The notes beneath the pieces were generated by a model. That model was not told the origin of the DNA and made no database searches. It saw nothing but the letters and a program-made list of their open reading frames with translations. Shown in pieces: positions 1-44,776 of a stretch of 44,776 bases of DNA. This stretch comes from a virus. The position numbers were made by a program, and so were the translations under genes. The stretch spans positions 1-44,776 of the IMG/VR virus record IMGVR_UViG_3300034064_001081; one strand, given 5' to 3'. Positions within the stretch are counted from its first letter, which is position 1. Every line of letters begins with the position of its first letter.

Positions 1-60
1 AAGAAAAAAATAGATCATAGAAAATATCCCCACTATCCATACATTATTGAAAATAAGTAA
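1..60 (+). CDS. C-terminal end of an upstream gene (partial)
   Basis: Frame 1 is open from the first base to a TAA at 58-60 and encodes a basic, Tyr/Pro-rich tail ending PHYPYIIENK. The start lies outside the window, so the product cannot be named. A phage-type promoter motif follows directly, so the next gene probably begins a new transcript. Confidence 0.5.
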   Translation, partial: KKKIDHRKYPHYPYIIENK

Positions 61-74
61 TTTTTGATAATTAA

Positions 75-87
75 TTTTAATATATAA
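75..87 (+). promoter_or_regulatory. Phage-type promoter motif TTTTAATATATAA
   Basis: The same 11-13 base motif recurs upstream of many genes here and just before the tmRNA. It ends three bases before the ATG at 91, so a transcript starting 5-7 bases downstream would be almost leaderless. Confidence 0.5.
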
Positions 88-90
88 GTT

Positions 91-828
91 ATGTTAAAAT
101 TTTATGAATATATAACTCAAAACGCATTTGAACCCATAAAGTCCTTTTATATAAAGGATGAACTAAATCCTGCTATATGGGATGGGTTTAAATTAAAATC
201 TGATATAAGAGAAGATTTGTTACAAATAGCTTATGATTTTTATGAATCTACTGATTTAAAGGCTAAAATAAAAGATATTATATTAACTGGATCATTAGCT
301 AATTACAATTGGTCTGAAAAATATTCCGATTTTGATTTACATATCGTTGTTGATTTTAATGATATAAGTGAGGATCATGATATGGTTAAAAAATTAACCG
401 GATATGCTAAGAAATTATGGACAATGGAATATGATATAAAAATATCGGGTTATGAAGTTGAACTTTATATTCAAGACGAATCAGAATCACATACTTCTAC
501 TGGTGTTTATTCTGTTTTAAAGGATAAATGGAACGTTAAACCTGAGAAAAAGGTATTTGAACCTAATGAGAAAGAAATCCACGATAAAGCAGAACCAATT
601 ATGATAATGGTTGATGATATTGAATCAAACTTTGATAAATTACCAATCGATGAAATAAAAACTAAATTGGATAAGGTTTGGGATAAGATTAAAACAACTC
701 GAAAAAGAGGATTAGAAGAAGGTGAATTTGGAACTGGAAATTTAGTTTTTAAGTTATTAAGAAGAAATGGATATATATCAAATGTTATTGATATGAAAAG
801 AAAAATTTATATAAAACAATTTAAATAA
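91..828 (+). CDS. Nucleotidyltransferase-like protein with capsid-targeting-like leader
   Basis: The 245-residue product carries the signature of the minimal nucleotidyltransferase fold (Pol-beta superfamily): G67-S68 in ILTGSLANYNW, then D80-x-D82 in SDFDLHIVVD, with E122 or E124 as candidate third metal ligand. These enzymes transfer nucleotides to proteins, RNA or small molecules; the target here cannot be read. The N-terminus (MLKFYEYITQNAFE) loosely resembles the T4 capsid-targeting leader shared by other proteins in this window, so it may be packaged in the head. It heads a compact operon; the next gene starts one base after its stop. The fold is fairly sure; packaging is inference. Confidence 0.65.
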   Translation: MLKFYEYITQNAFEPIKSFYIKDELNPAIWDGFKLKSDIREDLLQIAYDFYESTDLKAKIKDIILTGSLANYNWSEKYSDFDLHIVVDFNDISEDHDMVKKLTGYAKKLWTMEYDIKISGYEVELYIQDESESHTSTGVYSVLKDKWNVKPEKKVFEPNEKEIHDKAEPIMIMVDDIESNFDKLPIDEIKTKLDKVWDKIKTTRKRGLEEGEFGTGNLVFKLLRRNGYISNVIDMKRKIYIKQFK

Positions 829-829
829 A

Positions 830-1507
830 ATGTTGATATCAGAATTAGAACAAATAATAGAAGATATTTTTGATAAAAAAGGTGGATTAGTTAAATCCGT
901 AGATACTGTATATGAAGCCATCGATAATGGATATAAATTAGTTATATCTATTCATGGTTTAGTTACGGATGAATCATCGGTTATACATACTAAATTTATA
1001 TTTAAAGTAGATAAAGAAAAAAGAAACGTTGTAGAAAAATATTTTCATTATTTATATGATATAAACTGTATCTATCACAAAATTGATTTTGATTCATCTA
1101 TGGAGTTGAAAAATAAAATAATACAACTTTTAAGAGATAATGAATTTGGTGAAGATATTTTAATATTATCAGATTTTAATAACGCATCTGCGGTTTTTTT
1201 AAATCATTATATGAGATTATCTAATGTTACGGATTATTCGATATTTGATGTTGAATATGAACCAAAATTTAAAGTAACTAAATGTGAGAATACTAGATTT
1301 AATTTTAAAATAAATATAAACGATAATTATTTTATGGATCTTTCTATTAAAAAATCAGAAGAAGAAGATAAGAAAAAGGTTTATAAATTAAAATTTGATT
1401 TTATGGAAGAATCAGAAATAGTTGAAACCGACACTTTAACTAATATACATTTTGTTATTGGTTCGAATATAGCTAGAATACTTGATAAAAAATTAAAAAA
1501 TAAATAA
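830..1507 (+). CDS. Hypothetical protein
   Basis: The 225-residue product is mixed alpha/beta by eye, with no motif, signal peptide or membrane segment I recognise. It starts two bases after the previous stop, and its TAA shares a base with the next ATG (TAATG), so it is translationally coupled to both neighbours. Codon use matches the neighbours. It may be a partner of the nucleotidyltransferase-like protein, but only adjacency supports that. Confidence 0.65.
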   Translation: MLISELEQIIEDIFDKKGGLVKSVDTVYEAIDNGYKLVISIHGLVTDESSVIHTKFIFKVDKEKRNVVEKYFHYLYDINCIYHKIDFDSSMELKNKIIQLLRDNEFGEDILILSDFNNASAVFLNHYMRLSNVTDYSIFDVEYEPKFKVTKCENTRFNFKININDNYFMDLSIKKSEEEDKKKVYKLKFDFMEESEIVETDTLTNIHFVIGSNIARILDKKLKNK

Positions 1508-1932
1508 TGGGAATTTACAGAGACAACACACCGAACTATAATGTTAATAAGGTGATTAAATTTAATGATTTTGAAAATAAAAAAGATTTAGAATCTTTTA
1601 AAAGAGGTTATGTTAAGAACTCACAGAATCATCAAATAATTGGTAATAAAAAATTAAAGTTTAATAAAACAACCAATAAAATGGATGATACTAGTATAGG
1701 TGAAATCGAAGATAAATTAAAATCTTTAAAAGAATCTACTAGTAATGAATCGGTTCAAATATTACAAATCTTATCTGATTATTTAAATGAAAATCCATCG
1801 ATTCGTTTTGGACAAGCATTATTTAATTTAGGTATAAACGAGTTTGATTCATCAAAAAATACTCCTACTTTGAGAGATATTTACAATGATACCGACAAAA
1901 GAATATTAGACAGAGTTAAAAAGAATATATAA
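1507..1932 (+). CDS. Hypothetical protein with RFGQ-LFNLG motif
   Basis: The 141-residue product has a low-complexity Asn/Lys-rich first half. The second half (about residues 90-140) reads NENPSIRFGQALFNLGI, then an acidic stretch and DTDKRILDRV. This resembles small bacterial and phage proteins of unknown role in which a P-x-x-R-x-G-Q-x-L-x-N segment precedes a helix with paired acids. The start overlaps the upstream stop by one base. No function can be assigned. Confidence 0.6.
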   Translation: MGIYRDNTPNYNVNKVIKFNDFENKKDLESFKRGYVKNSQNHQIIGNKKLKFNKTTNKMDDTSIGEIEDKLKSLKESTSNESVQILQILSDYLNENPSIRFGQALFNLGINEFDSSKNTPTLRDIYNDTDKRILDRVKKNI

Positions 1933-1933
1933 T

Positions 1934-3898
1934 ATGAAAATAAGAAAATTATCTCAATCTTTTTTATTAAAAGAAAATAAACAACAAGCTTTAACTATAT
2001 TATCTGAAAAGGGTTTAGATCCTAATAATGATAATTTTAAAGAAATAAAAAGAATAGTTGGTTCAAATACATCTTATCTAGGTTTATTTACAAGTTTCTT
2101 TTTTGAACAATCTGCTTCATTAAATGATTTGGATAAATTGATTAGTTTTTTAAGATCCGATGATTCTAAAAAATTAAATAAAAATCCATTGTCTTATAGA
2201 TTTGAGGAATTATCTGATGAAATAGTTGAAATTTTATCTGATAAAAAGGTATTAGATTTTTATAAAGAATTACCCAAGGAACAACAAAGTTTTGTGGATA
2301 TAGAGGATGATAAATTTAGAAATTTAGCGGATCAATTCTATGATATTAAAAATAAAAAAGGTTTTTATCGAAACATATCTAAGATAAAAGATTTTGAAAC
2401 CCTTTTACTTGAAATAGAAGATTATATAGAAAAATATAAAGGATTTAGTAATTATGATTCTGTTATACAAGTTTTAACCGAAACTCCAGAATTATATGAA
2501 GTTGTTTTTGATGATAAAGAAAATGAAATAATCATAGCTAAGATTAAAAAATATGAAGGGTCTAAATTGATTGGATCAAATAACTGGTGTATAGTTAATC
2601 AAGCTTCGATGTGGTCTAGGTATACTTCCGATGTTCCAAGGAATCAATATTTTGTTTGGAACTTTGGTTTAGAATTATCCGATCCTAAATATTTTACTGC
2701 ATATACAGTGGATATGAATAATATGATAACTTCTGCTTTTGATTTTAATAATGTCGATATAAAAACAAAAATGCCTAAACATGTCATATCTAATATTGAT
2801 TATTTAAAAGGACCCGATAAATCAGATCTTGATGAGATTCAATTAAGAAAATATGAAGAAGATGAAGCTAAAGAAAGAGAAGAGAGAGAAAGACACCAAA
2901 GAATGTTAAGAGAAAGAAGAGAAAGGGCTGAACAACATAGAGAAGAAGAACTATTTGAAAGTGATCCAAAAGCTATTGCTATTAAAGAATTTTTAATAGA
3001 AAACGGTGATATAGAAATAGATGAAGAATCGGGTCAAGATATTTATGATGTTTTATTCAAAGATACTTATACACATTATCGATTAGATGTTTATACCGAT
3101 GGATCTTCTGAATGGGCAGTTGGTGATTATGATGAATCACATGATTCTGCTTATGATTCAATAGAATCCCTTATAGATGATATAGGTTATGATGGTTTTA
3201 GAATGAATATAGAATATTATGTAGATTCTGAAAAAATCGCAGAAGATATAGCATCTAATGATGAAGATTATTGGAGAGATGAATGGAAGGATTATGGAAT
3301 ATCTGCTGGATTGACACGAAAAGGAATCGATGAAGTAACCGATATAATTAAATTTTTATTTAAAATCGATACCAACGAAGATATTAAATCTGAGATTGAA
3401 TCGATAAATAAAAACGAAGATAATGATGAATATATTTCAAATCTTAGAAAAATGTTAGATTCAATGGATCAAGAAGAAATAATAGAATATGTATCGAACC
3501 TAGAATCTATATTATCTAATTTAGAAGGTAATATAATATCGGATGATGAAGATTTATTAGATGAACTAGAAGAACAAAGAAGTGATTTATATGATAAGTC
3601 ACAATATATTCAAGATGAAAATGATGATGATTATTGGGAAATGAGTGAGTCTGGTTTTGATTCATTTTTATCTGATAAAAAATCGGAGATAGAGGACGAT
3701 CCTATTGGTTATTTAAAAGATATGGGTTATGATGGTAAACAATTAAGCAAATATTTGGAGGATTATATAGATAAAGATAAATTTATAGAAGAAATTATAG
3801 AAACTGATGGATTTGGACATATCTTAGCTAGTTATGATGGTGTAGAGAATAATCATAGAGTTGATGGAGTAGATTATTATATATTTAGAACTAACTAA
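1934..3898 (+). CDS. Large acidic hypothetical protein, possible internal head protein
   Basis: 654 residues. The N-terminus MKIRKLSQSFLLKEN fits the basic/aromatic leader family seen here. Around residues 210-265 lies a Trp/Tyr-rich stretch (NNWCIVNQASMWSRY, then NQYFVWNF and FTAYTVD), the most structured and probably conserved segment. A charged Arg/Glu helix follows (about 310-345), then a long Asp/Glu-rich region with several Trp-Tyr pairs. No catalytic motif is recognised. The start is one base after the upstream stop, and its own TAA overlaps the next ATG. The size and leader suggest a virion or injected protein; this is inference. Confidence 0.6.
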   Translation: MKIRKLSQSFLLKENKQQALTILSEKGLDPNNDNFKEIKRIVGSNTSYLGLFTSFFFEQSASLNDLDKLISFLRSDDSKKLNKNPLSYRFEELSDEIVEILSDKKVLDFYKELPKEQQSFVDIEDDKFRNLADQFYDIKNKKGFYRNISKIKDFETLLLEIEDYIEKYKGFSNYDSVIQVLTETPELYEVVFDDKENEIIIAKIKKYEGSKLIGSNNWCIVNQASMWSRYTSDVPRNQYFVWNFGLELSDPKYFTAYTVDMNNMITSAFDFNNVDIKTKMPKHVISNIDYLKGPDKSDLDEIQLRKYEEDEAKEREERERHQRMLRERRERAEQHREEELFESDPKAIAIKEFLIENGDIEIDEESGQDIYDVLFKDTYTHYRLDVYTDGSSEWAVGDYDESHDSAYDSIESLIDDIGYDGFRMNIEYYVDSEKIAEDIASNDEDYWRDEWKDYGISAGLTRKGIDEVTDIIKFLFKIDTNEDIKSEIESINKNEDNDEYISNLRKMLDSMDQEEIIEYVSNLESILSNLEGNIISDDEDLLDELEEQRSDLYDKSQYIQDENDDDYWEMSESGFDSFLSDKKSEIEDDPIGYLKDMGYDGKQLSKYLEDYIDKDKFIEEIIETDGFGHILASYDGVENNHRVDGVDYYIFRTN

Positions 3899-4722
3899 TG
3901 ACGGCACATTTTTTTGACATAGATTTATTTTTTAAATCCAACCAACAAGTTAGGTTAGTAGATAAAACTAAACCTGATAATACTATACTTAAATTTAGTA
4001 GATCTGATTATAATGTTTTAAAAAATAAATTATATCTAAACCAAGATTTAAAGTTAAAAATAGATAGTCAATATTTTTATTTTAATAAACCAATATATGA
4101 TAAAATAAAAATATTATGTAAAAAGTTTAATACTAATCCTAGTAATCTAATTTTTGATTTTAGTGAATTTAAAGATGAATTGAAATTCGAAATAAATATA
4201 GATCCTATCAAACATTTATTTGGAACTAAAGATATTGTTTATATAATTTGTTCTAAAATGAAAAATCCTTTTTATGAAAAAATGATTGAAAAATTGGATA
4301 GTATATTAAGATCTAATCAAATAAAACCAAGAGATTATTATTATTTATCTGAGAACACTACTGCTATGAATGATAGTGATTTGATTCGATATAAAAAAAT
4401 GAAAATTTTTCTACAACATTTAGTTGGATATAAAACCAATGATAATAGTTTTATCGATGAAAAATTAACCAGTATAGATGATCTTTATTATTATAACGAT
4501 AGTAGATCTGATATATCTGGAATGAGTATTTTCAATACATTTTTTAGAAAAATATTATTCAACACCGATGAATATTTAAAAGACATTATAATAAAAGATA
4601 CCCAATCGAAAATAAAAACATTAACTACATATTTAGTTACATCGAATCGATTAAACCGTTTCGAAACTAATTTTTATGATCTAAGTTATAATAATAGATT
4701 AAGAAGATTCAAAGATTTTTAA
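3898..4722 (+). CDS. Hypothetical protein
   Basis: 274 residues beginning MTAHFFDIDLFF, rich in Lys, Asn, Asp and Tyr, with no recognised domain. It is the last gene of the coupled series from 91. Its 3' end overlaps by four bases the end of the convergent head-completion gene, leaving no room for a separate terminator. Confidence 0.6.
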   Translation: MTAHFFDIDLFFKSNQQVRLVDKTKPDNTILKFSRSDYNVLKNKLYLNQDLKLKIDSQYFYFNKPIYDKIKILCKKFNTNPSNLIFDFSEFKDELKFEINIDPIKHLFGTKDIVYIICSKMKNPFYEKMIEKLDSILRSNQIKPRDYYYLSENTTAMNDSDLIRYKKMKIFLQHLVGYKTNDNSFIDEKLTSIDDLYYYNDSRSDISGMSIFNTFFRKILFNTDEYLKDIIIKDTQSKIKTLTTYLVTSNRLNRFETNFYDLSYNNRLRRFKDF

Positions 4723-5246
4723 CGTTTCAATCGTTTAATATGTTCTTCTGTTATTATAATAAACTTATATCCCTTTTTATTACAAAATTCAATCATTGTA
4801 TTCCATTTTTGTTGATTCGAATAAGCCATTTTTAAATCATATTCAAAGTTTTTTAATTTTTTTCCACTAACCTCTGGAACAGATAATTTTCCTTCTTGTA
4901 AAGCCAATACCATGTTATATTCCTTCATAGGTTTAACCTCCACTACAACTCTTTCCTTAGTTCCATCTTCACGATCCATTTCATAATAAAAATCCGAATA
5001 ATACGTATGGGTTTTAACTTTTAAGTCACCACCATCGAAATGTGTTTTTTGATAAGGTATAGATATACATTCTGAACCCCATCTAGATATATTTTCTTTA
5101 TTGTCTAACCATATCATCATAGTTTTTTCCCAAGAAGAACGATAAATTAATCCACCCTGAGCATTTAATTTAACTACTTTATCTTTATTTTTCGGTATAT
5201 AAATACCTTGGTGATAATTTTTATTATTACTTAAAACGTTTTGCAT
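4719..5246 (-). CDS. T4 gp4-like head completion protein (PD-(D/E)XK fold)
   Basis: The 175-residue product matches the T4 gp4 (gp50) family in length and motif order: an N-terminal segment ending YRSSWE (E40), WLD, then W-G-S-E, IPY, Y-S-D-F (D85), and V-E-V-K-P (E103, K105). D85...E103-x-K105 is the PD-(D/E)XK nuclease arrangement. In T4 this protein acts after DNA packaging to finish the head before tail joining. It lies opposite in strand to the adjacent portal region, and its start faces a shared divergent promoter motif with the 5274 gene. Confidence 0.8.
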   Translation of the reverse strand: MQNVLSNNKNYHQGIYIPKNKDKVVKLNAQGGLIYRSSWEKTMMIWLDNKENISRWGSECISIPYQKTHFDGGDLKVKTHTYYSDFYYEMDREDGTKERVVVEVKPMKEYNMVLALQEGKLSVPEVSGKKLKNFEYDLKMAYSNQQKWNTMIEFCNKKGYKFIIITEEHIKRLKR

Positions 5247-5257
5247 TGGTTTTTTTA

Positions 5258-5271
5258 TTTTTATATATAAA
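5258..5271. promoter_or_regulatory. Near-palindromic divergent promoter motif
   Basis: TTTTTATATATAAA reads nearly the same on both strands and sits between the divergent starts at 5246 (minus) and 5274 (plus), so it could serve both. Only two bases separate it from the plus-strand ATG. Confidence 0.4.
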
Positions 5272-5273
5272 GA

Positions 5274-5963
5274 ATGGGAGTTTTATTAGACAAATTAAAT
5301 CTTAGTTTATTAGTAAATGGTAATGGAGTACCAGATAATTTTAAAAATAATTCGATTTATTTTTATGAAAAATATCAAACATCCACAGAAGAAGTTGAAA
5401 ATATATCTATATCTGATATATATCCGGGTAATTTTTATTTTTTCCATTACTACGATGATTCGAATTGGATGCAATATGCTCCTGTTTTTGTAGTGGATTA
5501 TAAAAAATTCGAAGATAAAATAATTTTAATCGCTATTAATTTTAATTTTATTCCTATCGAATTAAGAGTTAAACTCTTTGATAAATTTATAACCGAAAAA
5601 GATATAGAACAAGAAAAACCACTTAACGTTGATTTTAAAGGCTCTTATTTGGAATTATTGAAAATAGGTTTTGAATATTCATTGGTTGAATTTAATTCTA
5701 AACAAATAAAATTCGTTCATAAAATATCTTTATCTGTTTTACATAGATTTTTATATCATCAACACCCAATAGTTAAATATGATCCTAATAAATTAATGAG
5801 TATATGGGAAGTTAAACTACAAACCAAAGAACAAAGACATAAAGAAATAATGGTAATGGCTTTAGATGAAATGTATAACATAGAACAAGATATATCTATG
5901 AAATATGAACAAATGAAAGGTCATATCAAGCGAATTCAAAAAAGTATAGAAAAATATGGTTAA
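5274..5963 (+). CDS. Hypothetical protein upstream of portal
   Basis: 229 residues. The first half is aromatic and beta-rich, including YPGNFYFFHYYDDSNWMQYAP (split here: YPGNFYFFHYY then DDSNWMQYAP), which looks like a small barrel. The C-terminal 45 residues form a charged helix suited to a coiled coil (KEQRHKEIMVMALDE onward). The position just before the portal suggests a head or neck role, but I recognise no T4 equivalent. A phage promoter motif separates it from the portal. Confidence 0.6.
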   Translation: MGVLLDKLNLSLLVNGNGVPDNFKNNSIYFYEKYQTSTEEVENISISDIYPGNFYFFHYYDDSNWMQYAPVFVVDYKKFEDKIILIAINFNFIPIELRVKLFDKFITEKDIEQEKPLNVDFKGSYLELLKIGFEYSLVEFNSKQIKFVHKISLSVLHRFLYHQHPIVKYDPNKLMSIWEVKLQTKEQRHKEIMVMALDEMYNIEQDISMKYEQMKGHIKRIQKSIEKYG

Positions 5964-5981
5964 ATATTTTTAGGGACTAAC

Positions 5982-5996
5982 TTTTTTAATATATAA
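5982..5996 (+). promoter_or_regulatory. Phage-type promoter motif upstream of portal
   Basis: TTTTTTAATATATAA, the same motif as at 75, 21074, 29509 and 34011, ends 16 bases before the portal ATG at 6013. Confidence 0.5.
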
Positions 5997-6012
5997 AGAA
6001 AAATATTTTTTA

Positions 6013-7683
6013 ATGGCATCATATAATCCTTTTAATAACCAAAGTGAAATAGGATATTCGGAACAACAAAACACCGGATTATTTTCTAGATTACTTAGAC
6101 AAGTATCATCTTTCGGTATGAAATATGATGATATGGTTCTTAAAAACCAAATCGGTATTGGGGTGAATGAAGATCCAATGTCTTCTAAGGGGAGTTCTAT
6201 GTATGATTTTTTCTCTCGTAGGGCAATATCAGCGACTTTAGATAGAAAATCAATTCCTTATTTAGATAAATCATATTCTGATAAAAAAAGAATTCTTAGA
6301 GAATATGCAATTAAAGATGAAATACGAGATTTCGTTTCTATTATAGCAGATGAAGCTATTGTTTATGATGATGATAGAGATTTTTGTGAACCAAAATCCT
6401 TATCTACTGGATATTCGGTTGAAATAACAGATAAATATCAAGAAGTATTTGAAAAGGTTTATAATAGAATGGGGTTTTCTGATAGTATAAGTGCATATAA
6501 TTATATGAAAGACTTTTTAATCGATGGTTATATCGCTATTGAGATAATTTATGATGATAAAAACAAAAATATTATTGGATTTAATCGATTAAGACCAGAT
6601 ACTTTAGTTCCTGCTTATGATAGATCTATCGGTAACTTATGGATTCAATATCCAGAAGATCCACAGTTAAGAAGAATATTCTTAGACTCACAAATTATTT
6701 ATATATCTTATTCTTCTCAAAACGATTTTAGTGAAGTTTCTTATGTAGAAGGTTTGATAAGACCTTATAACCAATTAAAGATTTTAGAACAAACTAGAAT
6801 AATGTTTAATATCATCAATGCTTCTATTTATCAAGTATTTACTATACCAGTTAAAGGTATGTCTAGACAAAAAGTGGAAGAACAGATAGGTCAATTAATA
6901 GCTGATTATTCAGAAGAAGTTGAATGGGATGATTCGTTAGGAACTGTTAGAATGAATGGTAGTAAACATTTACCTTATAATAAACAATTATGGTTTCCAG
7001 ATGGTGATTCAGGAAAACCTAGTATGGAATTAACATCACCCCAAGGACATGATTTAAACGATCAAACAATGTTGGATTGGTTTTATAAAGCACTTAAAAG
7101 AGCTTCTAAAATTCCATTGGGTAGATTCGAATCTGAAAATGGTGGTGGTAATGTTGCTAATGATGCTTCGGAAATGACTAGGGATGAAATTAAATTTCAT
7201 AATTTTATTAGAAGATTAAGGGCGAATTTTAAAGAATTAATTGTTAAACCAATTAAAATACAATTAATGATAGATTTTCCCGAATTAAGAGAAGATGAAG
7301 TTTTTTTAAATCAAATCGATATTAAATTTAATTCAAATCAGGTATTTGAGGAATGGAAAAAATTAAACAATCTTAGTAAAAAAGCTGAAATAGTAAGTAC
7401 TTTAACCGGTATAACTACAAAAGATGGTGATGAGGAAAGACCTTATTTCCATATAGATTATATAATGGATAGAATATTCCAATTATCTCCAGAGGAAAAA
7501 GCTGAGAATGAAAAATACTGGGCTATGAAATCATCAGGTGCTGGATCTGCTGAACCAGGAGAAGGTGGTAGTGAATCAGGTGGTGATGAAGGTGGTGGTG
7601 GAGAAGAACCAACGGGTGGTGATGAAGGTGGTGGTGGAGAAGAACCAACTGGTGGTGATGAAGGTGGTGGATTTGAGTTTTAA
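6013..7683 (+). CDS. Portal protein, T4 gp20-like
   Basis: The 556-residue product matches T4 gp20 in size and layout: N-terminal wing (KKRILREYAIKDEIRDFVSI), the block FNRLRPDTLVPAYD, a clip region, and the helical part with LDWFYKALKRASKIPLGRFE and FHNFIRRLRANF. Twelve copies form the DNA-packaging vertex on which the head is nucleated. The last 45 residues are unusual: a Gly/Glu-rich tail containing near-repeats of GGDEGGGGEEPT, encoded by direct repeats at about 7580-7675. The order portal, protease/scaffold, capsid matches T4 20-21-22-23. Confidence 0.93.
   Translation: MASYNPFNNQSEIGYSEQQNTGLFSRLLRQVSSFGMKYDDMVLKNQIGIGVNEDPMSSKGSSMYDFFSRRAISATLDRKSIPYLDKSYSDKKRILREYAIKDEIRDFVSIIADEAIVYDDDRDFCEPKSLSTGYSVEITDKYQEVFEKVYNRMGFSDSISAYNYMKDFLIDGYIAIEIIYDDKNKNIIGFNRLRPDTLVPAYDRSIGNLWIQYPEDPQLRRIFLDSQIIYISYSSQNDFSEVSYVEGLIRPYNQLKILEQTRIMFNIINASIYQVFTIPVKGMSRQKVEEQIGQLIADYSEEVEWDDSLGTVRMNGSKHLPYNKQLWFPDGDSGKPSMELTSPQGHDLNDQTMLDWFYKALKRASKIPLGRFESENGGGNVANDASEMTRDEIKFHNFIRRLRANFKELIVKPIKIQLMIDFPELREDEVFLNQIDIKFNSNQVFEEWKKLNNLSKKAEIVSTLTGITTKDGDEERPYFHIDYIMDRIFQLSPEEKAENEKYWAMKSSGAGSAEPGEGGSESGGDEGGGGEEPTGGDEGGGGEEPTGGDEGGGFEF
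7580..7675 (+). repeat. Direct repeats encoding the portal Gly/Glu tail
   Basis: A 36-base unit (GGTGGTGATGAAGGTGGTGG then TGGAGAAGAACCAAC(G/T)) is present twice, with a third partial copy. It encodes GGDEGGGGEEPT repeats at the portal C-terminus. Confidence 0.75.
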
Positions 7684-8066
7684 TTTTTCTTTTTAATTTT
7701 TTTTATATTATCAACACCGTATTTATTAATAACGGTGTTTTTAATTTTATTATTTATTTCATTGTTTTGAATCGGATATTCCACACCAACTGATTCGATT
7801 AAACTTTTTTTTCTTTTCGATTCTGAACATTTTCTACACGAATATTCACCCCACTTATTTCCATAGTTTATGTAATTTTTAAATATAATTAATTTTTCTT
7901 TTTCACAACTATCACAACGACATAATATTTTTTTATTCGAACCTGATTGTAAAAGTTCAATCGGTAACATAATTGATTCACCACTCATAACATCATATCC
8001 TAGATTTTCAAAATAATCTATATTTTTTTCGGTTACAATTATTTCAATTTCTCTTGTTAATATCAT
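7680..8066 (-). CDS. Homing-endonuclease-like protein lacking a nuclease domain
   Basis: 128 residues. The centre carries a zinc-ribbon-like pair (C-R-C-D-S-C at about 68-73; C-R-K-C at about 97-100). It is followed by two short units typical of DNA-binding tails of phage homing endonucleases: SLIESVGVEYPIQNNEI and NTVINKYGVDNI. No HNH, GIY-YIG or Vsr-like catalytic domain follows; the protein ends in Lys. It is inserted antisense between portal and protease genes, overlapping the portal stop by four bases. The typical reading is a truncated free-standing homing endonuclease, though it could still bind DNA. Confidence 0.6.
   Translation of the reverse strand: MILTREIEIIVTEKNIDYFENLGYDVMSGESIMLPIELLQSGSNKKILCRCDSCEKEKLIIFKNYINYGNKWGEYSCRKCSESKRKKSLIESVGVEYPIQNNEINNKIKNTVINKYGVDNIKKIKKKN
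7713..7744 (+). terminator. Possible portal terminator inside the antisense gene
   Basis: Arms AACACCGT (7713-7720) and ACGGTGTT (7732-7739) enclose an 11-base loop and are followed by a T-rich run. It could end portal transcripts, but it lies within the coding sequence of the opposite gene. Confidence 0.4.
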
Positions 8067-8120
8067 TTTATTTTATTTTTTAATTATATATAAAAAATAA
8101 TTTTTCCCTATTTTATTGAC

Positions 8121-8148
8121 TTTAACGATAAAAAATCTTATCATTAAA
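8121..8148. promoter_or_regulatory. Imperfect inverted repeat upstream of head operon
   Basis: TTTAACGATAA and TTATCATTAAA are inverted repeats with one mismatch, six bases apart. They lie about 60 bases before the protease-scaffold start and just upstream of a TTTTAATTATATATA promoter-like stretch (8161-8175). This is a candidate operator. Confidence 0.35.
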
Positions 8149-8205
8149 AAAAGTGTTAAATTTTAATTATATATACTAATAATAAATAAAAATAATACTA
8201 TTTTA

Positions 8206-10335
8206 ATGAAACCAGTTTTAATCATTGAAAATTCTACAAATTCCTTAATACAGGAAAATGCTAGTGGTAAGAAAGACTATATTTTGTCTGGTATATTCAC
8301 TGAATTTGATGTAAAAAATCGAAACGAAAGAGTTTACACAGCACAAAAGTTTTTACCAGCATTAAACGAACTTAATTCTAGGATGAAAGACTTAGGAGTA
8401 GTTTATGGTGAATATGATCACCCAGATGTATTTGATACTTCTTTATCTAAATCTTCTCATATTATCAGAAAAGCTGATTATATAAAAGAATCAAATCTTG
8501 TTAAAGGAGAAATAAAATTACTTACTACTCATTGGGGTAAAGAAGCTAGGGCTTTAGTTGATGATGAATGTCCTATATTCGTTTCTTCAAGAGCAGCTGG
8601 TGTTACTGAATCTGATGGTTCGGTTACTCTTAAAAAATTATTTACTTATGATATCGTAGCGGATCCTGGTTTTGCTTCTGCTAAAATGTCTGTTAAATCA
8701 ATCAATGAATCTTTAGGATTTAAGTCCGATAATAAAACAAACTTCAGAATTTATGAAATGTCTGATGAATCAAAAATAAATCAATTATTTAATATGAACA
8801 AAGATTATGTAACTAAAAATCAGTTGACTGATTACTCTAAGTATTTAGTTGAACAAGTAGCTGCTGTTAAAAAACAAGTTAATTCAGCAATCACTAAAGG
8901 TAGTGTAGAACCTAAAAAATTAGAACAATTATTGGAATACTACGAAGAGTTGAATAATTCTTCTGCTAAGGTGGTTCAATATTTAGATTATTTGGCTGAA
9001 AAAGTTCAAGTAGTTGTTAATGAGAACATTCAATTAAAGAAAACTCAAAACAACATTATTAAACATAATGATTATTTAGCTGAAAATTTAGAAAAATCAA
9101 TCGCTTATTCTGAGTATGTTGCTGAGAGTTTAGATAAGAACATTGCTTACTCTGAATATATCGCGGAAAATTTAGATAAGAACATTGCTTACTCTGAATA
9201 CATCGCGGAAAATTTAGATAAGAACATTGCTTATTCTGAATATATCGCTGAGAATTTAGATAAGAACATTGCTTATTCTGAATATATCGCTGAGAATTTA
9301 GATAAGAACATTGCTTACTCTGAGTACATCGCTGAGAACTTGGATACTAACATTGCCTATTCTGAATACATCGCTGAAAACTTAGAAGAAAATATTTCTT
9401 ATTCTGAGTATATCGCTGAAAGTTTAGATAAATCAGTTGAGTTACAAGGTATAATTACTAAAAAATTAAGAGGTTCTGTTAATGAATCTTTATCAAAAGG
9501 AATTCCTGCTTTTGAAAGTTATTTCCCAGAAGTTGAAGATGATATTGATACTATGGAAATGGAAGATGAAATGGATACTATAGAAATGGAAGATGATATG
9601 GAACAACCTTCTATGAAAACAGGTGGTTATAATTTAGAACCATTAACACCAGAGGAAATTGCTGAGATAAAAGCTGAAATTGCAGCTGAACATGCCGCAG
9701 AAGGTACTTATATGGAAGAACCTAAAATGGAATCTAAAAATAATGAAATGCAAAACGAAGAAGAATGTGAAGAGTGTGATGATAAATCAACTGAAGATTC
9801 TGAAAACGAAGAAGAATCAGAAGATAGTTTATCCGAATCTATAAACAAATTAATCGCAGAGGCTAAGAAACGTAAAGTTTCTGAGACTAATGATTTAAAC
9901 TTCTTAAAATTCTTAAACAAATCACAAGTGGATAGTTTCTATTCATTATCTGATGGAGATCAAGAATTAGTTAAGTTACACATAAACGAAAGTGACTACT
10001 TCTCATCAAGAGATGTATTAAAACTAATTAGTGAATCTTTATCTCATAAAAGTGAAACTGTTGAACAAAGAGTTTTAAGATTAATGCCGAGTAATATGAA
10101 TAAATCATGGGAACAATTAAACGAAAGTTCTAAGAAATCTATTTTATCACAGGCGAAATTGTATCCTGAGGAGTTATTAATGAACGAAAGTCAAATCGAT
10201 AATTTCTGGAATACAAGAAAATTTAAAACAGAACAAACTACGAAAAAATTGATTTCTCACCAAGATATTATCCAAGAGGATGTTTTATCTGATAATGAGA
10301 TGAAATCAATAATGGAGAAGTTTAAAAATCTGTAA
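8206..10335 (+). CDS. Prohead protease fused to scaffold (gp21/gp22-like)
   Basis: 709 residues. Residues 1-170 look like a T4 gp21-type prohead serine protease: VYGEYDHPDVF (H72), FVSSRAAG (S127/S128) and FTYDIVADPGF (D149 or D153) are the likely catalytic elements. The rest is scaffold-like: helical, with eight exact-length 14-residue repeats (consensus NIAYSEYIAENLDK, residues 296-407, two heptads each), then an acidic region. Candidate cleavage sites of type (I/V/L/M)-N-E-S recur (INESLGF at 166, VNESLSK, INESDYF, LNESSKK, MNESQID), the first lying exactly between protease and scaffold. T4 encodes these parts separately. The capsid gene follows 33 bases downstream without a terminator. 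Confidence 0.85.
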   Translation: MKPVLIIENSTNSLIQENASGKKDYILSGIFTEFDVKNRNERVYTAQKFLPALNELNSRMKDLGVVYGEYDHPDVFDTSLSKSSHIIRKADYIKESNLVKGEIKLLTTHWGKEARALVDDECPIFVSSRAAGVTESDGSVTLKKLFTYDIVADPGFASAKMSVKSINESLGFKSDNKTNFRIYEMSDESKINQLFNMNKDYVTKNQLTDYSKYLVEQVAAVKKQVNSAITKGSVEPKKLEQLLEYYEELNNSSAKVVQYLDYLAEKVQVVVNENIQLKKTQNNIIKHNDYLAENLEKSIAYSEYVAESLDKNIAYSEYIAENLDKNIAYSEYIAENLDKNIAYSEYIAENLDKNIAYSEYIAENLDKNIAYSEYIAENLDTNIAYSEYIAENLEENISYSEYIAESLDKSVELQGIITKKLRGSVNESLSKGIPAFESYFPEVEDDIDTMEMEDEMDTIEMEDDMEQPSMKTGGYNLEPLTPEEIAEIKAEIAAEHAAEGTYMEEPKMESKNNEMQNEEECEECDDKSTEDSENEEESEDSLSESINKLIAEAKKRKVSETNDLNFLKFLNKSQVDSFYSLSDGDQELVKLHINESDYFSSRDVLKLISESLSHKSETVEQRVLRLMPSNMNKSWEQLNESSKKSILSQAKLYPEELLMNESQIDNFWNTRKFKTEQTTKKLISHQDIIQEDVLSDNEMKSIMEKFKNL
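9091..9426 (+). repeat. Eight tandem 42-bp repeats in the scaffold region
   Basis: Eight units of exactly 42 bases encode 14-residue, double-heptad coiled-coil repeats. The central five are nearly identical in protein (DKN-type); the first and the last two have diverged, as expected of expansion by unequal crossing-over. Confidence 0.9.
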
Positions 10336-10368
10336 AACAAAAAAAATAAAAAAAAAGAACATTTAATT

Positions 10369-12018
10369 ATGGCACAAATTAGAATTGATCAAAAGAAAGC
10401 TGTTAACAAGTGGTCTCCAGTGTTAGAAAACATGGGAGTAACTGGTGACAGAGTTGAGTGGATGTCAGAAATGGCTGAATATCATTCAATCAACGAAAAC
10501 GCGTACGCTAACGCAAACATAGCAGGTATGGGTGGTGTTATTTCAGCACAACCGTCTAGCTTCCCAGGACAAACATTAGCTGGTGGTAGTGTTGGTTCAG
10601 GTGATGTAGGACAAAACTTATTACCTGTTGCAATGAAAATCGCAGCACAAACTATCGGTTTGGATTTAGTAGCGGTTAAACCGTCTCCAGGTCCGAAAAT
10701 TGATTTAGTTTATATCGATTTCCAATACGATGATACTAGAGATCAAAATGATGAAAGACCTCAAGTTTTTAAATTAAACTTTACTGAATTATCAACTGTT
10801 CAAACTAATATTAGAGCTTTCATGACTACTAATGGTATTTTTGAATCAACTGGTGGTTTGCAAAATGGTAGAATTTTTGCTGAACTTAATGCTAGTTCTC
10901 TTATTTCTGGTTTAGTTGTTACTGATTCAGCTATTGCTAATAACAAAGTTGGTTCTGTTGAGTTCTTAGGTTTCTCAAGAATTGATGGTTTCCCTATTTT
11001 TAAAGCTTACAGACAAGCAAATGTTGCTTCTACTGGTGGTTTTATATTCGACCAAACTAAAAACACTTTTAATCCAACACAGTCAATGACTGCTCAGATT
11101 ACACAAGTTGGTACAGCTTCTGTTTCTAACGTTACTTTATCTTTAGTATCTGCATTAGAAGATCATATCCCAGGTTTTTCAGCTAACTGGAAAGCGGATA
11201 CTGGTTTTGCTGGTAGTTATCCAATGGATAGAGATATGGATGACAGTAGATATGCTGGTGTTATCGGTCCAAAAATTTCAACTAAAACAGTTGCGATTGG
11301 TACTATCGAAGTTAGTTCATCTTTAAGAAGAACTGAAATCGAAGATATTAAAGCTAATACTGGTATGGATATCGTTCAAAAAATGGAATCTGTATTAGTT
11401 AATGAGTTATCTCAAACAATTTCTAAACAAATCGTTGCTAAAATCTTCGAAATGGGTGATTTAAACAGATCTACTGCTCCTATTAAGTCTGCTGGTTTAA
11501 CTGTATTTGACTTAAATACAAACTATGCTGCTACTGGTTTAGGTGGTGAAACTACTCACGCGGTTCAACGTAAATTAATTACTAAGATTGCTCACGCATC
11601 TAACTACATCGCAACTGAAGGTCGTGTAGGTCCTGCTCAATACTTAGTAACTAACGGAGGTTTAGCTGCTGCTATTCAAGATATCGCTGGTTATACTATT
11701 AACCCAGTTAAATCTAAATTAAACGGTCAAGGTCAATTGTATCCAGTTGGTCAAATCGGTGATATTTCTGTATATGTTGATCCATATATGAAATATAACG
11801 ATAACAGAATCGTTTTAGGAAGAAAGAACAATCCTGATCAACCAGGTATTATCTTTGTGCCTTACTTAATGGCTCAATCTATTAATATTATTTCTGAGGC
11901 AACTTTTGCTCCAAGAATCTTATTAAGATCTAGATATGCAGTTACTGAGGTTGGTTTCTTCCCACAAAAACAGTTCATGACTATCCAAGTTACTGATACT
12001 GCTGGTTACTTAAACTAA
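10369..12018 (+). CDS. Major capsid protein, T4 gp23-like
   Basis: 549 residues, close to T4 gp23 (521). The N-terminal 43 residues are helical and charged and end at SINE-NAYANAN, a likely protease site after E43 (I-N-E), comparable to the gp23 propeptide site. Family-like blocks follow: QNLLPVAMKIAAQTIGLDLV, an FALR-like strand region, DMDDSRYAGVIGPKIS, ELSQTISKQIVAKI, and a C-terminus with FAPRILLRSRYAVTEVGFFP. It is cotranscribed with the protease-scaffold gene and followed by a strong hairpin terminator. Its codon use (more GCT, GGT and AAC) suits very high expression. Confidence 0.93.
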   Translation: MAQIRIDQKKAVNKWSPVLENMGVTGDRVEWMSEMAEYHSINENAYANANIAGMGGVISAQPSSFPGQTLAGGSVGSGDVGQNLLPVAMKIAAQTIGLDLVAVKPSPGPKIDLVYIDFQYDDTRDQNDERPQVFKLNFTELSTVQTNIRAFMTTNGIFESTGGLQNGRIFAELNASSLISGLVVTDSAIANNKVGSVEFLGFSRIDGFPIFKAYRQANVASTGGFIFDQTKNTFNPTQSMTAQITQVGTASVSNVTLSLVSALEDHIPGFSANWKADTGFAGSYPMDRDMDDSRYAGVIGPKISTKTVAIGTIEVSSSLRRTEIEDIKANTGMDIVQKMESVLVNELSQTISKQIVAKIFEMGDLNRSTAPIKSAGLTVFDLNTNYAATGLGGETTHAVQRKLITKIAHASNYIATEGRVGPAQYLVTNGGLAAAIQDIAGYTINPVKSKLNGQGQLYPVGQIGDISVYVDPYMKYNDNRIVLGRKNNPDQPGIIFVPYLMAQSINIISEATFAPRILLRSRYAVTEVGFFPQKQFMTIQVTDTAGYLN

Positions 12019-12034
12019 TATTTATAGTAATAAA

Positions 12035-12067
12035 CAAAAAACCCCACTTTTTAGTGGGGTTTTTTTT
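12035..12067. terminator. Bidirectional terminator between capsid and gp47-like genes
   Basis: The stem ACCCCACT/AGTGGGGT (12041-12060) with a TTTT loop is flanked by A and T runs, so it can act on both convergent transcripts. Confidence 0.9.
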
Positions 12068-13187
12068 ATTTTACTTTATTTTTAAATTCTTCTTTATATA
12101 TTTCAGTTATTTTATCATATTCTGTTAATAAACCCGATTTAAATTCATCACTATTATATTTCATTTTATTGATATATTCTTTTATATAATCTTCATAATC
12201 AAGAGATATTGATATATCATAACTATTTTCTTCATCTTCTAATTCTTCATTATCAGTCGATTCATTTACTTTTTGAACAACATCATCGATATAATCAATT
12301 GTTTCAAATTTTTTCTGTTCTAATATAACTTCTAATTTTCTTCTAATTTTTCTATTCTCCATTAAAAGAGTATTCGAAATTAATAAATCTAAATAATCAG
12401 TATCATCTATGTTATTTAATTCTGCTACATCTGATTCTGTTTTAACTGTTATTTTTTTGAATACTGGAGATATTTTATTTTCTATAAATCTTTCTTCACC
12501 TGTATTTGTGTCTAAAACCATTATTCCTTTTTGATCATTCATATCATTTCTATCCATTTGGAAATTAGAACCCACGAATGTAAAGTTTTTATTTCTTTGA
12601 ACTATATGTATATGACCAGAATAAACTTTTCTAAACGATGAAAAATCTTCGATATCTATTTTATTTAAGTTTTTATGAGCAACTGATGTTAAGTGCATTT
12701 TACACCCGTTTAAATCAGAATGACAGAATAAATATTCACAATCTTTGTTTTGTTGTATCGTTTCGATCTGTTCTTTTTTATGGTGTATATAAGGCATGAA
12801 AAGTAAATTAAGACCATTGTATTCTACTTTTGTTGTTTTGTCATATATAAACACATTTGGAATGTATTTAAACGGTCTTATCGTGTTTATTTCACTCGCT
12901 GATTTAGCCCAAGAATCATGATTACCAACTATAATATGTAAAGGAGCTATTTTAGATATTTCCTCTACTACATCCATTGCAAAATTCATTAGATTAATAG
13001 GAATAACATTTCTATTATCGAATAAATCACCTAAATGAACAATTAAATCACCTGGTTTTACTTTACTTTTTAAAGTGGGGATTAAGAATTCTTTGAAATA
13101 TTGTTGATGTACTTTAAACCACTTGTCTACTTTATTTGGAAATCCTAGAGATATGTGAGTATCACCGATTAGAAAAATTTTACTCAT
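12066..13187 (-). CDS. Mre11/SbcD-type nuclease, T4 gp47-like
   Basis: 373 residues with the full set of calcineurin-type phosphoesterase motifs: GDTH (D9, H11), GDLFD (D54), GNHD (N89, H90, D91), H155 in FCHSD, and GHIH (H191, H193). In T4, gp47 pairs with the ATPase gp46 to resect ends for recombination-dependent replication and host DNA breakdown. No gp46 partner is visible in this window. The C-terminal ~120 residues are acidic and helical, the usual place for the partner-binding part. A perfect 13-base inverted repeat encloses the start codon and may control translation. Confidence 0.85.
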   Translation of the reverse strand: MSKIFLIGDTHISLGFPNKVDKWFKVHQQYFKEFLIPTLKSKVKPGDLIVHLGDLFDNRNVIPINLMNFAMDVVEEISKIAPLHIIVGNHDSWAKSASEINTIRPFKYIPNVFIYDKTTKVEYNGLNLLFMPYIHHKKEQIETIQQNKDCEYLFCHSDLNGCKMHLTSVAHKNLNKIDIEDFSSFRKVYSGHIHIVQRNKNFTFVGSNFQMDRNDMNDQKGIMVLDTNTGEERFIENKISPVFKKITVKTESDVAELNNIDDTDYLDLLISNTLLMENRKIRRKLEVILEQKKFETIDYIDDVVQKVNESTDNEELEDEENSYDISISLDYEDYIKEYINKMKYNSDEFKSGLLTEYDKITEIYKEEFKNKVK

Positions 13188-13218
13188 CGTATAATATTTT
13201 TATAAATTATACGATGAG
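13183..13218 (-). promoter_or_regulatory. Inverted repeat sequestering the gp47-like start codon
   Basis: CTCATCGTATAAT (13183-13195) and ATTATACGATGAG (13206-13218) are perfect 13-base inverted repeats around a 10-base AT loop. The ATG complement at 13185-13187 is inside the stem, so the transcript could fold over its start codon; on DNA it could instead be an operator. Confidence 0.7.
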
Positions 13219-13230
13219 ATTATAATAAGT

Positions 13231-15582
13231 TTAATTTCCGAATCTATTTTTTATATTGTTAAGGTTTTTAACATCTTGTATAGAACCAAATCCTTTTATT
13301 GTACCAAAATTTAATATCATTCTTTTTTTATCGTCTCTATATTTTTCGATCTTTGTTACTTTAATATCTGATTTTATTAGTTCTGGATTTCCACTTGGAC
13401 TTTTAATTACTTCAAAATCTTTTAAATCTTTACTTGATGTAAAGTTTTCTGATAGCTTTGATATCCAAAAATAATCATCAATACTTCCTGGTGATTTCAA
13501 TCCAAATTTTAAATCTTTTTGTTTATTATCTTCAATTATTTTATTATCTTCAAATAGATAAATAACTTTATCACCATCTTTAACTCTATGGTATAAATAT
13601 ATATATTTATAATATCCTATACTACTTGATATAGATTTATCTAATGTTATTCTATATAGATTTGATTCACTCGTGTCTATTTTATTAACTTCTTTAAATA
13701 AATCATCGGATTTTGGACTAGATGGTTCATTATCATAACCTAATTTACCAAATTCTTTACTAAGGTTTTCGGGAACTTTACCAAAATATCCTTCTAAAAA
13801 TTCTAATTGATTAGACTTACTTGTCCCTTTACCAACACCTGATATTTTATCACCCTCTAAAGCTTGTATTATAAAATCATAGATTGATTTATCTGGTTTT
13901 ATCGGTTCTGAATTGTCTGATAATCTAACCATACTCGTATCTCTTTTTAACATATAGTCAAATTCATTAACAATATCTAAAACTATTTTAGACCACTTTT
14001 CATATAATTTTATGTTTCTAAAAGGACCACCATCTGGTCTATCTGGATCTACTGTTCCACCAGATGTTGTTTCCCAATTATTAGATCTAAAAGTTGTAAT
14101 TTTACCACCTGATCTATTGGATGGTATTCTTGTCTTTATATACAATCTAGAAGCTTTTTTAAATATTTTAATAATTTCAATAACATCTAAGATATAAATA
14201 TTTTTCTCAGCTTCTTTATTTAATTTTTCTTGTTCTTCCTCTACGTTTTTTAATAGATTTATAAGATTTTTTTGAATCGGTAGAATTTTATTATTAAACC
14301 ATAACATGTATTTAATTGAACCATCTGATTTTTTAATATTCTTTATAGTATTATCTTCTACATTGATATTAGTTTCATCATTATCTTTTTGTTCAAAATC
14401 TGAAAAAACAGATTCATTAGTAGATTTATTATCTAGTTCTAATCGTATTTTTTTCATAGAACTATTAAATGATTCTAAACTTTTACCAATCACTACCATT
14501 TTATCATAAAAATTTTTATGATTTTCATATTGTTCAGTGAATTTATAAAACATTGCTATTTCTTTACTTATATCACTAATATTGTTACTAACACTAACAT
14601 CATCCACACTTTCTTTAAATAAAGGTATTGATGAATAAGTATTTGCTTTTAAACCACCATGTATAGTTTTATAAATATTAATTAATATTTTATCTTCTAC
14701 TTTAAATAATCTATCTATAAATTTACGTGTTGTTTTTAAGCCATCTATTTTGTTTATTAAATTTTTTAAAGATTCATTATAATGAATATCATCAATATTT
14801 GATTCATTTGTTAAATTCCATTGTATAGAAGAATTTTGTTTAATCATTTCTTTATTACTAGTGTTTTTTTTAGTTTCTCCCCCACTAGTATCTCTTTTGA
14901 ATTCTTCATCTGGTGTTGGTTTTTTTATCACTTCTTGGTTTTCGGTTGGTCTATTGTCTATAATATTTTTTAATTCTTTAAGATTTTCTTTTATGTTTTT
15001 TATCAAAGAATCATTATTTACTGGAACATTTTTATCTTCCTCACTCGATTCTTCTTCTTCCTCTTGTTCTTCTTCTTCCCAAGATTCTATTGATAATAGA
15101 ACATCTATTACTTCTTTATCTTTATTTTTTGGTGATTTAGGATTTGTGAAATTATAACTACCCGATATAATACTTAAAACTTCTGGTGTAACATCATCAG
15201 GAATACCAATAATATATTGTTGTATATTTTTTACATTAGCTGCTTTTAACTGTTCGATTAATCCATCTACATATCCGGTTAATTTTATATTATTTTCTAT
15301 AGTTTCCAAATCCTCTTTTAACTTAGGATCTTTGAATCCTTCTCTAGTGGCATTTAAGAACAGTTGTCTTAAAGCATTACCGGCACCTTCTATTCTTTTT
15401 ATATCAACCCCCATTTTAGCCACTCTAAACATAGAAGCAAATATTCTACCTACTACAGTATCTCCCCATTTTAGATCATTTTCTAAACCACCTTCTAATA
15501 TAAGATTGTATTTCTTTTCTTCTGTGATAAGTTTATTTCTTCTATTTTCTATGAATTGAGATCTACTTTTTAAATACTTCAT
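13231..15582 (-). CDS. Large hypothetical protein, possible internal head protein
   Basis: 783 residues, highly charged, with no recognised catalytic domain. It begins MKYLKSRSQFIENRR, matching the capsid-targeting-like leader family, followed by possible processing positions (ILEGG near residue 30; later LTNESN, YNESLK and TNESVF). A Glu/Ser/Lys-rich linker (about 170-250) separates an N-terminal helical part from a longer C-terminal part, with a Gly/Thr/Asp-rich patch near residues 495-520. Several open frames on the other strand inside it are shadows. It is transcribed toward the gp47-like gene 43 bases away; a phage promoter motif lies upstream at 15611. Confidence 0.65.
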   Translation of the reverse strand: MKYLKSRSQFIENRRNKLITEEKKYNLILEGGLENDLKWGDTVVGRIFASMFRVAKMGVDIKRIEGAGNALRQLFLNATREGFKDPKLKEDLETIENNIKLTGYVDGLIEQLKAANVKNIQQYIIGIPDDVTPEVLSIISGSYNFTNPKSPKNKDKEVIDVLLSIESWEEEEQEEEEESSEEDKNVPVNNDSLIKNIKENLKELKNIIDNRPTENQEVIKKPTPDEEFKRDTSGGETKKNTSNKEMIKQNSSIQWNLTNESNIDDIHYNESLKNLINKIDGLKTTRKFIDRLFKVEDKILINIYKTIHGGLKANTYSSIPLFKESVDDVSVSNNISDISKEIAMFYKFTEQYENHKNFYDKMVVIGKSLESFNSSMKKIRLELDNKSTNESVFSDFEQKDNDETNINVEDNTIKNIKKSDGSIKYMLWFNNKILPIQKNLINLLKNVEEEQEKLNKEAEKNIYILDVIEIIKIFKKASRLYIKTRIPSNRSGGKITTFRSNNWETTSGGTVDPDRPDGGPFRNIKLYEKWSKIVLDIVNEFDYMLKRDTSMVRLSDNSEPIKPDKSIYDFIIQALEGDKISGVGKGTSKSNQLEFLEGYFGKVPENLSKEFGKLGYDNEPSSPKSDDLFKEVNKIDTSESNLYRITLDKSISSSIGYYKYIYLYHRVKDGDKVIYLFEDNKIIEDNKQKDLKFGLKSPGSIDDYFWISKLSENFTSSKDLKDFEVIKSPSGNPELIKSDIKVTKIEKYRDDKKRMILNFGTIKGFGSIQDVKNLNNIKNRFGN

Positions 15583-15610
15583 ATTATTACTATTATTTAA
15601 TTTTATGTTT

Positions 15611-15623
15611 TTATATATTAAAA
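15611..15623 (-). promoter_or_regulatory. Phage-type promoter motif for the 783-residue gene
   Basis: TTTTAATATATAA on the minus strand lies about 29 bases upstream of the start at 15582. Confidence 0.45.
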
Positions 15624-15669
15624 TAATAATATTGATTTATTCTTATCTAAGAACTTTTTTATTGTATTT

Positions 15670-16092
15670 TTAGAAATTTCTCTTTAAAAATTCTTTTTCC
15701 TCATCGTTAAGACTTCTGATTCCAGATTTATCTATTTTATCTAAGATATAATCCATGTTTAAAGAAGGTTTTGATTCTTTTATAGATTTATTGAAATGAT
15801 TTAAATCACTGGTTATATAAGTAGAATTGCTAATAAAAGCATCTAATATATCAATAGTTTCTATTATTTCTTTTTCGCCATTTCTCTTAAACGAAACTAA
15901 TTTATCATCAAATATCCAAATCTTATCTACTGATCTGAAAACATCTTGGTTGTTATTACTTTTATTATTCTCTAAAACCAATTGTTTTAAAAATTTTTCA
16001 TATCGAATATTATCATCTTTTTTCAACCACTCGTTGAATAATTCATAAGTTTTAAACCTTCTGAAATTGATACAAATTATGTTATTTTCCAT
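15670..16092 (-). CDS. Small paralogue, type A (distal copy)
   Basis: 140 residues. The N-terminal part begins MENNIICINFRRFKTYELF, with the pattern of a strand, a helix, then KIWIFDDKLVSF, a small alpha/beta domain shared by all five genes here. It ends LNMDYILDKIDKSGIRSLNDEEKEFLKRNF, here split as a D-x-I-L-D-K-I...G...L-x-x-E-E-K-E-F-L motif, which resembles the short C-terminal module of some Bacteroidetes rhomboid and other host proteins. Together with the next gene upstream it is one copy of a duplicated B-A pair. No function is known; small paralogous early genes often act against the host, but that is only a guess. Confidence 0.65.
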   Translation of the reverse strand: MENNIICINFRRFKTYELFNEWLKKDDNIRYEKFLKQLVLENNKSNNNQDVFRSVDKIWIFDDKLVSFKRNGEKEIIETIDILDAFISNSTYITSDLNHFNKSIKESKPSLNMDYILDKIDKSGIRSLNDEEKEFLKRNF

Positions 16093-16093
16093 G

Positions 16094-16552
16094 TTATGAG
16101 TTTTTTAAAAATTCAGTTTCTTCTTTTGTTAATCCATTTAATCCAACTTGATTTATTCTGTCTAATATAGAATCAATATCTAATATGATTGGTAATTTTT
16201 CTACTCTTGGTTCTGGTTCTGATTTAATTTCCTTTTTTACTTTTGGTTCTTTTGGTTTTCCGATATTAGGATCTGTTATTTCGATAGAATTTATTTTTAT
16301 GAAATTTTTTATATCAGGATTAATTATAATATCCTTAGATTTTCTTTCTTTCATAAATAATATGAAATTACCTTTTATCCAAATTTTGTGTATTCTATTA
16401 AAAACTTTTGAAAAAGATAATGGATATTCGGTATCATATCTAAAATATAAATCTTTATATTTTCTATTTTCTTCTTTACTTATCCATTCGATGAGAGATT
16501 CTATCGATTTAAATCGAGTAAAATCTATACAAACAATTCCATTTGGTTTCAT
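16094..16552 (-). CDS. Small paralogue, type B (distal copy)
   Basis: 152 residues starting MKPNGIVCIDFTRFKSIESL, with IHKIWIKGNFILFMKERK in the middle. A Lys/Glu/Pro linker is followed by the shared C-terminal motif (DIDSILDRINQVGLNGLTKE, EETEFL). It is closest to the 16985 gene. One base separates its stop from the type A gene downstream, so the two form a unit. A host-type -7 element (TATATTTG) lies 20 bases upstream. Confidence 0.65.
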   Translation of the reverse strand: MKPNGIVCIDFTRFKSIESLIEWISKEENRKYKDLYFRYDTEYPLSFSKVFNRIHKIWIKGNFILFMKERKSKDIIINPDIKNFIKINSIEITDPNIGKPKEPKVKKEIKSEPEPRVEKLPIILDIDSILDRINQVGLNGLTKEETEFLKNS

Positions 16553-16571
16553 ATCTCATAATTTTATATAA

Positions 16572-16579
16572 CAAATATA
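16572..16579 (-). promoter_or_regulatory. Host-type -7 element TATATTTG
   Basis: It fits the Bacteroidetes vegetative consensus TAnnTTTG. The upstream TTG is closer than the usual 19-21 bases, so strength is uncertain. The same sequence recurs at 17415 in the duplicated unit. Confidence 0.45.
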
Positions 16580-16593
16580 ATAAAAAAATTGAA

Positions 16594-16983
16594 TCAATTG
16601 TTATTTTTTAAAAATTCTTTTTCTTCTAAGGTTAAACTATCAATTCCTGATTTAGATATTTTATCTAATATTGAATCAACTGTTAATTCAATTTTATATC
16701 TAGATAATTTAGTTGAATTTTTTATAAAAGCATCTGCTATAAAATCAGTTTTTATCATTACATCCTTACCGACTTCTTTAAAAAATACTATTGTATCATC
16801 AAATATCCATATCTTATCTATGGATTTAAATATGTTAAAATTGTTTTTTAACATAGAATCTTTTAACTTTAATTGTTTTAATGTTTTAATATATCTATTG
16901 TTTTCTGATTTTTTGATCCAAGAATTGAATGATTCGAAATTTTCAAATCTCCTTAAATTGATACAAATTATTTTATTTTCCAT
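16594..16983 (-). CDS. Small paralogue, type A (proximal copy)
   Basis: 129 residues starting MENKIICINLRRFENFESF, with DKIWIFDDTIVFFKE in the middle and the C-terminal motif VDSILDKISKSGIDSLTLEE, KEFL. It is the counterpart of the 15670 gene, shorter by a central stretch. One base separates it from the upstream type B gene. The antisense frame at 16589-16990 is its shadow. Confidence 0.65.
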   Translation of the reverse strand: MENKIICINLRRFENFESFNSWIKKSENNRYIKTLKQLKLKDSMLKNNFNIFKSIDKIWIFDDTIVFFKEVGKDVMIKTDFIADAFIKNSTKLSRYKIELTVDSILDKISKSGIDSLTLEEKEFLKNNN

Positions 16984-16984
16984 G

Positions 16985-17395
16985 TTATGAGTTTTTTTGT
17001 AAAAATTCCTTTTCTTCTTTGGTTATTCCATTTAATCCAACTTCGTTTATTCTATCTAATATAGAATCTACATCTAAAACCACTGGTGATTTTTTTATTA
17101 TTGGTTTTGGATCTGTTATTTCGATAGAATTTGAAACGATAAAATCTATTGCATCACGGATCATCAAAACACCTTTAGTATCTATTCTTTCTTTTAAAAA
17201 TAATACAAAATCATCGATTATCCAAATTTTTGTGTATAAAGAAAAAGCTTTTTGGTAACATAATTCACTATCTTTAGTTTTGTTAAGATATAATTTTTTA
17301 TATCTTATATTTTCTTTTTGGTTTATCCATTCGATAAGAGATTCGACAGAATCAAACTCAGTAAAATCTATACAAATAATTCCGTTCGGTTTCAT
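16985..17395 (-). CDS. Small paralogue, type B (proximal copy)
   Basis: 136 residues starting MKPNGIICIDFTEFDSVESL, with YTKIWIIDDFVLFLKER in the middle and the motif DVDSILDRINEVGLNGITKE, EKEFL at the end. It is near-identical at both ends to the 16094 gene but lacks most of the Pro/Glu linker. The upstream spacer repeats that of the other unit almost base for base, including TATATTTG. Confidence 0.65.
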   Translation of the reverse strand: MKPNGIICIDFTEFDSVESLIEWINQKENIRYKKLYLNKTKDSELCYQKAFSLYTKIWIIDDFVLFLKERIDTKGVLMIRDAIDFIVSNSIEITDPKPIIKKSPVVLDVDSILDRINEVGLNGITKEEKEFLQKNS

Positions 17396-17414
17396 ATCTT
17401 ATAATTTTATATAA

Positions 17415-17422
17415 CAAATATA
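17415..17422 (-). promoter_or_regulatory. Host-type -7 element TATATTTG (duplicate)
   Basis: Same element and spacing as at 16572, inside the duplicated intergenic segment. Confidence 0.45.
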
Positions 17423-17437
17423 ATAAAAAAAATTGAA

Positions 17438-17875
17438 TCAATTATTATTTTTTAAAAATCTTTTTTCAATCTCTGTTAAATTTTCAAAACCAACTTCATT
17501 TATTCTATCCAAAATAGAATCCATGTCTAAATTTTTACTAATCTCGAATTCTTCTTTTTCCTTTTCTTCTTTATATAGATCTATGTAGTTTGATGTATTT
17601 TCCAATAAATATCTAGTAAAATCTGGATTCATAACTACTTTATCCGAACCCTTAGATATTCTAGCCACTAAATATCCATTATATACCCATATTTCATCCC
17701 AATTTTCATAGATATAGGATGATTTTACATGGTTTTTACCATTTGGGTTATTTTCCTCAACTTTTAAGTTGTGTAGATTGTCCCAGTTTTCATCTCTTGT
17801 TACGAACTCTTCATACTCCTCTAAGGTTTTGAAGTCAGTCATTTTTAAATTTAAAATCCCTTTAATATTTAACAT
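17438..17875 (-). CDS. Small paralogue, type C (first gene of the cluster)
   Basis: 145 residues starting MLNIKGILNLKMTDFKTLEE. The same domain plan is visible: a strand-helix start, YENWDEIWVYNGYLVARISK in the middle (here the K-I-W-I-x-D-D segment becomes E-I-W-V-Y-N-G), and the motif DMDSILDRINEVGFENLTEI, EKRFL at the end. It is the most divergent member and has the best host-type promoter, so it may be the founder of the cluster. Confidence 0.65.
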   Translation of the reverse strand: MLNIKGILNLKMTDFKTLEEYEEFVTRDENWDNLHNLKVEENNPNGKNHVKSSYIYENWDEIWVYNGYLVARISKGSDKVVMNPDFTRYLLENTSNYIDLYKEEKEKEEFEISKNLDMDSILDRINEVGFENLTEIEKRFLKNNN

Positions 17876-17896
17876 AACCTAGATATTTATTTTTTT

Positions 17897-17928
17897 CAAA
17901 GATAATACATTTTGGTGATAGTATCAAA
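17897..17928 (-). promoter_or_regulatory. Host-type vegetative promoter (minus strand)
   Basis: On the minus strand TTTG (17928-17925), a 20-base spacer and TATCTTTG (17904-17897) match the Bacteroidetes TTG-N19-21-TAnnTTTG promoter and point at the gene starting at 17875. Confidence 0.7.
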
Positions 17929-17976
17929 TAAATTTGAATAAATTATATATTATTTTGTATTTTTGCTTTTTTAACA

Positions 17977-18005
17977 TTTGTTTTAAGAAAATAATCGTAT
18001 ATTTG
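17977..18005 (+). promoter_or_regulatory. Host-type vegetative promoter (plus strand)
   Basis: TTTG (17977-17980), a 17-base spacer and TATATTTG (17998-18005), 21 bases before the ATG at 18027. The -7 box is an exact consensus match; the spacer is slightly short. Confidence 0.65.
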
Positions 18006-18026
18006 TATCATTAAAATTAAATAGAT

Positions 18027-19037
18027 ATGGATCTACAAGCTAAATACAATTCTAGAGGAATAGACTTTTATAATAAAGGAGATTTCCAAACCGCATTGAG
18101 ATGGTATAAAAAATGTTTACCACTTCCAAATTGTGATAAACAAATTTATTTTAATATTGGTCTTTGTTATCATTCTATTCGTGATTTCGATAATGCTATA
18201 AAATATTATGAGAAATTCGAAGAAAAGGCAGGAGTGGATAACATCTATGAAAAAAGTTTAGTTTATTTATTAATGGGAGATCATAAAAGAGGGTTTGATA
18301 TTTATCATAAAAGATATGGTAGAAAATCCAAAGATGGTGTTAGTTTTCCTAATCTACCAATACCATGGATTGATAATATCGATGATTTGAAAGATAAAAA
18401 CATTTTAGTTTTAAACGAACAAGGATTTGGTGATGAATTTTTATTTTCTAAATCAGTAGTTGATTTATCTAAATCTTGTAAATCATGTAAGGTTCAGGTT
18501 TATCCAGAAACTTTTAATTTAATGAAAACCGTTTATACCGGAGTTGATTTTTTCACGGAACGACAATTATCATATGAATTTGTAATGGGATTTGATGGTT
18601 ATACATCGAGTGGTCAATTATTTGCTTTATCGAATAAAGATTCGATTAAAAAATATGAATATAAAGAAACCAAATCTGATACTGGTAGAATAGGTATATT
18701 TTTTGCTGCTAATCCTAATTCTAAAAATGCTAAACAAAGAAGTATTGATCCTAATATGTTTAAAAAATTATCGAACCGTTATAAGTTGGTTAATTTACAA
18801 AAAGGACATCGATTAGATTTTTGTGAAAATCCAGAATTGAATGATTTTTTAGATACTAAAAATGTTATAGATGGTTTAGACTTTGTTATATCTATTGATT
18901 CCTCTGTTGCTAACCTTTGTGGTATGATTGGTAAAGAATGTTACTTAGTGAATAAAAATTATTTAGATTGGAGATATATCAATGAGTTTTACGAATCTAT
19001 TGATATAATAAAACCGTCTGAAATAAACGATTTATAA
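18027..19037 (+). CDS. TPR-glycosyltransferase (GT9/GT41-like)
   Basis: 336 residues. Residues 5-90 form about two tetratricopeptide repeats (GIDFYNKGDFQTALRWYKKC, then FNIGLCYHSIRDFDNAIKYY). Residues 125-330 resemble the catalytic part of TPR-linked glycosyltransferases: LNEQGFGDEFLF (130-140) matches the E-Q-G-x-G-D-E loop. Near the C-terminus DFVISIDSSVANLCGMIGKE, then DWRY, matches the nucleotide-sugar site pattern D-T-S-x-A-H-x-A-G...D-W-R. The usual His of that motif is Asn here. It probably transfers a sugar to a surface glycan or protein, perhaps to alter the host surface or a virion protein; the target is unknown. Its host-type promoter suggests early expression. Confidence 0.75.
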   Translation: MDLQAKYNSRGIDFYNKGDFQTALRWYKKCLPLPNCDKQIYFNIGLCYHSIRDFDNAIKYYEKFEEKAGVDNIYEKSLVYLLMGDHKRGFDIYHKRYGRKSKDGVSFPNLPIPWIDNIDDLKDKNILVLNEQGFGDEFLFSKSVVDLSKSCKSCKVQVYPETFNLMKTVYTGVDFFTERQLSYEFVMGFDGYTSSGQLFALSNKDSIKKYEYKETKSDTGRIGIFFAANPNSKNAKQRSIDPNMFKKLSNRYKLVNLQKGHRLDFCENPELNDFLDTKNVIDGLDFVISIDSSVANLCGMIGKECYLVNKNYLDWRYINEFYESIDIIKPSEINDL

Positions 19038-19061
19038 GTTTATATATTTAATACATAAACC

Positions 19062-19427
19062 ATGAAGTTTTTAAAGGAGTTTTATCATTACTAAGAAATT
19101 TATGATGTTAAATGTTTTTTCCAGATATGGAAAAGAACATGTATTAAAAGAACTAAATCTAAAAAGATAGTTCCTATTGGGTTTAGTTATACCGATTCTA
19201 ATCCAGATATATCAATTCGTAGAGTTGGTATTTATGCAGGTAAGGCTTTTAAAGAAGTTAATCGTTCTAAACAATCACATTATTTTGTGTCTATCAATGA
19301 TAAAACAAGAATTGATTATATCGTAGATTTTTTGAATAATAAAAAATGGGATGATTATACAGTTGGACCAAGATCGATATCTAAAAATGAATTGAATTTA
19401 TTTTTGAATAGTTTACTGAACCAATGA
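19062..19427 (+). pseudogene. Gene broken by an in-frame stop at codon 11
   Basis: The frame starts ATGAAGTTTTTAAAGGAG (MKFLKEFYHY), meets TAA at 19092-19094, and then stays open in the same frame for another 110 codons to TGA at 19425. The downstream part reads KKIVPIGFSYTDSNPDISIR, then SKQSHYFVSINDKTRIDYIV and KKWDDYTVGPRSISKNELNL, clearly protein-like with normal codon use. No good alternative start follows the stop. The first residues match the leader family seen on other genes. It is either a recent nonsense mutation, a sequencing error or stop readthrough. A degenerate copy of its 3' end lies at about 21010-21066. Confidence 0.65.
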
Positions 19428-19452
19428 AAACTTCTCAATATGTATTAAAAAC

Positions 19453-19486
19453 AAAAAACCCACTTTATATAAAGTGGGTTTTTTTA
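19453..19486. terminator. Bidirectional hairpin terminator
   Basis: Palindrome ACCCACTTTATATAAAGTGGGT (arms 19458-19468 and 19469-19479) flanked by A and T runs. Confidence 0.85.
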
Positions 19487-19504
19487 ATTCATTTAGTTTT
19501 GATT

Positions 19505-19583
19505 ATCACCATGATCTACTTTCGATTTGTTCACCATCTAAATATAAATTAATCCTACTACTAAAATTATTTAATGGGTTTTG
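19505..19583 (-). repeat. Degenerate partial copy of the 210-bp repeat
   Basis: This segment matches the second half of the 70-codon repeat of the neighbouring gene (the part encoding RINLYLDGEQIESRS) at most positions. It lies downstream of the stop and in another frame, and ends in two stops. It is the remnant of a third repeat copy. Confidence 0.75.
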
Positions 19584-20215
19584 AATATTTTATCACCAAA
19601 GTAAGTGTAGTAATCGTTTAGTTTATATCGTCTTAATAAATCCAATCCTTCTAATACCGAATCGATATTTAAATCTTCTATTTTATGTTTAAAAAAGTCT
19701 GTCCCACTATCAGAACCAAAATATCTCTCATTGGTTGAATTTTTTGTATTTCTAGGATGTTCAAAATAAGATGATCTACTTTCGATTTGTTCACCATCCA
19801 AATATAAATTAATCCTACCACCAAAATTATTTAATAGGTTTTGAATTTCCTTAGTTATCATTTCTTTTGTTCCCTCGTCTTCTCCGTCAATTTTTATATT
19901 TACCTCACCGTCATTATCAGAACCACCAAAATATCTCTCATTGGTTGAATTTTTTGTATTTCTAGGATGATCAAAATAAGATGATCTACTTTCGATTTGT
20001 TCACCATCCAAATATAAATTAATCCTACCACCAAAATTATTTAATAATATCTGGATTTCTTTAACTATAATTTTCTTAGTTCCCTCGTCTTCTCCGTCAA
20101 TTTTTATATTTACTTCACCGTCACTATCAGAACCACCAAAATATCTCTCGTTGGTTGAATTTTTTAAAGTTTTGTTGAATTTTTCAAAACTTTTTATGTT
20201 ACTTGTTTTTTTCAT
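19571..20215 (-). CDS. Protein with two tandem 70-residue repeats
   Basis: 214 residues. After a leader (MKKTSNIKSFEKFNKTL) come two near-identical 70-residue units (residues 19-88 and 89-158), each running STNERYFGG, DGEVNIKIDGEDEGTK, a helix KEIQNLLNNFGG, RINLYLDGEQIESRSSYF. A third copy begins (STNERYFG at about 160) but is replaced after ten residues by an unrelated end containing LNIDSVLEGLDLLRRYKLND. The last few codons enter the remnant repeat in a wrong frame, so the present C-terminus is probably not ancestral. The unit looks like a small beta-alpha-beta domain; no function is recognised. TNE-R could be a processing site. Confidence 0.65.
   Translation of the reverse strand: MKKTSNIKSFEKFNKTLKNSTNERYFGGSDSDGEVNIKIDGEDEGTKKIIVKEIQILLNNFGGRINLYLDGEQIESRSSYFDHPRNTKNSTNERYFGGSDNDGEVNIKIDGEDEGTKEMITKEIQNLLNNFGGRINLYLDGEQIESRSSYFEHPRNTKNSTNERYFGSDSGTDFFKHKIEDLNIDSVLEGLDLLRRYKLNDYYTYFGDKIFKTH
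19742..20161 (-). repeat. Two tandem 210-bp coding repeats
   Basis: Copies at 20161-19952 and 19951-19742 encode residues 19-88 and 89-158 and differ at only a few positions, mostly in the helix. Confidence 0.9.
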
Positions 20216-20290
20216 AATTATAATTTATTTTTTAAGTATATATTAAAAAAAAAAATCGTTTTTTTTTCATTTTAATAATTACATATTTAT
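20213..20290 (-). repeat. Duplicated leader/promoter region, copy 1
   Basis: About 77 bases upstream of the 20215 start are nearly identical to 20927-21003 upstream of the 20929 start. The block contains a minus-strand TTTAATATATACTT promoter-like motif (20234-20247) followed by the start region ATAATTATG. Confidence 0.8.
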
Positions 20291-20929
20291 GTATTGGTAA
20301 ACGTATTTATTGAATCGTTTTTTAACTTCATAGGGCATTTTATTATATACATTCTGAACCCAAGAAATAGGATTTGATTTTAATTTTATTTGATCTAAAA
20401 TATCTTTATCTGATAATCCCCTTTCTCTACATTGATCGATAAATGATTGAGCATATGCCATTATTTCATCTGTTGAACCATAATATTCTAATGGTTGTAC
20501 AGGAGATTTTTCTAAATTTTTTATTTTTATAGATCTTTTATCAGATTGTTGTTTATGTATAGATTCATGTCTTAAAACTTCTCTTAAGAATGTGATCATA
20601 TCTGATTTCAAATCACTATTTATTGATTCTATGAATTTATTAGGTATAACACATATATAAATTTTATTAGTATAAATATTATGTGCTGCGAATTTTATAC
20701 CACCTAATAATTCTAAACTAATCGGTACTAATTCAATTTCCTTTTTAGTTTTTAATTTGGAAATAAAATAATTAACATCAACAAACTCAACATCAAATTC
20801 CTTAAATAATTCATTTATTGATTCAATAGTGATATCATTCATTGTTTCTAATTTTGTTAAAATATTTTCAAAATCAAAGGGTTTAATAACCGCTTCGAAT
20901 ATTTGATCAAATCTTTTTAGGTATCTCAT
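20279..20929 (-). CDS. Putative zinc metallopeptidase with capsid-targeting-like leader
   Basis: 216 residues. The motif R-H-E-S-I-H (H121, E122, H125) is a classical HExxH zinc site on a predicted helix (DMITFLREVLRHESIHKQQ). E155 in YYGSTDEIMAYAQSF, 30 residues on, fits the third ligand of gluzincin-type peptidases, and such DE-x-x-A-x-A helices are typical of that position. No signal peptide or membrane segment is present. The N-terminus MRYLKRFDQIFEAV is one of the clearest members of the leader family, with IFE-A as possible cleavage point. If active and packaged, it would be delivered with the DNA and cut host or virion proteins. The substrate is unknown. Confidence 0.7.
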   Translation of the reverse strand: MRYLKRFDQIFEAVIKPFDFENILTKLETMNDITIESINELFKEFDVEFVDVNYFISKLKTKKEIELVPISLELLGGIKFAAHNIYTNKIYICVIPNKFIESINSDLKSDMITFLREVLRHESIHKQQSDKRSIKIKNLEKSPVQPLEYYGSTDEIMAYAQSFIDQCRERGLSDKDILDQIKLKSNPISWVQNVYNKMPYEVKKRFNKYVYQYINM

Positions 20930-21003
20930 AATTATAATTTATTTTTTAAGTATATATTAAAAAAAAATCGTTTTTTTTTCCATTTTAATAATTAAATATT
21001 TAT
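20927..21003 (-). repeat. Duplicated leader/promoter region, copy 2
   Basis: Near-identical to 20213-20290. The promoter-like AAGTATATATTAAA (minus-strand TTTAATATATACTT) is at 20948-20961, about 20 bases from the start at 20929. Confidence 0.8.
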
Positions 21004-21009
21004 CATATA

Positions 21010-21066
21010 ATTATACAGTTGGTTATAGATCGAGTTCTAATAATTCACTGAATCGATAAAAACTTT
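21010..21066 (+). repeat. Degenerate copy of the pseudogene 3' end
   Basis: ATTATACAGTTGG (21010-21022), AGATCGA, CACTGAA and AAAACTT occur in the same order as in 19354-19435, with a deletion between them. It appears to be a decayed duplicate. Confidence 0.5.
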
Positions 21067-21073
21067 TTTATTC

Positions 21074-21086
21074 TTTTAATATATAA
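21074..21086 (+). promoter_or_regulatory. Phage-type promoter motif for tmRNA
   Basis: TTTTAATATATAA ends four bases before the first base of the tmRNA at 21091. This places the motif as a -10-like element with a start site close to the mature 5' end. Confidence 0.6.
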
Positions 21087-21090
21087 CTAT

Positions 21091-21448
21091 GGGGGTGATT
21101 TGGAATTGATTTGCAGATTCATCTTTATTTGAGCAAGTATCGGGTTGTTATTTAACCGATTTATCAAATAGATAACAAACAATAAACGGCAACGTTAAAA
21201 CAGAAGTAGGAACTCGTGAAGACTTAGTAGCGGCTCTACAAAACAATTTTATCCAATTAGAGGATTTAGTAGTTGCATAGACTAACTATAAATCTAATAT
21301 GAAACCAAACATTAAATAGGAAACCTTTTTTATTGATTTTAAAGTATAGAATCAATTATTTTGTTTATTTAGAAAAATAAACTAAACTTGTGAATGAACA
21401 AATATTTTTGACTGAGAAAGACACGAACATCGAAGTTCGTCACCTCCA
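21091..21448 (+). ncRNA. ssrA: Transfer-messenger RNA (tmRNA)
   Basis: The 5' end GGGGGTG (21091-21097) pairs with CACCTCC (21441-21447), followed by discriminator A. The third pair is G-U, so the alanine identity elements G3-U70 and A73 are present. The D-arm region TGATTTGGAATTGATTTG matches the tmRNA consensus. PK1 is visible: the strand around 21140-21146 pairs with AACCGA (21154-21159), while TTGTTAT (21145-21151) pairs with ATAACAA (21172-21178). The resume codon GGC is at 21188. The tag frame encodes 30 residues beginning GNVKTEV and ending at TAG (21278-21280). Hairpins at 332-356 and 363-382 of the 21-kb block lie in the pseudoknot region. The T arm is ACGAAC/GTTCGT with a six-base loop, one short of normal. 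CCA is not encoded. This RNA rescues stalled ribosomes and tags their products for proteolysis. Confidence 0.92.
21188..21280 (+). CDS. tmRNA tag peptide reading frame
   Basis: GGC resume codon, nine bases after PK1, then 29 more sense codons and TAG. The tag starts GNVKTEVGTR, has EDLVAA at residues 11-16, then LQNNFIQL, and ends EDLVVA. Many Bacteroidetes tags also start with G and end in a short hydrophobic Ala-rich degron. This one is longer than usual, and its degron-like end occurs twice. Confidence 0.8.
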   Translation, partial: GNVKTEVGTREDLVAALQNNFIQLEDLVVA

Positions 21449-21454
21449 CTAGAT

Positions 21455-21480
21455 AAGGGACTTAAAAAGTCCCTTTTTTT
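21455..21480 (+). terminator. tmRNA terminator
   Basis: AAGGGACTT (21455-21463), loop AAA, AAGTCCCTT (21467-21475), then a T run; it begins seven bases after the tmRNA discriminator base. Confidence 0.92.
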
Positions 21481-21481
21481 A

Positions 21482-21494
21482 TTTAATATATATT
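21482..21494 (+). promoter_or_regulatory. Phage-type promoter motif
   Basis: TTTAATATATATT ends four bases before the ATG at 21498 and directly follows the tmRNA terminator. Confidence 0.5.
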
Positions 21495-21497
21495 CTT

Positions 21498-22010
21498 ATG
21501 AAGTATATTAAAAATTTAAAACTATTTCTAGAAGAATTGGACAGTTCTGATCAAGAATTAGAAAAAACACTAAAATATATAAACGATTTCAACTCTGGTA
21601 AATCGAAAATAGATTCTATATTATCCAATAAAGACAGATCTGATATTGATATTGAATCTGATTTAAAAAAAATAATAGGTGAAGATGAAAATTCCAATCC
21701 ATTTTTATCTCAATATAAAACAGCTGTTAAATTAAAAAGAAAAATAGAATCAAAAGAAGATTCGGTTAAGAAAAACCAAGAAAAAATAAAATCAAAACGA
21801 GAAGATATAAGATTTTTAAAATTGGATGATAAAGATTATTTTATTAAAAAAAAGACAATAGATACTGATATACTTAATTTATATAAAGATATCAGAGATA
21901 TCAAAAAGGAAATAACAACTTTAAATAAAGAAGTATTGGATAAGGAAAAAGAATTAAAAGATAATATAAATAATAAAAGAAAGATTATACAAGATAAAAT
22001 GAAAAAATGA
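21498..22010 (+). CDS. Coiled-coil protein with capsid-targeting-like leader
   Basis: 170 residues. The leader MKYIKNLKLFLEELD closely fits the family (LFLE-E as possible cleavage site). The rest is almost entirely helical and charged, with long coiled-coil stretches from about residue 70 to the end (KKNQEKIKSKREDIRFLK, then KDIRDIKKEITTLNKEVL). No catalytic motif. It sits between the tmRNA terminator and the sheath gene with its own promoter motif. A role as internal head or scaffold-associated protein is inferred only from the leader. Confidence 0.65.
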   Translation: MKYIKNLKLFLEELDSSDQELEKTLKYINDFNSGKSKIDSILSNKDRSDIDIESDLKKIIGEDENSNPFLSQYKTAVKLKRKIESKEDSVKKNQEKIKSKREDIRFLKLDDKDYFIKKKTIDTDILNLYKDIRDIKKEITTLNKEVLDKEKELKDNINNKRKIIQDKMKK

Positions 22011-22030
22011 TAAAATATGATTTTTAACAT

Positions 22031-22043
22031 TTTATATATATAA
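22031..22043 (+). promoter_or_regulatory. Possible promoter upstream of tail sheath
   Basis: TTTATATATATAA, a variant of the phage motif, lies 29 bases before the sheath ATG. Confidence 0.35.
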
Positions 22044-22072
22044 TAAAATAGATAAAAAATAATTAAAAAAAC

Positions 22073-25000
22073 ATGGCTATTCAAATAGGTAAGTATAGAA
22101 GACCGGGTATTTTCATCGAAGAATTTGACAGATCAGTTTTCTCTAGTCCAACAACAGTAGATGGTATTACTAATCTTATAATCGGGGTTTCTAAAAAAGG
22201 TCCAGTTAATGATTTGGTTAGAATAACTAATCTTAATGACTTAGAAAGCATTTTCGGTCAATTAGATAGAAATTTAGAAAGAAAGGGATCATATTTCCAC
22301 AGAACAATTGCTAAAATGTTGGAATCTTCTCCCGTTTTTGCTTTAAACTTATTAAAAACAGATGATAATTTAGATATTATCGAATATAAATCATTATCCA
22401 CATCGAGTGGTTTTAATAATGATATAAAAAGAACAGGACCTTATAGAAGATTTTTTAATAATACTGGATTCTGGAAAAGAGACACTGATTCTTTTTTAAA
22501 CTTAGTTAAACCAAACCTTGGTAGTTCTGAAAGAGTTTTAAGTTTTACAAATTTATCTGATAAATATGTAAGTGTATTTGTGTTTAAATCACAAAGAACT
22601 GGATTTGATACTAGCTTATTGAACTGGTATGGTAGTGTTGATAAAATGCCTACTTATTTAAATCCAAACGATTATGCTTCGGATTATATGGTTGATGTTG
22701 TTATCGTTGCTGGTGATTGGAGTAATTACCAAGACTTAGCTGTTGATCCTAGATGGAGTAAGTATTTTAATACTTCTGGTTTAGTTAAAGATCAGATTAG
22801 AAATTTTGCTAACGATAATTCAGTTAATTTATTAAAATATTATGAAGGTTTATCATTAATTCCTTTTTTCAGAGATAATAATGGTAGAGATATTTTTATT
22901 GAAAATAATATTAATTTAGATACTGATAAAACAGGTGTTTTTTGTACTTATGATATTGATTTAGTAGAAACTGATTTTAGAAATGCTTCTATTGATTTAA
23001 TTGGTCATACAATTGTTGGTTTAAATGAAACTGATATTGAATTTTTATCTTATAAAGAAACTATTTCTGAAACAATATCTTTTGAAGCTGTTCCGTTGGA
23101 CTTACCTGGTAATGTTACTTCTATTTTAGGTGGTGTTAATGGTTATGAAGATCAAGTTTATCATGTTTTTGGTTCAGAACCTCAATTATCTGGAGTTATT
23201 GGTACATATAGTAGAACTTCTTATTATGCAGAAGGTTCTGTATATGGTGTTTATTTTGATAGTGAAGACCCTACATCTTCTTCTATAACAATTGAATATA
23301 CTTCTGATGTTAATTCATTCGCTGTTATTGGTGGTGTTTATATTCCAATTGGAGTTGGTACACATAGTTTAGTTGTAACTGCTAGTGATTATCCGACTAC
23401 ATCTGGGACTGTTAGTTATATTGCAACTGTTGTATTAGATAATACTGGAACTATTCGATTAGTTAGTAATTTTGTTGCAGATACTAATCCTACTGTATCT
23501 GTTAGTGATATTGTACTAGGTTATGTTGAATTTGATATAAACAATGGTTCAATAATAGTTCCGAGTTTTTCATATGTTGATGTTACGGTAGATGGGGGTG
23601 GTTTTGTTGATTTAACTATTTTTGGTGATAGAATAACTTTTTCTGGGACAGCTAGTTTCATAGTAGGAACATCATCTCCTTATGATGATAATTATGTTTT
23701 ATTTGATTCTAATTTGGATAGTGTATTATCTAATGGTGATAAAATTATTTTACCTGATTCATCTGATAATACAGGTGTGTTTACTATAGTTGTTCCAAAC
23801 AGTGCTAGTGCTTCTCAAAGTTCTTCGAGTTTGGCTACATCATTGGGTCAAACTGGTAAATTTGCTTATCAAGTATCAGAATCAGTTGTTGATGAATCAT
23901 TCGATACAAGTAATGTTTATCATTATAATCCAGATTTCACAATTACTACTAGTGGTGGTATTGTTACAATTGAATTCTTAGATACTAACTCTACTGCTGA
24001 TGTTAAAGAATATGAAAAATATAGAAGATTTAAAGCTTTTAATAGATTTTTATCTGTTTTAGATAGTCCAAACTCTGAAAAAGTTGTTATGGTTATAAAC
24101 TCTGATGGTGATAAAAAATCATTCAGTGAAATGAGTTTAACTAATATAGTTACATCTACTACTGAAAACAAATCTTTTAAAATCGAAACTGGTTTAACCG
24201 ATGTTTCTTATATTTTAGATGGTAACTTAACTTTCTATACAATCGATAATGAAATGTTGATTGGTTCTGATAGTGTAATTTCTAAATCTGAGAGAGGTGA
24301 TGGTACAGAAGGTGTTATTGGTTTATATTCTGATTTATATACTAAGTTTTATGATGGTATTATTAATACTGGTGATTTCTTTTATGACAATAAAATTTCT
24401 GGTGGATTAGGTGTAACCGCTTCTTTCTTAAATGGTGAAAATGTTAGTGGAACTTCATCATTCGCTGGTAATGATTATATAATATTTAATACTAATATGG
24501 ATTCTGAGTTATCAAATGAAGATAAACTTATTTTCCCAACATCTACTTTAAACAAAGGAACATATACAATAGTTGCTAATTCAGTTAATCCATCACAATC
24601 ATCTGCTAGTTTAGCTACTGATTTGGGTTATTCTGGTAGTTATGCTTATCAAGTAAATGAGAACACAACTAACGAAACAATTAATACTAAATTTGTTTAT
24701 GATTTCAATAAAAAACATTATTTAAAAATGTATTTAGAGAATGATGGTGATATTATAATTGAATTTAAAGATGAATTATTATCTGCTACTGAAGAGGTTA
24801 TTAGAGAACGTAATAGTGTATTTAATGTTCAATCTAGAAAATCAAACTTTAAACAAACCATCGAAATAGAAACTCCTACTGGTTATACAAGAGTTCCTAA
24901 TAAAATATTAGTTAAAGCTGATAGATATACAGAGGTTCGAGTTGGTGATTTCTTAGCTGCCTATTATGATCCATCTGAGTTAGAAGTTGGTGAAGAACCG

Positions 25001-26191
25001 AGAAAATTAACTAGAATTTTAAGCAAAAGAGCTTATTCTGGTGATTCTTCTTTAACTGAAATAACTTGTGATTCGAGAATTGATGTTTGGGAATTCGCGG
25101 GTGATTTACAAACAATGAGATATAGAAGTATTGATAATTATGCTAATACTTATAAATCGATAGTATTAAAAGGATTTAGATTAAGAGAAGATTCTTTACC
25201 TAATGGTACAGAAGCTAAACAGAATGAAATCCTTAATTTAGTTGCTAAAGGAACTCCTTTGTTTAAAGCAATTACAAATAAAGAAGCTGTTGATTTTAGA
25301 TATTTAATAGATTCATTTGGATTAGGTTTAACTGAAAGAAGTAAACAACAATTAATTGATATATGTGGTGATAGACTAGATGCTTTTGCTATAATCAATG
25401 CCCCTTCTGTTAAACAATTGAAAAATTCAACATCTCCTACTTTTGTGGATAGTGAAGGTGTATTTAAAACAGAGTTTTTAAAGACCGGTGGTGATTTAGA
25501 AAGCAATCCAGCTTTCTTATATTCATTAGCGGATGGTGTTGGTGTTACAACTGGTGCTTACTTTACTCCTTATATAACAGTTAACGATAATGGAAGACCA
25601 GTAAGTATTCCACCAGCTTCTTATGTTGGTACTACTTTTATGAGAAAACACTTATTAAATACTGGTTCTACAACTCCTTGGACAATCGCTGCTGGTGTTA
25701 GAGATGGTAGAGTTACTAATATTGCTGATATTGAAATCCAATATACTCCTGAGGATATTGAGAATTTAAATTCCGCTAAAATTAACCCTATCGTATTTAA
25801 AAGAAATAGAGGATATGTTATTGAAACAGAAAATACTGCACAAACATTAATTTCTTCTTCTTTATCTTATATTCATATCAGAGAGGCTCTTATCGAGTTA
25901 GAAAGAGAATTATCTGCTATGTTATTAGACTACCAGTGGAGATACAATACTCCTGATGTTAGAGCTGAGATTAAATTAAGAGCAGATACTATTTGTGAGA
26001 CATTTGCTTCTAAAAATGGTATAGCTAGTTATTTCAATAAAATGGATGAGGAAAATAATACTACTGAGATTATAGAAAATCAAATCGGTGTTTTAGACAC
26101 TTATGTTGAACCAATCTTTGGTATGGGTATTATAGTTAATAATATTACAATACTAAGACCAGGATCAATTAACTCTGGTGGATTTATTTAA
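22073..26191 (+). CDS. Tail sheath protein, T4 gp18-like, with large insertion
   Basis: 1372 residues, about twice T4 gp18 (659). The N-terminus (YRRPGIFIEEFDRS, then ITNLIIGVSKKGPVN) and the C-terminus (LLDYQWRYNTPDVRAEIKLR, SYFNKMDEENN, then EPIFGMGIIVNNITIL) are typical of contractile sheath proteins. The middle (about 330-910) is a beta-rich, Ser/Thr/Gly-rich insertion. Inside it a domain is duplicated: residues about 536-640 and 798-906 share DNYVLFDSN/DYIIFNTN, L-S-N-x-D-K-(I/L)-I, PSQSSASLATDLG-type and YQV-(S/N)-E segments. The insertion should project from the sheath surface. A strong terminator follows. Antisense frames inside are shadows. Confidence 0.92.
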   Translation: MAIQIGKYRRPGIFIEEFDRSVFSSPTTVDGITNLIIGVSKKGPVNDLVRITNLNDLESIFGQLDRNLERKGSYFHRTIAKMLESSPVFALNLLKTDDNLDIIEYKSLSTSSGFNNDIKRTGPYRRFFNNTGFWKRDTDSFLNLVKPNLGSSERVLSFTNLSDKYVSVFVFKSQRTGFDTSLLNWYGSVDKMPTYLNPNDYASDYMVDVVIVAGDWSNYQDLAVDPRWSKYFNTSGLVKDQIRNFANDNSVNLLKYYEGLSLIPFFRDNNGRDIFIENNINLDTDKTGVFCTYDIDLVETDFRNASIDLIGHTIVGLNETDIEFLSYKETISETISFEAVPLDLPGNVTSILGGVNGYEDQVYHVFGSEPQLSGVIGTYSRTSYYAEGSVYGVYFDSEDPTSSSITIEYTSDVNSFAVIGGVYIPIGVGTHSLVVTASDYPTTSGTVSYIATVVLDNTGTIRLVSNFVADTNPTVSVSDIVLGYVEFDINNGSIIVPSFSYVDVTVDGGGFVDLTIFGDRITFSGTASFIVGTSSPYDDNYVLFDSNLDSVLSNGDKIILPDSSDNTGVFTIVVPNSASASQSSSSLATSLGQTGKFAYQVSESVVDESFDTSNVYHYNPDFTITTSGGIVTIEFLDTNSTADVKEYEKYRRFKAFNRFLSVLDSPNSEKVVMVINSDGDKKSFSEMSLTNIVTSTTENKSFKIETGLTDVSYILDGNLTFYTIDNEMLIGSDSVISKSERGDGTEGVIGLYSDLYTKFYDGIINTGDFFYDNKISGGLGVTASFLNGENVSGTSSFAGNDYIIFNTNMDSELSNEDKLIFPTSTLNKGTYTIVANSVNPSQSSASLATDLGYSGSYAYQVNENTTNETINTKFVYDFNKKHYLKMYLENDGDIIIEFKDELLSATEEVIRERNSVFNVQSRKSNFKQTIEIETPTGYTRVPNKILVKADRYTEVRVGDFLAAYYDPSELEVGEEPRKLTRILSKRAYSGDSSLTEITCDSRIDVWEFAGDLQTMRYRSIDNYANTYKSIVLKGFRLREDSLPNGTEAKQNEILNLVAKGTPLFKAITNKEAVDFRYLIDSFGLGLTERSKQQLIDICGDRLDAFAIINAPSVKQLKNSTSPTFVDSEGVFKTEFLKTGGDLESNPAFLYSLADGVGVTTGAYFTPYITVNDNGRPVSIPPASYVGTTFMRKHLLNTGSTTPWTIAAGVRDGRVTNIADIEIQYTPEDIENLNSAKINPIVFKRNRGYVIETENTAQTLISSSLSYIHIREALIELERELSAMLLDYQWRYNTPDVRAEIKLRADTICETFASKNGIASYFNKMDEENNTTEIIENQIGVLDTYVEPIFGMGIIVNNITILRPGSINSGGFI

Positions 26192-26210
26192 TATAAACAA
26201 TAAAAATAAA

Positions 26211-26243
26211 AACCCGATAAGTTAAAACTTATCGGGTTTTTTT
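26211..26243 (+). terminator. Sheath gene terminator
   Basis: AACCCGATAAGTT and AACTTATCGGGTT form a perfect 13-base stem with a two-base gap, followed by a T run. Confidence 0.92.
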
Positions 26244-26285
26244 ATTTATAATAATTTAACTATATAAGTAAAAAGGAGAAAAAGT

Positions 26286-26300
26286 TTTATTTATATATAA
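26286..26300 (+). promoter_or_regulatory. Possible phage promoter motif
   Basis: TTTATTTATATATAA lies about 26 bases before the ATG at 26327, after the sheath terminator. Confidence 0.35.
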
Positions 26301-26326
26301 ATTATAAAAAAAATAATTTAATTAAT

Positions 26327-27280
26327 ATGTCAGATGAAAAAAACATGTCGGAAGAGGATTACCTAAGAAAACATTTAGAAGGTATTGAATCAAACAATGG
26401 GACTTTAATGAATTCCGATATTCCGGTTAATGATAATAATGGATTTGAAAATATTAATAATAGACTATCTGATTCGGAATTTTTTAATTATTCAACTAAA
26501 GATTTACCTTGTGGTAAACATTATCCAGAAGGAACTTTGATTATGATTAGACCAGCAAAAACTATTGAGATTCAAGATTATTCTATGGTTGATGATAATA
26601 ATTTTTATGATATCGTGGAAAAAATGAATCATATGTTACAATCTTGTGTCCGAGTTAAATATCCAGGTGGTAAAATGGGTACTTATTTAGATATTAAAGA
26701 TCAAGATAGATTGTTTATTATATTTTTGATTAGAGAACTTACTTTTCAAAATGGAAAATCATTAAGTATAAATTCTAATTGTCCTTCTTGTAAAGTAAAA
26801 AATGTTATTGAAATAGGTACTAAAAGTTTTGTGTTTCATCCTATCGATAAAAAAATTGAATCTCACTTCGATAATTCTAGTAGAACCTATAAATTCGAAT
26901 TAACCAATAATATGAAGTATGAATTGTCTACTCCCAATATCGGTATTCAAAAATGTTTTACTGATTTTATTATAAAAGAAAATTCAGAGGACAGAAAACC
27001 AAACGTTTCTTTTTTAAAAATTATTCCATTTATGTTACCGAATAGAAATTCTATTAGTGAAGAAGGAATAAAAGCTAAATTAGAAGAGTTTCAAAAAATG
27101 GATGATATTTCTTTTCAATTTTTAAACAATGTTGTTGGTAAAATGACTTTTGGTATTAAAGAATTGAGTAAAAATTGTGATTCGTGTGGTACGGAGATCC
27201 ACACTAAGATGAGCTTTCCCAACGGAGCGTCAGGTATTTTCGTTGTTCATGATGCCTTTGACCTTTATATTAAAAAATAA
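26327..27280 (+). CDS. T4 baseplate-hub-assembly-like protein with two Cys pairs
   Basis: 317 residues. After a disordered N-terminus comes LPCGKHYPEGTLIMIRPAKT, EIQDYSMVDD and a helix ending MLQSCVRVKYPGG, matching the pattern of the T4-type hub assembly family (gp26-related: L-P-S-x-G-x-x-Y...I-x-x-R). Two CxxC pairs, C152-C155 (NCPSCK) and C284-C287 (NCDSCG), probably bind one zinc. Such proteins help build the baseplate hub or act as tail-assembly chaperones. The stop AAA-AAA-TAA-A is followed, in the +1 frame, by an open frame continuing the family-like C-terminal helix (see the 27321 entry). Confidence 0.65.
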   Translation: MSDEKNMSEEDYLRKHLEGIESNNGTLMNSDIPVNDNNGFENINNRLSDSEFFNYSTKDLPCGKHYPEGTLIMIRPAKTIEIQDYSMVDDNNFYDIVEKMNHMLQSCVRVKYPGGKMGTYLDIKDQDRLFIIFLIRELTFQNGKSLSINSNCPSCKVKNVIEIGTKSFVFHPIDKKIESHFDNSSRTYKFELTNNMKYELSTPNIGIQKCFTDFIIKENSEDRKPNVSFLKIIPFMLPNRNSISEEGIKAKLEEFQKMDDISFQFLNNVVGKMTFGIKELSKNCDSCGTEIHTKMSFPNGASGIFVVHDAFDLYIKK

Positions 27281-27320
27281 ACTTCTTTTACAAAAGAATT
27301 TTCATTTACAAGAAGAAAGT

Positions 27321-27506
27321 ATGAATAAATGGCCTTATTGGTTATTTGAAGAAAATATTAAAATAGTAAATGAAATTATAGAAGAAGAAAATAAAGAAAG
27401 TGAAAAACAGAAAGAAAGTCAACAAACAAATACTCCGAATTTCGATTCCAATCAAATGATGAGAAATATGAATAATATGACAAGTAATATACCAAAGTTT
27501 AAATAA
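27321..27506 (+). CDS. Downstream chaperone part, separate gene or +1 frameshift extension
   Basis: The frame is open from 27243, overlapping the end of the previous gene in +1 phase. The first likely independent ATG is 27321, giving 61 residues (MNKWPYWLFEENIKIVNEII, then acidic and Asn/Gln-rich, ending NMTSNIPKFK). If ribosomes slip +1 at AAA-TAA (27275-27280), the product would read DLYIKKLLLQKNFHLQEESM into the same helix. The W-P-Y-W-x-x-E-E segment resembles the M-P-x-x-E-(R/E) end of T4-type hub assembly proteins, which favours a two-part product. The terminator follows at once. Either model is possible. Confidence 0.5.
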   Translation: MNKWPYWLFEENIKIVNEIIEEENKESEKQKESQQTNTPNFDSNQMMRNMNNMTSNIPKFK

Positions 27507-27510
27507 ATAA

Positions 27511-27541
27511 AAAAACCCAATCAAATGATTGGGTTTTTTTA
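27511..27541. terminator. Bidirectional terminator
   Basis: AACCCAATCA/TGATTGGGTT hairpin with A-rich 5' and T-rich 3' flanks, between the convergent chaperone and tail tube genes. Confidence 0.9.
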
Positions 27542-27548
27542 TTTTCTA

Positions 27549-28178
27549 TTAGATATAACCAGTAATAATTGCTGGATCTATATTCCTACCATTATCGATA
27601 TATTCATCTACGAAGTAATCATAAACAAAAGTAGCATCTACTTTATCGATTATATTCGAGTTAGATCCCCAGTCTAATTCATAACCAGCTAATGTTTTCA
27701 TTTGACAGTTCTGAAAAGTAACTCTTCTTAAAACAACACCTTTTTTATCGTGTTGATTAACTATAATAGTTCCGATAATATCAGATTTATAATGTAAAGT
27801 TCCGTTTTGTGAGTTATATACTAAATCATACCAAGATTTTAACGTGTTCCAAACATCCATTGAGCCAACTTGACTAACATTTACTTGAAAGGGTATACTT
27901 ATCTCACCACTCGTTTTATTCGGAGTAGTTAAAAAAGTTCTAGTAGAATATTTAAATCTTTGTTCAACTTCACCTACACCAAAATCTGTTAATTTACCGA
28001 AACTAACTTTAGTTGCATTTTCTAATAACAATAACGGACTTCTATTTTGTGCTTGTAATATTGAAGGTAATACAAACGTAATTTCAAATAGATTTAAGTA
28101 CGCTACTTCATCTGGTAGTGTACCAGGTCCCCCTGGTGATCCTACATTACTAATTCTTGTATAATGTGGTAAAGGCAT
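27549..28178 (-). CDS. Tail tube protein, T4 gp19-like
   Basis: 209 residues, slightly above T4 gp19 (163). The fold pattern is that of contractile-tail tubes: N-terminal LNLFEITFVLP, then VSFGKLTDFGVGEVEQRFKY, PNKTSGEISIPFQVN, WNTLKSWYDLVYN, and C-terminal VTFQNCQMKTLAGYELDWGS with DATFVYDYF. It forms the inner tube inside the sheath. Unlike in T4 it is on the opposite strand to the sheath gene. Two copies of the phage promoter motif lie upstream, as expected for a highly made protein. Confidence 0.88.
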   Translation of the reverse strand: MPLPHYTRISNVGSPGGPGTLPDEVAYLNLFEITFVLPSILQAQNRSPLLLLENATKVSFGKLTDFGVGEVEQRFKYSTRTFLTTPNKTSGEISIPFQVNVSQVGSMDVWNTLKSWYDLVYNSQNGTLHYKSDIIGTIIVNQHDKKGVVLRRVTFQNCQMKTLAGYELDWGSNSNIIDKVDATFVYDYFVDEYIDNGRNIDPAIITGYI

Positions 28179-28203
28179 AGTGATTAATTATTTTTTTTAT
28201 ATA

Positions 28204-28257
28204 TTATATATTAAACAAAATTTTTCTCTTGTTTTTTATATACATTATATATTAAAA
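28204..28257 (-). promoter_or_regulatory. Tandem phage promoter motifs before tail tube
   Basis: Minus-strand TTTAATATATAA at 28215-28204 and TTTTAATATATAA at 28257-28245, each embedded in a similar ~26-base block. The nearer one is 26 bases from the start at 28178. Confidence 0.5.
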
Positions 28258-28272
28258 TAAAAAATCATATTT

Positions 28273-29010
28273 TTATCGATCAAATATTTCGAATAAGTTT
28301 ATATTAGGTGATATAGGTACTAGTTCGTTTTTGTATTTTAGGTTATATTTTTTAATAGATTTTATTTGATCTATTGCTTGTTTTAATTTTTCAGATTCTT
28401 TTTTATCTATATCATAATTAAATATTTGAATCAAATTTATAATTTCTTCAACTGTTAAGGAAGATTTGTCCTTTAAAACGTATAAAAAATCATAACTATA
28501 ATATTCATAATCTTCCGAACCTTTTGTATTGGATATAGAAGATAAAAGATCTGTTAAATCTTCTTCCACTCCTGTTGTTGGTGGGGTTAATTTATAACCA
28601 TTTATTTCAAAACATTTTAATTCTGGGTTATATCGTTCTAAAACTTTTTCATCATTGAAATAATCAAACGTGTCTTGATTCATATCAATAGTTTCTCCAT
28701 TTTTTAGATCTAATTTTAATTCTTTACCGGTTGTGAATTTACATATTTCTAAAAAAATAAAAAATAAATCAATACTCATTATATCTCTATAACAATATTT
28801 TTTATTAAAACTAGAATTATCGATTATAACTCTAGTTATTGTTTTAACCAATTCGGTTAAACTATCTGTTTCTAATTGGGTTTTATATTCTTCGATATAA
28901 CTTTTATTACATTTTTTGATATAAATTTCGAAATTATCTGGATAAAACAATCCCATCGATGGTAGATGTTTTAGATTTAACTTTTTCTTTGATTTAAATA
29001 GATTTATCAT
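28273..29010 (-). CDS. Hub-assembly/baseplate-like protein
   Basis: 245 residues. The start LKHLPSMGLFYPDNFEIYIK has the L-P-S-x-G-x-x-Y-P pattern also seen in the 26327 protein and in T4 gp26-type hub proteins. A helix follows (SLTELVKTITRVI), then YRDIMSIDLFFIFLEICKFT, aligning in order with the DRLFIIFLIRELTF helix of the other protein. Zinc-pair cysteines are absent. The C-terminal third is helical and Lys-rich. It sits directly upstream of the tail tube gene on the same strand. A baseplate or tail-assembly role is likely; the exact T4 equivalent is uncertain. Confidence 0.55.
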   Translation of the reverse strand: MINLFKSKKKLNLKHLPSMGLFYPDNFEIYIKKCNKSYIEEYKTQLETDSLTELVKTITRVIIDNSSFNKKYCYRDIMSIDLFFIFLEICKFTTGKELKLDLKNGETIDMNQDTFDYFNDEKVLERYNPELKCFEINGYKLTPPTTGVEEDLTDLLSSISNTKGSEDYEYYSYDFLYVLKDKSSLTVEEIINLIQIFNYDIDKKESEKLKQAIDQIKSIKKYNLKYKNELVPISPNINLFEIFDR

Positions 29011-29082
29011 TTCTTTTATACAAAAAAAAATATTTTTGTTTAAACAAATCGAGTATTTAGATATATAAAAATAAAAAAATAT

Positions 29083-29490
29083 ATGAAGATAAAAGTAAAA
29101 AACTCAGAATTAACAAAAAATACTATCGAAGCTATTAATAATTTAATGGAGATGGATATTAATGCTTCATGTGCTTTTAAATTAATGAAAATTGTAAAAG
29201 ATTTATCTGAAACTATCGAAACTAAAAATTCAGCAGAAAAAAAGTTAATCGATAGATACGCAGAAAAAGATGAATCCGGTAACTATGTTGTTCCTGTTGA
29301 TCAAAACGGAAATTCAATCGAGGATTCACTTACTATTAAAAATATTGATGAATTTACTAAAGAAATGAAAGATCTAATGGATGTTGAAAATGAATTGTTA
29401 TATGATAAATTAAATATCGATGATTTAGGATTAAAAACTGCTAAGATAAAAGATTTGATTAGTTTAGAGTTTTTATTTGATTTTAATTAA
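29083..29490 (+). CDS. Small helical protein near the tail module
   Basis: 135 residues. Helices around AINNLMEMDINASCAFKLMK and VKDLSETIETKNSAEKKLID are followed by YAEKDESGNYVVPVDQ and a C-terminal helix with IDEFTKEMKDLMD. The layout (an all-helical start, a short hairpin around a Gly-Asn turn, an acidic end) resembles small DUF1617-type phage proteins encoded near tail genes. Function not established. Confidence 0.6.
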   Translation: MKIKVKNSELTKNTIEAINNLMEMDINASCAFKLMKIVKDLSETIETKNSAEKKLIDRYAEKDESGNYVVPVDQNGNSIEDSLTIKNIDEFTKEMKDLMDVENELLYDKLNIDDLGLKTAKIKDLISLEFLFDFN

Positions 29491-29508
29491 ATAATTATGA
29501 CATCTAAG

Positions 29509-29521
29509 TTTTAATATATAA
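29509..29521 (+). promoter_or_regulatory. Phage-type promoter for fibre cassette 1
   Basis: TTTTAATATATAA, 21 bases before the ATG at 29543. It probably drives the fibre gene and the five coupled LRR-like genes behind it. Confidence 0.5.
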
Positions 29522-29542
29522 GTAAAAATATATTAAAGGTAG

Positions 29543-31060
29543 ATGTCATTAACTTTTAGCATAAACTTAGATACTATAACAGAATCGACTAGATTAGAAT
29601 CGATTTATCCGGTCCTTAATAAATTACCGAATAACTCGGCTAAATTAATATCACCTCGTGATGTAAGAGATGCTTTTTTAACTGCTTATTCAAATTCCAT
29701 ATTTAAAGTAACCACTTCTAATACTGGAACAATACCTTATATTGGTATAGATACTAATAATCCAACGAATAAAGATTATAAAAGAAAAATTTTATTAGGT
29801 AAAAGATCATTTGGTTCATTAGATATAATGACACCATCTTTATTAAGTTCTGATACTGATATATTCTTTTACAATACGAAATCTGATAGTTTAGATCAAT
29901 CATCTACTAAATTAACTATATTAGCGGGTACTAATTCTAATTATTATCCCACTGCTCCTTATATAGAATCTAAATTTGATGTAGATCAAATAAAATTTAA
30001 TATAACTAATCCATTAGGTAATTTAGATATTAATTCTATTACTGGTAGAGTTTCGATTAATAATATAAACTTCCCTACGGTTAGTGAAACTACTAATGAT
30101 GTAGCAGATGGTAAAGTATTAAGATATGTTGGAACATATCCAACTGGTAAATTAGAATGGGTTTATCCTTCGGTTACACAAATTACTATTGGAACAACTG
30201 CTAGTACTACTAATATTTTTGGATCTCCTGTTTTATTGAATGGTTATAATTTAGAATTTGTGGAAGATGAACTTGTTCCTAAGACAATTGGTGGGGTTTT
30301 GATTGGATCTTCTTTTTCATCTGGTTCATTTAATGGACAAGATTGGCCTTTATCAGAGGTTATTAGAAAATTATTATATCCTTATGTTCCACCTGAATTA
30401 AATATATCGGTTAGTAATTTGACTACAAATGGTGGTATCTATGCTGAGGTGGGTGTAACATCTTCTATACGAGTAGATTATGATATAACAAGATATTCAT
30501 TAGATATTGATACATATAAAATAGAACATACTACTCAAATAGTTACTGGTAGTTATAGTGGATTACCGGGAACGGGAGTGTCATCGGATACTACTATTAA
30601 TTTATTTAAAAGTGCTACAGGTTCGGTTGATTTTGTTTTATCTGCTCGTGAAGTTGGTAGTATTGGTTTTTCACATAGTGCAACTGCTTCGATTGAATTT
30701 GTACATCCTATTTATTATGGGTTTAGTGGTTCGACTTTTTCAACATCTGTTGGTTTAGATAATTTTGTGTCCGATTCAAATACTAAAAAATTGATCAAAC
30801 CGTATGGTACTCAATCGTATTATGATGTTGATTTCGATGGAACTGGGTATATGTATATAGCTTATCCATTTAATGATATTATTAGTGAGATAAAAGATCC
30901 AAATAGTTTTATAGTACATGATGAAAATTCGTTTAGTATATCATCGTTTACATATTCTACTATATTTAGAACTGTTCCATCTCTATTACAATATAAAGTT
31001 TGGAGAACCAAGTTTGATACTTCTTGGGATGGACCATCTACTTTTAAATTTAAATTTTAA
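29543..31060 (+). CDS. Tail fibre/adhesin-like protein, cassette 1
   Basis: 505 residues, beta-rich and high in Ser, Thr, Gly and Asn, as expected of a fibre. The first 170 residues are clearly paralogous to the 34029 product: AKLISPRDVRDAF versus SKLITPRSIRDAV, YIGIDTNNP versus YIGIDTLNP, and LLSSDTDIFFYNTKSDS versus LLSSDSDIFFYNTKSDS. This shared part is probably the virion-attachment end; the C-terminal ~200 residues differ and may bind receptors (ending WDGPSTFKFKF). Its stop is two bases before the first LRR-like gene, so fibre and LRR genes form one operon. Confidence 0.7.
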   Translation: MSLTFSINLDTITESTRLESIYPVLNKLPNNSAKLISPRDVRDAFLTAYSNSIFKVTTSNTGTIPYIGIDTNNPTNKDYKRKILLGKRSFGSLDIMTPSLLSSDTDIFFYNTKSDSLDQSSTKLTILAGTNSNYYPTAPYIESKFDVDQIKFNITNPLGNLDINSITGRVSINNINFPTVSETTNDVADGKVLRYVGTYPTGKLEWVYPSVTQITIGTTASTTNIFGSPVLLNGYNLEFVEDELVPKTIGGVLIGSSFSSGSFNGQDWPLSEVIRKLLYPYVPPELNISVSNLTTNGGIYAEVGVTSSIRVDYDITRYSLDIDTYKIEHTTQIVTGSYSGLPGTGVSSDTTINLFKSATGSVDFVLSAREVGSIGFSHSATASIEFVHPIYYGFSGSTFSTSVGLDNFVSDSNTKKLIKPYGTQSYYDVDFDGTGYMYIAYPFNDIISEIKDPNSFIVHDENSFSISSFTYSTIFRTVPSLLQYKVWRTKFDTSWDGPSTFKFKF

Positions 31061-31062
31061 CC

Positions 31063-31653
31063 ATGTCAATAGATGAAATTTGCGAAAAATATCAAATAAA
31101 AAATTATACCATTAATGACGATGGAACAATTGATGTTGATGGTGGGGTTGGTTTTAGTGGATATGGTTTAGAAGAACTTCCACTTAATTTTAATAGAGTA
31201 ACTGGGTTTTTTGTGTGTGATGATAACCAATTAACTACGTTAAAGGGAAGTCCTAGATGGGTTGGTGGTTGGTTTGATTGTGACGATAATTATTTATCTA
31301 GTTTAGAATTTGGACCAGAATATGTAGGTAATGATTTTAAATGTACTGAAAATAAATTAACTGATTTATTCGGTTCTCCGAAATATATCGGTGGTTATTT
31401 CACTTGTTCTAGAAATGAAAATTTGATCGATTCTAAGTGGTGTACAGATAGAATGTATGGTCGTTTTTATTGTAACTATACTCCATTATCTTCTATATTT
31501 AATAATGTAGATCGACATTTTCTACATGCTTTTAATTTTTATAAAATTATAAAAGAAGATACTGTTAATTTAAAAAGGTTAAAATATGTAATGGATTTAT
31601 ATGATCAACCAATTGATTTAGATGAGATACAAAAATATTATAGAATAGTATGA
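31063..31653 (+). CDS. LRR-like protein 1 (cassette 1)
   Basis: 196 residues. All nine members of this family share the same plan. A ~30-residue head contains IDEICEKY, NYTINDDGTIDVDG. A stack of ~21-residue leucine-rich-like repeats follows, of form L-T-x-L-x-G-S-P-x-x-V-G-G-x-F-x-C-x-x-N. The ~45-residue tail is nearly constant (FFLHAFNFYKIIKEDTVNLK, then RLKYVMDLYD). This member has five repeat-like units; the last (WCTDRMYGRFYCNY) is the most divergent, and it alone starts MS rather than MT. The stop overlaps the next start (ATGA). Confidence 0.75.
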   Translation: MSIDEICEKYQIKNYTINDDGTIDVDGGVGFSGYGLEELPLNFNRVTGFFVCDDNQLTTLKGSPRWVGGWFDCDDNYLSSLEFGPEYVGNDFKCTENKLTDLFGSPKYIGGYFTCSRNENLIDSKWCTDRMYGRFYCNYTPLSSIFNNVDRHFLHAFNFYKIIKEDTVNLKRLKYVMDLYDQPIDLDEIQKYYRIV

Positions 31654-32240
31654 CAATAGATGAGATTTGTGAAAAATATGAAATAGAAAACTATACCGTT
31701 AATGATGATGGAACGATTGATGTTAATGGTAATGTTGATTTGGATAGAAAATATCTAACTGAACTTCCACTTAATTTTAATAGAGTAACTGGATTTTTTA
31801 CGTGTACCCATAACCAATTAACTACATTAAAAGGTTCTCCTAGATGGGTAGGTGGTAGTTTTTTTTGTGGTGTGAATAAATTAACTAGTTTAGAGTTTAG
31901 CCCCGATTATGTTGGTGTGGACTTTAGTTGTAGAGAAAATGATTTAACTGATTTAGTAGGATCACCCAAAGAAACGGGTAGTTATTTTAATTGTGCTGGT
32001 AATCAAAATTTAACCAATCCTAAAGGTGCTTCTGAAAAAATAGGTAAGTATTTTTATTGTGTCAACACTCCACTAGAATATATATTCAATAATGTAGATA
32101 GAAATTTTCTACATGCTTTTAATTTTTATAAAATTATAAAAGAAGATATTGTTAATTTAAAAAGGTTAAAATACGTAATGAATTTATATGGTCAACGAAT
32201 TGATTTGGATATGATACAAAAATATTATAGAATAGTATGA
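31650..32240 (+). CDS. LRR-like protein 2 (cassette 1)
   Basis: 196 residues, five repeat-like units. The variable part reads CTHNQLTTLKGSPRWVGGSF, FCGVNKLTSLEFSPDYVGVD, FSCRENDLTDLVGSPKETGS. The tail has small changes (NLYGQRIDLDMIQ). It overlaps both neighbours by four bases (ATGA), so the array is translated as a coupled series. No signal peptide, so the product is cytoplasmic or assembled into the virion. Function unknown. Confidence 0.75.
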   Translation: MTIDEICEKYEIENYTVNDDGTIDVNGNVDLDRKYLTELPLNFNRVTGFFTCTHNQLTTLKGSPRWVGGSFFCGVNKLTSLEFSPDYVGVDFSCRENDLTDLVGSPKETGSYFNCAGNQNLTNPKGASEKIGKYFYCVNTPLEYIFNNVDRNFLHAFNFYKIIKEDIVNLKRLKYVMNLYGQRIDLDMIQKYYRIV

Positions 32241-32827
32241 CAATAGAACAGATTTGTAGAAAATATAACATAACTAATTATACGATCAATGATGATGGAT
32301 CAATTGATGTTAATGGTGGTGTTCATTTATCATCTAAAGGATTAACTGAACTTCCACTTGTTTTTAATAAAGTGAGTGGTCATTTTTATTTTGATAATAA
32401 TAAATTAACTACATTAAAAGGTTCTCCTAAATGGGTCGGTGGTTATTTTTATTGTGATTTTAATGATTTAACATCTTTAGAGTTTAGTCCTGATTATGTA
32501 GGTGGTAGTTTTGGATGTACAGATAATGATTTAACTGATTTAGTCGGATCACCAAAAGAAGTTGGTGGTTATTTTTATTGTGCAAGTAATCAAAATTTAC
32601 TAAATCCAAAGGGTTATTCTGAAAAAATAGGTAAAAGGTTAGTTTGTCCCGATACACCATTGGGTTCTATATTTGATGATGTGGATAGGTTTTTTCTACA
32701 TGCTTTTAATTTTTATAAAATTATAAAAGAAGATACTGTTAATTTAAAAAGGTTAAAATATGTAATGGATTTATATGATCAACCAATTGATTTGGATAAA
32801 ATAAAAGAATATTATAGAATAGTATGA
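32237..32827 (+). CDS. LRR-like protein 3 (cassette 1)
   Basis: 196 residues. The first repeat has FYFDNNKLTTLKGSPKWVGG, lacking the usual Cys (Y-F-D instead of x-C-x). From 32433 to 32718 its DNA is nearly identical to the same part of member 5, covering three repeats and the start of the constant tail. It includes KGYSEKIGKRLVCPDTPLGS, found only in these two. Coupled by ATGA overlaps on both sides. Confidence 0.75.
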   Translation: MTIEQICRKYNITNYTINDDGSIDVNGGVHLSSKGLTELPLVFNKVSGHFYFDNNKLTTLKGSPKWVGGYFYCDFNDLTSLEFSPDYVGGSFGCTDNDLTDLVGSPKEVGGYFYCASNQNLLNPKGYSEKIGKRLVCPDTPLGSIFDDVDRFFLHAFNFYKIIKEDTVNLKRLKYVMDLYDQPIDLDKIKEYYRIV

Positions 32828-33414
32828 CAATAGATGAAATTTGTAGAAAATATGACATAACTAATTATACTATTAATCCAGATGGATCAATCGATGTTAA
32901 TGGAAATGTTGATTTATATAATAGAGGATTGGTTGAACTTCCATTGAGATTTAATAGAGTCTATGGTGATTTTCGATGTACTAACAACTATTTAACTATA
33001 CTAGAAGGTTCTCCAAAATGGGTAGAAGGTGATTTTAGTTGTAGTGGTAATCGATTAACTAGTTTAGAGTTTAGTCCTGATTATGTTGGTGGTGATTATG
33101 GTACTATACGTAATGATTTAACTGATTTGGTTGGATCTCCAAAGGAAGTTGGTGGTAATTTTTATTGTGCTAATAGTGAACTATTAAATAATCCAAAGGG
33201 ATGTACTGAAAAAATAGGTAAAGAATTAAAATGTGACTACACTCCACTGAGTTCTATATTTAATAACGTAGATCAATTTTTTTTACACGCTTTTAATTTT
33301 TATAAAATTATAAAAGACGATACTGTTAATTTAAAACGTTTAAAATATGTAATGGATTTATATGATAAACCAATAGATTTAGATAAGATACAAAAATATT
33401 ATAGATTAGTATGA
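32824..33414 (+). CDS. LRR-like protein 4 (cassette 1)
   Basis: 196 residues. Distinctive features are RVYGDFRCTNNYLTILEGSP in the first repeat and GGDYGTIRNDLTDLVGSPKE in the third, where the repeat Cys is replaced. The tail is constant (FFLHAFNFYKIIKDDTVNLK). ATGA overlaps both neighbours. Confidence 0.75.
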   Translation: MTIDEICRKYDITNYTINPDGSIDVNGNVDLYNRGLVELPLRFNRVYGDFRCTNNYLTILEGSPKWVEGDFSCSGNRLTSLEFSPDYVGGDYGTIRNDLTDLVGSPKEVGGNFYCANSELLNNPKGCTEKIGKELKCDYTPLSSIFNNVDQFFLHAFNFYKIIKDDTVNLKRLKYVMDLYDKPIDLDKIQKYYRLV

Positions 33415-34001
33415 CAATAGATGAAATTTGTAGAAAATATGGTATAACTAATTATACTATCAATGATGATGGATCGATTAATGTTAATGGAAATGTTAGA
33501 TTCTCTGATTTATTAATACCTGAACTTCCTTTAACTTTTAATAAAGTAACTGGTTATTTCGACTGTCAGAACAATAAATTAACTAGTTTAAAAGGAAGTC
33601 CTAGGTGGGTCGGTGGTTATTTTTATTGTGATTTTAATGATTTAACATCTTTAGAGTTTAGTCCGGAATATGTAGGTGGTAGTTTTGGATGTGTCGATAA
33701 TGATTTAACTGATTTAGTCGGATCACCAAAAGAAGTTGGTGGTTATTTTTATTGTGCAAGTAATCAAAATTTGGTAAATCCAAAGGGTTATTCTGAAAAA
33801 ATAGGTAAAAGGTTAGTTTGTCCCGATACACCATTGGGTTCTATATTTGATGATGCGGATAGGTTTTTTCTACATGCTTTTAATTTTTATAAGGTAATTA
33901 AAGATGATACTGTTAATTTAAAACGATTAAAATATGTAATGGATTTATATGATCAACGAATTGATTTAAAATCAATAGAAAGACGATATAAAATAATTTA
34001 A
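33411..34001 (+). CDS. LRR-like protein 5 (cassette 1, last)
   Basis: 196 residues. The first repeat is its own (FSDLLIPELPLTFNKVTGYF); the rest copies member 3. The extreme C-terminus differs from all others (QRIDLKSIERRYKII) and its stop is TAA, not the overlapping TGA, marking the end of the first array. The next fibre gene has its own promoter motif 10 bases on. Confidence 0.75.
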   Translation: MTIDEICRKYGITNYTINDDGSINVNGNVRFSDLLIPELPLTFNKVTGYFDCQNNKLTSLKGSPRWVGGYFYCDFNDLTSLEFSPEYVGGSFGCVDNDLTDLVGSPKEVGGYFYCASNQNLVNPKGYSEKIGKRLVCPDTPLGSIFDDADRFFLHAFNFYKVIKDDTVNLKRLKYVMDLYDQRIDLKSIERRYKII

Positions 34002-34010
34002 TCGATTTAT

Positions 34011-34026
34011 TTTTTTAATATATAAA
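34011..34026 (+). promoter_or_regulatory. Phage-type promoter for fibre cassette 2
   Basis: TTTTTTAATATATAAA ends two bases before the ATG at 34029. A start site 5-7 bases downstream would fall at the start codon itself, implying a leaderless message. Confidence 0.5.
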
Positions 34027-34028
34027 TC

Positions 34029-35435
34029 ATGACTTTTTCGATAAACAATGGAACAGATACTGAATCTAGTTATAAAGAATTTGATGATATATTAAGCGAA
34101 TTATTCGATAATGATTCGAAATTAATTACTCCTAGATCTATAAGAGATGCTGTTTTTTCTACTTATGTAGAACCTGCTTTAAAACCAACTGGATCTTATA
34201 TTGGTATTGATACACTAAATCCATTGGATCGTGATATTAAATCAAAACAATTCTATGGTAAAAGAAGTTATTTATCGAATGATACGATGAGTGATAGTTT
34301 ATTGAGTTCTGATTCTGATATATTTTTTTATAATACTAAATCTGATTCTGATATATCTAATGTTTCTACTAAGATAAGTTTTTTATCTGGAACGGATACA
34401 TCATTATTTGATAATTCTCCTTATATTAAAGTTTCTACATTATCTGGAACTGAATCACAAAGTTATGGTTTTGTTAATTTATCTGATATAAATTTTAATG
34501 GAACAAATGTTAATTTAAACGGTATAACTTTTTCTAGTACTGTTTTTCCAAATCCAGTTCCAACAAATAATGATTTAATGTTTTGGTTAAACGATTCTAT
34601 TGTTTTTAAAGAAATTGAATTAACCCAACCATCTTACATTGGTGCAACCGGTTCTACTTTGAGTTTAGTAAGTGGTAATGTTAGTTTAAATAACTATTCA
34701 TTGGATTTTACTGATTTAACACCACTTCCAAAGACTTGGAATGATAATCTACCAATTGCTTCTATAAATGTCGGAGAATCGTTAAATACTATGTTATATA
34801 AGTTAATATATGAATATTTACCACCATTGGTTAGTTTAGAATTATTACCACCTTATGATAGTGGTTATATAGAATTAGGAATGAATGTATTAATTCCAAT
34901 AAAATATACTATTGTTAAACGAACTAAAAAAGTGGTTTATTTTAACTTAGTTAATTTAATTAGTAGTTCTCAGTTTTGTCCAATCGATCAAGGTGGTTTT
35001 GTAACACAAACCGGAATTGTAAATGGTGTTTTAACTAGTGGATCTACTACTAATGATTTTACATTGATAGTTATTGATGAACACCCAACTACTGTATCAG
35101 ATACGGTTAGTTTAATTGAAATTTTACCTTATTTCCATGGATTTAGTGATAAACCAATGGGTAATGGTATATTATATGATTTAAGTAAAATAATCGAACC
35201 AAATACTAATAAATCTTTAAATATATATGGAAGTGGTGATTATTATTTCATCTATGATTCACAATATGGAGTGTTAAATGAAATATTAGATGGTGATGAT
35301 GTTCCGGTTATTTCTGATACTGGATTGGTTAATCTTAATTCAGTCGAATCTTATTGGGGTCCGAAACAATTTAGATGGTATAAGATTAGTATAGATGAAA
35401 CTAATCTTGGGAAGATTTATAAATTTAATTATTAA
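34029..35435 (+). CDS. Tail fibre/adhesin-like protein, cassette 2
   Basis: 468 residues, paralogue of the 29543 product over the first ~170 residues (MTFSIN start, SKLITPRSIRDA, GKRSYLSNDTMSDSLLSSDS). The middle (LPKTWNDNLPIASINVGESL, NTMLYKLIYEYLPPLVSLEL) aligns in order with PKTIGGVLIG...VIRKLLYPYVPPELNI of the first fibre, so the similarity extends to about residue 280. The distal parts are unrelated. Its stop is one base before the second LRR-like array, repeating the layout of cassette 1. Confidence 0.7.
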   Translation: MTFSINNGTDTESSYKEFDDILSELFDNDSKLITPRSIRDAVFSTYVEPALKPTGSYIGIDTLNPLDRDIKSKQFYGKRSYLSNDTMSDSLLSSDSDIFFYNTKSDSDISNVSTKISFLSGTDTSLFDNSPYIKVSTLSGTESQSYGFVNLSDINFNGTNVNLNGITFSSTVFPNPVPTNNDLMFWLNDSIVFKEIELTQPSYIGATGSTLSLVSGNVSLNNYSLDFTDLTPLPKTWNDNLPIASINVGESLNTMLYKLIYEYLPPLVSLELLPPYDSGYIELGMNVLIPIKYTIVKRTKKVVYFNLVNLISSSQFCPIDQGGFVTQTGIVNGVLTSGSTTNDFTLIVIDEHPTTVSDTVSLIEILPYFHGFSDKPMGNGILYDLSKIIEPNTNKSLNIYGSGDYYFIYDSQYGVLNEILDGDDVPVISDTGLVNLNSVESYWGPKQFRWYKISIDETNLGKIYKFNY

Positions 35436-35436
35436 T

Positions 35437-36027
35437 ATGACAATAGAACAGATTTGTGAAAAATATGAAATAGAAAACTATACCATTAATGATGATGGAA
35501 CGATCGATGTTAATGGTATTGTTAATTTAGATAATATAAAATTAACTGAACTTCCATTGACTTTCAATAAAGTAAGTGGTGATTTTTTTTGTAGATTTAA
35601 TCAATTAACTACATTAAAGGGTTCTCCTAGATGGGTAGGTGGTGATTTTAGTTGTTACGATAACCATTTAACTAGTTTAGAGTTTAGTCCTGATTATGTT
35701 GGTCGTGATTTTGATTGTAATGATAATGATTTAAGTGATTTAGTTGGATCACCTAAACAAGTCGGGAATAGTTTTTATTGTGGTTGTAATAAACAATTAA
35801 ATAATCCAAAGGGTTGTCCTGAAAAAATAGGTAGGACTTTTGCTTGTACCAATACTCCATTATCCTCTATATTTAATTATGTAGATCAATTTTTTCTATA
35901 CACTTTTAATTTTTATAAAATTATAAAAGAAGATACTGTTAATCTAAAACGATTAAAATATGTAATGGATTTATACAATAAACCAATAGATTTAGATAAG
36001 ATACAAAAATATTATAAATTAGTATGA
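35437..36027 (+). CDS. LRR-like protein 6 (cassette 2)
   Basis: 196 residues from the ATG at 35437. An in-frame ATG at 35395 lies inside the fibre gene and is rejected, because all family members start MT/MS-I-(D/E). The repeats include KVSGDFFCRFNQLTTLKGSP and GRDFDCNDNDLSDLVGSPKQ. The tail has FFLYTFNFYK instead of FFLHAFNFYK. The stop overlaps the next start (ATGA). Confidence 0.75.
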   Translation: MTIEQICEKYEIENYTINDDGTIDVNGIVNLDNIKLTELPLTFNKVSGDFFCRFNQLTTLKGSPRWVGGDFSCYDNHLTSLEFSPDYVGRDFDCNDNDLSDLVGSPKQVGNSFYCGCNKQLNNPKGCPEKIGRTFACTNTPLSSIFNYVDQFFLYTFNFYKIIKEDTVNLKRLKYVMDLYNKPIDLDKIQKYYKLV

Positions 36028-36674
36028 CAATAGAACAGATTTGTGAAAAATATCAAATAAAAAATTATACCATTAATGATGATGGAACAATCGATGTTGA
36101 TGGTTATGTTGATTTAATTGACGAGGAATTATTCAAACTTCCATTAACTTTTAATAAAGTAACGGGTTATTTCGATTGTTCTTGGAATCGATTAACTAGT
36201 TTAAAGGGATGTCCAAAATGGGTAGGTACTGATTTTTATTGTCATGATAATAAATTAACTAGTTTAGAATATGATCCGGAATATGTTGGTGGTTCATATA
36301 AATGTAGTTTTAATAAATTAACTACTCTAGAAGGTTGTCCCGAATATATACCGGGTAGTTTTTTTTGTGGACATAATGAATTAACCAGTTTTGAATATTC
36401 TCCTAAACAAATCGATGGTAATTATATGTGTTTAGGTAATAATATTTATAGTTTAGATGGTATAACAGAAAAAATTGGAAAATCGTTTTACTGTAGTGGA
36501 AATCCGATTGGTTCTATATTTGATGATGTAGATCAATTTTTTATACATGCTTTTAATTTTTATAAAATAATTAAATCTGATACGGTTAATTTAAAAAGGT
36601 TAAAATATGTAATGGATTTATATGATAAACCAATAGATTTAGAAGAGATACAAAAATATTATAAATTAGTATGA
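36024..36674 (+). CDS. LRR-like protein 7 (cassette 2)
   Basis: 216 residues, one repeat longer than members 1-6 (six units). It is the most regular LRR stretch: CSWNRLTSLKGCPKWVGTDF, CHDNKLTSLEYDPEYVGGSY, CSFNKLTTLEGCPEYIPGSF, CGHNELTSFEYSPKQIDGNY. The standard tail follows (FFIHAFNFYKIIKSDTVNLK). ATGA-coupled on both sides. Confidence 0.75.
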   Translation: MTIEQICEKYQIKNYTINDDGTIDVDGYVDLIDEELFKLPLTFNKVTGYFDCSWNRLTSLKGCPKWVGTDFYCHDNKLTSLEYDPEYVGGSYKCSFNKLTTLEGCPEYIPGSFFCGHNELTSFEYSPKQIDGNYMCLGNNIYSLDGITEKIGKSFYCSGNPIGSIFDDVDQFFIHAFNFYKIIKSDTVNLKRLKYVMDLYDKPIDLEEIQKYYKLV

Positions 36675-37324
36675 CAATAGATGAAATTTGTAGAGAATAT
36701 AGAATAACTAATTATACCATTAATGATGATGGGACAATCGATGTTGATGGTGATGTTGTTTTATATAAATCGGGATTAAAAGAATTTCCACTTACTTTTA
36801 ATAGAGTCGATGGTGATTTTAGTTGTTCTAAAAATAAATTAACTAGTTTAAAGGGATGTCCGAAATGGGTAGGTGGTGATTTTGATGTAGCAGATAATTC
36901 ATTGACTAATTTAGAAGGGGGTCCTGATTATGTAGGTGGTTATTTTAGTTGTGACAATAACAAATTAACTAGTTTAGAGTTTAGTCCTGATTATGTAGGT
37001 GATTATTTTAATTGTGGAGATAATAATTTAACTGATTTAGTTGGTTCACCTAAAGAAGTTGTGGGTATTTTTTATTGTGGTTTTAATCCAAATTTAATAA
37101 CCTCAAAGGGTTGTTCCGAAAAAATAGGTGGTACGTTTTATTGTCGAGATACCCCCTTGAGTTCTATATTCAATGAAGTAGATCAATTTTTTCTACATGC
37201 TTTTAATTTTTATAAAATCATTAAAGGTGATACGGTTAATTTAAAAAGGTTAAAATATGTAATGGATTTATATGATAAACCAATAGATTTAGAAGAGATA
37301 CAAAAAGATTATAGAATAGTATGA
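36671..37324 (+). CDS. LRR-like protein 8 (cassette 2)
   Basis: 217 residues, six repeat-like units. The second unit lacks the Cys (GGDFDVADNSLTNLEGGPDY). The last unit reads TSKGCSEKIGGTFYCRDTPL before the constant tail. ATGA-coupled on both sides. Confidence 0.75.
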   Translation: MTIDEICREYRITNYTINDDGTIDVDGDVVLYKSGLKEFPLTFNRVDGDFSCSKNKLTSLKGCPKWVGGDFDVADNSLTNLEGGPDYVGGYFSCDNNKLTSLEFSPDYVGDYFNCGDNNLTDLVGSPKEVVGIFYCGFNPNLITSKGCSEKIGGTFYCRDTPLSSIFNEVDQFFLHAFNFYKIIKGDTVNLKRLKYVMDLYDKPIDLEEIQKDYRIV

Positions 37325-38037
37325 CAATAGATGAAATTTGTAGAAAATATGGTATAACTAATTATATCATCAATGATGATGGAACAATTGATGTTAATGG
37401 TAATGTTTGGTTAAACAATAGAGACTTAGTCGAATTTCCATTAACTTTTAATAGAGTCTCTGGTTATTTTAATTGTGGGAGTAACGAATTAACTAGTTTA
37501 AAGGGTTGTCCAAAATGGGTTGGTGGTTATTTTAGTTGTGGTGGTAATCGATTAACAAGTTTAGAGTTTAGTCCTGAATATGTGGGTGATGATTTTAATT
37601 GTAGTTATAATGAACTAACTACATTAAAAGGAAGTTCAACCCATGTAGGTGGTCATTTTAGATGTGGTGATAATCTATTAACCAGTTTAGAGTTTAGTCC
37701 TGATTATATTGAGATGGATTTTTTATGTAATGATAATAGATTAACTAGTTTAGTTGGTTCTCCAAAACACGTAGGTGGTGATTTTGTTTGTAGTGATAAT
37801 GAAGATTTAAATAATATTACTGGATGTACTGAAAAAATAGGCAAGTATTTTTTTTGTAATGATACTCTATTGCATTCAATATTCAATGTAGTGGATAGAC
37901 ATTTTCTATACACTTTTAATTTTTATAAAATTATAAAAGAAGATACTGTTAATTTAAAACGTTTAAAATACGTAATGGATTTATATGATAAACGAATCGA
38001 TTTAGAAGAGATACAAAAATACTACAAAATAATTTAA
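37321..38037 (+). CDS. LRR-like protein 9 (cassette 2, last)
   Basis: 238 residues, the longest member, with seven units including an extra pair (CSYNELTTLKGSSTHVGGHF, CGDNLLTSLEFSPDYIEMDF). Array lengths thus run 196, 216, 217, 238, in steps of about 21 residues, one repeat each. As in member 5, the last gene of the array ends Y-K-I-I with a TAA stop. The antisense frame at 37704-37913 is a shadow. Confidence 0.75.
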   Translation: MTIDEICRKYGITNYIINDDGTIDVNGNVWLNNRDLVEFPLTFNRVSGYFNCGSNELTSLKGCPKWVGGYFSCGGNRLTSLEFSPEYVGDDFNCSYNELTTLKGSSTHVGGHFRCGDNLLTSLEFSPDYIEMDFLCNDNRLTSLVGSPKHVGGDFVCSDNEDLNNITGCTEKIGKYFFCNDTLLHSIFNVVDRHFLYTFNFYKIIKEDTVNLKRLKYVMDLYDKRIDLEEIQKYYKII

Positions 38038-38044
38038 TATATAA
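38033..38044 (+). promoter_or_regulatory. Phage-type promoter for third fibre gene
   Basis: TTTAATATATAA begins inside the stop region of LRR-like gene 9 and ends three bases before the ATG at 38048. Confidence 0.5.
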
Positions 38045-38047
38045 GAT

Positions 38048-39907
38048 ATGATTCAAATAATAAATGGTTTTAAAATAAATTCAGACAATCCTATCGATTC
38101 TAGGATAATAGTTGCGGATGATGCGACTAGATTAGCTATTCAGTACAAATATCATGGTTTACGAGTATGGCAAACCAATACAAACACTCCTTATTTTTGG
38201 GATGGAACTGCTTGGAAAAGTGAATTGGATTTGGTCGTTACCGGAGTGGATGGTGATGTTTCTGTTGGAACTGTTCCTGTTTTTACTAGTTCAAATCCTG
38301 TTAAAATTGGTGATAGTATAATAAGTGTTACTGGTAGTAGAGTTGTTATTGATGGTGATTTAAGTTTCGATTCTATTACAAGTGGTAGTATAGATGCTAG
38401 TTTTATAGATACTGGAACTATGTTGGTTAGTCGATTACAAAAAGGTAATCCTGGACAAGTTTTACAAACCGTTGGAACTGATGTTAAATGGAGAAATTTA
38501 AGTGATTTAACTATTGGTACTTCTACAAATTCTACTAATTCTGAAAAAGTTAAAATTAAACCGGTATCTGGTGTTGATACTGATTATAGATTAGTTTTAA
38601 GACTAAATAGTGGGACAATTGGTGATAATAGTGAATTATTTAGTGATTCTGGGACTGGTGGTTTAATACTTAGATATAGTACTATTAGTGGATTGAGGAT
38701 ATTAGCACATAATGGTAGTTCTGCTAATCCACCTTATTCATTTGATTCAAGTTCCAATACTGGTATGTATAGAATAGATGGTGTTAATTCTGGAATTGGG
38801 TTTAGTGTAAATGGTAATCAAAGAGTTATAATCAATAATTTTGGATTAAAAACAATTTTAGGTAGTGTTGGTTCACCATCATATACTTGGTATGGTGATT
38901 CCACTACTGGTATGTATAGTCCTGGTACTAATCAAATTGGATTTAGTATTGCTGGACAACAAGCAGTTAAAATAACAAGTTCTTATATTAATTTTGGTCT
39001 TTCTTCGACTGGTACTCCAATAATAAAAAATAATAGTGGTAGTGTTGGTTCACCATCATATACTTGGTATGGTGATTCTGATACTGGTATGTATAGACCT
39101 AGTCAAGATGTTATTGGTTTTAGTACAAGTGGAACAGAAAGAGTTAGAATAGATAATTTTGGACGTGTTAAAATAGCAAATACTGATAGTAAGAATACAA
39201 CTGTAAGTATATCGAAAGGAAGTAATACAAATACATTAGAAGTTGATGAATCTGTTTACATTAATGATTCTGTAGTGGCTCTAAATAATAACGTTCAGAT
39301 GGTAAAACCTATACTTACTCAACTTCATATTGCGGACTATATAGAAATTGATACAACTGGATTATCTCCTAATCAATATAAACCTTGGTTTGGATTTGTA
39401 CAAAACGGATACTCCAATCCTGGTGGTTCTAACTTAAGTGAATATTTTTTGACTGAAAATACATTAGAGGAAAATGAAGAATTTTTTATTTTACCCACAA
39501 CTACTACACTTAGTGGACCTAGTGTAACAAATGCTACATTAGATGATGTTAATTATGATCGTGTAATAACTGTTTTTGCAAGACCTGATAGAGCAGTATT
39601 TATGGCGTTGGTGTATATTTATGTTGAGATTGGAATAGGTACTAATCAATATCGTAGATCTGCTTCTCTAATAGATTCTAGAGAATTCTTTACATATACT
39701 AAAAATGGTGGTACATCATATACACCCACTGAAAATCGTACTGGTACTATAAATGGATGTAGTATAAGTACTATTATTCCATCTGGATGTAGATATCTAG
39801 TTGCCTTTGGTGGAGCGAAACAAAACGATTATAACGGTGGTTATACTCAAGTAGGAATAAAGATATTGGAAAGAAAGTTAGGGAGTGGAAATAACGGAAT
39901 AATTTAG
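38048..39907 (+). CDS. Tail fibre protein with GSVGSPSYTWYGDS repeats
   Basis: 619 residues. The start INGFKINSDNPIDSRIIVAD, TRLAI, then LRVWQTNTNTPYFWDGTAW is the attachment-like head common in fibre and virion proteins of T4-like phages of Bacteroidetes and cyanobacteria. The shaft (about 240-390) contains repeats with NTGMYRIDGVNSGIGFSVNG, GSVGSPSYTWYGDSTTGMYS and the same again with SDTGMYRP, a pattern typical of fibre shafts. The C-terminal ~200 residues form a separate globular domain, probably receptor-binding, ending KILERKLGSGNNGII. It is not paralogous to the two cassette fibres and has no LRR-like genes behind it. Confidence 0.8.
   Translation: MIQIINGFKINSDNPIDSRIIVADDATRLAIQYKYHGLRVWQTNTNTPYFWDGTAWKSELDLVVTGVDGDVSVGTVPVFTSSNPVKIGDSIISVTGSRVVIDGDLSFDSITSGSIDASFIDTGTMLVSRLQKGNPGQVLQTVGTDVKWRNLSDLTIGTSTNSTNSEKVKIKPVSGVDTDYRLVLRLNSGTIGDNSELFSDSGTGGLILRYSTISGLRILAHNGSSANPPYSFDSSSNTGMYRIDGVNSGIGFSVNGNQRVIINNFGLKTILGSVGSPSYTWYGDSTTGMYSPGTNQIGFSIAGQQAVKITSSYINFGLSSTGTPIIKNNSGSVGSPSYTWYGDSDTGMYRPSQDVIGFSTSGTERVRIDNFGRVKIANTDSKNTTVSISKGSNTNTLEVDESVYINDSVVALNNNVQMVKPILTQLHIADYIEIDTTGLSPNQYKPWFGFVQNGYSNPGGSNLSEYFLTENTLEENEEFFILPTTTTLSGPSVTNATLDDVNYDRVITVFARPDRAVFMALVYIYVEIGIGTNQYRRSASLIDSREFFTYTKNGGTSYTPTENRTGTINGCSISTIIPSGCRYLVAFGGAKQNDYNGGYTQVGIKILERKLGSGNNGII
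38861..39078 (+). repeat. 41-bp direct repeat in fibre shaft
   Basis: The 41 bases at 38861-38901 recur exactly at 39038-39078 and encode GSVGSPSYTWYGDS. Perfect DNA identity suggests recent duplication or conversion. Confidence 0.85.
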
Positions 39908-39969
39908 TAATATTATAAAATAATAAACTGATATAATTAACTTCCGAACCTATATAAAAATATAATTTT

Positions 39970-40281
39970 CTAAACTTGTATAGATTTGAAAAAATCTTTA
40001 AATTCTTTTTCTAATCCTATATATAGATTCCTTTTATTATTCAATTCATCTAATTTAGTCGATTCTATCCAATAGTAGTTTTTATATCTATAATCGTATT
40101 TCTCAGCAGGAACTTCTTCAAATCCGTTCATTCCAATCGCAACTGGAATATAACCTTTTTCTTTGTTCACATGATAATCAGCGGACCAATTTTTAACATC
40201 TGAACTATTTTTAACTGTCCAATTTTTCATATCAGAACTATTTTCAATTTCAAACGATTCGAATTTTTTAATGTTTTTCAT
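39970..40281 (-). CDS. Small hypothetical protein with leader
   Basis: 103 residues. It starts MKNIKKFESFEIENSSDMKN, with an internal near-repeat (SSDMKNWTVKN, SSDVKNWSADY). The remainder is aromatic and charged (YDYRYKNYYWIES). The leader fits the capsid-targeting-like family (FESFE). It lies 15 bases downstream of the next minus-strand gene and is probably cotranscribed with it. Confidence 0.6.
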   Translation of the reverse strand: MKNIKKFESFEIENSSDMKNWTVKNSSDVKNWSADYHVNKEKGYIPVAIGMNGFEEVPAEKYDYRYKNYYWIESTKLDELNNKRNLYIGLEKEFKDFFKSIQV

Positions 40282-40296
40282 ATCTATATTTTTTTT

Positions 40297-40986
40297 TTAC
40301 ACAGGTTCAAACCACCAATTAAAATAAACAAAATTATCATCGATTAGTTTATAATAATCGTTTTTATATTTAACAGTGATTTCGTTTCGATTAGAACGAA
40401 CAATCTCAATAACTATATCTTTGTTCATTTTTAACATATTTCCAGTTTCTCTGGAATAACAAACAACTTCTTTGTTTAGTAATTTATAATTCCCACTTTT
40501 CGGAGTCATCCATTCTTTAATATACTTAACAATAGTTCCTTTTGTTTTAATAACCCATTCAGGAGTTTGTATTAATTCATGATCTTTAAAAACCTCTGAT
40601 TTAACATTTGTATTGCTTCCTGTAATATCACAAACCACCCCCCAATATTCTTTACTTTCTATAATAAAACGAATATAAACATCATAAGAAACTCCGTTTT
40701 TTAAAATTCTTTGTATAGTAAGAGATTGTATATCCTGTTCTTCTAATGCAATCGATGATCTTAATTTATTTAATGTATTTGTCCTAGATAAAGAAAATAA
40801 AATATCATTTACTCTAGCAACTGCATTTGATATAGCACTTTGTTTACTATCATAAGCATTCATTGATAATTGTGGATTATCTACTGGCCATATAGCATTG
40901 GGTGCTGTATCAGGAACCATTCTTTGTAGATTGAATTCCGATGTTTCATTAATTTTCTCGTATTCTTTAAATCTTTTAATTCTCAT
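40297..40986 (-). CDS. Hypothetical protein with leader and INE-T site
   Basis: 229 residues. The leader MRIKRFKEYEKINETSEF contains I-N-E-T, closely matching the I-N-E-N site proposed for the capsid protein, and so is one of the better candidates for a cleaved internal head protein. The body is mixed alpha/beta with YDVYIRFIIESKEYWGVVCD and ends YFNWWFEPV. No catalytic motif. It shares a palindromic promoter motif with the divergent 41018 gene. Confidence 0.6.
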   Translation of the reverse strand: MRIKRFKEYEKINETSEFNLQRMVPDTAPNAIWPVDNPQLSMNAYDSKQSAISNAVARVNDILFSLSRTNTLNKLRSSIALEEQDIQSLTIQRILKNGVSYDVYIRFIIESKEYWGVVCDITGSNTNVKSEVFKDHELIQTPEWVIKTKGTIVKYIKEWMTPKSGNYKLLNKEVVCYSRETGNMLKMNKDIVIEIVRSNRNEITVKYKNDYYKLIDDNFVYFNWWFEPV

Positions 40987-40987
40987 A

Positions 40988-41003
40988 TTTAATATATATT
41001 AAA
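40988..41003. promoter_or_regulatory. Palindromic divergent promoter motif
   Basis: TTTAATATATATTAAA is a perfect palindrome holding the phage motif on both strands. It lies two bases from the minus-strand start (40986) and 15 from the plus-strand start (41018). Confidence 0.55.
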
Positions 41004-41017
41004 AAATAAAAACGATA

Positions 41018-41317
41018 ATGAAGAAATTTACTGAAGCTGTACAATCTGAAATTGATTTTGAGAAAATCGATGATATCGGAAAAGAACTGAATGAAATAGA
41101 AGATTATATTTCTTCTAAATTAATATCTTTGAATAATATAAATAATGTTTTGTCTAGATTTAAAAGTAAATCAGTAAAATATAACGATCAAATCGATGAT
41201 TCGGTTTTTACTTTACAAGTTCTTAAAAGTGATTTAGAAACTTGTTTATATAATTTAGATAAGATACAAGCCAATCTAACTTCTTATAAAGAAAACGGTA
41301 GGGAAAAAATTAAATAA
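41018..41317 (+). CDS. Small coiled-coil protein
   Basis: 99 residues, almost wholly helical (DIGKELNEIEDYISSKLI, then SVFTLQVLKSDLETCLYNLD). It starts MKKFTEAVQSE, a short form of the leader. It is followed directly by a terminator and has its own promoter motif, so it is a single-gene unit. No function recognised. Confidence 0.6.
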   Translation: MKKFTEAVQSEIDFEKIDDIGKELNEIEDYISSKLISLNNINNVLSRFKSKSVKYNDQIDDSVFTLQVLKSDLETCLYNLDKIQANLTSYKENGREKIK

Positions 41318-41320
41318 AAA

Positions 41321-41345
41321 AACCACTCAATTGAGTGGTTTTTCT
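41321..41345. terminator. Bidirectional terminator
   Basis: AACCACTCAATTGAGTGGTT (41321-41340), a perfect 10-base-arm palindrome with A-rich and T-rich flanks, between convergent genes. Confidence 0.85.
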
Positions 41346-41807
41346 TTATTTGTTGTATTTTAACTTATACAATGTTTTGTAGATTAAACAAAGAATGTCA
41401 TCGATTATTGAATGTAAGTGAGTATCTTCTTTACTAATAGATTTATCCTTTTTAATAGTTTCTGCTAAATCTTCGAAATAATCTACACTGTCTAATTTTT
41501 TAGTCACTGATGTATCGATTATATCATAATTTTCAACTACCCCATATTGTCCCATATAAACTTCTATTAAATCATCGACTAATTCAATAACTTCTTCATA
41601 GTAAGAACCAAGTGCCATATGTTTAGCATATGAACCTTGTTCACCTCGCGTTTGTAGATGATAGATATGTGCCATTTCTCTTGATTCGAATAGTTTTGAA
41701 AAGAATTTTTCTACTGGTTTTAATGTAATAGATTCTTTTATAATCGGTTCTGATTTTTTTGGTAAAACTACTTTATGTGTTTTTTTAATATCACTAAACT
41801 TATCCAT
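41346..41807 (-). CDS. Ferritin/Dps-like four-helix protein (DUF5856-like)
   Basis: 153 residues. The core reads FFSKLFESREMAHIYHLQTR, GEQGSYAKHMALGSYYEEVI, ELVDDLIEVYMG. H47, H50, H63, E71/E72, D78/D79 and E82 are spaced like the metal ligands of Dps or ferritin helices 1-2. A second pair (THLHSIIDDILCLIYKTLYK) supplies H130, H132, D136 and D137. Similar proteins of unknown role are known from T4-like phages. It may protect DNA or bind metal in the infected cell or head. The N-terminal 35 residues are a basic extension. Confidence 0.6.
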   Translation of the reverse strand: MDKFSDIKKTHKVVLPKKSEPIIKESITLKPVEKFFSKLFESREMAHIYHLQTRGEQGSYAKHMALGSYYEEVIELVDDLIEVYMGQYGVVENYDIIDTSVTKKLDSVDYFEDLAETIKKDKSISKEDTHLHSIIDDILCLIYKTLYKLKYNK

Positions 41808-41826
41808 TTGATTTATTTTTTTTTTA

Positions 41827-41837
41827 TTATATATTAA
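41827..41837 (-). promoter_or_regulatory. Phage-type promoter (minus strand)
   Basis: TTAATATATAA on the minus strand, 20 bases upstream of the start at 41807. Confidence 0.4.
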
Positions 41838-41866
41838 TTAATAAAAATCTAAAACTGAGATTTTTG

Positions 41867-41879
41867 TTTTAATATATAA
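41867..41879 (+). promoter_or_regulatory. Phage-type promoter
   Basis: TTTTAATATATAA, 20 bases before the ATG at 41900. It probably serves the three genes at 41900, 42112 and 43865. Confidence 0.5.
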
Positions 41880-41899
41880 TAAAAAATTAAGACAGTTAT

Positions 41900-42106
41900 A
41901 TGAAGTATTTAAATAATTTCAAAAAGTTTTTTGAATCAGAAGCCCCTTCAAAACCAACTATTAAACCCGGTACTATACCTAAACCTGTTAAACCAGGTAA
42001 AATAGTTAGACCATCTGTTGATCCAGCTCCAAAGGCAGAAGATGTCGCTAAAAGATTTATTGAATTGATGAATAAAAAAGGAGAATCGATTAAAAAATAT
42101 TTATAA
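41900..42106 (+). CDS. Short leader-plus-proline-rich protein
   Basis: 68 residues: leader MKYLNNFKKFFESEAPS, a Pro/Lys/Gly linker (KPGTIPKPVKPGKI), then a short helix (AEDVAKRFIELMNKKGESIK). FFE-S is a possible processing site. This resembles small internal head proteins in which the targeting leader is most of the molecule. The next gene starts five bases after the stop. Confidence 0.65.
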   Translation: MKYLNNFKKFFESEAPSKPTIKPGTIPKPVKPGKIVRPSVDPAPKAEDVAKRFIELMNKKGESIKKYL

Positions 42107-42111
42107 ACGAT

Positions 42112-43854
42112 ATGAAAAATTTCAAAGAATTTAAAAAACTAAACGAACAAACCCACGAAGAATCTAGAAAAAGACAATTAGATACTATTAAACGTGCTAA
42201 TATATACACTTTTCTAAAAGGGGTGGGGTTTGAAACAGGAACAGATTATGTTCAAAACGATTCTAAAAATAGATTTATCGTTAAAGATAAAGAAACTGCC
42301 GAATCTATGATAGATGAATTAGCATTGTTTGATTTATTTGATATTATGGTATCTGGTCCAGATCCATTGGATCAATCCGATATTAATGAGATTGAAAGAC
42401 TTAGAATATTTGATTGGTCGAATCCTGTTACTATTCAAGTTAAACGAATCGGTGATCTTATGGAAGCTGAATTAAAAGGTAATTTAGGACTTCCTGGTGA
42501 AGATGGTGAAGGTGAGAACTTTTTGGGTAAAATAAAAAGACAAAAAGATGCTATTTATGGTAGAATTAATCCGATGCAAGTCGGTGGGGAAATTCAACGT
42601 ATTCAATCATATCTATCTAGAAAAACAAAAGGTAAAGAAAAAGAATTAGAAAAATTAGCTTTAGATTTAATTAATCATTTATATGGTGATGTTTTAGGTG
42701 ATGTTGAAATGGATATTAAATTGGTTGATTCTGGTAAGGATGTTAAAGATTTCTTAGATGACATGACTAAAAAATCAAACAAACCAAAAAAACAAAAAGA
42801 CGAGGAAGAGGAGGAAGAAGAACAAGAAGTTCCGGAAATCCCTGAGGATTTGGAAAGAAAAATTAAATTAGAAACGGATAAAAGAAAAATTGCTAATCTA
42901 ATTATACAAGGAGAAGCACTTAACGTTAAAACTGTTATTGAAATACCTGAATGTGTAAATAGAATTAAACGAATTTTCGGAGAACAAGAAGGTGAAGTTT
43001 ATATTCAAAATTTAATTAGAATAACTGAATTGGGTAAAGCATTGGATTGGTTCATTCCAACCGAACATAGAGTAGAGATGAAGAACCAACATCCGGGAGG
43101 GTTTGCTGGAGCTTGTCATATAGATTGGGATGGTGATGATGAAGATGGTGAAGAAGGTGGTGGAGAAGGTGGTGAACCAGAAGATTTCACTCCTGTTTTA
43201 AGAGTTGTTGGAGTTGATTTCGTTATGTTGATTCACGAATCTGTTAAAGCAGTTTATGAATATTTATCCACTCCTGGTATATCAAAAGATCCTGAAATTG
43301 CTCAAATAGTTAAATCTCAAACTTCATCTTTTGCTGATGAGGCAGATGAATTTAAATATGGATCAGAAGTAGCTGCTGAGTTAAGAGATTTTGTAAATAT
43401 AAATCCTAAAGTAGATAGATACCCAAATATTAGAGAATATATTTGGATGGCACTTATGGAAATGGACGCTGAGGACTTTTTATTTTTAATGAAAGGAATT
43501 TTATCTTCTACTCCATCGGCTAGGAAAAAAATCGATTCTATGATAGATGAATTTATTGCTTCTATGGAACAATATGAAAGGGATTTGACTGAATGGGAAC
43601 AGTCTCAAAAAGAAACTGAATATGAACCAGAATCTGATATAGACAAAATGATTAGATTAGCTTCTACTGGTGGTGAAGACGAAGAAGAATCGGAAGAATC
43701 AGATTATTCAAAAATGTCTAATTCTCAATTAAATGATCTTATCGATGATGCTTTGGATAGAGAAGACTATAAAGAAGTTGAAAAGTTAAGTAAGTTTTTA
43801 AAAGAATCTGTTTATAACAGAATAATAGAAAATTATATCGATAAAAAAAAATAA
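42112..43854 (+). CDS. Large hypothetical protein with leader, possible internal head protein
   Basis: 580 residues. It starts MKNFKEFKKLNEQTHEESRK, with L-N-E-Q as possible cleavage site. The first ~200 residues are mixed alpha/beta; a Lys/Glu-rich linker (about 220-245) follows. A conserved-looking part (265-480) includes TEHRVEMKNQHPGG, a Gly/Glu/Asp insertion, VDFVMLIHESVKAVYEYLST and MALMEMDAEDFLFLMKGILS. The last 100 residues are acidic. LIHES is not followed by a second metal His, so a peptidase call is not justified. Similar L-(L/I)-H-E-x-x-K-x-x-Y-E segments occur in large structural proteins of marine T4-like phages. Confidence 0.65.
   Translation: MKNFKEFKKLNEQTHEESRKRQLDTIKRANIYTFLKGVGFETGTDYVQNDSKNRFIVKDKETAESMIDELALFDLFDIMVSGPDPLDQSDINEIERLRIFDWSNPVTIQVKRIGDLMEAELKGNLGLPGEDGEGENFLGKIKRQKDAIYGRINPMQVGGEIQRIQSYLSRKTKGKEKELEKLALDLINHLYGDVLGDVEMDIKLVDSGKDVKDFLDDMTKKSNKPKKQKDEEEEEEEQEVPEIPEDLERKIKLETDKRKIANLIIQGEALNVKTVIEIPECVNRIKRIFGEQEGEVYIQNLIRITELGKALDWFIPTEHRVEMKNQHPGGFAGACHIDWDGDDEDGEEGGGEGGEPEDFTPVLRVVGVDFVMLIHESVKAVYEYLSTPGISKDPEIAQIVKSQTSSFADEADEFKYGSEVAAELRDFVNINPKVDRYPNIREYIWMALMEMDAEDFLFLMKGILSSTPSARKKIDSMIDEFIASMEQYERDLTEWEQSQKETEYEPESDIDKMIRLASTGGEDEEESEESDYSKMSNSQLNDLIDDALDREDYKEVEKLSKFLKESVYNRIIENYIDKKK
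43757..43822 (+). repeat. 66-bp repeat, copy 1
   Basis: Identical to 44711-44776. Here it codes for DREDYKEVEKLSKFLKESVY at the end of the 42112 product. Confidence 0.95.
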
Positions 43855-43864
43855 AAAAATAATT

Positions 43865-44743
43865 ATGAATTTGTTAAAGTTTAGTGATTTTAAATCAAAA
43901 AGAAATGAATCAGTATCGTTAAATGAAAATGTCGCTGCTGGTAAAAAATTATTGAAGGAAATTGAATTAATAACAAGAGTTGCTAATTCAAAAAAACTTA
44001 TCAATAAAGAATTAGATAATAAATTAAAAGACGGTAAAAGAGCTTTATATTTTAATGATTTTAGTGGTGAAGATTTAGAAACTATTAAAAAAGAAATAGG
44101 GAATATAAAACTAAGAGAAGAAGAACTTAAATCGATTGAAAAAAATCCAGATTTTGAGAAAATCAAAAAACTTTTAGAAAAAAATCCTGGTTATGTATAT
44201 AACTTTGCTTATTTTTATTTTGTAGAATCTATTCCATTCGAAGAAATAGAAGCGACTTATAAAAAATTAATCGAATATAAAGATTTATTAGATAATTCAA
44301 CGATTAAATTTGATCAATCATTTATTGATATTAATAGACCAAATAATTATGAAATATTTACTGATGAATTAACTAAATTAGATTCTGTTAAATCTGGTAA
44401 AAAATTATTATCTAAGATGTCAAAATCAGTTAGAGATGATTATAGAAAAGATGCCAGTAAAAAAGATATCGAAGATTTTAATGTTTTATCTAAAGACATC
44501 GAAGATTTATTAAAAGATGCGGAGACGGAAGGTGATGTGTCTGTTAAGTCTATCATAAATGGATTTATCGAAAAAATATTTAGATTCAATACGGTTAAAG
44601 AAGTTGTTAATGAAATTAAATTTTTAATGAAAGGAATTTTATCTTATACTCCATCGGCTATGAAAAAAATCGCTTCTATGGAACAAAATGAATCAGTATC
44701 GTTAAATAAAATAGAGAAGACTATAAAGAAGTTGAAAAGTTAA
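43865..44743 (+). CDS. Leader-bearing protein with chimeric C-terminus
   Basis: 292 residues. It starts MNLLKFSDFKSKRNESVSLN, with both RNE-S and LNE-N as possible sites, the second like the capsid protein site. Residues about 15-245 are helical and charged. The last ~45 residues are patchwork: IKFLMKGILSYTPSAMKKIA copies FLFLMKGILSSTPSARKKID of the preceding gene, then NESVSLN copies the gene's own start, then the 66-base repeat is read in another frame, giving the early stop. The original C-terminus was therefore probably lost or replaced by recombination. Confidence 0.65.
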   Translation: MNLLKFSDFKSKRNESVSLNENVAAGKKLLKEIELITRVANSKKLINKELDNKLKDGKRALYFNDFSGEDLETIKKEIGNIKLREEELKSIEKNPDFEKIKKLLEKNPGYVYNFAYFYFVESIPFEEIEATYKKLIEYKDLLDNSTIKFDQSFIDINRPNNYEIFTDELTKLDSVKSGKKLLSKMSKSVRDDYRKDASKKDIEDFNVLSKDIEDLLKDAETEGDVSVKSIINGFIEKIFRFNTVKEVVNEIKFLMKGILSYTPSAMKKIASMEQNESVSLNKIEKTIKKLKS

Positions 44744-44776
44744 GTAAGTTTTTAAAAGAATCTGTTTATAACAGAA
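44711..44776 (+). repeat. 66-bp repeat, copy 2 (runs off the window)
   Basis: Exact copy of 43757-43822 continuing to the last base, so the duplication may be longer. Here it is read in a different frame. Confidence 0.95.

What the first reader, a model, noticed from the sequence alone, without database searches (positions are those of the whole stretch)
29543..38037. Two repeated cassettes: fibre paralogue plus tandem LRR-like gene array
Cassette 1 (fibre 29543 plus five LRR-like genes) and cassette 2 (fibre 34029 plus four) have the same order, near-zero spacing and paralogous fibre N-termini, with the last LRR gene of each array ending in TAA and a Y-K-I-I tail. This layout suggests whole-cassette duplication and a functional link between fibre and LRR proteins: fibre caps, chaperones, or alternative receptor-binding modules. 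I know of no described system with this layout.
Basis: partly seen in the sequence, partly recalled or inferred. Interest (0 to 1): 0.85.

Follow-up and report, generated by a model that had tools for sequence, protein, structure and literature searches.

The report
Leucine-rich-repeat gene arrays between phage fibres
A huge bacterial virus carries nine related binding-type (leucine-rich-repeat) genes wedged between its tail-fibre genes; they belong to a large, fast-changing family found throughout its relatives' genomes, whose varying residues lie on the binding face, so they look like a diversified set of recognition proteins rather than a duplicated fibre cassette.

Summary
In detail: fibre F1 + five LRR genes, fibre F2 + four, then fibre F3. 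The explanation changes.

(1) Whole-cassette duplication is refuted. F1-F2-F3 is an old gene cluster. In all 17 distinct relatives with both fibres, F1 and F2 are adjacent with no LRR gene, and F1 and F2 orthologues form separate clades.

(2) The nine LRR genes form one clade that inserted later at both fibre junctions. The F2/F3 array looks older, and the F1/F2 array looks derived from it.

(3) They are true LRR proteins (AlphaFold pLDDT 91; internalin/IpaH-type fold; Internalin-J E 3e-16). Their variable residues sit on concave-face positions (22 of 24, against 7 of 70 elsewhere; pN/pS about 1.2 against 0.36).

(4) The family is not tied to fibres. Related phages carry LRR arrays near sheath, portal, protease or terminase genes, and at unrelated places. 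One 597-kb contig has at least 83 copies in 80 kb. Most copies carry a short N-terminal leader, in many cases resembling the T4 capsid-targeting sequence. The window copies begin just after where it would be.

Best reading: a lineage-wide, diversified repertoire of LRR binders. Here a leaderless branch has joined the fibre transcription units. Attachment to fibres is plausible but unproven (about 0.4).

The parts
29513..29521 (+). promoter-like element AATATATAA upstream of F1
   Evidence: AATATATAA upstream of 10 of 39 gene starts vs 0.3 expected in random windows; TATATA 26 of 39 vs 2.6
29543..31060 (+). F1, fibre-like structural protein (505 aa)
   Evidence: conserved in more than 20 relatives as first gene of F1-F2-F3; paralogue of F2; beta-rich C-terminal half, weak fold match to a structural protein of Cellulophaga phage phi12:1
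31063..31653 (+). LRR gene A1 (196 aa)
   Evidence: AlphaFold model pLDDT 91, LRR fold
31650..32240 (+). LRR gene A2
32237..32827 (+). LRR gene A3
   Evidence: second half 92-99% identical to A5 in DNA
32824..33414 (+). LRR gene A4
   Evidence: pairs with B1 in the tree
33411..34001 (+). LRR gene A5, last of array A (TAA, ..YKII)
34017..34025 (+). promoter-like element AATATATAA upstream of F2, absent in relatives where F1 and F2 are 2-3 bp apart
34029..35435 (+). F2, fibre-like paralogue of F1 (468 aa)
35437..36027 (+). LRR gene B1 (196 aa)
36024..36674 (+). LRR gene B2 (216 aa, one extra repeat)
36671..37324 (+). LRR gene B3 (217 aa, one extra repeat)
37321..38037 (+). LRR gene B4 (238 aa, two extra repeats), last of array B (TAA, ..YKII)
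38036..38044 (+). promoter-like element AATATATAA upstream of F3
   Evidence: relatives have TATATA at the same place
38048..39907 (+). F3, tail-fibre protein (619 aa)
   Evidence: PHROG tail fiber protein E 1e-18; third gene of the conserved cluster

Best explanation
The nine genes are one local clade of a large, rapidly diversifying leucine-rich-repeat family carried by a lineage of huge myoviruses. Each protein is a small LRR solenoid with a constant N-terminal cap and a constant C-terminal helical cap. What varies between copies is the concave beta-sheet face and the number of 21-residue repeats, as expected of a repertoire of binders. Shown: the LRR fold prediction, the variability on concave-face positions, the conserved fibre cluster without LRRs in relatives, the presence of the arrays at both junctions only here, and the wide dispersal of the family in relatives. 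Inferred: an array grew at the F2/F3 junction; a copy with its downstream promoter-like element moved to the F1/F2 junction; as a result F1+A1-5 and F2+B1-4 are two late transcription units, in which LRR proteins are made alongside fibres. Their job is to recognise variable host molecules. Most relatives carry a short N-terminal leader, in many cases like the T4 capsid-targeting sequence, and would ride inside the head. The window copies lack it. I therefore think they most likely act outside the capsid, as interchangeable recognition modules on the tail, probably at the fibres (about 0.4). Next most likely is action in the host cytoplasm (about 0.3).
For: LRR fold. Concave-face hypervariability: 22 of 24 concave positions hold 4 or more residue types vs 7 of 70 others, p 2e-13; pN/pS 1.2 (JC 1.4) vs 0.36 (0.28); same pattern in two other genomes, 84 and 298 repeat units. 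Fibre cluster without LRRs. Separate F1 and F2 clades. Window LRRs one clade, A nested in B. Later insertion. Recombination among copies. Promoter-like elements before F1, F2 and F3 but not before A1 or B1. Dispersed arrays in relatives, at least 83 genes in 80 kb of one contig. LRR arrays beside virion genes elsewhere: protease and capsid (L105), portal (L100), terminase (L114), sheath and baseplate (L119), sheath (L211). Leaders: 186 of 197 N-cap matches have residues before the cap, 11 do not; strict T4-like leader in 42 of 234 LRRs vs 14 of 821 other ORFs vs 5 of 3309 internal Met windows.
Against: F1 and F2 gained no extra domain compared with LRR-less orthologues, and the F1 C-terminus is conserved to the last residue, so no docking site for LRR proteins is visible. 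The bootstrap range of pN/pS on concave sites, 0.93-1.73, includes 1. Array position may only reflect insertion into late-expressed regions. No proteomics exists for any of these phages. The capsid-targeting reading of the leaders rests on sequence similarity only, and most leaders do not meet the strict T4-like pattern.
Confidence: 0.5

Rival explanations
1. Host-directed binders: the LRR proteins act inside the host (counter-defence or host take-over), as T4 internal proteins do, and sit among fibre genes only because this is a late-expressed region that tolerates insertions.
For: Many family members elsewhere have T4-like capsid-targeting leaders and lie beside head genes such as protease, capsid, portal and terminase. 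T-even internal proteins are described as highly diverse defence proteins sharing only a capsid-targeting sequence (PMC3012670). Fibres show no added docking domain. Arrays also lie in non-structural regions.
Against: The nine window copies lack the leader and start right after it, so the capsid route is not available in the known way. Both arrays follow fibre genes with 1-2 bp spacing.
Confidence: 0.3
2. Fibre chaperones or caps: LRR proteins help fold or cap F1 and F2.
For: Tight gene order after each fibre and probable co-transcription.
Against: F1, F2 and F3 are complete and conserved in 17 distinct relatives with no LRR gene nearby, apart from one with an LRR pair beyond F3. A chaperone would not be expected to vary on its binding face nor to exist in many copies.
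Confidence: 0.06
3. Whole-cassette duplication: an ancestral fibre + LRR array unit duplicated to give both cassettes.
For: Same order in both, paralogous fibres, shared array-end features.
Against: Fibre pair predates the arrays; LRR copies diverged less than the phage did from its LRR-less relative L015.
Confidence: 0.03
4. Selfish or neutral tandem amplification: the arrays are by-products of recombination and do little for the phage.
For: Copy number swings widely between relatives; genome-specific clades and gene conversion.
Against: All nine frames are open with constant caps under purifying constraint (pN/pS 0.34-0.43) and change concentrated on one face.
Confidence: 0.08

Closest known systems
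Bacterial LRR proteins of the internalin-J / IpaH / YopM type
   Same: 21-residue repeats with Cys ladder, LRR solenoid (InlJ E 2.9e-16; IpaH7.8 Z 13.1, YopM Z 12.6)
   Different: No secretion or surface-anchor signal and no ligase domain seen; phage-encoded, in multi-copy arrays with their own N- and C-terminal caps
Variable lymphocyte receptors of jawless fish (from general knowledge)
   Same: LRR scaffold with constant caps, variable concave face and variable repeat number
   Different: Diversity here is between germline gene copies; no somatic assembly seen; no homology beyond the LRR fold was tested
T4 internal proteins with capsid-targeting sequence (IPI-IPIII)
   Same: Relatives of the window genes often carry a similar N-terminal leader (L084 MKSYKQFITE vs T4 ipIII MKTYQEFIAE) and lie near head genes
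   Different: Window copies lack the leader; LRR fold rather than IP folds
T-even gp37-gp38 fibre and adhesin pair (from general knowledge)
   Same: A small variable protein encoded right after a fibre gene
   Different: Five or four copies per fibre, LRR fold, and relatives' fibres do without them

Membership tests
LRR proteins (internalin-J-like, 21-residue Cys type) | tandem 21-residue FxCxxNxL repeats forming an LRR solenoid | tested here: met
Huge-phage LRR family (N-cap + LRR + C-cap) | shared N-cap (..IxxICxxYxIxNYTINxDGSIDVDG..) and C-terminal cap | tested here: met
   N-cap matches down to E 4e-28 in other phages; C-cap matches to E 5e-8
T4-type internal (capsid-targeted) proteins | N-terminal capsid-targeting sequence of about 10 residues | tested here: not met
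   window copies start MTIDEIC.., with no leader; relatives have one
T4-type internal (capsid-targeted) proteins | presence inside the mature head and ejection into the host | not testable with these tools
   needs virion proteomics
gp38-type fibre-tip adhesins | physical attachment to the fibre tip | not testable with these tools
   no complex prediction was possible; no new docking domain in F1 or F2
Diversity-generating retroelement targets | reverse transcriptase in the same genome | tested here: not met
   no RVT_1 match in the window record or five LRR-rich relatives; records may be incomplete
VLR-like repertoires | variation concentrated on the LRR concave face | tested here: met
   positions assigned by motif and predicted strands, not from coordinates
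VLR-like repertoires | diversity generated by gene assembly in the individual | not tested
   would need reads from one population

The most novel reading that the evidence does not exclude
Huge phages of this lineage keep a VLR-like arsenal: tens to a hundred LRR binders with constant caps and positively selected concave faces, most of them routed into the capsid by a T4-like leader for delivery into the host. In this phage, a leaderless branch has been rerouted to the tail fibres. One recognition scaffold would thus serve two destinations, chosen by the presence or absence of a short leader.
Probability: 0.25. Interest if true: 0.9.

Novelty: new variant of a known kind. Interest (0 to 1): 0.62.

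Why it matters
Phage LRR proteins are usually annotated one at a time as hypothetical. Here they appear as a lineage-wide multigene family with the variability pattern of a recognition repertoire, reaching at least 83 copies in 80 kb of one contig. If they bind variable host factors, the family is a ready-made panel for finding what huge phages must recognise in their hosts. The leader-plus / leader-minus split makes a direct test of delivery route possible. No paper on such arrays was found in the library searched.

Tried and rejected
Pfam, PHROG and PADLOC gave no usable family for the LRR genes; NCBIfam only weak internalin-J similarity. Whole-cassette duplication rejected. DGR diversification: no reverse transcriptase. 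Fold search of F1 gave no PDB match with E below 0.001 and only weak viral matches, on a model of pLDDT 64, so 'fibre' for F1 and F2 rests on the conserved cluster with F3 and position. Fold search of the LRR model against viral models gave one clear match, unnamed. The B1 ORF extends upstream to 35395 (MKLILGRFINLIIN-MTIEQIC), overlapping the F2 end; it looks leader-like but I take it as chance, as the other eight copies have nothing of the kind.

Full report
Observation. F1 (29543-31060) is followed after 2 bp by five 196-residue LRR genes overlapping each other by 4 bp, then F2 (34029-35435), after 1 bp four more LRR genes of 196-238 residues, then F3 (38048-39907). The last gene of each array ends in TAA with ..YKII; internal copies end in TGA. 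The nine proteins are 60-83% identical. A5 and B4 also share the DNA just after their stop (AAAATAATTTAAT..ATATAA). F1 and F2 are paralogues along most of their length (32% identity). The record is a 44.8-kb virus fragment that also carries portal, head protease and major capsid genes and a tail sheath gene (weak Pfam match in the window gene; orthologue of a sheath gene).

What the proteins are. A profile of the nine matches Internalin-J (3bz5) at E 2.9e-16. The AlphaFold model of A1 has mean pLDDT 91, and its closest solved structures are LRR proteins such as IpaH7.8 (Z 13.1), YopM (Z 12.6) and internalins. The repeat is FxCxxNxL..L...P..V with a period of 21 residues.

Variability. Between copies the scaffold is constant, while the residues at the x positions of FxCxxNxL and the residue before F vary. 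In repeats, 22 of 24 such positions hold four or more residue types against 7 of 70 others (Fisher p 2e-13). pN/pS is 1.2 (1.4 after correction; bootstrap of the raw ratio on the stricter 19-site set 0.93-1.73) there and 0.36 (0.28) in the rest of the repeats. These positions match the concave beta-strand of LRR solenoids; I assign them by motif and predicted strands, not from coordinates. The same pattern holds in two other genomes (84 and 298 repeat units). A3 and A5 share a second half 92-99% identical in DNA while their first parts differ, so copies recombine. No reverse transcriptase was found, which speaks against a diversity-generating retroelement.

Relatives of the fibre cluster. Scans with F2 and then with F1 and two large-phage records, LR745206 and LR756502, gave the same cluster: p29083, F1, F2, F3, p40297 (minus strand), p41018. 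Counting near-duplicates once, 17 relatives have F1 next to F2 (1-41 bp apart) and 8 have a single fibre gene; none has an LRR gene between fibres. In L015 (F1 66-68%, F2 65-67% identical) and L016, F1 and F2 are 2-3 bp apart; both contigs end inside F2, so their F2/F3 junction is unseen. F1 orthologues and F2 orthologues are two clades (100/100 and 98/92). Hence the fibre duplication is old, and whole-cassette duplication is refuted. LRR paralogues differ less at synonymous sites (pS 0.21-0.44) than window and L015 orthologues (0.48-0.53), so the expansion is probably younger than that split, though gene conversion could also lower pS.

Origin of the two arrays. In a tree of 56 LRR proteins the nine window copies are one clade (100/99); B2, B3 and B4 branch off first, and array A together with B1 is nested inside, with moderate support. 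AATATATAA stands before F1, F2 and F3 but not before A1 or B1. The motif lies upstream of 10 of 39 gene starts, against 0.3 expected. In L015 and L016 there is no room for it before F2, whereas relatives have a TATATA element before F3. The simplest account is that an array formed at F2/F3 and a copy with its downstream element inserted at F1/F2. This is inference.

The family at large. A DNA pattern for the repeat found 120 stretches in IMG/VR before stopping at its limit, many with tandem LRR genes. Genomes with F1 orthologues carry LRR genes in other places. The 476-kb contig has a pair at 469 kb while its fibre cluster starts near 103 kb. The 201-kb contig has arrays at 0.04-2, 61-69 and 183-192 kb, with fibres at 121-124 kb; its 12-gene array lies between the sheath gene and the orthologue of window gene 26327. 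The 195-kb contig has a pair 1.6 kb past F3, after p41018, and others elsewhere. The 597-kb contig has 176 profile matches and 83 LRR genes in 101-181 kb, with its F1 orthologue at 462 kb. Each genome's copies form mostly their own clade, the mark of repeated local expansion or concerted evolution. In less related phages LRR genes lie beside protease and capsid (L105), portal (L100), terminase (L114), and sheath and baseplate (L119) genes. Association with virion genes is therefore frequent in this sample but not specific to fibres; I had no background rate to test it against.

Leaders. Of 197 N-cap matches in other phages, 186 have residues before the cap and 11 do not, seven of these in one array of the 182-kb contig (L209). 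Typical leaders are MKYLKLFENFNQ, MKHIKPYKIFES and MKSYKQFITES. T4 ipIII begins MKTYQEFIAE (read from AF158101). A strict T4-like pattern is met by 42 of 234 LRR proteins, 14 of 821 other ORFs and 5 of 3309 internal Met windows; my pattern was chosen after seeing the sequences. In T4 the first 10 residues suffice for capsid targeting, with residues 4 and 7 mattering for targeting and 8 and 10 for processing (PMC9026906), and T-even internal proteins are called a highly diverse set of defence proteins sharing only this sequence (PMC3012670). The window copies begin MTIDEICRKY.. where relatives read MKYLKLFENFNQSEIDEICRKY..: they lack exactly the leader.

How it most likely works. Shown: LRR fold, concave-face variability, arrays at both junctions here and nowhere else in the sampled cluster, dispersal of the family. 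Inferred: co-transcription with fibres, a role in recognising variable host molecules, and action outside the capsid because the leader is missing. Fibre attachment is my leading guess (about 0.4). Against it, F1 and F2 have no domain that LRR-less orthologues lack, and the F1 C-terminus is unchanged. A cytoplasmic host-directed role is the main rival (about 0.3).

Novelty. LRR proteins, phage internal proteins and fibre-adjacent adhesins are each known. A large diversified LRR repertoire in huge phages, with leader-bearing and leaderless branches and with arrays inside a fibre cluster, was not found in the papers searched; the library lacks many subscription journals, so absence there is weak evidence.

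Noticed in passing
L221-L224 (597-kb IMG/VR contig IMGVR_UViG_3300020045_008999, 101-181 kb): At least 83 LRR genes in 80 kb, 176 profile matches in the contig: an extreme multigene family in one phage genome.
   Followed up: partly
window 39970-40281 (-), 40297-40986 (-), 41900-42106 and others; many genes in relatives: Unrelated proteins share a short K-rich aromatic leader (for example MKNIKKFESFEIEN) like the T4 capsid-targeting sequence: 5-20% of starts vs 0.4-3% of internal Met. They may be candidate head-packaged proteins.
   Followed up: partly
window, upstream of most gene starts: TATATA within 45 nt upstream of 26 of 39 gene starts vs 2.6 expected, often as TTTAATATATAA: probably the promoter of this phage lineage.
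   Followed up: partly
L016 2397-4766 (-) and 7094-8320 (+): A relative carries two genes with secretion or lipoprotein-type signal peptides inserted in the tube-fibre region (one directly before F1): the cluster seems a hot spot for insertions.
   Followed up: no
LR756502 97 kb (L012 9161-10489): LRR module fused to a roughly 280-residue N-terminal domain containing a CISRHPYDIAGADTNRKWENCM motif.
   Followed up: no
L209 3423-6587 (182-kb contig): A second leaderless LRR array, with shorter C-termini, next to an 822-aa gene of unknown family.
   Followed up: partly
window 26327-27280 (+) and 28273-29010 (-): Relatives of 28273 also match 26327 (27% identity, E 1e-10), so the two may be distant paralogues in the tail module; function unknown.
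   Followed up: no
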